In this document: positions 1 through 39,986 of the stretch, piece by piece
Layout: every line of letters begins with the position of its first letter
Position numbering within the stretch: position 1 is the stretch's first letter
Program-made: the position numbers and the translations under genes
Notes under the pieces: generated by a model
Database searches by the model: none
What the model was told of the DNA's origin: nothing
What the model saw: the letters and a program-made list of their open reading frames with translations, nothing else
Origin: a virus
Virus record (IMG/VR): IMGVR_UViG_3300034631_000060
Location: 1 to 39,986 of that record
Strand: one strand, 5' to 3'
DNA: 39,986 bases

Positions 1-804
1 CTACTCCACCGCCGCGCCTGAGTCGGTATAGGTGATCCGGATCCGCACCCAGCTGCCGATCAGCGGCTTGCCGCCGACGCGCGGGGGCAGGATGCGGAAC
101 TGCCACGCCGCCTGCCGCACCGCGCCGGCCAACCCCGATCCGCGCGCCGACTGGCCGATCTCCCGGCAGTCGGTCACCTGGTTGTTGGGGATGGTGCGGC
201 AGGCGACCTCGCCCCAGCCGGGTCGTGCGTTGCGGGGGAGATAGGTCGACAGCTCGGCATGGGTCGGGCGGCGATACCAGTCGGCGGCGTAGAGCCGCTC
301 GCCACCGCCGCTGCCGCCGCCGGCATCGGTATCCGCATCGCCGTCGCCGCTGTCACCCGCCGCATCGCTGCGTCCGGCGCCTTCGCCGATGCTGCGGGTG
401 CCGGGCGTGATCGCGGCACGGGCGAACTCGCGGCCGGTCATTGGAATGACCTTCGACCAGACATCGTTCGACGGCGTGGCTGGCACGGGGGGTGGGGGCG
501 TTACGTCGGGCGGCGGCGCGACGGCGGTGACCGGCGGGGCGGTGCTGGCGCTACCGGCAGCCGCCTTGCGCTGTACCTGCCTGGCGGGCGCGGCAGCCGG
601 GGCGACCTGATCGGCGGGCAGCATGTCGACGATCAGCGGCGATTTCTCGCCGGGCGGCGGAGACATCATCGTCGGTGCGATGCGCAGCAACAGCCACAGG
701 ATAGCGACATGGATCGCCACCACCAGCGCCAGCGTGGCGATGCGGCGCTGCAGCGGAACCGGGCGACGCGCGGAGAACCGTTCCTGATACATTGTCGACG
801 CCAC
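1..804 (-). CDS. TonB-like proline-rich inner-membrane protein (host flank)
   Basis: The 267-aa protein has a short basic N-terminus, one membrane segment at about residues 21-44, a long Pro/Ala-rich linker, a Gly/Asp-rich low-complexity stretch, and a C-terminal domain of about 100 residues. This layout resembles TonB-type energy transducers, which span the periplasm, but I see no definite TonB C-terminal signature, so the role is inferred. The GTG start at 804 is favoured because AGGGG lies 7 nt upstream; an in-frame ATG at 792 lacks such a site. The SD overlaps the 9-bp candidate attL core, so the prophage would cut the gene from its upstream partner while leaving its start signals intact. 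It is taken as host DNA because it lies outside the integrase end. Confidence 0.7.
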   Translation of the reverse strand: MASTMYQERFSARRPVPLQRRIATLALVVAIHVAILWLLLRIAPTMMSPPPGEKSPLIVDMLPADQVAPAAAPARQVQRKAAAGSASTAPPVTAVAPPPDVTPPPPVPATPSNDVWSKVIPMTGREFARAAITPGTRSIGEGAGRSDAAGDSGDGDADTDAGGGSGGGERLYAADWYRRPTHAELSTYLPRNARPGWGEVACRTIPNNQVTDCREIGQSARGSGLAGAVRQAAWQFRILPPRVGGKPLIGSWVRIRITYTDSGAAVE

Positions 805-813
805 GCGCCGCCC

Positions 814-822
814 CTAGCGCAC
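814..822. other. Candidate attL core, CTAGCGCAC
   Basis: The 9-mer recurs exactly at 39223-39231, at the other end of the phage gene block. It lies 92 bp beyond the integrase stop. Joining the two flanks at this core places the TAG stop of the 65-aa gene directly on the SD of the TonB-like gene, a plausible ancestral operon. A 9-bp match could also arise by chance in regions this size, so the operon reconstruction is the main support. Confidence 0.5.
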
Positions 823-914
823 AAGGCAGCCGAGCGCGATGGGAAAGACGCGAGGTTTGCGATGTCAGGAAGGTGGAGCGGGTGAAGGGAATTGGATTAT
901 AACCATAGTGCGGG

Positions 915-2483
915 TTACGCAGTTTTGCGGGTTGCTAATCCGATGACTTCGTCAATCCGGCCAATGACGTGCACGTCGACGCCGCGTCCCTTGATCTTCG
1001 GCGTCAACACAACGTGATCGATTAACGCACGCAAGCGCGGCACCGCTTCCAGCTGGGCGGCGGGATTGCCGTTTAACGCTTCCTGCAAGGCCTGTACCTG
1101 CCGCCGGTAATCCTCCGCGATGTTCGGGTGCAGGGCGATGACCGGTACGGCATCTATCCCGGCCAACTGGCTGGTCAGCGTGTCGCGATCGGTGCGGGCC
1201 TTCGCCAGCACTTCACGGATTTCCGCGAACTCCGCACCGCCGGCCGCAATGGCCTCGACCAGTCGATCTACCTTGCGCTTCGCCTCCGCAAGGCGGCGTT
1301 CGATCGTGCCGCGTTCGCGCTGACCTTCTCCGGACAGGCGCGCGTGTTCGCGGTGATACTCGCGGACGTATTCCGCGACTAATTCCGGGGCGAGCAGCTG
1401 GTGCTGCAAATGCTCCAGCACCTGTTGTTCGTAATTGTCGTTCTTGATCGTCCGGTTGTTTGTGCAGCCGCCGCCGTCATGGAAGCGACCGCAGGCCCAA
1501 TATTCGCCGGTACGTCGAATCCAGCCGCCGCCGCATATGCCGCACCGGCCAAGGCCAGATAGCAAATGCTTCGCGCGGCGCTGGTAGGTGCGATGAACGC
1601 CTGCGCTTTCCGCCCGGATTGTCTGCACCTGTTGCCACAGGGTTTCGTCGATGATGCGCAGATGCGGGGCGTCCTGTTCGATCCAGTCGCTTTCGGGGTT
1701 CGGCCGAATGACCGTGCGACGGGTCGTCGGGTTTACGACCTTGCTCGTCCTGTTATGGACGATAACGCCCGCGTAGAGCCGGTTGTTTAGCATCCCGTTC
1801 TGCCGCTGGCGGTCGCCCAGTATGGTGGTCTGCCGCCAAGTCGCCCCACGCGGCGGCGATACGCCTTCCTCGTTCAGGCCCTTGGCGATCCCGTTGGGAG
1901 CGCGGCCGGCGGCGTATTCTTCGAAGATGCGCCGGACGATTGCCGCCTGTTCTGGGTCGACCTCGCGCAAGCCACGCACCAATTCGCCGCGATCGTCCAG
2001 GCGGTTGGCACGGCGATAGCCGTAGGCGATGCCAGCTGCGGCCCGGCCGTCCTTGACCGTCCCCCGCTGGCCTCGCTTGATCCGCGCGCCGAGGTCTTTG
2101 CGAAACCTCGCGTCCATCAATCCCTTGATGGTGCCAGTGATGTCGTCGACCTCGCCATCCATCAACGTGAACAGCCGCGCGCCGACGAACTGGAGCCGTT
2201 CGCGGATCGCGAAGGCATCGCCCTGATGACGCGCAATGCGGTCGGTAGATTCGGTCAGCACTTGGTCGACGCCGCCGGCCTCAACCCGCGCCAGCATCGC
2301 GTTCAGGCCGGGGCGCTGCGTGCCCTCGATGCCGGCTGCGCCACTGATGGCATAGTCGGTATAAATCTCGACGATCGTCCAGCCTTCGCGGTCCGCGCGC
2401 TCGCGACACACGGCGATCTGATCTTCGATCGACCGTGCGTTCTGGAGTTGGCTAGAATAGCGGGCGTAGATTACCGTCCGCAC
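915..2483 (-). CDS. int: Large serine recombinase (phage integrase)
   Basis: This protein would catalyse site-specific integration and excision. From the GTG at 2483 it is 522 aa. The N-terminal resolvase domain begins YARYSS, with Ser10 as the expected nucleophile. A central recombinase domain follows, then a zinc ribbon (RCGICGG, then two further cysteines) and a long charged coiled coil typical of large serine integrases. The GTG start is preferred over an upstream in-frame ATG at 2540 because AAGGAAAG lies about 7 nt upstream and the family begins at this point. It is the last gene of the leftward operon and sits next to the candidate attL. The small upstream gene overlaps it by 32 nt. 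No separate recombination directionality factor was recognised. Confidence 0.93.
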   Translation of the reverse strand: MRTVIYARYSSQLQNARSIEDQIAVCRERADREGWTIVEIYTDYAISGAAGIEGTQRPGLNAMLARVEAGGVDQVLTESTDRIARHQGDAFAIRERLQFVGARLFTLMDGEVDDITGTIKGLMDARFRKDLGARIKRGQRGTVKDGRAAAGIAYGYRRANRLDDRGELVRGLREVDPEQAAIVRRIFEEYAAGRAPNGIAKGLNEEGVSPPRGATWRQTTILGDRQRQNGMLNNRLYAGVIVHNRTSKVVNPTTRRTVIRPNPESDWIEQDAPHLRIIDETLWQQVQTIRAESAGVHRTYQRRAKHLLSGLGRCGICGGGWIRRTGEYWACGRFHDGGGCTNNRTIKNDNYEQQVLEHLQHQLLAPELVAEYVREYHREHARLSGEGQRERGTIERRLAEAKRKVDRLVEAIAAGGAEFAEIREVLAKARTDRDTLTSQLAGIDAVPVIALHPNIAEDYRRQVQALQEALNGNPAAQLEAVPRLRALIDHVVLTPKIKGRGVDVHVIGRIDEVIGLATRKTA

Positions 2484-2592
2484 TGGGACTTTCCTTCTGT
2501 CGGGCGGCTGCAATGTCACGCGCAACCGACGCGCGCGCAAGGGCGCGGACGAAATCGACCAGTTCCGGCGCTGGCTTGGTGGCCGACTTCAT
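2452..2592 (-). CDS. 46-aa protein upstream of the integrase
   Basis: A short gene starts at ATG 2592, overlapping the stop of the preceding gene as ATGA, and runs 32 nt into the integrase. The product begins MKSATKPAPELVDFVRALAR and is a charged, probably helical peptide rich in Ala and Arg. Its size, position and coupling to int would suit a directionality factor or a regulatory leader peptide, but no family is recognised. The reading frame is open upstream, so the start rests on the ATGA overlap. Confidence 0.55.
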   Translation of the reverse strand: MKSATKPAPELVDFVRALARASVARDIAAARQKESPSADGNLRPLF

Positions 2593-3044
2593 GGCGCGCG
2601 TCCAGATCGGGCAGCGGCGTTGGCGTGCGCCACGTCGATGATATGGCTGATGTGGTCGCGCGGTCGGGCGTGCCACGCGAGCGCGGCAAGGGCTTCGGCG
2701 AAGGCGGCGGCTTTCGCATCCTCGCCTTTCCGATCGGCGAGGGTGCGCGCCCGCGCGGCGGCGGCGTCGAGGTCCGCGCGCAGTTCGTGCGGGTAGGTGC
2801 CTTCGCGCCCGGCCGAATCGATCCACGCGGTTTCGAAGTCGTAGGGGATCGCGCCGGCTGCGATCGTGTCCCACAGACGCGACAGCGCCCGTGCGACGCG
2901 GATGCGATCGGCGGCCTGTGCGACGGTTAGCCGGCCTTTCTCGACATTCGCGGCCGCCGATGCTTCGCGCTGGGCAAGCATCTGTCGGGCGGCCGCCGCG
3001 AGGATGGGCCAGTCGGAAGCCATTGCGGGGCGGTCCGGTATCAT
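2589..3044 (-). CDS. Hypothetical alpha-helical protein (151 aa)
   Basis: The product is a mostly helical, Ala-rich soluble protein with no recognised domain, signal peptide or membrane segment. The ATG at 3044 forms an ATGA overlap with the stop of the PP-loop gene, which suggests translational coupling; a second ATG at 3023 (MASDWPIL) is an alternative start. It ends in an ATGA overlap with the 46-aa gene. It shares the operon with predicted nucleotide-binding and integration proteins, but its role is unknown. Confidence 0.7.
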   Translation of the reverse strand: MIPDRPAMASDWPILAAAARQMLAQREASAAANVEKGRLTVAQAADRIRVARALSRLWDTIAAGAIPYDFETAWIDSAGREGTYPHELRADLDAAAARARTLADRKGEDAKAAAFAEALAALAWHARPRDHISHIIDVAHANAAARSGRAP

Positions 3045-4246
3045 GACCCGACCAGTTCCCGAAACAGAATGGGTTGTTCCGATCCGTCTGGATAGACGCT
3101 GTCGAGCCACGCTGCCGCGCTGGGTTCGTCGCCGTCCCACTTGTCCGGGAAGGTCCGGGCGGCAATCAGGTCGCGGATGCGCGCTTCCTCTTCCTTGTTA
3201 ATAAGGTCGACACTGGCGCGGTGTTGAATGTCCAGAATGCGGTCTAGCGCCTCGCTGCGCGCCTCCAGAGTAAGCGGCCCCATGCGCTGCGGGTTCTTTG
3301 CGATAGAACCGTCTTTCAGACGCTCGACGCCGCGCTTGCGGAGGCGTTGAGCCGGTAGCCGCATCCATCGATAGATGGGCTTGAGTTCGAGTAGCGGTGC
3401 AAGATGCGCCCAGCGTGGCATCTGAATCACGATTTCCAGCGCCGTGTCTTTCTCCGTGAGAGGGCAGGCGATGCAACCGGTGCGAGCGGCGATGTCGGCG
3501 GCGTCGTCACCGCCATAGGCGTCGCCCATGATCGCGATCGGCCATTCGCCATATTCCGGCAGATAGGCGGCGCGGGCGATCCAGTCCCAGACGTGGCAGA
3601 CGCGCCAGTGCAGAATGGGAGCGAGCGTTGCGATGCGGCCTTTGATGCCCTTCGCTTCGGGTAGCACCTGTTGATACCAGCCCTGCCCGCACTCTGCGCC
3701 GTCTTTGGAGCAGGACATGCTAATGCGGCCATCACGTACGGCGCTTTCGCCTTCGCGAACGCCGGTAATCATCAAGGCGCTTCCGGCCATTTCGGCGATA
3801 GCTTTGCCCAGCGCGGCCGACATCGGATCGACCTTGATCTGGCGGGTACACCAACGCAGCGTGTTGTTGTTGGGCGGCGGTACGCCGCGTCCGAGGATAT
3901 AGACCATGAAGCGCTGGTCGATTGGCGCGCAGACAACGTGCAGTGCGATCCAGTTGCGCTGGCGCAGTCGCTCCATGACCAGTTCTGCCGCGTGTTGGAT
4001 CGGCGGCAGTTCCTGACGTGTATCCGCGTAAAAGACATGCAGCACTTCGGGCTGCGGGATGCGGCCGGTGTCGATAAGGTGGATTACAAGGGTCAGCGTG
4101 GCGGTGCTGTCCTTTCCGCCCGACCACGCAATCGCGTAGTGGCCGTGGCGCGACCAGTAAGATACTAGCGACGCGACGGTCAGGTCGATCGCCTCGTCCA
4201 AGTCGATGAATGCCGCGCTGGTGAAAAGGTTCGCGATGCCGGTCAT
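3041..4246 (-). CDS. PP-loop ATPase, PAPS reductase/DndC-like
   Basis: The 401-aa protein carries the PP-loop SGGKDS at residues 42-47, the ATP-pyrophosphatase signature of PAPS reductases, ATP sulfurylase-like enzymes and DndC. The later GCIACPL followed by EKD resembles the cysteine-bearing region of DndC, which takes part in DNA phosphorothioation; further cysteines occur in LRWCTRQ and CSKDGAECG. A metal or Fe-S role is possible. The ATG at 4246 has GAGG 6 nt upstream; the upstream extension is low-quality sequence. No dndB, dndD or dndE partner is in the window, so the substrate is unknown. It lies 7 nt after the zinc-finger gene and is coupled to the 151-aa gene. Confidence 0.85.
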   Translation of the reverse strand: MTGIANLFTSAAFIDLDEAIDLTVASLVSYWSRHGHYAIAWSGGKDSTATLTLVIHLIDTGRIPQPEVLHVFYADTRQELPPIQHAAELVMERLRQRNWIALHVVCAPIDQRFMVYILGRGVPPPNNNTLRWCTRQIKVDPMSAALGKAIAEMAGSALMITGVREGESAVRDGRISMSCSKDGAECGQGWYQQVLPEAKGIKGRIATLAPILHWRVCHVWDWIARAAYLPEYGEWPIAIMGDAYGGDDAADIAARTGCIACPLTEKDTALEIVIQMPRWAHLAPLLELKPIYRWMRLPAQRLRKRGVERLKDGSIAKNPQRMGPLTLEARSEALDRILDIQHRASVDLINKEEEARIRDLIAARTFPDKWDGDEPSAAAWLDSVYPDGSEQPILFRELVGS

Positions 4247-4253
4247 TGTTGCC

Positions 4254-4637
4254 TCAAAGCGGATCGAACCCGGTGCGGTAGCGCCGGGCGAGATATTCGG
4301 GGTGGTCCATCCGGCCGGCTGCGCGATCTTCGTCGCGCCAGCGCTGGATAAGGGCGGCGGCTTCGCTGGCGGCGCGCGCGCCGGTTGTCCGGTCGCCTCG
4401 CGTTCCGTTGCGCGTGACGCGGGCGGCGATGGCAAGCGGGGTCAGCACCCGGCCGCGCACGGCCGCCCGACCATTCCATGCGTCGCGGTGGGTGACGGTG
4501 CAAAACAGCTGGCCGGGATGCCGCCGCGTGAAGGGCGACAGGCATTCGGGGCACAAGGGCCGGGTGTCGGTGGTGGCGGAAACGGGGGGCGTCGTGCTGA
4601 CGCGCGTTTCCGGCGGTCCTTGTACCGAGGACTTCAC
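4254..4637 (-). CDS. Small zinc-finger protein (127 aa)
   Basis: A likely zinc-binding module lies at residues 29-50: CPEC, then FC and VTH, giving Cys29, Cys32, Cys46 and His50. A basic helical C-terminus follows. Such treble-clef or ribbon modules are frequent in small phage proteins that bind nucleic acid, but no specific family is recognised. The GTG start at 4637 overlaps the previous stop as GTGA. A competing minus-strand frame over the same DNA gives unconvincing protein. Confidence 0.7.
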   Translation of the reverse strand: MKSSVQGPPETRVSTTPPVSATTDTRPLCPECLSPFTRRHPGQLFCTVTHRDAWNGRAAVRGRVLTPLAIAARVTRNGTRGDRTTGARAASEAAALIQRWRDEDRAAGRMDHPEYLARRYRTGFDPL

Positions 4638-5362
4638 CGGATTTCGCCATCAGGTACGGCACAGCGTCGAGCGGCCGGAACGGCGGTCCGCGCGATTGAT
4701 ATCAGCAGGTCGCGAAAAGGAATCGGCGTGCTGATGCGAGGCGCGCTGTCGGTGCCGCCCCCGCGTGCACCGATTTCACCGAGCCGTTTGGCGCGGGCTA
4801 ACCCCATCCGCTCGATAACTGCCGGATCAAGGCGAGGCTGACCGATGCCCCAATCCAAGCTGGGGAGATCGTCCAGTTGGACGCCATACACTACCAGCAT
4901 AGTCGGCTTGCGGGCGTAGTGACCGTACCTCCCCTGCTCGATGCAGCAGGTCCACCCGCCGTCGAACAATCCGGTGCTCACCCAACCGCCGTCGCGTGGC
5001 GGTACGTTCAGCCCAAAATGTTTCCACGCGAGGCTGCGCCACGGATGTTCGATAACCCCACCGAACTCCCGCGCGGCCCAGAGCGAGTGTTTGAAGCAGC
5101 CGCCATCATCCCCGAGCATCTTGCGGACACCCGTGCGTTTTACAGTGAGCGGTTGCCCGAACCACATTGGTCCCCAGCGAGGGCACGGCGTATGGCTGAC
5201 GACCGGGTGCGGCCCCCTGTACCGACGTGCGTCGCGCACCTCGTCCCACGGGTCCACGCCCGGTAGGCCGAAGTAGCAGCCATCCGTCGCGACGTAGAGC
5301 GCTGCGATCATGTCCTGCACTTCCCTTGCGTTGCGGGCTGTCGCGTCAGTGACAACGATCAT
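4634..5362 (-). CDS. Conserved phage protein with HTPC and EHP motifs
   Basis: The 242-aa product has strongly patterned blocks: YFGLPGVDPWDE near residues 30-41, HTPCPRWG at 57-64, GDDGGCF at 84-90, GGVIEHP at 101-107 and GGWTCCIEQG at 135-144. The Pro-Cys motif and the later Glu-His-Pro loosely recall motifs IV and VI of C5-cytosine methyltransferases, but I see no SAM-binding FxGxG motif, so an enzymatic role is only a possibility. It starts at ATG 5362 in an ATGA overlap with the preceding small gene. Its neighbours are a zinc-finger protein and a DndC-like protein, which would suit a nucleic-acid modification or anti-restriction role. Confidence 0.75.
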   Translation of the reverse strand: MIVVTDATARNAREVQDMIAALYVATDGCYFGLPGVDPWDEVRDARRYRGPHPVVSHTPCPRWGPMWFGQPLTVKRTGVRKMLGDDGGCFKHSLWAAREFGGVIEHPWRSLAWKHFGLNVPPRDGGWVSTGLFDGGWTCCIEQGRYGHYARKPTMLVVYGVQLDDLPSLDWGIGQPRLDPAVIERMGLARAKRLGEIGARGGGTDSAPRISTPIPFRDLLISIARTAVPAARRCAVPDGEIR

Positions 5363-5508
5363 TGGTCACCTCGCAGGATCGAAATGATTGCGGTGCAGGT
5401 CGCCAGCAGCAGCATGGCGCAGCCTGCGACGGCGACGCGCCACAGGCTGGGGCGCTGGATCACCGGGCGGCGGATGATCGCGCGCGGCAGGATGACGCGG
5501 CGGATCAT
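5359..5508 (-). CDS. 49-aa single-TM protein
   Basis: The product has a basic N-terminal half with several Arg residues, then one hydrophobic segment (residues about 23-45) ending ISILRGDQ. It would be a small inner-membrane protein. Both ends make ATGA overlaps with neighbours, which fixes the start at ATG 5508 in an otherwise longer open frame. No family is recognised. Confidence 0.6.
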   Translation of the reverse strand: MIRRVILPRAIIRRPVIQRPSLWRVAVAGCAMLLLATCTAIISILRGDQ

Positions 5509-5657
5509 TGGTCGACCGTCCAGTCGGGACCGCGCAGCAGCAGCTGCGCGACGCGATGGCGTTGCGGATAGATCGTCGCGGCAATCGTGCCGATCGCGAT
5601 GACAAACCCACTGGCGAAGGCCGCTCCAGCGGCGAAAGCAATCACTGCGCACGCCAT
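5505..5657 (-). CDS. 50-aa single-TM protein
   Basis: The product begins MACAVIAFAAGAAF and has one hydrophobic segment over about residues 2-30, then a basic tail. The ATG at 5657 lies 16 nt inside the upstream P-loop gene; the stop overlaps the next start as ATGA. Together with the adjacent 49-aa protein it forms a pair of tiny membrane proteins in the early leftward operon. Function is unknown. Confidence 0.6.
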   Translation of the reverse strand: MACAVIAFAAGAAFASGFVIAIGTIAATIYPQRHRVAQLLLRGPDWTVDQ

Positions 5658-6217
5658 TCGGCCAGCGAGCGGACCGGACCGACGCCGATCGCACGGCGAG
5701 CGTCGTGGATCGACACCAGAAGCGCATCGCGTCCGAACCGCGCGCGGGCGGCAGCCTTCGTCATGTCGGTCAGAATCAGGGCGTTGTCCCGGCTTGCCCC
5801 TGCGGGTGCGCCGCCCCGGCCAAGGTCGAAAATGGCGGCGCATTCGTATCGCTGGCAGAAACGTTCGGCATGGAACGTCTTGCCGCTGGCACGGGGGCCG
5901 TAGATCACGACTGGCGGCTTGGGGGCGATGACGGCCGGTGAAGGAGCGTCTGCCACGCGGACATCGCGCATGATGGGGAAGTGATGCCGAGGCGGCAAGG
6001 CCGCGCCATCCGCCGCCGCAGCGTGGAGAATGGCGGCTTCACCCATGGCGAGGAGCGCGCGGGCCTGCGCCACGATGTCGGCGGCGGTGGTTACCGACGT
6101 ACCGACTTGGCGACCGGCTTGGTCGAAATAGCGAATGGAAAATGCGGCGGTAGACCCGGTGGCGGAAGCCACGGGAACGGCAACGGCGCGCCAGTCGGTG
6201 ATGAAGTAGGTTTGCAT
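5642..6217 (-). CDS. P-loop NTPase-like early protein (191 aa)
   Basis: A Walker A motif GPRASGKT lies at residues 107-114 and a plausible Walker B, ALILTD, at 146-151, so the protein should bind nucleotide. The first 100 residues have no recognised domain. It is shorter than most complete AAA or helicase proteins. The ATG at 6217 has GGAG about 9 nt upstream. It is the first gene of the leftward operon, directly below the operator-bearing promoter at 6249-6294, so it should be repressed in the lysogen and expressed early on induction. Confidence 0.75.
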   Translation of the reverse strand: MQTYFITDWRAVAVPVASATGSTAAFSIRYFDQAGRQVGTSVTTAADIVAQARALLAMGEAAILHAAAADGAALPPRHHFPIMRDVRVADAPSPAVIAPKPPVVIYGPRASGKTFHAERFCQRYECAAIFDLGRGGAPAGASRDNALILTDMTKAAARARFGRDALLVSIHDARRAIGVGPVRSLAEWRAQ

Positions 6218-6250
6218 GGTGTTGCTCCAGAACCTGCGAAGGTCCTTAGC

Positions 6251-6267
6251 AACACCATATCGGTGTT
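6251..6267. promoter_or_regulatory. Repressor operator O1 (left)
   Basis: The 17-bp palindrome AACACC-ATATC-GGTGTT is one of five related sites at two loci. It overlaps the predicted -10 of the leftward promoter. Confidence 0.75.
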
Positions 6268-6294
6268 AATCAGTCAACACCATATTGGTGTCTA
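6266..6294 (-). promoter_or_regulatory. Candidate leftward early promoter
   Basis: On the minus strand TAGACA (6294-6289) is followed after 17 bp by GATTAA (6271-6266). Both elements are covered by the two left operators. It would drive the operon from 6217 to the integrase. The -10 match is only moderate; the operator placement is the stronger evidence. Confidence 0.5.
6276..6292. promoter_or_regulatory. Repressor operator O2 (left)
   Basis: The 17-bp palindrome AACACC-ATATT-GGTGTC lies 8 bp from O1. It occupies the spacer and part of the -35 of the predicted leftward promoter. Confidence 0.75.
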
Positions 6295-6801
6295 TCTTCG
6301 CTTGGCGCACTGCTTTCGAAACGCAGCTACCGCCGGATCGGTCGTCGGCAGCTGAAATTCGATGGCGTCGGTCGGCCCCTGTCCGTCCGGCGCGCGGAAT
6401 TTAACCGTCGTCGCGGCCAGAATTTTGGCGGACAGGTCGTCGCTTTGCGCTTCATCGCGAATCGACCAGATGCCGTTTCTGAAGTCCGCGTTGCTGACTT
6501 CGACCGTCCAGGTGCCTGCGTCGATTTCCAGACGCGCCATGTTGCCGGCGAGGGTCGTTGGTCCCGGCGGCGGTGTGATGACGTCAAAGCTGGCGGAGGG
6601 TTCGCCATAGGAACAGGAAATCGAGAGGTGCGGGTTGCTTCCGCGTATCTCGACGTCGGCCGGGATGACGAGGTAGTCGCCCAGTCGTTCCGATACGATC
6701 GTCGGCGTATTCTTCGGGCTGGGCGATGCGGTGTTGTCGGTCGATGTCGGTGCGTGGCAGCCGGCGAGGATTGCGAACGCCAATGGCAAAGCGCGTTTCA
6801 T
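6292..6801 (-). CDS. Lipoprotein coupled to the repressor gene
   Basis: The 169-aa product begins MKRALPLAFAILAGCHA, a lipoprotein signal with lipobox LAGC, so Cys15 should be lipidated. The mature part starts with a Ser/Thr/Pro-rich linker and continues as a beta-rich domain with no recognised family. The ATG at 6801 overlaps the repressor stop as ATGA, so the gene should be co-expressed with the repressor in the lysogen. Prophage lipoproteins expressed this way often alter the cell surface or exclude superinfecting phage; that role is inferred here from position and localisation only. The stop overlaps the -35 of the next leftward promoter. Confidence 0.8.
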   Translation of the reverse strand: MKRALPLAFAILAGCHAPTSTDNTASPSPKNTPTIVSERLGDYLVIPADVEIRGSNPHLSISCSYGEPSASFDVITPPPGPTTLAGNMARLEIDAGTWTVEVSNADFRNGIWSIRDEAQSDDLSAKILAATTVKFRAPDGQGPTDAIEFQLPTTDPAVAAFRKQCAKRR

Positions 6802-7535
6802 GCGAGCAAATCCCCCAGGGTCATGACCCGATCAATCCGTACGTAATGGCATGTTTCGAGGCGGAAGGTCGCGGCAGGTGAAAACTGTTCCAGCTCAATC
6901 CAGTTTGCCCCGCGACGAACTAGCCGTTTCACCAGCACGGCGCGGGCGCGGTGGCCGTCGTCGTCCTCGCCATCGGGCCGCAGATAGACGACGACGTCGT
7001 CGCCGATGCGGGGCGGTCGGCGCATTTCGGCGATGATGGTCGAGCCTGCCATGTGGGCCGGCTCCATCGAACTGCCGTGAACATACAAGCCGTAAACGTC
7101 ATCGCGGCCGTTCAAAAGAACCGGGCGCTTCAGATACCCGATTGCCTCGCCCGAATTGAGCATGGTCTGTTCGATCGCTTCGCCGTCGAACAGACGCGGG
7201 GAGCCAAGCGCGGTGCCGAAGATCGGCAGGTTTTCCTGCATCCGCTCCAGCGACGATCCCTCATATCGCACCGTTTCGGCGTTGGGGGGCGGCGGCGCGG
7301 TTGTCGGTGCTGGTGTCGGTCCATGGTCAGCCGATGCGTCGCTATCGCCCATCAACGCGGCCAATGTCGTGTCCAGCGCGGCTGCGGCCTTCTCCAGCCA
7401 ATCGGTCGTCATGCGTCGCTGGGACTTCTCCAACCGCTCCACCTGCGACGTCGACGTCCCCATGGCTTCCGCCAGCGCCGGGCGCTTCCAGCCTTTGGCC
7501 TCGCGCGCGGCCGCGATTCGTTCTCCGGGAGTCAT
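6798..7535 (-). CDS. CI-like repressor: HTH plus S24 (LexA-type) domain
   Basis: The 245-aa protein has an N-terminal Cro/CI-type helix-turn-helix (about residues 5-40, including ALAEAMGTSTSQVERLE), a Pro/Thr-rich linker near 70-88, and a C-terminal S24 peptidase domain with catalytic Ser156 in HGSSMEP and Lys203 in VLVKRLV. It should hold the prophage silent by binding the AACACC-N5-GGTGTT operators, with induction by self-cleavage. I do not see an Ala-Gly or Cys-Gly site at the usual place; the closest is TALGS at 108-112. The ATG at 7535 has no SD, so the message may be leaderless; the longer frame upstream runs through the operators. It is divergent from the Cro-like gene and coupled to the lipoprotein gene. 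Confidence 0.92.
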   Translation of the reverse strand: MTPGERIAAAREAKGWKRPALAEAMGTSTSQVERLEKSQRRMTTDWLEKAAAALDTTLAALMGDSDASADHGPTPAPTTAPPPPNAETVRYEGSSLERMQENLPIFGTALGSPRLFDGEAIEQTMLNSGEAIGYLKRPVLLNGRDDVYGLYVHGSSMEPAHMAGSTIIAEMRRPPRIGDDVVVYLRPDGEDDDGHRARAVLVKRLVRRGANWIELEQFSPAATFRLETCHYVRIDRVMTLGDLLA

Positions 7536-7545
7536 GGGCGATAAA

Positions 7546-7562
7546 TGCACCAAATCGGTGTC
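7546..7562. promoter_or_regulatory. Repressor operator O3
   Basis: The sequence TGCACC-AAATC-GGTGTC lies 11 bp upstream of the repressor start, an imperfect copy of the shared 17-bp palindrome. Its position suggests autoregulation of the repressor gene. Confidence 0.65.
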
Positions 7563-7571
7563 ACGCCTCCA

Positions 7572-7588
7572 CCACCCAAATTGGTGTT
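7572..7588. promoter_or_regulatory. Repressor operator O4
   Basis: The sequence CCACCC-AAATT-GGTGTT is the most diverged copy, with one good half-site that abuts the -35 of the rightward promoter. Confidence 0.55.
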
Positions 7589-7616
7589 GACGCAGGCTTA
7601 ATAACAACACCATAAT
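7587..7616 (+). promoter_or_regulatory. Rightward early promoter
   Basis: TTGACG (7587-7592) and CATAAT (7611-7616) are separated by 18 bp. O4 abuts the -35 and O5 covers the -10. The start of transcription would be near 7623, 16 nt before the Cro-like ATG. Confidence 0.7.
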
Positions 7617-7622
7617 GGTGTT
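7606..7622. promoter_or_regulatory. Repressor operator O5
   Basis: The perfect palindrome AACACC-ATAAT-GGTGTT contains the -10 hexamer of the rightward promoter, so bound repressor would block the Cro-like operon. Confidence 0.75.
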
Positions 7623-7638
7623 TCATTGGGAGCGACGC

Positions 7639-7851
7639 ATGACGTTGAAAGAGTGGATGGAGGCCGAGAGCATCGGCGTGCCGCATGTCGCGACAGAATT
7701 GGATTGTTCGGCAGAGGCGGTTCGGCGGTACATTCATGGTCACCGCATTCCGGGGCCAGTGGCGATGCGCAAGATCGTCGAGCTGACATCCGGCCGCGTC
7801 ACCGCGAACGATTTCTACGGGATCGCTCACCGCTCGCAGGTTGCAGCATGA
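7639..7851 (+). CDS. Cro-like HTH regulator (70 aa)
   Basis: This small protein has one helix-turn-helix: TELDCSAEAVRRYIHGHRIP spans the turn and recognition helix, followed by MRKIVELT, the layout of YdaS/Cro-type regulators. It is the first gene of the rightward operon, divergent from the repressor, and should bind the same operators to favour lytic growth. The ATG at 7639 has GGGAG about 7 nt upstream; the longer frame would begin inside O5. The stop overlaps the next start as ATGA. Confidence 0.85.
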   Translation: MTLKEWMEAESIGVPHVATELDCSAEAVRRYIHGHRIPGPVAMRKIVELTSGRVTANDFYGIAHRSQVAA

Positions 7852-8201
7852 ACGCTGCCATCCTGTTGCTGGCCGGTTCCGCCATCGGGTCCGTCGTCGT
7901 TTTCGAGGCTCGCCGCAAATGGCGCGATTGGCGTCGCGCGCAGCAGCCGTTCCGGGGAACGCCGTTGCATGACGGGGTGAAGCCCTATGAAGCGACACCG
8001 CAGCCGATGTTGGTGCGGCGTGATACGACGCCCAGCCCGGTCGATGTCCGGGATGGCATTTGGCATCATCCGTCCGGCCAAGCCTATTGGGTTGGCCTTG
8101 ATCTGGCGACCGGCGATGACCTGTGCGTTGAGCATGACGCCGCTTCCTATTGCGCCGATGACCAGTCGTCATTCGGAACGATTGGCGGCGTGTCCGAATG
8201 A
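7848..8201 (+). CDS. Single-TM early protein (117 aa)
   Basis: The N-terminus (residues 1-20, AAILLLAGSAIGSVVVF) is a membrane segment or uncleaved signal anchor, followed by a basic patch and a soluble domain of about 85 residues rich in Asp and Trp. No family is recognised. ATGA overlaps at both ends place it firmly in the rightward early operon between the Cro-like and CII-like genes. Confidence 0.7.
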   Translation: MNAAILLLAGSAIGSVVVFEARRKWRDWRRAQQPFRGTPLHDGVKPYEATPQPMLVRRDTTPSPVDVRDGIWHHPSGQAYWVGLDLATGDDLCVEHDAASYCADDQSSFGTIGGVSE

Positions 8202-8680
8202 CTATCGCCGCACAAAGGGCGGTCCGCGACCGCATGTTGAAGGTCCGGTTCGGCGAATTGCTGGCGCTGATCGGCGGTAGCCGGGAGGCAGCAGGGTTCT
8301 GCCGCGTCGCCCATTCCGTTTTGTCTGGATACGCATCGCTAAGCCCGGGCGAGGCCGATCGGTTTCCCCCGATCGATGTCATTCGCGATCTGGAGGCCGT
8401 TGCGGGCGTGCCGATCGTGACAATGCACCTCGCTGTCGAGGCCGGCGGGGCATTCGTGGACGTGCCGGCCGTGCCGGCGACCGGAGCGGATCTGCTGACG
8501 CTGCTGGCGGCGCAGTCGCGCGAGAGCAGCGACCTGACGGACGCCCTGTGCCTGGGGCTGGCCGATGGCCGCCTATGCGCCGCCGATGCCCGCAAGGCGC
8601 GGGAGGAAGTGCGGCAGCTGGTCCGCGTGGCGATGCAGATGGATGCCGAACTGGCCCTGATCGTGGGAGAGGTGGAGTGA
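8198..8680 (+). CDS. CII-like phage regulatory protein (160 aa)
   Basis: The sequence fits the phage regulatory CII family in layout: an N-terminal helical segment with FCRVAHSVLSGYASLSPGE, then PPIDVIRDLEAVAGVPIVTM, then EAGGAFVDVP, and a helical C-terminus of about 65 residues. Family members regulate the lysis-lysogeny choice. The assignment is by pattern and position, after a Cro-like gene. It is coupled by ATGA upstream and GTGA downstream. Confidence 0.65.
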   Translation: MTIAAQRAVRDRMLKVRFGELLALIGGSREAAGFCRVAHSVLSGYASLSPGEADRFPPIDVIRDLEAVAGVPIVTMHLAVEAGGAFVDVPAVPATGADLLTLLAAQSRESSDLTDALCLGLADGRLCAADARKAREEVRQLVRVAMQMDAELALIVGEVE

Positions 8681-8970
8681 ACAAGCTGTTTCTACCGGCC
8701 AAGGTGCCGAATGAAGGCGCGCGCCGGTTGGCCGCGTTCGTCCAGTCGTTGCCGTCCCCAGCGGCGGTGCGTCGGATGCTGGCGGTTGCGGGCATTGATC
8801 GTCCGAAGCTGGATCGAATGGTTGCGGGAGAATTGCTGCCCGGTGCCGACGAACGCTTCGCGATCACGCGTGCGACGGGCGATGCGGTGTTGATGCGGGA
8901 CTGGTCGACGACCGCCCGCGGGCGCTGGGGTGATCCGGTGCCGGCGCGGACGATGCGGCGGGCGGCATGA
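8677..8970 (+). CDS. Hypothetical early protein (97 aa)
   Basis: A GTG start at 8677 overlaps the CII-like stop as GTGA and has GGGAG upstream. The product is a helical protein with LPSPAAVRRMLAVAGI and a basic C-terminus, possibly DNA-binding, but no family is recognised. Its end overlaps the next small gene as ATGA. Confidence 0.7.
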   Translation: MNKLFLPAKVPNEGARRLAAFVQSLPSPAAVRRMLAVAGIDRPKLDRMVAGELLPGADERFAITRATGDAVLMRDWSTTARGRWGDPVPARTMRRAA

Positions 8971-9098
8971 GCGGCGAGGCGACACCGCAGGAAGTCCTGC
9001 GCGATCTGGCGCGGGTGCGCGTCCTGTTCCAGGCGCGGGCGATTGCGGCTGCGCTGGGCGCTCGCCCACGCGATCCCATCGGCGAGGTGCGGCCATGA
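8967..9098 (+). CDS. 43-aa hypothetical protein
   Basis: This tiny gene fits exactly between two ATGA overlaps. The product, starting MSGEATPQEVLRDLARVRVL, is one charged Ala/Arg-rich helix. Position and coupling are the only support. Confidence 0.55.
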   Translation: MSGEATPQEVLRDLARVRVLFQARAIAAALGARPRDPIGEVRP

Positions 9099-9679
9099 TC
9101 GGCTTTCCGATGGCATCGCACCGCCCGATCGACCTTGTCGAGCCGCTGGCTGGTGTACGCGGGGCGTTCACCTGTTCGCCGAACGCCCTGTCCAGCTGGG
9201 TCATGGCGACAGTGGCCGGAGGGCGGTGCGTCTATGCGCGTGCCACGCGGGTCAGCGGGTCGCTGGCAGAGCGTGCGCGGGTGCTGGCGCAGACTGGTGC
9301 GATCGAAATCAGTCAGGCGCGCAACGTCGACGATCGGACGCTGTTCGATTTCATCGCCGCGCGAACCGGCAAGCCGGTGACCATCGCGGCCACGGCGATC
9401 GACAAGGTACCGGCGTTCGCGGTCGAGGTTCTCGACGTGCTGGAAGCTGTCGCAGCGCGGCGGATGGCGTGCCCGACAAATCATCAATTGGCGGCGGCGC
9501 TGGGCGGTGTACCTGTCCACCGCATATCGGCCGCGCTGACCCAGTTGCAGGGCGCTGGACTGGTGGTGATCGACTTCGAACGGACAGGGAATGACGGTCG
9601 TCGTGCGATCCGCATCCTCGAAACCGGAGAGACGTTGCGTAGCGTTGCGGCATCGGCCGGGGCGGTGGCTCGTGGCTGA
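9095..9679 (+). CDS. Winged-helix-like early protein (194 aa)
   Basis: The C-terminal 70 residues look like a winged helix: VLDVLEAVAARRMACPTN, then HQLAAALGG and HRISAALTQLQGAGLVV, ending in a short beta wing. The N-terminal part has no recognised domain. A role in regulation or replication initiation would fit, since it precedes the primase-helicase gene, but this is inference. The start ATG at 9095 overlaps the previous stop; upstream codons in the frame are low quality. Confidence 0.7.
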   Translation: MIGFPMASHRPIDLVEPLAGVRGAFTCSPNALSSWVMATVAGGRCVYARATRVSGSLAERARVLAQTGAIEISQARNVDDRTLFDFIAARTGKPVTIAATAIDKVPAFAVEVLDVLEAVAARRMACPTNHQLAAALGGVPVHRISAALTQLQGAGLVVIDFERTGNDGRRAIRILETGETLRSVAASAGAVARG

Positions 9680-9851
9680 TGCGGTCGATATGGCGGCGGT
9701 GCTGAACGAACAGCATTTCGAACGTAGCCTGCGCGCGGCGCGCGCGGCCGTGCCGGTCGGTGTTCCGGGCGAGTGTGAGCAATGCGGCGGGGATTCGCCG
9801 CGACTGGTCGGCGGGCGCTGCGCGCCGTGTCGCGACGGGCGGCGGCGATGA
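9672..9851 (+). CDS. TraR/DksA-like zinc-finger protein (59 aa)
   Basis: The short product has the family layout: an N-terminal helix (EQHFERSLRAAR) and a four-Cys zinc finger CEQC...CAPC near the C-terminus. Phage and plasmid TraR-type proteins bind in the RNA polymerase secondary channel and mimic ppGpp/DksA effects. The GTG at 9672 (MADAVDM) overlaps the previous gene by 8 nt; ATG 9690 is an alternative. Confidence 0.75.
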   Translation: MADAVDMAAVLNEQHFERSLRAARAAVPVGVPGECEQCGGDSPRLVGGRCAPCRDGRRR

Positions 9852-9873
9852 CCGGTCGGTTCGACGCTTCGCC

Positions 9874-9966
9874 ATGATCGCTGCGCGCCGGGCTGTGTCC
9901 CGTCGCGCGTTGGTGGGCCGTGCGCAAGCGCCCGCCGGTAGTTTTTCGGGGGTATCATCCGCGTGA
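9874..9966 (+). CDS. Possible 30-aa peptide before the primase gene
   Basis: An ATG at 9874 opens a 30-codon frame whose TGA overlaps the primase GTG start as GTGA, the pattern seen throughout this operon. The product is basic and Ala/Arg-rich with no recognised features and no strong SD. It may act only to couple translation. Confidence 0.3.
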   Translation: MIAARRAVSRRALVGRAQAPAGSFSGVSSA

Positions 9967-12900
9967 ATACGGTGTCGACGCTGTCGCCCATGGGGCAGGC
10001 AGCGATTGCTTTTGCACGCCGGGGCTGGGCGGTCTTTCCCTGCAACGTCGAAAACGGTCGGCCGCTGGTCGTCGGCGATCGGGGCGACGATGGCGAAATC
10101 ATCAAGAATAGCGGCGGCCTGCACAAGGCGACCTGTGACGAAGCCCAGATTGCGGCGTGGTGGCGCAAATGGCCGCACGCCCAGATTGGGCTGAACAGCG
10201 GCGCAAGCGGGCTGCTGCATATCGATTTCGATCCGCGCGTCGACGAGCTGGTCGACGAGGACACGGGCGAGGTCACCCGCGACGACTGGAGCGTCGAGCG
10301 GTTGAAGGCCGCGTTGACGGTGCAGATGGGCGAGGCGCTGCCGGCGACGCTGGTGTCGGTCACGCCCAGCGGCGGCGAGCATCACTGGTTCAGGATGCCG
10401 GCCGGCGAGCCGATCGGTAACCGAGGCAATTTGCCGCATCATGTCGATGTGCGGGGGCATGGCGGCTATGTCATCGTGCCGCCTTCCGAGCGGATCGGCG
10501 ATCTGCAAAAGGGCGGCAAGAAAGCGCCTGGCGCTTATCGCTGGACGGTGGGCGACTGGACCGGCGACGACGCCATCGCGCCGTTGCCGGCCGCGCTGGA
10601 GCGGGTGTTACGGGAGCGTGCGGCGAAGGCCGGGCGCGCGCGGCCGAAAGCACCGTCCCGCGCGCGGTCGGGCGCGCCGATCGCGGCGGCCGATGTGTCC
10701 GACGACGTCCGCAAATATGCGATGTCGGCGGTCGAGGCGGAATGTCGCGACATTCGCACCGCCGGCAGCGGCAATCGCAACGCCCAGTTGAACAGCAGCG
10801 TGTTCAAGATCGCCACGCTGGTCGCGGCCGGCGCGGTCGACGAAGGATTCGCGCGCGCCTGTGTCGAGGCGGCGGCGCGGGCCAATCCCGGCAACGATGA
10901 CGAACGGCAGCTGTTCGCCACGATCGAGAGCGGATGGACAGCCGGCCTCCAGCAACCTCGCGACCTCGCAGAGGTCGCGGCATCATCGCGTTCCCGGCAG
11001 GAACGGCAACGGGCGCGGCAATCCGCGCCGTTGCGTCCGGCCGCGTCCGCGCCGCCCGCCGCCGCCGCCGGGCGGGAGGAAAACGCACCCTTCCGGATTG
11101 GAAGCGCCGATGGCCAGCAAGCGCTGGGGGAGGCGGACCGGGCGAGGCTGCGCGCCGTTTCTGCCGCATGGATGCAGCGGCGTATCCAACATATCGAGCG
11201 GACGAAGGACGCGGCCACGCGGCTCGCCTTTTCGGTCGGGCGGCGGGTCGGTGCCGGCCTGCTGGACGAAAGCGCGGCGGCCGAGGCGTTGTGGGCCGGG
11301 TGCGAGGCAATCGCCGATGTCCAGCCCGACGATATCGACCGGGCACTGGGCGACGGCATCGCGCGCGGCTTCGATCCTGCCGCGATCCTGCTGACGATCA
11401 AATGCGCCGGTTTTCCGCTCACCGATTTCGGGATCGCGGAGCGGTTCTTTGCCCGGTATGGGGCCGATTACCGCTTCACGACCGCCAAGGGCTGGCTGGG
11501 CTGGGACGGGCGGCGCTGGAAGGTGCTGGATCAGGAGAAGGACGTCGCGCCGGCCGAAGTCGTCGCGGCGGTGTTTGAGACGGTCCGCGCGATCCAGACC
11601 GAGGGCCAAGTCGTCGCCGATACCGGCGTCCAGTACCGGCTGACCGGCAGCGAGAAACAGCAGACGCTGGAGTTGGAGAGCGACAACCCGCACGGCCTCG
11701 ACCATTGGCGACTCAAGGGCAAGACGTGGGAACTGCATTCCACGATGATCCGCGTGTTCGGACGGCAGAGCGAGGTTGCGAGCAAGCCGCAGGCCATCGC
11801 CAATCTGTCGCGGCGGTGGCTGACCGTGCCGATCGAGGCGTTCGACGTCGATCCCTATGCCATCAACGTGCTGAACGGGACGCTGCGGTTCGCGCGCGAA
11901 CGCCTGCCCGATGGCAAGCGGTCGGCCGGGGTCCGGCTCTGCCCGCATCGCCGCGACGATCTGAACACGAAGCTGGCTCCGGTCGAATATGATCCGGAAG
12001 CGGCCAGCCCGGTCTATGACGGCTTCCTGATCTGGGCGCAGCCGGACGAGGAAATGCGGCGCTATCTGCACCAATGCGCCGGCTATGGTGCCAGCGGCGA
12101 TACCAGCGAGCAGAAATTGTGGTTCTGGTACGGGCTGGGCGCGAACGGCAAGTCGACGACGATCGACCTGTGGGCGCATGTCCTGGGCGATTATGCCGGC
12201 ACGATCGGGATCGAGACGTTTCTGGATCAGGGCATCAAGAAACGCGGCGAGCAGGCATCGCCCGATCTGGCGCGACTGGGCGGTGTGCGCCTGTTGCGCG
12301 CGTCCGAGCCGGAGCGCGGGGCGAAGCTGAACGAGGCGCTTATCAAGGCCGCGACCGGCGGGGAGCCGATGGCGGTGCGCGCGCTGCATCGCGGCTTCTT
12401 CGACCTGACGCCGCTGTTCAAGCTGTTCATCGGCGGCAATTACCGGCCGGACGTGCCCGGCACCGACGAGGGTATCTGGCGGCGGCTGAAGCTGGTGATG
12501 TGGGATGCCCATGTCGAGGACAAGGATCGCGACGAGCAGCTGCCGGCCAAGCTACGGGCGGAAGCGCCGGGCGTGCTGAATCACATCGTGCGGGGGATGC
12601 TCGACTGGCTGACGCACGGGCTGGTCGAACCGAGCGCCGTGGCGCAGGCGACGCAGCAATATCGCGAGGATAGCGACCCGCTGTCGCGGTTCCTGAACCT
12701 CTGCACCGAACGGGTGGTCGGGAGCCGGGTGCAGTCGTCGGTGCTGTACGAGGTGTTCGTCGCATGGTCGAAGGCGGCCGGCGAGACGGAGTGGAAACAG
12801 AAAGGGTTTTCCAAGGCGATGACCGATAAGGGCTTCAAAAAGAAGCCGTCTGACGGCATCCAGTGGCTTGATCTGAAACTGGTCAAAACCCCGACCGACT

Positions 12901-12986
12901 TTGTCGACGAACATGGCCGCGTGGTCGAACACAGCGGCGGCGGTGCGCGGACCGGTGTGGATGATGATGACGACATCGAGCCGTGA
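9963..12986 (+). CDS. Primase-polymerase with P4-type SF3 helicase (1007 aa)
   Basis: The N-terminal half is a prim-pol domain: AAIAFARRGWAVFPC near residues 13-27 and HIDFDPR as a catalytic acidic motif near 86. The C-terminal third has the D5/P4-like superfamily 3 helicase, with Walker A GLGANGKST near residue 724, followed by PDLARLGG, RLLRASEPE and FKLFIGGNYRP. A Pro/Ala-rich linker lies near residues 340-370. The enzyme should prime and unwind DNA at the phage origin. The GTG at 9963 has a G-rich SD (GGGGG) about 10 nt upstream. The noncoding repeat tract that follows is a natural candidate for its origin. Confidence 0.92.
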   Translation: MNTVSTLSPMGQAAIAFARRGWAVFPCNVENGRPLVVGDRGDDGEIIKNSGGLHKATCDEAQIAAWWRKWPHAQIGLNSGASGLLHIDFDPRVDELVDEDTGEVTRDDWSVERLKAALTVQMGEALPATLVSVTPSGGEHHWFRMPAGEPIGNRGNLPHHVDVRGHGGYVIVPPSERIGDLQKGGKKAPGAYRWTVGDWTGDDAIAPLPAALERVLRERAAKAGRARPKAPSRARSGAPIAAADVSDDVRKYAMSAVEAECRDIRTAGSGNRNAQLNSSVFKIATLVAAGAVDEGFARACVEAAARANPGNDDERQLFATIESGWTAGLQQPRDLAEVAASSRSRQERQRARQSAPLRPAASAPPAAAAGREENAPFRIGSADGQQALGEADRARLRAVSAAWMQRRIQHIERTKDAATRLAFSVGRRVGAGLLDESAAAEALWAGCEAIADVQPDDIDRALGDGIARGFDPAAILLTIKCAGFPLTDFGIAERFFARYGADYRFTTAKGWLGWDGRRWKVLDQEKDVAPAEVVAAVFETVRAIQTEGQVVADTGVQYRLTGSEKQQTLELESDNPHGLDHWRLKGKTWELHSTMIRVFGRQSEVASKPQAIANLSRRWLTVPIEAFDVDPYAINVLNGTLRFARERLPDGKRSAGVRLCPHRRDDLNTKLAPVEYDPEAASPVYDGFLIWAQPDEEMRRYLHQCAGYGASGDTSEQKLWFWYGLGANGKSTTIDLWAHVLGDYAGTIGIETFLDQGIKKRGEQASPDLARLGGVRLLRASEPERGAKLNEALIKAATGGEPMAVRALHRGFFDLTPLFKLFIGGNYRPDVPGTDEGIWRRLKLVMWDAHVEDKDRDEQLPAKLRAEAPGVLNHIVRGMLDWLTHGLVEPSAVAQATQQYREDSDPLSRFLNLCTERVVGSRVQSSVLYEVFVAWSKAAGETEWKQKGFSKAMTDKGFKKKPSDGIQWLDLKLVKTPTDFVDEHGRVVEHSGGGARTGVDDDDDIEP

Positions 12987-12998
12987 TGCTTCCGGTTC

Positions 12999-13160
12999 GG
13001 AAGGGTGGCGGAAGGTTCCCGGAAGGGAAAACCCGAGGATTCCCGCGCCTTCGGAAGGGTCGGAAGGGTGCGCGTGACATTCCGGTGTGAGTGCGGGCGC
13101 GCAGGCGTACGCACGGCGAATATATCCATAAACACTTCCAATCCTTCCAACCCTTCCAAT
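12999..13160. repeat. GGAAGGGT-type repeat cluster, candidate origin
   Basis: Five forward copies close to GGAAGGGT occur at 12999, 13010, 13021, 13053 and 13062. After a short AT-richer stretch (13119-13135), three reverse-orientation copies (CTTCCAA types) occur at 13134-13160. More copies enter the next gene at 13210 and 13227-13244. Iterated short repeats flanking AT-rich DNA just downstream of a primase-helicase gene suggest a replication origin. Confidence 0.5.
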
Positions 13161-13185
13161 CCATTTAGAAAATGGTGATTTTCCA

Positions 13186-13725
13186 ATGACTAACCTGTCT
13201 GACGGACCCGGAAGGGTCGATGTTGATCCTTCCGGTGCCGGAAGCCTGCTGTCGTTCGATGAAATCGAGGCGCGGTTGGTGGAGGCGGTGCGGGTGTCGT
13301 GGCGCTTGCCGGACCGGGAGGCTGGCTGGCAGCGGGTGCAGTCGGCGTGGCCGGAGATACTGCGGGAGACGGCGGCGGGCGATTACGACGCGCGCGGCGG
13401 CGACATGGCCAGTTCGGATGTGAAGCTGCGCACGGCGGCGGCGACGCGCGGTGAGGTCGCGGAGATGGAACAGGCGTTCGACTGGCTGCGGGCGGTGGCG
13501 GATGACGACCGGCGGTTGGTGGCGCTGGCGATCGGATGCCTTGCGCGCGGCGACAAACAGGTGCCGTGGCTGCGGCTGCGGCGGCCGATGGGGCTGACGC
13601 ATGGGGCGGAAGGGTTGCGCAAGCGGTACACGCGGGCACTGGGGCGGGCGTGCCAGTGCGCGAACCTAGGACTTCTGCGGCGGGAGGCCGGTCAAGGGGG
13701 TATATCGACCGCATCGCAAATATAG
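13186..13725 (+). CDS. DUF6362-like phage protein (179 aa)
   Basis: The product has LSFDEIEARLVEAVRVSWRL near residues 22-41, DREAGW then a WPEI block, and a later AFDWLRAV segment with a basic C-terminus, which recalls DUF6362-type proteins found between replication and packaging genes in alphaproteobacterial prophages. Function is unknown; a DNA-binding or late-regulatory role is possible. The first 20 codons contain further copies of the GGAAGGGT repeat, so the N-terminus may be shaped by the repeat tract. Confidence 0.65.
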   Translation: MTNLSDGPGRVDVDPSGAGSLLSFDEIEARLVEAVRVSWRLPDREAGWQRVQSAWPEILRETAAGDYDARGGDMASSDVKLRTAAATRGEVAEMEQAFDWLRAVADDDRRLVALAIGCLARGDKQVPWLRLRRPMGLTHGAEGLRKRYTRALGRACQCANLGLLRREAGQGGISTASQI

Positions 13726-13819
13726 GATGTCCACATTGGCCGTTGTTTTGGGCTATTTCCCGCCATGCTGGGACGGGCCTTCGGGTACGGCGCAGCAACC
13801 CCGCTCCCCGAACCTCACG

Positions 13820-13850
13820 ACGCCCCGCTTGGCATTGCCCGGCGGGGCGT
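13820..13850 (+). terminator. GC-rich hairpin after the early operon
   Basis: ACGCCCCGC (13820-13828) and GCGGGGCGT (13842-13850) form a perfect 9-bp stem with a 13-nt loop. No clean T-run follows (TGTGCGTTGT), so it may be a weak or factor-assisted terminator, or part of a packaging region. The 140 bp between 13726 and 13865 otherwise show no gene. Confidence 0.45.
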
Positions 13851-13865
13851 TGTGCGTTGTGGCCC

Positions 13866-14213
13866 ATGGCGAGACTGACCAGACTGAAGCCGCGCCTGTC
13901 GCATCGCCGCCCCGTGTCGGCCGGCCCTTCGGGTCGGCAGGCATATGACGCGGCGCGCGATCGGCAGGAATGGCGACGCTGGTACAAAACGGCGCGATGG
14001 CAGCGGCTGCGCATGTCGGTGTTGGTCCGCGATCTGTTCACCTGCCAGCGTTGCTGGCGGATCGAAGCGGATACGTCGCTGCTGGTCGCGGATCATAGGC
14101 GGGCGCATCGCGGCGATGAAGTGCTGTTCTGGGATGAACAGAACCTCCAGTGCCTGTGCAAGCCCTGCCACGACAGCGCGAAGCAACGGGAGGAGCATCG
14201 CGGCGGACGCTGA
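13866..14213 (+). CDS. HNH endonuclease (115 aa)
   Basis: The protein has CQRC at residues 60-63, DHRRAH at 76-81, Asn93 in EQNLQCL, and CKPCH at 98-102, the full HNH zinc-coordinating pattern. In cos phages an HNH nuclease encoded next to the terminase genes helps cut cos during packaging, and the position here, just before the small terminase, matches. ATG 13866 is chosen as the first start with family-like sequence; the SD is weak. Confidence 0.88.
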   Translation: MARLTRLKPRLSHRRPVSAGPSGRQAYDAARDRQEWRRWYKTARWQRLRMSVLVRDLFTCQRCWRIEADTSLLVADHRRAHRGDEVLFWDEQNLQCLCKPCHDSAKQREEHRGGR

Positions 14214-14216
14214 CAT

Positions 14217-14289
14217 GGGGGGGGGGGGCCAAAGTTCGGAAGGCATCGCGGCCTAGACCGCTGGTGTTCTCATTCAGGGATTTTTTTTC
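14217..14289. other. G12 tract and T8 tract upstream of small terminase, possible cos region
   Basis: An uninterrupted run of 12 G (14217-14228) followed by CC, and a run of 8 T (14282-14289), lie in the 79-bp noncoding gap between the HNH and small-terminase genes. This is where cos is usually found in HK97-type phages. The G-run could also be a sequencing or slippage hotspot. Confidence 0.35.
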
Positions 14290-14292
14290 TTC

Positions 14293-14772
14293 ATGGCGGA
14301 AAATTCGGAGGTCGATCTGTTTGGCCTGCCGGTCGTGCGCCGTGGAGAAGGCCGTGGGCGGCCCTCGCATCAATGGACACTGGAAAACAGTAATCGGGTG
14401 CTTTTGGCGTTCGCGCGCGGCCTGTCGTTGGAACAGGCGGCGGTTGTTATTGGGGTCAGCCTTCCCACGCTGCGGAAGCATTATTTTTCCGAAGTGAAGC
14501 AACAGGCCGAGGCCAAGCTGCGCATGGAGATGACGCAGCTGGTACGCCTCAACAAAACCGCAGCGGAAGGGAACGTCGCGGCAGAAAAGGAACTGGGCCG
14601 CCGGCTCGAAAAGGCGGCCATCGCTGACACCGCCGATCGCGTCGCCAACCGGGGCCGCAACGGCGCGCCCGCCCAGCCCCGGCTAGGAAAGAAAGAGGAG
14701 GCGCAAGAGGCCGCGCAGGCGGTCACTGGTCGTTTCGCTCCGCGCTCCGCACCCCCCGGCCTGTTGAACTGA
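14293..14772 (+). CDS. Terminase small subunit-like protein (159 aa)
   Basis: The N-terminal half has an HTH (LSLEQAAVVIGVSLPTLRKH, residues about 45-64), as expected for recognition of the packaging site. A helical region (VKQQAEAKLRMEMTQLV) would serve oligomerisation, and the C-terminus is basic and Pro-rich. It precedes the large terminase by 4 nt. The ATG at 14293 lies just after a T8 tract and has only a weak, distant AGGGA upstream. Confidence 0.8.
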   Translation: MAENSEVDLFGLPVVRRGEGRGRPSHQWTLENSNRVLLAFARGLSLEQAAVVIGVSLPTLRKHYFSEVKQQAEAKLRMEMTQLVRLNKTAAEGNVAAEKELGRRLEKAAIADTADRVANRGRNGAPAQPRLGKKEEAQEAAQAVTGRFAPRSAPPGLLN

Positions 14773-14776
14773 CCCA

Positions 14777-16531
14777 ATGGAGCGGACGTGGTCGACCGCC
14801 TGCCCCGACTGGCAGGACCGGATAGTTGCGGGTGAATCGCTGATCGCGATGGACCCGCTGTTCCCGGACATGGCGGAGGAAGCGCTTGGCGTGTTCAAGT
14901 CGCTTCGCATCGTCGACGTGCCCGGCCGCCCGACGTTCGGGGAGGCGTGCGAACAGTTCGTTTTCGACTTCGTCGCCGCGATCTTCGGAGCGCAAGACCC
15001 CCAGTCCGGCAAGCGGCTTATCTGGGAGTTCATGCTCCTGATTTCGAAGAAGAACAGCAAGTCGACCATCGCCGCCGGCATCATGGTGACGGCGTTGATC
15101 CTCAATTTTCGCGAGAATGCGGAACTGTTGGTCCTGGCCCCGACGAAGGAAGTCGCCGGCAACGTGTTCGATCCGGCCGCCGCCATGGTGCGGGCGGACC
15201 CGGAGTTGTCGGCGATCCTGAAACCGATCGATCACGAAAAGCGGATCAAGCACCTGACCAAAGGTGCCGAACTGAAGGTCGTGTCGGCGGACTCCGGCGT
15301 CGTGTCGGGCAAGAAGGCCGCATTCGTGCTGGTCGACGAGCTATGGGAGTTCGGGAAAGACCCCAAGGCCGCCGCCATGTTGATGGAAGCGACCGGCGGG
15401 CGGGTGTCGCGGCCGGAAGGGTTCGTCATCTACCTGACCACGCATAGCGACAGCGAGCCTCGCGGCGTGTTCAAGGACAAGCTGGATACCTTTCGCGGAA
15501 TCCGCGACGGGACGATCGTCAACCGGCGCAAGCTGGGGATGTTGTACGAGTGGCCGCCTCACATGCTGGAAAGCGAGGCGTACCTTGATCCGGCGAATTT
15601 CTACGTTACCAACCCCAACATCGGCAAATCGGTCGATGCCGAGTATATCGAGGAGCAGCTGGCCGAAGCGCGCAAGGGCGAGCCGGGCACGCTTCAGATA
15701 TTTCTGTCGAAGCACCTGAACGTTCAAATCGGTACGCGCCTGTCGCGTGACCGCTGGACCGGTGCCGAGTTCTGGGAAGCGGCGGCGGATAAGACGCTGA
15801 CGTTGGCCGAACTGATCCGGCGTTGCGAAGTGATCGTCGCCGGGATCGACGGCGGCGGCCTCGACGACCTTTTGGGCCTCTGCCTGATCGGCCGCGAGAA
15901 AGGGTCCAAACGGTGGCTGGTATGGTGCCGGGCGTGGGCATGGTCGGTCGTGTGGAAGCGCCGGCAGGACATCGCGACGAAGCTGGACGAACTGGTCAAG
16001 GAAGGAACCTTGATCCGGTGTGAGATGCCCGACGACGCGGTTATCGACCTGGAGGCGGACGGCGATGACGAAGAATTGACCGACGACGTGCGCGGGGTGG
16101 TCGACATCCTTTGCGAGGTCGACGACGCCGGGCTGTTCCCGGAGGAAGATGCAATCGGCCTCGACGCGGTCGGGGTCGCCAGCATTGTCGACGAACTGGC
16201 GAACCGGGGCTTCGACGACATGAAGCTGCGGGCGGTCCAACAGGGGTACAAGCTTAGCGCCGCCATCAAGGGGGCGGCGCGGAAACTGGCGGCGCGAACG
16301 ATCCGGCACGACGGATCGGCGCTGATGCAGTGGTGTGTCGGCAATGCGAAGATGGAACCGCGTGGGACCAGCGCGGTCGCCATCGTCAAGATGACGCCCA
16401 GTGCGAAAATCGATCCGTTCGCGGCGTTCCTCAACGCCGTCATGCTGATGACCGAAAACCCGCAGGCCGTCGACAGTACGTCGGTCTACGAGGAACGCGG
16501 CTTACTCGAAATCGAAGTGGATGCGCTCTGA
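14777..16531 (+). CDS. terL: Terminase large subunit
   Basis: The 584-aa packaging motor has the ATPase Walker A variant SKKNSKST at residues 90-97 and Walker B FVLVDEL with Asp187-Glu188. A C-terminal nuclease domain starts with VIVAGIDGGGLDDLLG near residue 352, whose aspartates would bind metal. The layout is typical of HK97-type (Terminase_1) proteins of about 550-600 aa. It translocates DNA into proheads and cuts concatemers. The stop lies 1 nt before the portal start. Confidence 0.95.
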   Translation: MERTWSTACPDWQDRIVAGESLIAMDPLFPDMAEEALGVFKSLRIVDVPGRPTFGEACEQFVFDFVAAIFGAQDPQSGKRLIWEFMLLISKKNSKSTIAAGIMVTALILNFRENAELLVLAPTKEVAGNVFDPAAAMVRADPELSAILKPIDHEKRIKHLTKGAELKVVSADSGVVSGKKAAFVLVDELWEFGKDPKAAAMLMEATGGRVSRPEGFVIYLTTHSDSEPRGVFKDKLDTFRGIRDGTIVNRRKLGMLYEWPPHMLESEAYLDPANFYVTNPNIGKSVDAEYIEEQLAEARKGEPGTLQIFLSKHLNVQIGTRLSRDRWTGAEFWEAAADKTLTLAELIRRCEVIVAGIDGGGLDDLLGLCLIGREKGSKRWLVWCRAWAWSVVWKRRQDIATKLDELVKEGTLIRCEMPDDAVIDLEADGDDEELTDDVRGVVDILCEVDDAGLFPEEDAIGLDAVGVASIVDELANRGFDDMKLRAVQQGYKLSAAIKGAARKLAARTIRHDGSALMQWCVGNAKMEPRGTSAVAIVKMTPSAKIDPFAAFLNAVMLMTENPQAVDSTSVYEERGLLEIEVDAL

Positions 16532-16532
16532 C

Positions 16533-17852
16533 ATGGGACGTTTGACGAACGCCCTTCGGGCGCTGACCGCGCCAGCTTCGCCCGCGATCGAGGCGAACGG
16601 CAGCTACGGCCCGTCGACCAGCGTCGGCGGCGGCGATGGCTGGTTGGTCCGCATGATGGGCGGCGGCAAGACGAAGGCCGGGCCGCAGGTGTCGGAGCAT
16701 GGCGCGATCTACGCCCCGGCGGTCTATGCGTGCATCAACCGCATTTCGAACCCCATCGCGCATTTCCCGCTGGAAATCCGGCAGGCGCTGCCCGGTGGCG
16801 GATCGGTGAAGGTCACCGAACACCCGATGTCGCAGCGGCTTGGCCTGCGGCCGAACGACTTCATGTCGTCGCGCACGCTGCGCAAGACGACGCAGGGCCA
16901 TGCCCTGTTGTGGGGCAACGGGTATCAGGAAATCGAGCGCAACGGGCGGGGTGAAGCGGTCGGGCTGTGGCCGCTGCTGCCCGATCGCACCCGGCCGCAG
17001 CGGGTCGGCGATGACCTGGTCTACCGTACCAACATCGACGGCAAGACGTTCCAGATTGACGCCGGGAACGTCGCGCACATCATGGACCTAAGCCACGATG
17101 GCTACATGGGCTATTCGCAGGTAGCGGTTGCCCGGCAGGCCATGGGCATGGCGCTGGCGCTGGAGGAGTTCGGGGCCAAGTTTTTCGCCAACGACATGAA
17201 GTCGGGCGGGTTCCTGATGCACCCCGGAAAACTTAGTCCGCGCGCCCGTGGCAATGTCAGCGGCCCCGGCGGGGAGAAGCGAGCGGCACCGGAAAACCCG
17301 GCGGCGGCGGTGGAGACGCAGGGCGGGCTGGACAATGCCCACCGGGTCAAGGTGCTGGAGGAGGGCATGAAATATGTCCAGACGACCATCCCCCCGGAGG
17401 ATGCCCAGTTCCTTGGCACCCGTGAGTTCCAAATCGCAGAAATCGCCCGGATGTACGACGTGCCGCTGGTGATGCTGCAAAGCCATGAGAAGTCGACCAG
17501 CTGGGGAAGCGGCATCGAGCAGCTGATGCTGGGGTTCATCCGGCAGACGGTGGCACCATGGGTCGAGGCGACCGAACAGGAATATAACTGGAAACTGTTC
17601 ACCGCCGCCGAGCGGGAGCGCGGCCTGTTCGTCAAATTCAACATGAATGCGCTGCTGCGCGGCGACATGGCCGCCCGCGCCGCCTTCTACAAGGCGATGT
17701 TCGAACTGGGGATGACCATCAACCAAATCCTCGCGCTGGAGGACATGAACGGCATCGGCGCGGAAGGCGACATCAATTTCGTGTCGAACAACGTCCAGAC
17801 GCTGGCCGCCGCGCTGGCCGCCGCTGGCACCGATCAGGGAGCGACCGCATGA
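16533..17852 (+). CDS. Portal protein (HK97 family)
   Basis: The 439-aa protein has the family pattern: GAIYAPAVYACINRISNPIA near the N-terminus, then GNGYQEIERNGRG, and in the second half GLDNAHRVKVLEEGMKYV, TTIPPEDAQFLGTREFQ and YDVPLVML. It would form the dodecameric portal ring at one capsid vertex. Between ARGNV and GGLDNAH there is an extra Gly/Pro/Ala-rich segment of about 20 residues that looks like an insertion in a loop. The ATG at 16533 follows the terminase stop by 1 nt; ATG 16521 in the same frame is possible. The end overlaps the protease start as ATGA. Confidence 0.93.
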   Translation: MGRLTNALRALTAPASPAIEANGSYGPSTSVGGGDGWLVRMMGGGKTKAGPQVSEHGAIYAPAVYACINRISNPIAHFPLEIRQALPGGGSVKVTEHPMSQRLGLRPNDFMSSRTLRKTTQGHALLWGNGYQEIERNGRGEAVGLWPLLPDRTRPQRVGDDLVYRTNIDGKTFQIDAGNVAHIMDLSHDGYMGYSQVAVARQAMGMALALEEFGAKFFANDMKSGGFLMHPGKLSPRARGNVSGPGGEKRAAPENPAAAVETQGGLDNAHRVKVLEEGMKYVQTTIPPEDAQFLGTREFQIAEIARMYDVPLVMLQSHEKSTSWGSGIEQLMLGFIRQTVAPWVEATEQEYNWKLFTAAERERGLFVKFNMNALLRGDMAARAAFYKAMFELGMTINQILALEDMNGIGAEGDINFVSNNVQTLAAALAAAGTDQGATA

Positions 17853-18742
17853 AATATCCGCATATCCTCGCCGCGTTCGCCAGCGAGTTCTGGGCGATGG
17901 AGCCGGGCAAGCTGGCGGCGGTGATCGATCTGCTGGCGATGCAGGCCGATGGCATGAAGTTCGGCGCGGACGAAATCGAGGCGCGGATTTCACCCGCCAC
18001 GGCTTCGGCCGTGGCGCGCAAGGAAGGTGCCGTCGCGGTCGTGCCGCTGCGCGGGATCATCTCGCCGCGCGTAAGCATGACGCCGAACAGTTCGACCGGC
18101 GGCGGCGCGACCGCCGAAGGGTTCGCCGCATCGATCGACCAGATGGCGGCCGACGACAGCGTCAAGGCGATCATCGTCGATGCCGATACGCCGGGCGGTA
18201 ACGTCCTGGGGGTCGACGAAGCGTCGGCGGCGGTAGCGGCCGTGCGGGGCATCAAGCCGATCGTCGTGCAGGTGCAGGGCAATCTGGCGAGCGCCGGCTA
18301 CTGGGTCGGGTGTTCGGCGGACGAAATCGTCATGTCGCCCAGTTCGGCGGCCGGCGCGATCGGCGTCCGTACCGCCTATGACGACATGACCGCCGCGCTG
18401 GAAAAACAGGGCGTGTCGCGCGAAATCCTGTCCGCTGGCCGGTTCAAGGGCGAAGGGCTGCTAGGCCCGCTGTCCGACGAAACGCGGGCGTACATGCAGG
18501 GCCGCATCGACGAATATTACGGGATGTTCGTCGACCGGGTCGCCGCCGGACGCGGCGTTACCGCCAGCGAGGTCCGCGACGGCTTCGGGCAAGGCCGGAT
18601 GCTGGGCGCGAAAGCGGCGGTCCGGGAGAAGATGGCGGACCGCGTCGCCACCATGGCCGAGACGCTGGCGCGGTTCGGTGCCGGCGGCCCATCGCGTCGC
18701 CTCGCGCCCGAACGCGAAAAGCGGGCGCTGGCGCTCCGATAG
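17849..18742 (+). CDS. S49-family prohead protease
   Basis: The 297-aa ClpP/SppA-fold serine peptidase has Ser148 in NLASAGYW as nucleophile and Lys200 in GRFKGEG as general base, with the oxyanion loop near DTPGGN (113-118). In phages of this type it cleaves scaffold and capsid delta domains during head maturation. It is coupled by ATGA to the portal gene. Its last 13 codons lie inside the first copy of the 285-bp tandem repeat; the stop at 18740-18742 is intact, so the enzyme itself is unaffected. Confidence 0.92.
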   Translation: MKYPHILAAFASEFWAMEPGKLAAVIDLLAMQADGMKFGADEIEARISPATASAVARKEGAVAVVPLRGIISPRVSMTPNSSTGGGATAEGFAASIDQMAADDSVKAIIVDADTPGGNVLGVDEASAAVAAVRGIKPIVVQVQGNLASAGYWVGCSADEIVMSPSSAAGAIGVRTAYDDMTAALEKQGVSREILSAGRFKGEGLLGPLSDETRAYMQGRIDEYYGMFVDRVAAGRGVTASEVRDGFGQGRMLGAKAAVREKMADRVATMAETLARFGAGGPSRRLAPEREKRALALR

Positions 18743-19277
18743 AATCCAACTTCCGTTCGCGGAAGGGACGCCCCGCTTGCCCGTCGGAGCAAGCGGTCGA
18801 GGGCGCGTGTCCGACGATTTCGACACCAATGGCCTGCGGGCCGGGAGATTATTTCATGCGGAAGATCATGCTTCTCGCGGCCGCATCCATGGCCGCGAGC
18901 ATCGGACCGATGACGGCGGCCGAACGCCAGCGCGGGCGTTACATGCGCGATGCCACCGGCCATCCGCCGTCCGCACTGGCGACGCTTCGCGCCCGAACGC
19001 GAAAAGCGGGCGCTGGCGCTCCGATAGAATCCAACTTCCGTTCGCGGAAGGGACGCCCCGCTTGCCCGTCGGAGCAAGCGGTCGAGGGCGCGTGTCCGAC
19101 GATTTCGACACCAATGGCCTGCGGGCCGGGAGATTATTTCATGCGGAAGATCATGCTTCTCGCGGCCGCATCCATGGCCGCGAGCATCGGACCGATGACG
19201 GCGGCCGAACGCCAGCGCGGGCGTTACATGCGCGATGCCACCGGCCATCCGCCGTCCGCACTGGCGACGCTTCGCGC
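18702..19277. repeat. Perfect 285-bp tandem duplication at the protease-capsid junction
   Basis: Copy 1 (18702-18986) and copy 2 (18987-19271) read as identical, and the first 6 bases (TCGCGC) occur a third time at 19272-19277. This is the signature of a duplication through 6-bp microhomology. The unit contains the last codons and stop of the protease gene, the intergenic SD, and the first 44 codons of the capsid gene. As 285 is divisible by 3 the capsid frame stays open across both copies. Confidence 0.97.
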
Positions 19278-20559
19278 ATCGCGGCTTACTCTTGTCGCGA
19301 CCATGCGCGGCATGATCGACGCCGCCGAGGGCGAGGACCGCGACTTCACTGCCGAGGAAGCGACCGCCTATGACGCGCACAAGGCGAAGCTGGACGCGCT
19401 CGACACCCGGATCGGTCGCCTGACCGGCGTCGAGGCGGCCGAGGCGGCGGGCAATGTCACGACGCGCGCCGTCGCCCGTGGCAACGGCGTCGCGACCGTC
19501 CCGCAGGGGCCGCACGGGGCCAAGGAGTTCGAAAGCATCGGCGAGTTCATGGCGGCGGTTCGGTTCAATCCGAACGACCAGCGCCTGAACTATTTCGAAG
19601 GCGCGGGCGAGAATGCCACGGACCTCACCGAAATCGGCGCTGAACTGCGCATGGACCAGCATCAGACGGGCGGCGGCTTCCTCGTTCCGACGCAGTTCCG
19701 GCAGGAAATCCTGCGCATCGAGCCGCAGGAAGTGCTGGTTCGCCCCCGCGCCGAAGTGATCCCGGCCGGGTCGCCGCCGGATGCCGCACTGACGATCCCG
19801 GCCCTCAACCAGTCGGGTACGGCCCCTTCGAACATGTTCGGCGGCGTGCAGGTCCAGTGGATCGGCGAAGGCGGTAACAAGCCGGAGACGGATGCGGCCA
19901 TCGGTTCGGTCACGCTGGAACCGAAGGAAGTGGCCGGTACGACGGTCGTGACCGACAAGATGCTGCGCAACTGGGGCGCGGCCGGTCCGTTCCTCGAAAA
20001 ACTGCTGCGCGGTGCGGTGACGCAGGCCGAGGATTATGCGTTCCTGCGCGGCGACGGTATCGCCAAGCCGCTGGGCGCGATCAACTCGCCGGCCATGTAC
20101 TACGTCAACCGGCGTGGTGCGGGACAGGTGCAGTATCTCGACCTGGTGGACATGGTCGCGCACCTGCTGATGCGTGGCGGCACGCCTGTCTGGTCGATGC
20201 CGCAGGGGGCGCTGCCCCAGATCGCCACCCTGCGCGATCCCGAAGGCCGCTACATCTGGAAGCCCGATGCACGCGATGGTTTCGCGGGCACGCTGCTGGG
20301 CTATCCGGTTCGCTGGAACAACCGCGCACCGGCGCTGGGCGTGAAGGGCGACATCACCCTGATCGACTGGTCGGCCTACATCATCAAGGATGGCAGCGGT
20401 CCGTATGTCGCGGCGTCGGAGCATGTCCTGTTCCGCCAGAACAAGACGGTCCTCAAAATCTTCTGGAACGTCGACGGCAAGCCGTGGCTGTCGGCGCCGA
20501 TCAAGGAAGAGAACGGATGGGACGTTTCGCCCTTCGTCGGCCTGACCGTCCCGGCCTGA
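18856..20559 (+). CDS. Major capsid protein (HK97 fold), duplicated 5' end
   Basis: The core from QFRQEILRIEPQEVLV to the C-terminus WDVSPFVGLTVPA is a typical HK97-type capsid protein, preceded by a helical delta-like region (ATMRGMIDAAEGEDRDFTAE). Two identical starts exist because of the tandem duplication. ATG 19141 gives a normal 472-aa protein; ATG 18856 gives 567 aa with a 95-residue insert made of repeated N-terminus and translated intergenic DNA. Both have GGGAG about 8 nt upstream. The 19141 start probably makes the functional subunit. An extended subunit could be tolerated if the protease removes the N-terminus, but that is inference. Confidence 0.93.
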   Translation: MRKIMLLAAASMAASIGPMTAAERQRGRYMRDATGHPPSALATLRARTRKAGAGAPIESNFRSRKGRPACPSEQAVEGACPTISTPMACGPGDYFMRKIMLLAAASMAASIGPMTAAERQRGRYMRDATGHPPSALATLRASRLTLVATMRGMIDAAEGEDRDFTAEEATAYDAHKAKLDALDTRIGRLTGVEAAEAAGNVTTRAVARGNGVATVPQGPHGAKEFESIGEFMAAVRFNPNDQRLNYFEGAGENATDLTEIGAELRMDQHQTGGGFLVPTQFRQEILRIEPQEVLVRPRAEVIPAGSPPDAALTIPALNQSGTAPSNMFGGVQVQWIGEGGNKPETDAAIGSVTLEPKEVAGTTVVTDKMLRNWGAAGPFLEKLLRGAVTQAEDYAFLRGDGIAKPLGAINSPAMYYVNRRGAGQVQYLDLVDMVAHLLMRGGTPVWSMPQGALPQIATLRDPEGRYIWKPDARDGFAGTLLGYPVRWNNRAPALGVKGDITLIDWSAYIIKDGSGPYVAASEHVLFRQNKTVLKIFWNVDGKPWLSAPIKEENGWDVSPFVGLTVPA

Positions 20560-20568
20560 TCCCCGCCC

Positions 20569-20589
20569 GGCCCCGGCGGTGCCGGGGCC
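20569..20589. terminator. Hairpin after the capsid gene
   Basis: GGCCCCGGC and GCCGGGGCC form a perfect 9-bp stem with a 3-nt loop in the 58-bp gap after the capsid stop. No T-run follows. It could be a partial terminator or an mRNA 3'-stabilising structure that raises capsid expression. Confidence 0.45.
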
Positions 20590-20617
20590 AACCCTCCCGA
20601 CCAACGATAGGTGAACC

Positions 20618-21055
20618 ATGCGTTATCTGGTGATTTCGCCCTGCGAAGATTCGCGCAGTGGCAAGGAGTTCGAAACCGGTCACGAGTTCCTGCCGGAACC
20701 CGACGCCGAACAGGCCAAGCGTCTGATCGATGCCGGGTGCCTGCGGGCAATCCCCGACGATTCGCCGCTGCTGCCCGGCACCGATGCCACCGACGCGACG
20801 ATCGTGTCGCTGAAGGAGGATGTGGCCCGTCTGCTGGAAGCCAATACCGACCTGCGCAACCAGCTGACGACGGCCCAGTCCGATCTCTTCGATGCTCGCG
20901 CCGATGCCGGCAAGCTGTCCAGCGAGCGGGACGATCTGCGCGGCCAGCTGGACGCAGCGAACAGCCGCGTCGCCGATCTGGAGAAGTCGGCAACGCAGGA
21001 ACAGAATCCGTCGTCGACGGAAAAGCCGGCCGCCAAAACCAAGGCGTCGGCATAA
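20618..21055 (+). CDS. Head-region protein with coiled coil (145 aa)
   Basis: The first 55 residues form a small globular region (RYLVISPCEDSRSGKEFETG). Residues about 60-125 form a heptad-patterned coiled coil (VARLLEANTDLRNQLTTAQS), and the tail is Lys/Ala-rich. It follows the capsid gene with a good AGGTG SD and overlaps the connector gene by 1 nt. It may be a head decoration, scaffold or joining protein; no family is recognised. Confidence 0.75.
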   Translation: MRYLVISPCEDSRSGKEFETGHEFLPEPDAEQAKRLIDAGCLRAIPDDSPLLPGTDATDATIVSLKEDVARLLEANTDLRNQLTTAQSDLFDARADAGKLSSERDDLRGQLDAANSRVADLEKSATQEQNPSSTEKPAAKTKASA

Positions 21056-21627
21056 TGGGGCGCGTCCTGATCGTCACGCCGCCGGCACCGCTGGTCACTG
21101 TCGCCGAGGCAAAGGACCATCTGCGGGTCGACAGTGACGAACAGGACACGCTTATTGCGGGTCTGATCGCAGCGGTCAGCGCCCATATCGACGGCCCCGA
21201 TGGCTGGCTTGGCCGCGCCATCGGGGCACAGGAATTGGAAGCCGGGCTGGATGGCTTCTGCTATGATCCGATCGCGCTGCCATATCCGCCGATCGTCGAC
21301 GTGGTCAGCGTCCGCTACGAGGACGCCGCGGGCGTCTGGCAAACGCTGGATGCGGCCCGCTACGAGGTCCGCGACGGGCAGGTCGGCAGCGCGTGGGGAG
21401 CGGCATGGCCCGCGACCCGCGCCTATCGCGGCGCAAGCCGGTCGGTGCTGATCCGCTACCGCGCCGGCTACGCGGCCGTGCCGCCACCGATCAAGGTGGC
21501 GGTGCTGATGATGGTCGCGGACCTGTACCGCAACCCCGGCGAGGCCGGCGACGGCACAACCGGCAGCAAGGTCGCGATGGCGACGCCCGTGGCGGCGCTG
21601 TTGGGGCCGTATCGGGTGTTCGCGTGA
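21055..21627 (+). CDS. Head-tail connector protein (gp6-like)
   Basis: The 190-aa helical protein has the connector pattern: PLVTVAEAKDHLRVDSDEQD at the N-terminus, an internal beta section with PPIVDVVSVRYED, and a C-terminal helix VAVLMMVADLYRNP. HK97 gp6-type proteins form a ring beneath the portal. ATG 21055 overlaps the previous TAA by one base; the end overlaps the next gene as GTGA. Confidence 0.85.
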   Translation: MGRVLIVTPPAPLVTVAEAKDHLRVDSDEQDTLIAGLIAAVSAHIDGPDGWLGRAIGAQELEAGLDGFCYDPIALPYPPIVDVVSVRYEDAAGVWQTLDAARYEVRDGQVGSAWGAAWPATRAYRGASRSVLIRYRAGYAAVPPPIKVAVLMMVADLYRNPGEAGDGTTGSKVAMATPVAALLGPYRVFA

Positions 21628-21983
21628 GTGGGATTGATCCCGGCGAACTGGATCGTCGCGTCGCGATCCTGCGCGGCGGCGGCGTCGACGACGGCACCGC
21701 GACCGTGACCGGTCCGCTGGCCGAAATAGGCCGACGCTGGGCGAAGCGGACCGATGTCAGCGACGGCGAGCGGATACGCGCCGGGCAACAGGGTCAGTCG
21801 CTGACCGCGCGGTTCGTGATGCACTCCGACAGCCTTACGAAGTCCATCGCCGGCAAGGATGTGCTGGTCATGGTCAAGACGGGCGAGCGGTTCGAGGTGG
21901 TCGGTAACAAGGAATACGCAGGCCGCTGGGCGGCGCGGGAAATTTCAGCCGCTGCCATGCCGGGAATGACCGATGCGGCCTAG
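21624..21983 (+). CDS. Head closure/head-tail adaptor protein
   Basis: The 119-aa product has the adaptor layout: PGELDRRVAILR at the N-terminus, a GRRWAKRTDVSDGERIRAGQ middle and beta strands TARFVMHSD and KTGERFEVVGNKEY. Such proteins bind below the connector ring to close the filled head and dock the tail. The GTG start makes a GTGA overlap; the end overlaps the next gene by 11 nt. Confidence 0.82.
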   Translation: MSGIDPGELDRRVAILRGGGVDDGTATVTGPLAEIGRRWAKRTDVSDGERIRAGQQGQSLTARFVMHSDSLTKSIAGKDVLVMVKTGERFEVVGNKEYAGRWAAREISAAAMPGMTDAA

Positions 21984-22383
21984 CATTCGGATCGAGGGCA
22001 CCGACGCCATCGTGCGCAACCTGCGGGCCATGGCCAAGGCGCTGCCCGCCGATGTGCTGGTGCCGATCATCAGCGAGGAACTGGAGCCGATGGCCGACGA
22101 CATGCGCGCGCACGCGGCGCGCGCGTCGGGCCAGCTGGCCGATAGCGTCACGGTCGGTACGCAGCTGTCGCCCGCGCAGGCGGCGGCAGTCGTGCCGATC
22201 GCGGAGGTCGAGGTGTATGCCGGGCCGGGTCCGCTGCCACAGGCCATCCAAGAGGAGTTCGGCAATTTCCGGCAGGATGCGCGGCCGTTCATCCGTCCGT
22301 CGTTCGACGGCAATGTCGACAAGGCGGTCAAGAACGTCGCTACGCGCGGCGTCGACGCCATCCTAGAGGCCGGGGAGGGTTGA
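21973..22383 (+). CDS. HK97 gp10-like tail completion protein
   Basis: The 136-aa product has the family signs: an N-terminal IEGTDAIVRNLRAMAKALP, a central region ADSVTVG, and the motif IQEEFGNFRQDARPFIRPSF, typical of gp10-type neck or tail-completion proteins. It lies in the standard place between the adaptor and the DUF3168-type terminator protein. Confidence 0.85.
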   Translation: MRPSIRIEGTDAIVRNLRAMAKALPADVLVPIISEELEPMADDMRAHAARASGQLADSVTVGTQLSPAQAAAVVPIAEVEVYAGPGPLPQAIQEEFGNFRQDARPFIRPSFDGNVDKAVKNVATRGVDAILEAGEG

Positions 22384-22386
22384 CCG

Positions 22387-22785
22387 ATGGAAGAAGCCTT
22401 CCGCAGGATGCTGCTGGAGACGGCCCCGCTCGCCCAGCTGGTCGGCACGCGGATCGACTGGGGCCTGCGGCCGCAAGGCGACCAGCTGCCCGGTATCGCG
22501 CTGCTGCGGGTCAGCGGCGGGCTAACGATGCACTTTACCGGCCCGGCCGGTTGGCGGCGTGATCGGGTGCAGGTCGATGTGTGGGGGCGGACGTTCAAGG
22601 CCGCTCGCGACATCGGCGACCTGCTGGCGGACGATGGCGGCCTATTGGTCGGCCTTCGCCGCGACCTTCCTGGGGTGCGTATCCGCACCTTTGTCGTTGC
22701 CCGCCGGGGCGGCACCGATGCCGATGCCACCGGCCCCGTTCACCGGGACAGCATTGACGTGATGATCTGGCACCTCGCCCAGTAG
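22387..22785 (+). CDS. DUF3168-type tail terminator protein
   Basis: The 132-aa product starts MEEAFRRMLLETAPLAQLVG and contains the beta pattern RRDRVQVDVWGRTFKAARDI with a C-terminal HRDSIDVMIWHL, as in DUF3168 tail-completion proteins (lambda gpU-like) that cap the tail tube. ATG 22387 has GGAGGG 7 nt upstream. Confidence 0.85.
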   Translation: MEEAFRRMLLETAPLAQLVGTRIDWGLRPQGDQLPGIALLRVSGGLTMHFTGPAGWRRDRVQVDVWGRTFKAARDIGDLLADDGGLLVGLRRDLPGVRIRTFVVARRGGTDADATGPVHRDSIDVMIWHLAQ

Positions 22786-22796
22786 GAGAACCGACA

Positions 22797-23012
22797 ATGC
22801 GAATTATCGTGACGACGCCGTTCGTCGATCGGGAGGCTTTGGCAAAAAAGCCCGACGATCCCGACGCGGCGCACATGCCCATCGGCAAGGGCATGAACGT
22901 CAGCGCCGATCGCGGTGCTGAACTTATCGGTTACGGGCTGGTCGAGGCCGTGAAGGTCGAAGCCAAGCCGGCCGATCCCGCCGAAAGCGATCCTCCCTCC
23001 ACCAACGCATAA
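22797..23012 (+). CDS. Small tail-region protein (71 aa)
   Basis: This acidic small protein begins MRIIVTTPFVDREALAKK and has a Pro/Ser-rich C-terminus. It sits between the tail terminator and tail tube genes with an AGGAGA SD. No family is recognised. Such minor genes are common at this place in siphophages. Confidence 0.7.
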   Translation: MRIIVTTPFVDREALAKKPDDPDAAHMPIGKGMNVSADRGAELIGYGLVEAVKVEAKPADPAESDPPSTNA

Positions 23013-23038
23013 CGCGCCCAGCGCAACAGGAGACAATT

Positions 23039-23467
23039 ATGGCTGCTACCCACGCCGCGACCGACATCGGCTTCATGACCCAGTTCGGCAAGGTCGTCGG
23101 GGCTGTATTCACCCCGTTCGCCGAAATTACCGACTTCACCCCTCCCGGCACGTCGCGCGATAGCGTCGACTTCACCCATTTCGGCAGCCCGGACTATTTC
23201 CGCGAGTTCAAGCCGGGTATCGCTGATGGTGGCGAAGCGTCGGTTACCTACAACCTTGTGCCGGGGTTGCTCGACGATGCAGCCATCGCCGCGCACCTCG
23301 ATACGCGGGTCGTTGATACGTGGCGGATCGTGTTTCCCAACGGGGCCAAGCTGGAGTTCCGGGGTTTCGCCACGGCGCACGAACGAGCGACGCCGATGGA
23401 CGACAAGATGACGGGATCGGCGACCTTCAAGGTCAGCGGCAAGCCCGTTATGACGCCGGCCGCCTGA
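23039..23467 (+). CDS. Major tail tube protein
   Basis: The 142-aa product has the tail-tube fold pattern: FTPFAEITDFTPPGTSRDSV, THFGSPDYFREFKPGIADGG and VFPNGAKLEFRGFATAHE, consistent with Phage_TTP-type proteins. Hexamers of this protein stack to form the non-contractile tube, which supports a siphovirus. The AGGAG SD is strong, as expected for an abundant product. Confidence 0.87.
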   Translation: MAATHAATDIGFMTQFGKVVGAVFTPFAEITDFTPPGTSRDSVDFTHFGSPDYFREFKPGIADGGEASVTYNLVPGLLDDAAIAAHLDTRVVDTWRIVFPNGAKLEFRGFATAHERATPMDDKMTGSATFKVSGKPVMTPAA

Positions 23468-23469
23468 TC

Positions 23470-23901
23470 GTGGCCGCGCCAAACCTCAAGCGGGGGCAGC
23501 TGACGTTCGACGTCGACGGCACCGCCTTCACCTTCGCTTTCTCCACCAACGCACTGTGCGAGGTGGAGGAGGCGTTCCAACTAGACGACATCACCGGACT
23601 GGAGGCGATACTGGGCAACAAGCCCTCGCTTCGGACGATCCGCACGCTGTTCCGTATCGGCCTGACGGATTGTCACCCCGACATGTCCGACCATGAAGCC
23701 GGCACGATCATGGAGGCGGTCGGCGGTCTGGAGCCGTCGTTGCAGCTGATTATGCTGGCCGTCGAACAGGCATTCCCGGAGGCGGCCCCGGCAGGCGCTG
23801 GAAACCCTCGCCAACGGCCGAAGGTCGGCCGTGGGACTGGGCGGACCTCCACGTCGACTGGTGTTCGACCGGGCGGTGCGTCGAACAATACTGGCGGCTG
23901 A
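23470..23901 (+). CDS. Tail assembly chaperone, upstream frame (GTA gp10-like)
   Basis: From GTG 23470 the product begins MAAPNLKRGQLTFDVDGTAF and has LEAILGNKPSLRTIRTLF and MEAVGGLEPSLQLIMLAVEQ, matching GTA-family tail assembly chaperones of about 100-110 aa. The remaining 35 residues after EQAFPEAAP are low-complexity, as expected where ribosomes read past a frameshift site. Real coding continues in the -1 frame. The protein would hold the tape measure while the tube assembles around it. Confidence 0.85.
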   Translation: MAAPNLKRGQLTFDVDGTAFTFAFSTNALCEVEEAFQLDDITGLEAILGNKPSLRTIRTLFRIGLTDCHPDMSDHEAGTIMEAVGGLEPSLQLIMLAVEQAFPEAAPAGAGNPRQRPKVGRGTGRTSTSTGVRPGGASNNTGG

Positions 23902-24149
23902 CCCCGCGCGAAATCGCACGGGTGTTCGCGGGGGAAGCCAAGGCCGCCGCCGCTCGCCATGATGCCGCGATGCAGGCGGCATGGACCAACGCCGCCTGCG
24001 GGCGGTCCAAGAAACTCCCGAAGCTGGAAAGCCTGCTGTCCGATCGGCCAGCAACGAAACGGCGCACGCCGTGGCAGTCGATGTTGGCTGCCGCGACGAT
24101 GTGGGCCGCCAGCGCCGGGGAAATCCGAACCGAAAAGGACGCGGCGTGA
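23805..24149 (+). CDS. Tail chaperone extension, -1 frame
   Basis: This frame encodes WDWADLHVDWC, EQYWRLTPREIARVFAGEAK and AAWTNAACGRSKKLPKLESL, typical of the second tail chaperone, and is open from 23697 to 24149. No ATG, GTG or TTG occurs in frame until GTG 23922, which would remove the conserved YWRLTPREI block. A -1 frameshift from the upstream chaperone frame is therefore likely, as in lambda G/GT. The best slip candidate is TGGAAAC at 23799-23805, but it is not a canonical heptamer, so the start given here is approximate. Confidence 0.65.
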   Translation, partial: PSPTAEGRPWDWADLHVDWCSTGRCVEQYWRLTPREIARVFAGEAKAAAARHDAAMQAAWTNAACGRSKKLPKLESLLSDRPATKRRTPWQSMLAAATMWAASAGEIRTEKDAA

Positions 24150-27100
24150 ATACTGCTGTTGTGGGTGCGGCCCGCGTCGTTTTCGGCGCGGATTCGTCGG
24201 AGTTCAATGCCGAGGCCAAGGGCGTCGAAGGTGTGTTGGGCCGACTGGTCGAAACGTTTCGCGATGTCGAGAAGCGGTTGAAGCAAGTCGGCCTAGCCGC
24301 CACGGTCGGCATAACCGTGCCTTTCGCCGGCATGGTCGCGACGATCGACAAGGGTGCGGGGCAATTTCAGGCGGCGATGAACAAGGTCGCTGCCGCGCTG
24401 CCGAAGGCGACAGCGGCCGAACTGGACGCGCTGTCGGACGCCGCGCGGCGTTTGGGGCCGGCGGTCGGCAAGAGCGCCACGGAAGCGGCAGAGGCGGTCG
24501 ACGCGCTGGCGCGGGCCGGTGTCAGCGCAAGCGATATTCTGGGCGGCGCTCTCGACGCCACGTTGAAGCTGTCGGCCGCCGGCTTCGTCGACGCTGCGGC
24601 GTCTGCCGGGCTGGTTACCGACGTAATGGGCCAGTTCGGCAAGACGGCGGCGGACCTGCCCACCGTTATGACGAACGTCGTCGGCGTGCTGGACGCGACG
24701 AAGATGGATTTCGACGATTTCCGCCTTGCGGTCGGCCAAGGTGGATCGATCGCGGCGGCATCGGGTATCGATTTCCTCGACTTCGCCACGACGATCGCGG
24801 CCACGTCGACGCAGTTCGCTAGCGGTGCCGATGCCGGGACCAGCTACAAGACGTTCCTCCAGTCGCTGACGCCCAACAGCAAGTCGGCCGAGCGGGCGAT
24901 GCGCGACCTGGGCATCTCGTTCTTTGACGCGCAGGGCAAGATTAAGCCCATGGCTGAACAGGCCGAAATGCTGAAACAGGCAATGGCTGGCTTGTCCGAC
25001 GAACAGCGTAGCGAAAAGCTGAAGGACATTTTCGGGGCGGACGCTGCCCGGACCGCGATCGGCCTGATGAAGCAAGGCCGGGACGGGTATGAGGAGTTCC
25101 GCGCTACCGTTGCCGGCGGCGATGTCGAGGCCAAGGTCGCAAAGGCGATGGAGGGCACCGAACAGGCCGGAAAGAACATCAGCAACGCTTGGCAGGAAGT
25201 CAAAATCGCGTTCGGCGTTGATACCGGGCTGATCGACATCATCGCCCGGATCAAGAACGGGTTTGCCAGTCTGCTGACCAGCATAGCGAACCTGCCGGTC
25301 GGCGTTCGGCAGGCGGCCATTGCATTCGCAGCGATGGGCGCGGCGATCGGCCCGCTGATCTGGGCCGTTGCCCATGTCGGGGCGGCGATCGTCGCCAACT
25401 TCGCCGCCGCAAAGTTCGGCGTCATCGGCCGCGTGCTGGGGCTGCTGATTTCGCCCGTGTCGACCGTGATCGGCCTGCTGGGCGAGTATGGCCTGTCGCG
25501 CGTCCTGACCATGCTGGCATCGCGTCTGCTGGCGATCACCGGCCCCGTGGGCTGGGCGATCGGCGCTATCCTCCTGTTCAAGGATAACATCGTCGCTGGC
25601 TTGCGTGCCGTCTGGGCGGAATTGACCGCGACGCTGGGGCCGCCGCTCGCCGCGATCATGGAGAAGGTGCAGGGCATTTTCGCCAAGCTGTCCGGCGGAT
25701 CGATCGGCAGCGCGATCGGCGGCCTGATGGATATGCTGGGCGCATTGAAGGACTTTATCGGCAACGGCCTGACCGCCGGCATTCTGGTCGCCGGGGAAAT
25801 CATTGAACGGGTGCTAGGGGTGATCGTCGCGGCGATCGGCGGGCTGGTCGACGTGGTCAGCGGCGTCGTCGATGTCATCAGCGCGTTGTTGCAGGGCGAC
25901 TTTGCCGGCGCGTGGGAAGCGGTGCGTGGCATCGTTGAATCGGTCATCGACGCCGTGGTCGACATGGTGGCAGCGCTGGTCCCGGAACTGGGGTCCGAAC
26001 TGCAACAGGTTTACGCACTGGCGAAACAATGGCTGGCGGACGGCTTCACGTCGATTGCCGGTTGGGTCGGCAACGCGGTCGCGTCGATGGTCAGCTATGT
26101 CGCGAACGCCTTTCCCGGCGTCGTTGCTGCGGCCAAGTCGGTCTATGCCGGCGTCAAAGGCTGGCTGGTCGACAATTTCGCGGGCGTCGTTGCGTGGGTG
26201 CGCGGAGCGGTCAAGGAAATCGTCGGGTGGTACAACTGGATGGCAAAGGCCATCGGCCTCGACGCCGCGACCGCCAATGCCGGGCCGGAAGCCGGTAAGC
26301 CGGCCGCGCCAGTCGAACCCAAAGCGCCGCCGCCTCCCGCCGCGCCGCCGCGCATGGCCGCGCCCGGCGGTGACGACGACAAGAAAAAGAAGGCCGCAGG
26401 CGGCGCTGGACGTACCGCCAAGCCCAAGGAGCGCGATGCGGCAGAGGATGCCGCCGATCGTGCCCGGATCGCGTCACAGAACGCCCTGGAGGCCGCCCGC
26501 TTGCGTGGCGACCGCGATGCCGAGGACGCGTTGCGGCGGCAGCTGGACCTTGAACAGCAAATCGAGGCGTACAAGCGCACCGGCTTGTCGGTTGCGGCCG
26601 CCACGGCGGCGGCGACCCGCGACATAGCCGCGCTCGACGCGGCGCGGCGTGACGGGATGGCGCGCGAACTGGCGCTCGACGATGCTGGTCATAAGCTGGA
26701 CCTCGCGAAAATCAGCGGCAACCGGTCGCTGATCGAGACGCTGGAGCGGCAGGACGAAATTGCCGGGCGCATCCGTGCATTCCAGCGGGAAGGGCTGTCG
26801 CTGGTCGAGGCGACGTTGCGCGCCGGGCGGCAGCAACTGGAGGTCGACGAAGCACGGGCCGGGGTTCGTGCGCGACTGCTGGCGGACGAAGCGCAGGACC
26901 GCGCCTTGGAACTGGCCCGGCTACGCGGCGACAGCGAGGCGGACCAACGCGCGTTGCAGCGTGCCGTCGATATTCGGAAGCGCGCCCGCGAGATTGAGGC
27001 GCGGGACGGTCTGGCGGCCGGGCAAGGCGTCGACGCGGCGACCGCCGAATGGTCGGAAGCCGATCGCGCGCGGCAGACGGGAGAGTTTCGGACCGCGTTC

Positions 27101-27604
27101 GGCGACGGCCTGCGGGCGGCGATGTCGGGCGACCTCAAGGGCTGGATTTCGAATTGGTGGAAAGACCGGGTGGCGAAGGGCATGGGTGATGCGATCAACA
27201 GCCTTGCCGACGCGGTGATGAAACTGTTTTCCGGCCTCGGCAAGGAAGGCGGCGGCGGGCTGAAAGGCGCGGTGGGTTCGATCCTTGGCGCGGTGTTCGG
27301 CAAGGGAAAGACCGGTACGGCCTCCGACGTTCCGGGCTTCAAAACCGGGGGGTCGTTCCGCGTCGGGGGTCGATCGGGCATCGACGCCAATCTTGTCGCC
27401 TTCCGCGCGACGCGTGGCGAAATGGTCGACATCCGGCACGGCAACGATGCCGGTCCGGCGGGTAGCCCAGCGGTCGTGCAGCTGGTCGTCGGCGAAGGCC
27501 AGATGTTCGAGCCGCGCGTTGCCGGGATTTCTGGCGACGTGTCGGTTCGGGCGACCAACGCGAACAACCAGCGCACGGCGCTACAGGCGCGGCAGAAACT
27601 GTAA
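24146..27604 (+). CDS. Tail tape measure protein
   Basis: The 1152-aa protein starts at GTG 24146 in a GTGA overlap with the chaperone extension. An N-terminal helical region leads to a TP901-type core (LGISFFDAQGKIKPMAEQ, then LKDIFGADAARTAIGLMKQG). Several hydrophobic helices follow near residues 380-620, then a Pro/Ala linker and long charged coiled coils from about residue 750. The C-terminus has TGGSFRVGGRSGIDANLVAF and RATRGEMVDIRHG, usual in lambda-like tape measures. Its length would imply a tail of roughly 170 nm by the usual ruler rule. Confidence 0.93.
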   Translation: MNTAVVGAARVVFGADSSEFNAEAKGVEGVLGRLVETFRDVEKRLKQVGLAATVGITVPFAGMVATIDKGAGQFQAAMNKVAAALPKATAAELDALSDAARRLGPAVGKSATEAAEAVDALARAGVSASDILGGALDATLKLSAAGFVDAAASAGLVTDVMGQFGKTAADLPTVMTNVVGVLDATKMDFDDFRLAVGQGGSIAAASGIDFLDFATTIAATSTQFASGADAGTSYKTFLQSLTPNSKSAERAMRDLGISFFDAQGKIKPMAEQAEMLKQAMAGLSDEQRSEKLKDIFGADAARTAIGLMKQGRDGYEEFRATVAGGDVEAKVAKAMEGTEQAGKNISNAWQEVKIAFGVDTGLIDIIARIKNGFASLLTSIANLPVGVRQAAIAFAAMGAAIGPLIWAVAHVGAAIVANFAAAKFGVIGRVLGLLISPVSTVIGLLGEYGLSRVLTMLASRLLAITGPVGWAIGAILLFKDNIVAGLRAVWAELTATLGPPLAAIMEKVQGIFAKLSGGSIGSAIGGLMDMLGALKDFIGNGLTAGILVAGEIIERVLGVIVAAIGGLVDVVSGVVDVISALLQGDFAGAWEAVRGIVESVIDAVVDMVAALVPELGSELQQVYALAKQWLADGFTSIAGWVGNAVASMVSYVANAFPGVVAAAKSVYAGVKGWLVDNFAGVVAWVRGAVKEIVGWYNWMAKAIGLDAATANAGPEAGKPAAPVEPKAPPPPAAPPRMAAPGGDDDKKKKAAGGAGRTAKPKERDAAEDAADRARIASQNALEAARLRGDRDAEDALRRQLDLEQQIEAYKRTGLSVAAATAAATRDIAALDAARRDGMARELALDDAGHKLDLAKISGNRSLIETLERQDEIAGRIRAFQREGLSLVEATLRAGRQQLEVDEARAGVRARLLADEAQDRALELARLRGDSEADQRALQRAVDIRKRAREIEARDGLAAGQGVDAATAEWSEADRARQTGEFRTAFGDGLRAAMSGDLKGWISNWWKDRVAKGMGDAINSLADAVMKLFSGLGKEGGGGLKGAVGSILGAVFGKGKTGTASDVPGFKTGGSFRVGGRSGIDANLVAFRATRGEMVDIRHGNDAGPAGSPAVVQLVVGEGQMFEPRVAGISGDVSVRATNANNQRTALQARQKL

Positions 27605-28197
27605 TGCTGACATTCCCGGACCATATCGCGCCGAACGGTGCCACCCCGGCGCTTGTCGATCGTGGCGGCGTTCTGCGCGGTGCCAGCGCCCTGCGGGTCA
27701 ACCGGTTGGGCAGTCATTACCGGATCGCCATGACCCTGCCGCCGCTCGACGCGTCGGCGGGTGCGGCGGTCGTCGTATCGCGCCTGATCCGCGCGAAACG
27801 CGAGGGGCTGCGCGTTCCCTATCCCCTGTTGGATGTCGATCAATCGGCGTGCGGCCTTGGCGTCGTCGTCGACGGTGCCGGGCAGGTCGGCGGTGTGTTG
27901 CGCGTGCGCGGCCTGCCAGCGGGCGTCATCGTCCGCGAGGGGTATTGGCTGTCGATCGAATCGAGCGGTGGCCAGCATTTCCTGCACAACCACGGCGGCG
28001 ATGTGATCGCTGACGGCTCTGGTCGGGCTGGGCTGCTGGTCGGCGATACCATGCTGCGGCGGTCGTTCGCGGATGGCGCGCGCGTGCACCTGGTCAAACC
28101 GATGATCGAAGGGCTGATCGACGGCAGCGAACAGGCGTGGAGCCTGTCTGTCGATCGCAACGCCGGTATCGAGTTCACTATCGAGGAAGCGGCATAA
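27604..28197 (+). CDS. Distal tail protein-like (197 aa)
   Basis: The beta-rich protein begins MLTFPDHIAPNGATPALV and contains SHYRIAMTLPPLDASAG. The FP...P start and the RW/YR...PPL pattern occur in tail proteins encoded right after the tape measure. It overlaps the tape-measure stop by one base (TAATG). It would form part of the ring between tail tube and tip. Confidence 0.7.
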   Translation: MLTFPDHIAPNGATPALVDRGGVLRGASALRVNRLGSHYRIAMTLPPLDASAGAAVVVSRLIRAKREGLRVPYPLLDVDQSACGLGVVVDGAGQVGGVLRVRGLPAGVIVREGYWLSIESSGGQHFLHNHGGDVIADGSGRAGLLVGDTMLRRSFADGARVHLVKPMIEGLIDGSEQAWSLSVDRNAGIEFTIEEAA

Positions 28198-28757
28198 TGG
28201 AACGGGTGACGCTGGTCGGGCTGCTGAAGCTCGAACTGCCGGGCGGCCGCGACGTGCTGCTATGCGACGGTGGCGTCGTGCCCTACGCGGGCCAGCTGTA
28301 CCAGTCGGCAGACGACACGTTCGGGACGGTGTCGACCTTCGAAGCGCTGACCGAAGGGACCGGCGACGAACTGCCGGCGGGCACGATTACTTTCCTGCCG
28401 CGCGATGCGGCGGCGGCGATCGACTTGTCGCAGCCGGCCTACCAGAACAGCCGGTTGCGGATGTGGATCGGCGAAGTCGACGAAGCGTCCGGCCGCCTTG
28501 TCGGCGAACCGGACCTTATGGCGGACTGGCAGACCGACAAGACGGTCATCCGCCGTCAGACGGGATCGCGGGCGCTGGCGATGGGGTGCGTCACCCGATC
28601 GCAACGGTTGCTGATCCGCAACGACGGCAACGCGTTGTCGTCGTCCTCGCATCAGCGCGTGTTCGCGGGCGAGCGCGGCTTCGACAATGCTGTTGGCATG
28701 GATTTGGAAATACCGTGGGGCGTCGTTTCGCCGCCGCGAGGGGTGCAACGGGTATGA
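28197..28757 (+). CDS. Tail-tip protein, DUF2163-like (186 aa)
   Basis: The product has LVGLLKLELPGG, then YAGQLYQSADDTFGTVSTFE, and a middle NSRLRMWIGEVDEASGRL, resembling the hub or DUF2163-type proteins that precede the NlpC/P60-like gene in GTA-like tails. It is joined to its neighbours by TAATG and ATGA overlaps. The assignment is by pattern and order. Confidence 0.65.
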   Translation: MERVTLVGLLKLELPGGRDVLLCDGGVVPYAGQLYQSADDTFGTVSTFEALTEGTGDELPAGTITFLPRDAAAAIDLSQPAYQNSRLRMWIGEVDEASGRLVGEPDLMADWQTDKTVIRRQTGSRALAMGCVTRSQRLLIRNDGNALSSSSHQRVFAGERGFDNAVGMDLEIPWGVVSPPRGVQRV

Positions 28758-29200
28758 ACCTTCACGAACGCGCGATCGCGACGGCGGAAGTCGTCGCGCG
28801 CTTCCGTGCGCGTCCATTTGGCTGGGAAAGCGGCGGGACGTGCATTCACCTCGCCCGCGCCCAGATGCGGGCGCTGGGGCATCGGCCGCCGGCTATCCCG
28901 CGCATTTATTCGACGATCGGGGCGACGCGGGCGTTGCGTGCGACCGGGCATCAGGATCTAGCCGCGTTGCTCGACGCCCTGTTGCCGCCGATCGCACCGG
29001 CCGCGATGTGGGTCGGCGACCTCGCGTTGATGGACAGCGGCGACGGTGACCCGTTCGACGCCGTCGTCGTCGCGACTGGGCAGACCGGATCGGGGCCGAT
29101 CGGCGGCGGCCAGATGGTCGCGGGCTATCATGCCGAGCATCTGGCGAGCGGCATCGTCAACATCGTCCCGCAGGCGTTCAAGCGGGCGTGGCGGCTGTGA
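28754..29200 (+). CDS. NlpC/P60-like (DUF6950-type) tail peptidase
   Basis: The 148-aa product has RPFGWESGGTCIHLARAQ, with the Cys in the place of the NlpC/P60 nucleophile, and GYHAEHLASG with a candidate catalytic His. Tail-tip proteins of this type cleave cell-wall peptides during DNA entry. It lies between the DUF2163-like gene and the giant tail-tip gene, the same order as in GTAs and lambda (K before J). Confidence 0.8.
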   Translation: MNLHERAIATAEVVARFRARPFGWESGGTCIHLARAQMRALGHRPPAIPRIYSTIGATRALRATGHQDLAALLDALLPPIAPAAMWVGDLALMDSGDGDPFDAVVVATGQTGSGPIGGGQMVAGYHAEHLASGIVNIVPQAFKRAWRL

Positions 29201-32200
29201 GCGCCGTTGCGAAGTTCATCGGCACCGTTGCCGGTATCGCAGCCGTCATCCCCGGCCCGCATCAGCCGATCGCGGCGGCCGTTGCGGTTGCCGCCAACGT
29301 CACGGCCCAGCTGACCGCCCGCAAGCCGGCGGCGATGACCGGCGGGGTCAACCGGATCACGATCGGCGCGAACCAACCCAAGCCCTACCTGATCGGGGAA
29401 ACCTACTACGGCGGCAACCGGATCAATCAGGAAGGCTTTGGCGGCAAGGTCGCGAAGGTTAACAACCCGTATCTGTTGCTGGTCGATGTATATTCCGGCG
29501 CGGGTCCGATCGCGGGGCTGGTCGCGCCCTATCTCGACTTCGTGCCGGTGACGTTGAACGGTAACGCCGCGACCGGGTACGCCGCGAACCATCTGTACGT
29601 CTATTATCAGACCGGCCGCACCCCAGAACCGCAGGCGCTGTCGACCCATTGGGGCGGCGCGCAGACTTGGGGCGGGCAGCACAAGTTATCCAGCTATGCC
29701 GCGATTTCGTGGTGTCTCCGGTTCGATGAAGACGGCAAGCGGTTCGCGGCCGGTGTTCCCCAGACCGGGGGGGTCTGGCGCGGTGTGCTGGCCTATGATC
29801 CGCGTAAGGACAGCACCTATCCGGGCGGCAGCGGCCCGCACCGCTGGGCCGATCCGACCGACCGTGCCGCGTTCGCGGCGGCGAAGGGCACATGGGAATG
29901 GACCCGCTGCCCCGGCCTGCAAGGGCTGCGCTACGCGCTGGGCACGTGGGAGCGGGACGAAACGAACGCCGCTGCGGCCTATCGCAAGACGTTCGGCATC
30001 GGCATTCCGATCGATGGCGTGCGGGTCGCGGATTTCGTCGCGCTCGCGAACGTGTGCGACGCGAATAGCTGGCACGTCGACGGCGTGATCCACGAACCCG
30101 GCAACCGCGACGAAAACCTCAAGAACATTCTGGCGGCCGGTGGCGCGGAACGGTGCTGGATCGGCGGCAAGCTGGGGTTGAAGCTGTCCGCGCCGCGTGT
30201 GCCGCTCGACACCATCACCGAATATGACCTTGCGACCGACGAAGTCGAAGTCGGCGCGATGCAGGGGTGGGAAAGCCGCCTCAACACCATCATCCCGAAG
30301 TATCGGTCCCCCGATCACAAATGGGAATACGTGTCGGCCGGGGCCGTGACCATCGCTAGCTATCTGGCGGAGGATGGCGAGGAAAAGGGCGAGGAGCGGC
30401 AGTTCAACCTGGTTCAATCAAAGGATCAAGCGGCGCAGCTGGCCGCGTATGAATTGCTGGACGCGCGCGAACTGGGCGAAATCGTCCTAACCTGCAAACC
30501 GCGTCTGCGGCGCTACGGTGCCGGTGACCTGTTGATCGTCCATTTGCCCGATGACGGGTTGGTGCAGCAACCGTGCGTCGTGCTGAAACGCACGATCGAT
30601 CCGGTCGCGATGACCGTCCAGTTCGTGCTGCGCGGTGAAACCGTTGCAAAGCATGATTTCGCGCTGGGTCGTACCGGCACCGCCCCTGCGACGCCCCGCC
30701 TGACCAGTAGTGCAGCGCTGGACGAAGTAGCGGTGGACGTGCCGGTGTCGTGGCCGTCGATCGTCGGCGAAGGCAAGCCCGATGATTTCGCCGACGTGAC
30801 GGGCGATAATACCGCGAAAGACACTTTGGCAGTCGGCGGTCGGCCCGCTCCGCTCGTACTGGCGACGCTCGACGCGGTCGTGCCGATCGTCGGGGAATAT
30901 CCGAAGCTTGAGAAGCAAGTCAGCGCCATAGAACAGGCGCAGGTCGGGACGGACGCCGCGCTACAAGCGCTCGACCGCGCGACTGGCGACCAGGCCGCTG
31001 CCATTGCGCAGGTTGACCGCGACACCGGCCGGATCGGCGACACCCTGTTGCGCCTGCTGGCAGAGAGCGAGCGGACACGCGCGATCCTGCGGGATGCCGG
31101 CATCGTGGTCGATCCGGTCAGCGGGATCGTCCGCATTTACGCGGTCGACCAACTGGCGGATCGCACCTCGCGCGCCGAAATCGGGCTGGACGCGGCAAGG
31201 GCTTCGATCACGCAAAAGGCGTCGGTCGAGTATGTGCAGCAACAAATCGCGCTGGCGGTCCTCGATCCGGTGCAGGCAGCGCAGCTGGAGCCGATCATTG
31301 CCCGGCTGACCAGCGCCGAGCAGACGATTAGCGGCTTGTCGGCATCGGTGTCGACGAAGGCCGAGGTACTGGAGCTGACCCGTGTCAGCGGCCGGGTGAC
31401 GACCGTCCAGTCGGACCTGTCGGCGCTGACCGGTGTCGTATCGCAAAAGGCGACGCAGACCACTGTCGATGCACTGGGCGTGCGGATCGGGGCGGCCGAA
31501 ACCGCGCTATCCTCGCTCGACGGATTAAGCAGCTTTGGCGTCACCGTCCGGCAGGCCGCCGCCGTGGCGGAAGGTGCGGTAGAAGCCGGCTTCCGCGCCC
31601 TGCTGGCAGGCGACGAAGCGCATCGCCGGCAGATCACCCAACAGGCCGAAGCGCGTACCGAAATGTTCGCTAAGCTGGCGGACCAGTCGAGTGCGGAAGC
31701 GGCGGCGCGGCAGCTGCTGTCGGTGCAGATCGGCGCGGTCGATGCGCGCAGCGTGCAGGAAAGCATCGCCCGGATTGCCGGTGACAAGGCACTGACGATC
31801 CGCATCGACGCGCAGGCGTCGGTTAGCGATGAACTGGCCGCTGCAATCTCGACCCTGCGCGAAACGGCGATCAAGGCGGGCAAGGGCATCGCCGGCATCA
31901 CGACGACGATTCGTCAGCAGGCGGCCGGCGAGGATGCGACTGCCGAGGCGCTGCTGCGCGCCCTGATCGCGGGCGATGTGACCGGCCGGGCGCGCGCGAC
32001 GCAGCTGGCGCAGGTCCAACAGGAACTGACGACGACGCTAATCGCGAATGAATCGGCGTCGGCCGTCGCGCGGCAGGCGTTGCTGGTGCGGATGGCGTCG
32101 GCCGAGGCGGCGATCGTCGCCACCTCGCGCGCGCTGGCGGACCTGACGCAGTCGCTGGTCGAGCGGATTGCGGCGGCCGAGGCGGTGGTGCGCGATCCGG

Positions 32201-33444
32201 TGACCGGGCTGGCCGCGACGCGCGCCCAGCTGTCCGAGGTCGACCGGCTTCGCTCAGAGGGTGATGCGACGAACGCGCAGTCGACGGCGGCGCTATCGGC
32301 GCAGGTAAATCACGCGACGACCGGCCTGCCGGCGACGCGCGCCGAGCAGATCGTCGATCGAAAGGCACGCGCCGATGGCGATGCCGCCAACGCCGGCGCG
32401 ATCGACGCTCTGTCCGCGCAGGTCAATGACCAGACGACCGGCTTGCCCGCTACCCGTGCCCAGATCGTCTCGGATCGCACCACGAGTGCCGACCGCGACG
32501 ACGCGCTGGGCCGGCGCGTCGACACCGTGTCGGCCAGCATAGGCGATACGAACGCCGCCGTCGCTGTCCTGGGCGAGGCGATGGTCGACGGGGACGAAGC
32601 CAATGCCCGCCTGATCCAGCAGGTCAGTGCGAAGCTCGGTGCCGACGTGGCGACCGTGCAGGACCTTATCGAGGTCGTCGTGTCGGAAACCGACAAGATC
32701 CTCGCCCGACGCACCGTCACGGTCGACGTGAACGGGAATCTCGTGGGCTGGTCGCTGATCGGCTCGGAAGATGGGCCGGGAACGCTCAATCTGATCAATA
32801 CCGACCTGAAGATGGGCACCGGTCGCGTCGTATTTGACAATGGCAGCGTGATGCGGGTGCAAGGCACTGGCTTCGGCAAAAATGGCGACTTGGTTACCTG
32901 GTTCGGGCCATCCATGTCGATCGCGGCCTGCACGCGCGCGAACGCTATCTCTTATGAGGCGACCAACGGCGACGCCTATTTCGGTGGCACCTTATCCGCC
33001 GGCAAGATCAAGAATGCGGTGCGGACCACCTCGCCGTACACCGACACCTTGTCGACGGGCGACATCGGCAGCAACGGCGACACGCGCACGATCGTCCTAT
33101 CGTTCGCCTATTCGCGTCGGTCGGCTTCGGGGTCCAATCAGGCCGGTAGCGGAGAATCGTCGGCGGTGATCGCGCTGTATCGTCGCGGCGTGGAGATCGG
33201 TCGCTTGGAGGCGACTGGCGGTTACCTGACCAGCCTCAACGACGGCGGCGGCCCGACCGAGCGGTATCTGTATTCCGAGGAGGTCGGCGGGTCGATCACG
33301 GTCACCGACCAGACGGGCGGCAGCAGCGTCGAATACAACGCGCGCGTCCTGTCACGAAGCTTCGGCCCGGGTCCGCACGCCACCGGCGGCATCTCATTCG
33401 ACATTATCGCCGGAAGCATGGCGATCATTGAAACGGAGGAATAG
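29197..33444 (+). CDS. Tail-tip/host-specificity protein with coiled-coil fibre (1415 aa)
   Basis: The first 560 residues are a globular tail-tip region like lambda J and GTA gp15-type proteins (NRITIGANQPKPYLIGETYY; FNLVQSKDQAAQLAAYELLD). Residues about 600-1160 are long Ala-rich coiled coils. Two related units of roughly 70 residues start near 781 and 900 (RALLAGDEAHRR and RALIAGDVTGRA). Three units with TGL-ATRA motifs lie near 1000-1110. The last 250 residues are a beta-rich head likely to touch the receptor. GTG 29197 makes a GTGA overlap with the previous gene; GTG 29188 is an alternative. Confidence 0.88.
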   Translation: MSAVAKFIGTVAGIAAVIPGPHQPIAAAVAVAANVTAQLTARKPAAMTGGVNRITIGANQPKPYLIGETYYGGNRINQEGFGGKVAKVNNPYLLLVDVYSGAGPIAGLVAPYLDFVPVTLNGNAATGYAANHLYVYYQTGRTPEPQALSTHWGGAQTWGGQHKLSSYAAISWCLRFDEDGKRFAAGVPQTGGVWRGVLAYDPRKDSTYPGGSGPHRWADPTDRAAFAAAKGTWEWTRCPGLQGLRYALGTWERDETNAAAAYRKTFGIGIPIDGVRVADFVALANVCDANSWHVDGVIHEPGNRDENLKNILAAGGAERCWIGGKLGLKLSAPRVPLDTITEYDLATDEVEVGAMQGWESRLNTIIPKYRSPDHKWEYVSAGAVTIASYLAEDGEEKGEERQFNLVQSKDQAAQLAAYELLDARELGEIVLTCKPRLRRYGAGDLLIVHLPDDGLVQQPCVVLKRTIDPVAMTVQFVLRGETVAKHDFALGRTGTAPATPRLTSSAALDEVAVDVPVSWPSIVGEGKPDDFADVTGDNTAKDTLAVGGRPAPLVLATLDAVVPIVGEYPKLEKQVSAIEQAQVGTDAALQALDRATGDQAAAIAQVDRDTGRIGDTLLRLLAESERTRAILRDAGIVVDPVSGIVRIYAVDQLADRTSRAEIGLDAARASITQKASVEYVQQQIALAVLDPVQAAQLEPIIARLTSAEQTISGLSASVSTKAEVLELTRVSGRVTTVQSDLSALTGVVSQKATQTTVDALGVRIGAAETALSSLDGLSSFGVTVRQAAAVAEGAVEAGFRALLAGDEAHRRQITQQAEARTEMFAKLADQSSAEAAARQLLSVQIGAVDARSVQESIARIAGDKALTIRIDAQASVSDELAAAISTLRETAIKAGKGIAGITTTIRQQAAGEDATAEALLRALIAGDVTGRARATQLAQVQQELTTTLIANESASAVARQALLVRMASAEAAIVATSRALADLTQSLVERIAAAEAVVRDPVTGLAATRAQLSEVDRLRSEGDATNAQSTAALSAQVNHATTGLPATRAEQIVDRKARADGDAANAGAIDALSAQVNDQTTGLPATRAQIVSDRTTSADRDDALGRRVDTVSASIGDTNAAVAVLGEAMVDGDEANARLIQQVSAKLGADVATVQDLIEVVVSETDKILARRTVTVDVNGNLVGWSLIGSEDGPGTLNLINTDLKMGTGRVVFDNGSVMRVQGTGFGKNGDLVTWFGPSMSIAACTRANAISYEATNGDAYFGGTLSAGKIKNAVRTTSPYTDTLSTGDIGSNGDTRTIVLSFAYSRRSASGSNQAGSGESSAVIALYRRGVEIGRLEATGGYLTSLNDGGGPTERYLYSEEVGGSITVTDQTGGSSVEYNARVLSRSFGPGPHATGGISFDIIAGSMAIIETEE

Positions 33445-33445
33445 C

Positions 33446-35119
33446 ATGGCATGGTATCGCGCGGGGACGGTCACCGTCGCCAATGGGTCGCCCACCGTCA
33501 CGGGGGTCGGGACCGACTTCGTCGCCAATGCCCAGATCGGCCAAGCCTTCCTTGGGCCGGACGGCAAGGTGTACGAGATCGCTCAAGTCGAAGCGGCCGG
33601 GCAGATCGTGCTTTCCGCCCCGTACCTGGGCGGGTCGGGTGGCGGGCAAGGCTATGCGATCATGCCGACCAGCAGCTTCGCGCGCGATCTGGCGCTGGGT
33701 GCGGCGCAGCTGCTGAACACCTTTGCCAGCGTGCGAGATTCCGTGGGCCAAGGACTGTTCCCGGACGGTAGCGTTGCCGCACCGGCCATCCGCTTTGGTG
33801 CCGACCAGGACACCGGCTTTCGTCGATATGGGGCGAACGCCATGTCGTCCGTCTCCGCTGGCGTCGATCGCGTGATCTTTGAAGAAGGCGGCGGTGTGAC
33901 CTGCGTCACCGCTAAGACAGCGAATGGCGCGGTTCGCGGGATGTACCTTTACGCCGATGCCAGCGGCACTGCCGATTCCGCGCTGGATTTTGGCAGTCTC
34001 GCCATGCCCTTCAGCGGCCGGATTTCGAGCAGGACGCTGACCGCGAATGAAAGCGAAATGACGCTGACCGCTTTCGGCCCCGTAGCCGGTACCGGTCGCT
34101 TCCGTCTCTTCACCTCCGCACCCGGCGCAGCCTATTGCCGCCTTCAGCTGGGGTCGGCTGCCAATCCCAATGCCGGTGCCATCATGACGGCCACCGCGAC
34201 CGGAACGCAAGGCGTGATGACGTTGGAGACGTCCGGGCAAGAGCGCGCGCGGATCGACGATTCAGGCCATCTTCTTGTGGGTACGACGGTCGGCGATCAG
34301 CATCGCATCTGCAAGTCGGTGGGTCAGGGCGGGACGATCCTTCTGATCCGTGCCACAGCGGAGGGCCTCAATACCTCTTCGGTCTTCGCCGGTGTGCATG
34401 GCTACACCCCGAGCGGCACCTCAGCCGCGCAGTATCTGGGGAATAGCACCGAGACGAATCGGTCGCTGAACGCGTCCGGCACGCTCAATGCGTCCGGCGC
34501 GGACTATGCCGAGTATATGACCAAGGCGGCCGGCTGTGGCACGATCGCCAAGGGTGATGTCTGCGGCGTCGACATCAACGGCCACCTGACGAAGACGTGG
34601 GCGGATGCGATCAGCTTCGTCATCAAGTCGACGGACCCGTCCTACGTCGGTGGTGACACGTGGGGTCAGTCGGCCGGGCCTCGCCCGGAAGGTCCGGGCA
34701 AAGAGCCTGCCGCGCCGATCGCGCCGCCGGCCGACCCTGCTAGCGAGGACGAAGCGGACGTAGAAGCATGGCGCGCGATCGTCGCCGCCTATCCCGGCCA
34801 GCTTGCCGCCTATCAGTCGGCGCACGCCGCATGGACGGACGCAAAGGTCGCCTACGACACCGCGCTGCCGGCATGGGAGGCAGCGCTGGAGGCCGAGCGC
34901 CAGAAGGTCGACCGCATCGCCTTCAGCGGACAGGTGCCGGTGAACGTCACCGGCGATTTTGCTGTAGGCGATTACCTGATCGCCGCCGCGAGTGGCGCGG
35001 GGATCAAGGCGGTCGCGGTGCCGGCCGACACCATCACCTTCGACCAGTACCGCCGCCGCCTCGGCAAGGTCTGGGCCGTGCGCGACGGTCGCGCATGGGT
35101 CGACGTGCAGCACGGCTGA
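33446..35119 (+). CDS. Tail fibre with probable Peptidase_G2-type C-terminus (557 aa)
   Basis: The N-terminus (AWYRAGTVTVANGSPTVTGV) is a common fibre attachment domain. The middle is beta-rich (DTGFRRYGANAMSSVSAGVD, as in phage fibre repeats). From about residue 350, SGADYAEYMTKA, then GDVCGVDINGHLTKTWADAI and GQVPVNVTGDFAVGDYLIAA, match the layout of self-cleaving Peptidase_G2 domains that act as folding chaperones. A Pro/Ala/Glu-rich segment is inserted inside this domain near residues 415-480. GGAGGA lies 5 nt before the ATG. Confidence 0.8.
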   Translation: MAWYRAGTVTVANGSPTVTGVGTDFVANAQIGQAFLGPDGKVYEIAQVEAAGQIVLSAPYLGGSGGGQGYAIMPTSSFARDLALGAAQLLNTFASVRDSVGQGLFPDGSVAAPAIRFGADQDTGFRRYGANAMSSVSAGVDRVIFEEGGGVTCVTAKTANGAVRGMYLYADASGTADSALDFGSLAMPFSGRISSRTLTANESEMTLTAFGPVAGTGRFRLFTSAPGAAYCRLQLGSAANPNAGAIMTATATGTQGVMTLETSGQERARIDDSGHLLVGTTVGDQHRICKSVGQGGTILLIRATAEGLNTSSVFAGVHGYTPSGTSAAQYLGNSTETNRSLNASGTLNASGADYAEYMTKAAGCGTIAKGDVCGVDINGHLTKTWADAISFVIKSTDPSYVGGDTWGQSAGPRPEGPGKEPAAPIAPPADPASEDEADVEAWRAIVAAYPGQLAAYQSAHAAWTDAKVAYDTALPAWEAALEAERQKVDRIAFSGQVPVNVTGDFAVGDYLIAAASGAGIKAVAVPADTITFDQYRRRLGKVWAVRDGRAWVDVQHG

Positions 35120-35144
35120 CCCCTTCGCGAAAGGAATGATCGAC

Positions 35145-35186
35145 ATGACGACCATCTATCGGGCGCGGTGGAGCGCGCCCGCATGA
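35145..35186 (+). CDS. Possible 13-aa leader peptide before the holin-like gene
   Basis: ATG 35145 has AAGGAA about 9 nt upstream and encodes MTTIYRARWSAPA; its stop overlaps ATG 35183 as ATGA. The hairpin GGGCGCG/CGCGCCC (35161-35180) lies within it, just before the next start. Translation of the leader would open the hairpin. Confidence 0.35.
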   Translation: MTTIYRARWSAPA

Positions 35187-35728
35187 CCCCGCTCGCCCAA
35201 GCGAAAAGCTATGCTGCTGAAGCCGTGGCAAGCGGCCCCGCGACCGTGGCCCCGCCCAGCTTCGACGGGCAGGGCTGGCTGGTGGTCGTTAATCTGGCGA
35301 TGATGACTGCCGCCTTCGTGCTGGCTCTGATGATGGCCGTCGACCTGGTGCGGCATATCTGGCGGCGGTGGCGCTGCGATCGGCCGAGCCATCCGGTGAC
35401 CGTGTGGCGCGCCATGGTGCTGTGCTTTGCGGTCGGCATCGGCCTGCGCAGCGGCGGCGCGGCGATTGTGCTGTGGGGTTGGAACCCTTTGCGGCCGGAC
35501 GATACCGGCGCTCTACTCCTGTTGCAGCGGATGATCGATCCGGTCGCGGTCGCGTGCGGGCTGACCGGGCTGGCCATCGCCTACCTATCCGCGCCGGGCG
35601 TCGTGTATCAGCTGCGCCGCAAGCCCCACCCGCTCGATTTCTGGACGAAGCTGCCGCTGCTGTGGCGGCCCGCGGCGATCGTCGGCCTGTCGGTGGCGGC
35701 GGCCATCGGCGTGGTGGCGACGCGATGA
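35183..35728 (+). CDS. Multi-TM membrane protein of the lysis region (181 aa)
   Basis: The protein has about four hydrophobic segments (near residues 31-55, 71-95, 115-140 and 158-178) separated by basic loops (RHIWRRWRC; YQLRRKPH). It is larger than most holins and not recognised, but it is the first gene of the lysis cassette and overlaps the next holin-like gene as ATGA. It may be a holin partner or antiholin. ATG 35183 has GGAG 9 nt upstream; GTG 35168 is an alternative. Confidence 0.65.
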   Translation: MTPLAQAKSYAAEAVASGPATVAPPSFDGQGWLVVVNLAMMTAAFVLALMMAVDLVRHIWRRWRCDRPSHPVTVWRAMVLCFAVGIGLRSGGAAIVLWGWNPLRPDDTGALLLLQRMIDPVAVACGLTGLAIAYLSAPGVVYQLRRKPHPLDFWTKLPLLWRPAAIVGLSVAAAIGVVATR

Positions 35729-36132
35729 TCGGGCGGCTGTTGGCGACGGCGGGGGCCGTGGTGCCGGTCGCGACGGTCGCGGCAATGGACAAGGGGGCGA
35801 CGGTGCAGGCTTCGGTCCCAACCATCTGGCATTTCCTGGGCTACCCGTTCGAAGCGGGAAGCATGATCGCGGCGCTGTGCGCCTGCATCGCCGTCCGCTT
35901 CTACGTCGTCCAGACGGAGCGGAAAGCACATCGCTGGACCGTCGACGTGCCGGTGTCGGTGCTGTCGCTGCTGTTCACCGCCGGGTTGGTCATTTCGCAG
36001 CGGCCGGAGCCGTTGTGGGCGCTGATGACCGGCACCGGGATCGGCGCGCTGGGGGCCGGCATCATCTCGATCGCGCTGACGTGGGTGCAGCGCGCCACCG
36101 GTCCTTTCTCGCCCGACGCTAAGCCGGATTGA
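35725..36132 (+). CDS. Holin-like membrane protein (135 aa)
   Basis: There are three or four hydrophobic segments (residues about 5-20, 42-62, 76-93, 100-122) and a charged C-terminus (GPFSPDAKPD). It lies directly before the endolysin gene, the usual holin position, though the sequence does not identify a holin family. It would form the membrane lesion releasing the amidase. It is coupled by ATGA to the preceding membrane-protein gene. Confidence 0.65.
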   Translation: MIGRLLATAGAVVPVATVAAMDKGATVQASVPTIWHFLGYPFEAGSMIAALCACIAVRFYVVQTERKAHRWTVDVPVSVLSLLFTAGLVISQRPEPLWALMTGTGIGALGAGIISIALTWVQRATGPFSPDAKPD

Positions 36133-36176
36133 TCCTCGCCGCCGGGTAGGCGGCATCTTCGAAAGGCAAGGTCAAA

Positions 36177-36641
36177 ATGACGACGGTAACCCCGGCGTGG
36201 CGTGCAGCCGCGTCCGCGCCGATCGCGCGTGCGATCACGTCCATTGCAGTGCATTGCACGGCGACGCGGGAGGGGCAGCCCTTTCACGTCGCGGACGTGC
36301 GGGCATGGCATAAGGCGCAGGGCTGGAGCGACATCGGCTATCACTTCCTTGTCGCGCTCGACGGCAAGATCGAGATCGGCCGGCCGAAGGCGCAGGCCGG
36401 CGCGCACGTCGCCGGTCACAACGCCGCGTCGGTCGGTATCGTGTACGTCGGTGGCGTCGCCAAGGACGGCAAGACGCCGAAGGACACCCGGACGCCTGAA
36501 CAGAAGGCGGCGATGGTCGACCTGCTGCGCGTCCTGAAGGCCGCGCATCCGGGCGCGATCGTGCAGGGGCATCGCGACTATCCCAAGGTAGCCAAGGCGT
36601 GTCCCAGCTTCGACGCCAAGCGCGAATACGCGACGCTATGA
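36177..36641 (+). CDS. Endolysin: T7 lysozyme-type N-acetylmuramoyl-L-alanine amidase
   Basis: The 154-aa PGRP-fold amidase has zinc ligands His26 (AVHCTAT), His132 (QGHRDYP) and Cys142 (KACPSFD), plus Tyr55 in DIGYHFLV. It should cut the amide bond between N-acetylmuramic acid and L-alanine in peptidoglycan. There is no signal peptide, so release depends on a holin. The stop overlaps the spanin start as ATGA. Confidence 0.93.
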   Translation: MTTVTPAWRAAASAPIARAITSIAVHCTATREGQPFHVADVRAWHKAQGWSDIGYHFLVALDGKIEIGRPKAQAGAHVAGHNAASVGIVYVGGVAKDGKTPKDTRTPEQKAAMVDLLRVLKAAHPGAIVQGHRDYPKVAKACPSFDAKREYATL

Positions 36642-37081
36642 TCCGCGCCGGGTTGGCCCTGCTGGGCCGGAACTGGCGGCTGATCCTGATGGTGACCCTT
36701 GCCGCCGGGTGGCTCTGGACGGATCGACGCCTTGCCGACACCCGCCTGACCCTCGCCAACGAACGGTTGGTCCGGGTGCAGGATGCAGCGGATGCCGATG
36801 CGGCCAAGCTGAAGGCCGAGCGCGACGGGGCCGAACGGGTCGCCGTCGCAACGGCGACATACGCCGATCGGCTCGCCAGTCGAGCGCCGATCATACTCGA
36901 AAGCACGAAAACGGTGGAGAGATATGCGCAAACTGATGCTGGCCGCGTGCGCTGCCGCGATGCTGACCGGGTGCGGTCGATCGACATGCTCGACGCCGCC
37001 CTTGCCGCGCCTGCCGCCGCCGCCGGCAGCGGCGACCGCTCCGTGCCTGCCGACGCCGCAGCGTCGACAGGCGGACGGTAG
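36638..37081 (+). CDS. Rz: Rz-like inner-membrane spanin (147 aa)
   Basis: One N-terminal membrane segment (residues about 12-28, WRLILMVTLAAGWLW) is followed by a periplasmic coiled coil (RLADTRLTLANERLVRVQDA) and a less ordered C-terminus, the plan of i-spanins. It follows the endolysin gene by an ATGA overlap, and an o-spanin frame is nested in its 3' half. Together they would disrupt the outer membrane in the last step of lysis. Confidence 0.82.
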   Translation: MIRAGLALLGRNWRLILMVTLAAGWLWTDRRLADTRLTLANERLVRVQDAADADAAKLKAERDGAERVAVATATYADRLASRAPIILESTKTVERYAQTDAGRVRCRDADRVRSIDMLDAALAAPAAAAGSGDRSVPADAAASTGGR

Positions 37082-37196
37082 CGCCACGGCGGCCGACGAC
37101 GACGGCACCATTCGCGACGGCCGCGCCGATCTGGCGGCCTGCGACGACAAACGCCGCCTCGCCGTCGAGGCGTGGCCCATGAACAAGGATCAATGA
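36924..37196 (+). CDS. Rz1: Rz1-like outer-membrane lipoprotein (o-spanin, 90 aa)
   Basis: The gene starts inside Rz in another frame, overlaps it by 158 nt and runs 115 nt past it. The product begins MRKLMLAACAAAMLTGCG, a lipoprotein signal with lipobox LTGC, followed by a Pro-rich segment (STPPLPRLPPPPAAA). These are the marks of Rz1-type o-spanins. It has an acidic C-terminal extension that is longer than usual. Confidence 0.85.
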   Translation: MRKLMLAACAAAMLTGCGRSTCSTPPLPRLPPPPAAATAPCLPTPQRRQADGSATAADDDGTIRDGRADLAACDDKRRLAVEAWPMNKDQ

Positions 37197-37197
37197 C

Positions 37198-37467
37198 ATG
37201 CCAATCGATCGATTTGCAGAATATCCCAAGACGCTGGACGGTCCGGCAACCGCACCTTTCGCGGTCGTGCCGCATGATGTGAACGCGCTGCCGGTCATTC
37301 CCAACGGCATTTACGTCGGCACGGGGGGCGACGTGACGCTGCGGGGCGTTCACGCCAGCGCGGACGTGACGTACCGGAACCTACCCGACGCCTCCTACCT
37401 CAATGTTCGGGCTGAATTTGTCCGGGCGGCGGGTACGACGGCGACCAACCTGATCGCGGAGGTCTGA
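37198..37467 (+). CDS. Spike base protein, GTA Rcc01079-like (89 aa)
   Basis: The product has PVIPNGIYVGTGGDVTLRGV and VTYRNLPDASYLNVR, matching the spike-base family known from gene transfer agents, in which the small protein anchors head spikes. In GTAs a spike protein is encoded nearby; here the next gene encodes a 453-aa SGNH-type protein. It starts 1 nt after the Rz1 stop. Confidence 0.72.
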   Translation: MPIDRFAEYPKTLDGPATAPFAVVPHDVNALPVIPNGIYVGTGGDVTLRGVHASADVTYRNLPDASYLNVRAEFVRAAGTTATNLIAEV

Positions 37468-37468
37468 T

Positions 37469-38830
37469 ATGGCCGGCAGGCAATCCGGCGCGTCCGGCGG
37501 CGTGACCGACAGGGCACTGAACGCGAAACTCTTGGAGCGGAAATTCTGGGGGCGTGGATCGATCACGACCGCACGGCACCGGACCTCTGGCGCAAGTGCG
37601 AAGATGGGAGGGTGGATTACCCTGTTTGGGTGCTACCGCGCGCCGGCACACTTCGACGCGGTACAAATCGTCCTGGTCAGCCCAGTTAACCACGACCCCG
37701 CCAATCCGATCAAGGCGACCGTTATGGCCCCCGCGCGATTCAATGATGGCGTCAATGGGCTGGACGCGTCCGGCGCGATCATCACCCCGACGCCGGTCAC
37801 GTGGGGCACGACCAACCCGCGCAATCCGCGTAATCCCGGCGGCGGTGCGCCGAACACGGTCATTACTGGAGCATCGGGCGCAGCACCCAACGAAGTCGAG
37901 GCGAGGGTCATCAGCGACATCATTCCGCTGTCGTCGCTTGCCCGGACGGATGTAGCGGGAGCGCTGCCGCTGCTGATGGTACGAGTTCAGGGCGCGGACC
38001 CGCCCGGCATGGCCACGGCGGGGCTGTCGGGCGTCGCTGCCGGCAATGCGTCGCTCCGCGCGGTCGAGCCGGACCATTGGTGCCAGTACGCAAACAATAC
38101 CGACCTTGCGTCAGCGACGGCCGGCGTCGTCAAGACGACCGACGATGCCTTCGCGCGGTGGGCGCCATCGATCGAAATCATCTATTATCTGCGCGGCAGT
38201 CGCGTGATCACGATTGGGTCCATGGGCGACAGCCTTGATATGGGCTGGGGCAACACTGGAACGGCGAACGGCACGGCGGGCCTCATGGATGGATGGTGCC
38301 GCAAATTCGTGCGGCAGCTTTCGACGCTCTACCCGGTCAGCTTCGTCGCGTACCAGCGGGACGGTTTCACCGGCACCCGCTTCCAAGAGGAGGCAATGAA
38401 TGCGCTGCTGGATGGCGGCGTCGGGCTGACGCACCTGTTCATCAATCCTTCGTCGACGAACAACAACTGGGCGGCCAACCCGGCCTCCCTGACCGCCGAT
38501 CTGCGCCGCACCGGGCATCTGATTGACCAGTGCGTCGCGCTAGGGATCACGCCGATCCTTCGTTATCACTGGGCGGGGCAGGACATCGGCAGCGCGTCCG
38601 GCATCCGCATCCGGGAGTATGTCGACGCGCACAAGGCATCGGGTGGCCTGACGTTCGATGCCCGGAAGGTGGTGTCGTTTGATGGGACTGACACGCATGT
38701 GTCGATCAATACGGCATGGGTGACGCGGCGGGCCGACAATTCGGCGGTTGATTTTCAGCACCTGAACAACGCCGGACATCAGGCGATCGCGAACGCCGCT
38801 TTCGCCCAGCGGGCGCGATTCAACCTTTAG
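37469..38830 (+). CDS. SGNH/GDSL hydrolase-like late protein (453 aa)
   Basis: The N-terminal 240 residues form a beta-rich region. From about 245 a SGNH domain follows, with Ser255 in SMGDSLDMG (block I), a likely block III Asn near 326 (FINPSSTNN), and Asp428/His431 in VDFQHLN (block V). Such esterases often remove acetyl groups from surface polysaccharide, so it may be a capsular or LPS deacetylase on a phage spike or fibre. It starts 1 nt after the spike-base stop. No signal peptide is seen, which fits a virion protein. Confidence 0.82.
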   Translation: MAGRQSGASGGVTDRALNAKLLERKFWGRGSITTARHRTSGASAKMGGWITLFGCYRAPAHFDAVQIVLVSPVNHDPANPIKATVMAPARFNDGVNGLDASGAIITPTPVTWGTTNPRNPRNPGGGAPNTVITGASGAAPNEVEARVISDIIPLSSLARTDVAGALPLLMVRVQGADPPGMATAGLSGVAAGNASLRAVEPDHWCQYANNTDLASATAGVVKTTDDAFARWAPSIEIIYYLRGSRVITIGSMGDSLDMGWGNTGTANGTAGLMDGWCRKFVRQLSTLYPVSFVAYQRDGFTGTRFQEEAMNALLDGGVGLTHLFINPSSTNNNWAANPASLTADLRRTGHLIDQCVALGITPILRYHWAGQDIGSASGIRIREYVDAHKASGGLTFDARKVVSFDGTDTHVSINTAWVTRRADNSAVDFQHLNNAGHQAIANAAFAQRARFNL

Positions 38831-38849
38831 CCATTGCAAATACGTTCCT

Positions 38850-38890
38850 GATCCGTTCATGTCCGGCCGATGCGACGGCATGAACGGATC
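38850..38890. repeat. Perfect 12-bp inverted repeat near the right end
   Basis: GATCCGTTCATG (38850-38861) and CATGAACGGATC (38879-38890) flank a 17-nt GC-rich loop, just after the SGNH gene and over the start of the 98-aa gene. There is no T-run. It could be a transcript hairpin or a binding site. Confidence 0.8.
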
Positions 38891-39166
38891 ATCATCAGCC
38901 TTGCAATCGACATTCTGCGGACCGGAATGTCAGACTGTGCCAAGGGTCGCGTCGATACGCCCGGCGTGCGCTTGGCGCTGCGGTGCCTGCTGCCCTACTG
39001 CCGCGAGCGCTGGCCGCTCATATCGTACTGGGACGGCGCTAAAGGCGATAATGAGATCGGCCGGGCGCAGACGCTGACCGCTTCCTTCAATGGCATTGTT
39101 CGGCAGCTGCGTGCGTCGGGGGCTTGGACCGACGCGTCAGAACCGCGCAACTTGCGCGGCAAGTGA
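38870..39166 (+). CDS. Hypothetical late protein (98 aa)
   Basis: The product has RIIISLAIDILRTGMSDC at the N-terminus, a central LRCLLPYCRERWPLISYWDG and a basic C-terminus. It appears soluble and helical and has no recognised family. ATG 38870 lies within the loop of the inverted repeat and has no good SD, so the true start may be further in (for example ATG 38927). It is the last prophage gene before the candidate attR. Confidence 0.6.
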   Translation: MRRHERIIISLAIDILRTGMSDCAKGRVDTPGVRLALRCLLPYCRERWPLISYWDGAKGDNEIGRAQTLTASFNGIVRQLRASGAWTDASEPRNLRGK

Positions 39167-39222
39167 CAAGATTATCAGGCAGAGGATCAGCCCCGACACG
39201 CTGCGGATCGCCCGCGAAGGAT

Positions 39223-39231
39223 CTAGCGCAC
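39223..39231. other. Candidate attR core, CTAGCGCAC
   Basis: This exact copy of the 9-mer at 814-822 contains the TAG stop of the 65-aa minus-strand gene. If it is the crossover core, host DNA resumes to the right. Confidence 0.5.
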
Positions 39232-39420
39232 GTTGCTTCGGGTGTGGGGTATCTCGTGGCCGAGATTCACGGCCTTTGTAGCCATGAGTAGGATTCGCAG
39301 GTCGCCGAACGTGAACGGCGCTCGTTCGTCCAAGCGGGTAGCGTCGTCGGTTGCCAGATCGAGAAAGGCGTGCGCGCGTGCCACGGCGGCCTCCAGCAGC
39401 TTTTGCGGGCTTTCCGTCAC
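39223..39420 (-). CDS. 65-aa protein, probably host
   Basis: A GTG at 39420 with AGGAGA 6 nt upstream starts a 65-aa acidic protein (MTESPQKLLEAAVARAHAFL...), mostly helical, with no membrane segment or known family. The stop lies in the candidate attR core. Without the prophage it would end right before the SD of the TonB-like gene now at 804, suggesting a split host operon. Confidence 0.65.
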   Translation of the reverse strand: MTESPQKLLEAAVARAHAFLDLATDDATRLDERAPFTFGDLRILLMATKAVNLGHEIPHTRSNVR

Positions 39421-39535
39421 GGCGGTCTCCTGATCCCATACCGGCCAGCGATACGCGAAAAGCCAGTTCGGGAATAGTTCGGGACTCTGGTGTCACCGCG
39501 TTTCCGCTGCGTTCCCCGGACTTCCGCAAAAATCC

Positions 39536-39567
39536 CTGTTGCATGTCTCGAAAAGCACGGTATTCCG
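39536..39567 (+). promoter_or_regulatory. Possible tRNA promoter
   Basis: TTGCAT (39538-39543) and TATTCC (39561-39566) are spaced by 17 bp and lie about 18 bp before the tRNA-like sequence. The -10 match is imperfect. The 163 bp from 39421 to 39583 hold no other gene. Confidence 0.35.
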
Positions 39568-39583
39568 CCGGTCTCCCCACAGG

Positions 39584-39623
39584 GGGCGCTTAGCTCAGTT
39601 GGTAGAGCATCTCGTTTACACCG
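39584..39623 (+). tRNA. Truncated tRNA-Val (anticodon TAC), 5' half only
   Basis: The sequence matches the 5' part of tRNA-Val: acceptor GGGCGCT, D-arm GCTC...GAGC, anticodon stem TCTCG and loop TTTACAC with anticodon TAC. After CCG the match ends; there is no T-arm, 3' acceptor strand or CCA. The break just 3' of the anticodon loop is a known target position for integrating elements. It appears non-functional as it stands. Confidence 0.8.
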
Positions 39624-39650
39624 TGACGCCCGTACTCCAAGAGATTGGCT

Positions 39651-39986
39651 ATGGCTGATCCCGTCACCTTCCTTGCCCTGTCCTGTATTCTCGTTGCCGT
39701 CGACGGTGATACGCTCCGCTGCGGCAGCGAGCGCATCCGGTTATTGGGGATAGATGCGCCGGAATTGCCGGGGCACTGCCGACGCGGACGCAAATGTGTC
39801 GATGGCGATCCCTATGCGTCCAAGGCAGCATTGGCCAATCTAGTAGCAAGCGGACCCGCGACGATCGCGAGGCGGGGGCATGATCGCTACGGCCGGACAC
39901 TGGCGCGGGTGCGTGTGAACGGCGTCGACGTATCCGACGCGCAGGTTAGCGCGGGACACGCGAGGTGGGTTGCCCGCTGGCAGTAG
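39651..39986 (+). CDS. Thermonuclease (SNase) family protein (111 aa)
   Basis: The protein has the staphylococcal-nuclease core: AVDGDTLRCG at residues 16-25, RIRLLGIDAPE at 28-38 (Arg30, Asp35 and Glu38 as likely catalytic residues) and HDRYGRTLA with Arg82. It would be a calcium-dependent nuclease cutting DNA or RNA. The ATG at 39651 has AAGAGA upstream; a TTG 6 nt earlier is possible. No clear signal peptide is present, though the first 17 residues are hydrophobic. It starts 27 bp beyond the broken tRNA-Val, so it probably belongs to another integrated element. Confidence 0.85.
   Translation: MADPVTFLALSCILVAVDGDTLRCGSERIRLLGIDAPELPGHCRRGRKCVDGDPYASKAALANLVASGPATIARRGHDRYGRTLARVRVNGVDVSDAQVSAGHARWVARWQ

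Follow-up and report, generated by a model that had tools for sequence, protein, structure and literature searches.

Gene content of the capsid locus

The window, by which we mean the whole stretch of 39,986 bp that was analysed, is an IMG/VR virus record. It has a GC content of 66% and carries the gene set of a temperate siphophage, with integrase, repressor, primase, TerL, portal, S49 protease, capsid protein, tail genes and endolysin. The host of this phage is Sphingomonas-like. In the closest records the capsid protein is 77-81% identical to that of the window, and one of these records sits in a Sphingomonas MAG. The gene adjoining the integrase (3041-4435, minus strand) is phosphoadenosine phosphosulfate reductase-like (phrog_12882, 7.8e-204). 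The order TerL-portal-protease-MCP is shared with the Caulobacter phages TMCBR2, Kronos and W2, the MCPs of which are 47-49% identical to that of the window. However, the MCPs of these phages start with MNLAALRA, without hydrophobic extension and without duplication. The following features were identified at the protease-capsid boundary.

17849-18742, plus strand: S49-family head maturation protease, intact, 297 aa (PF01343, 1e-30; phrog_53 head maturation protease, 2.5e-68)
18702-18986, plus strand: tandem unit copy 1, with the last 13 protease codons and stop, the leader, the SD and the first 44 capsid codons (self-match at offset 285)
18743-18855, plus strand: capsid leader copy 1, SD GGGAG at 18843-18847 (sequence)
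18856-20559, plus strand: 567-aa open frame beginning at the upstream start, which places 95 additional residues ahead of the normal capsid protein (translation)
18987-18992, plus strand: novel junction, microhomology TCGCGC common to both parental breakpoints, with further copies at 18702-18707 and 19272-19277 (291 nt matching exactly, 285 + 6)
18987-19271, plus strand: tandem unit copy 2, identical to copy 1 (self-match at offset 285)
19028-19140, plus strand: capsid leader copy 2, SD GGGAG at 19128-19132, 8 nt ahead of the ATG (sequence; aligned with relatives)
19059-19080, plus strand: conserved leader hairpin, copy-1 equivalent at 18774-18795 (RNAalifold, 12 sequences)
19116-19127, plus strand: GGCC-TGCG-GGCC hairpin abutting the SD, copy-1 equivalent at 18831-18842 (alignment of 12 relatives)
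19141-19278, plus strand: N-terminal extension of 46 residues, with a basic start, a hydrophobic stretch, then ERQRGRYMRD...LATLRA (alignment with TMCBR2 and Kronos)
19141-20559, plus strand: major capsid protein from the normal start, 472 aa, HK97 fold (PF05065, 3.7e-37; Foldseek against PDB; start kept in relatives)

A 285-bp tandem duplication bounded by microhomology

Comparison of the locus with itself at an offset of 285 gave an exact match over 291 nt (18702-18992 and 18987-19277, 100% identity). This length corresponds to the 285-bp unit plus the hexamer TCGCGC, which is present at 18702, 18987 and 19272. A preliminary description of the locus had proposed identical, directly adjacent copies at 18702-19277 with this hexamer as 6-bp microhomology at their bounds. 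The exact match bears out both points, and the span is correct (576 = 2 x 285 + 6). That description also gave the unit content rightly, as the protease 3' end, the SD and the first 44 capsid codons. Each copy contains the final 41 nt of the S49 protease gene, the entire 113-nt leader with its SD and the initial 44 to 46 capsid codons. The upstream breakpoint lies within the protease gene, 13 codons ahead of the stop, and the downstream breakpoint directly 3' of the LATLRA codons of the capsid gene. No gene was lost: copy 1 completes an intact protease gene, and copy 2 an intact capsid gene that retains a leader and SD of its own. Because this complete downstream copy survives, the duplication should do little harm. 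An old, diverged duplication was rejected since the copies are identical, and a chance repeat was rejected since the unit is the only exact direct repeat of at least 30 nt in the 718,192 bases of the window and its relatives.

In all 71 related loci that span both the end of the protease gene and the start of the capsid gene, some of them near-identical, the unit is present in single copy as judged by the protease-capsid gap. In the 32 extension-bearing loci among these, the gap is 83-109 nt long. A search of IMG/VR with the junction 31-mer gave no match. Searching the capsid protein in about 400 genomes from the family of the Sphingomonas MAG returned two matches, the MAG itself and one 58% relative too distant for dating, and in a class-wide search with a TM-type capsid the known MAG alone matched. 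The event had been described as very recent, or else as active amplification and contraction. With identical copies in the window and a single copy in the junction-spanning relatives, we read the duplication as private and recent, where private holds relative to relatives at up to 81% identity, as near-identical records may be left out of searches.

The duplication looks real and of a known kind. At the base composition of the window, a random junction would have a matching run of at least 6 bases with a probability near 0.0024. Such microhomology is thus improbable by chance, which indicates a real recombination mechanism. Tandem amplifications in phage T4 are bounded by 6-10 bp of microhomology and leave one copy of the homology between the repeats (PMC9391042). 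The window likewise shows adjacent, identical direct repeats, short homology at the breakpoints with one copy kept at the junction, and an ancestral single copy as seen in the 71 relatives. In contrast, the T4 amplifications span whole genes and are selected for anti-toxin dosage (PMC9391042), whereas the unit described here is 285 bp long, crosses a gene boundary, is present in two copies and has no known selection.

Two identical initiation regions precede the capsid frame

From either start, 18856 (567 aa) or 19141 (472 aa), the frame runs open to 20559, and no stop in the capsid frame occurs within the unit. The in-frame 567-aa variant beside the normal 472-aa form, as first described, is therefore encoded, and the two proposed capsid start sites correspond to two initiation regions made identical by the 291-nt match. 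The two starts share about 150 nt of upstream and 136 nt of downstream context, and the normal start retains its upstream context. The duplicated leader carries two hairpins that recur across the window clade. In the hairpin at 19059-19080, four helix pairs show two-sided changes that keep pairing (RNAalifold, 12 sequences). The hairpin at 19116-19127 is present in most of the 12 relatives, without two-sided changes. Folded alone, the window leader is not more stable than its shuffles (z -0.66), and an Rfam search of the region gave no match above gathering scores. As both hairpins are duplicated, both starts lie in the same local context, and we infer that both can be used. Their relative use is not predictable, however, because the second start is located inside a translated frame.

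The additional residues belong to the pro-region

In the 576-aa reading from 18829, residue 282 is the first of the PF05065 shell domain, which places the domain start at about residue 178 of the 472-aa form. All 95 extra residues are thus N-terminal to the HK97 shell domain, in the pro-region. A model of the 472-aa form was of moderate quality (mean pLDDT 68), with a long helical pair at residues 41-105 (helices 41-64 and 71-105, pLDDT about 85-91). An AlphaFold prediction of the long form from one sequence was uninformative (mean pLDDT 35). With the capsid model, the best Foldseek match in the PDB was the RcGTA capsid (E 9.5e-14), and the HK97 and T5 capsids were also matched. Residues 43-101 of the capsid protein resemble the EcCI2 (cf-PICI) head protein. 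As in HK97, phi12 and RcGTA, an HK97 fold is combined with a helical N-terminal pro-region and with a protease gene directly upstream. The window differs from HK97-type precursors in that its protease is of the S49 family, and in that its clade adds a 46-residue hydrophobic extension ahead of the ordinary start, to which the duplicated frame would add 95 further residues.

From what is known of these families, the S49 head maturation protease encoded directly upstream of the capsid gene is expected to remove the pro-region. Since the extra residues are located there, the mature shell protein derived from the 567-aa and from the 472-aa precursor is expected to be the same. A mixed mature capsid, as considered in the preliminary description, is therefore not supported. 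A mixed procapsid has a precedent in phi12 and SaPIbov5, where CP and Ccm assemble into one particle. Their delta domains, 128 and 87 residues long, are both removed (PMC8569155). The window would resemble that system, as predicted from its genes, in having two capsid proteins with delta domains of unequal length in one particle. The phi12 and SaPIbov5 proteins come from two different genes with different shell domains, whereas the shell domains here would be identical. By analogy, the 567-aa precursor could enter proheads and yet yield the same mature shell protein.

Origin and likely consequence of the duplication

Our preferred reading, to which we give a probability of about two in three, is a recent tandem duplication by illegitimate recombination, with both starts usable, the extra pro-region removed and a near-neutral outcome. 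Two TCGCGC hexamers spaced by 285 bp would have recombined, so that the protease tail, the leader and the first 44-46 capsid codons came to lie twice in succession. Downstream, a complete capsid gene preceded by a leader and SD of its own would still direct synthesis of the ordinary 472-aa precursor. The upstream copy, with its identical initiation region, could also start translation, yielding a 567-aa precursor in which the N-terminal extension is doubled. The additional residues would lie in the scaffold-like (delta) pro-region and be removed by the neighbouring S49 protease. As they sit in a region expected to be cleaved off, the change is probably near-neutral, and it would be lost again through recombination between the 291-bp repeats.

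It is unlikely, though with some real chance, that the duplication is instead an assembly product, in which the dominant phage has a single copy and the second arose from a graph loop passed twice or from promotion of a junction that was chimeric or belonged to a minority. The 291-nt repeat exceeds most short reads, the relatives are single copy, and a loop would give perfect identity. On the other hand, a loop requires the junction sequence to be really present in the reads, and assemblers collapse such repeats more often than they invent them. The low chance of a 6-bp microhomology in a random chimera also argues against this explanation, and the microhomology fits the biology documented in T4 (PMC9391042). 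We infer that the contig represents real DNA.

Selection for a mixed capsid had also been raised. The duplication might be kept if assembly gains from having long and normal precursors together, or from more frequent capsid initiation. The frame remains open, both initiation regions are identical, and the phi12/SaPIbov5 procapsids do co-assemble capsid proteins with unequal delta domains. However, an in-frame, stop-free duplication spanning the start would arise by chance with a probability of about 0.36 x 1/3 = 0.12, so that the open frame does not show selection and this claim is not supported. In addition, the arrangement is common to no relative, copies without divergence carry no mark of age or specialisation, and in phi12/SaPIbov5 both delta domains are removed. 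We consider a selected two-start capsid improbable. Active amplification and contraction are possible, as an identity of 291 bp allows. Regular expansion and contraction of the unit as a switch tuning capsid translation would be favoured by a frame-neutral unit that leaves the last start intact at any copy number, and by 291 bp being sufficient for homologous recombination. With none of the 71 relatives having more than one copy and no accumulated variants, such a switch is highly improbable. The duplication itself shows, in a clean natural example, how microhomology drives tandem duplication in a temperate phage.

An N-terminal extension of the capsid protein

The MNLAALRA start of the Caulobacter phage capsid proteins aligns with window residues 41-46 (TMCBR2 and Kronos), and a cf-PICI head protein of solved structure can be aligned from residue 43 onwards. 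Because these proteins align only from residues 41 and 43, residues 1-46 form an extension. It is conserved in the window clade, with a pN/pS of about 0.3-0.5 against relatives. Of the 76 capsid proteins in the related set, that of the window among them, 42 have an ordinary start, 12 a short extension (the window clade) and 22 a strongly hydrophobic extension; these counts are approximate, as starts were called with a simple SD rule and types with hydropathy thresholds. All 34 extensions have at least one K/R in the first 9 residues and no D/E in the first 20. With respect to a possible membrane-inserted segment (signal peptide or signal anchor), the 19-residue hydropathy is at least 2 in 22 of the 34, whereas it stays at 0.9-1.7 in the window clade. 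In close pairs of the hydrophobic type, pN/pS is 0.17-0.63. By parsimony, the hydrophobic and ordinary types interchanged 15 times, and well-supported branches of a quick tree force at least 8 of these changes. From these patterns, the extensions are under purifying selection and have been swapped repeatedly. As nearly all types have an S49 protease encoded upstream, the extension does not go with a different protease.

The downstream breakpoint of the duplication coincides with the boundary of the extension module, which may be a coincidence as only one event is concerned. A broader and unlikely reading is that a swappable hydrophobic N-terminal module with its structured leader holds proheads of many alphaproteobacterial siphophages at the membrane, or at a hydrophobic core, until cut by the S49 protease, and that it was doubled here at a natural boundary, giving proheads built of one- and two-module precursors. 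T4 proheads initiate on the inner membrane via the portal (PMC9958956), and membrane-linked prohead assembly would thus have a precedent, but by a different route. A literature search of partial coverage returned nothing on a hydrophobic or signal-like N-terminus of phage capsid proteins, which is not proof of novelty. The extension may matter more than the duplication itself and deserves follow-up. If capsids do carry exchangeable hydrophobic N-termini, where HK97-type proheads are built becomes a testable question, as does why only some relatives need the extension.

Two further observations concern the relatives. A strongly hydrophobic, signal-like extension, in frame and with an SD (Kyte-Doolittle 19-residue mean 2.0-3.0), is found at loci L039, L046, L048, L049, L053, L054, L057, L061, L065-L069, L071-L073, L075, L081, L083, L085, L086 and L102, while sister phages are without it. 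Finally, in the close relatives L058 (2600-3300) and L071 (1-600), the flanks match well, and the leader, the extension and the opening codons of the delta region are strongly diverged in between, a difference that resembles the outcome of a cassette exchange.
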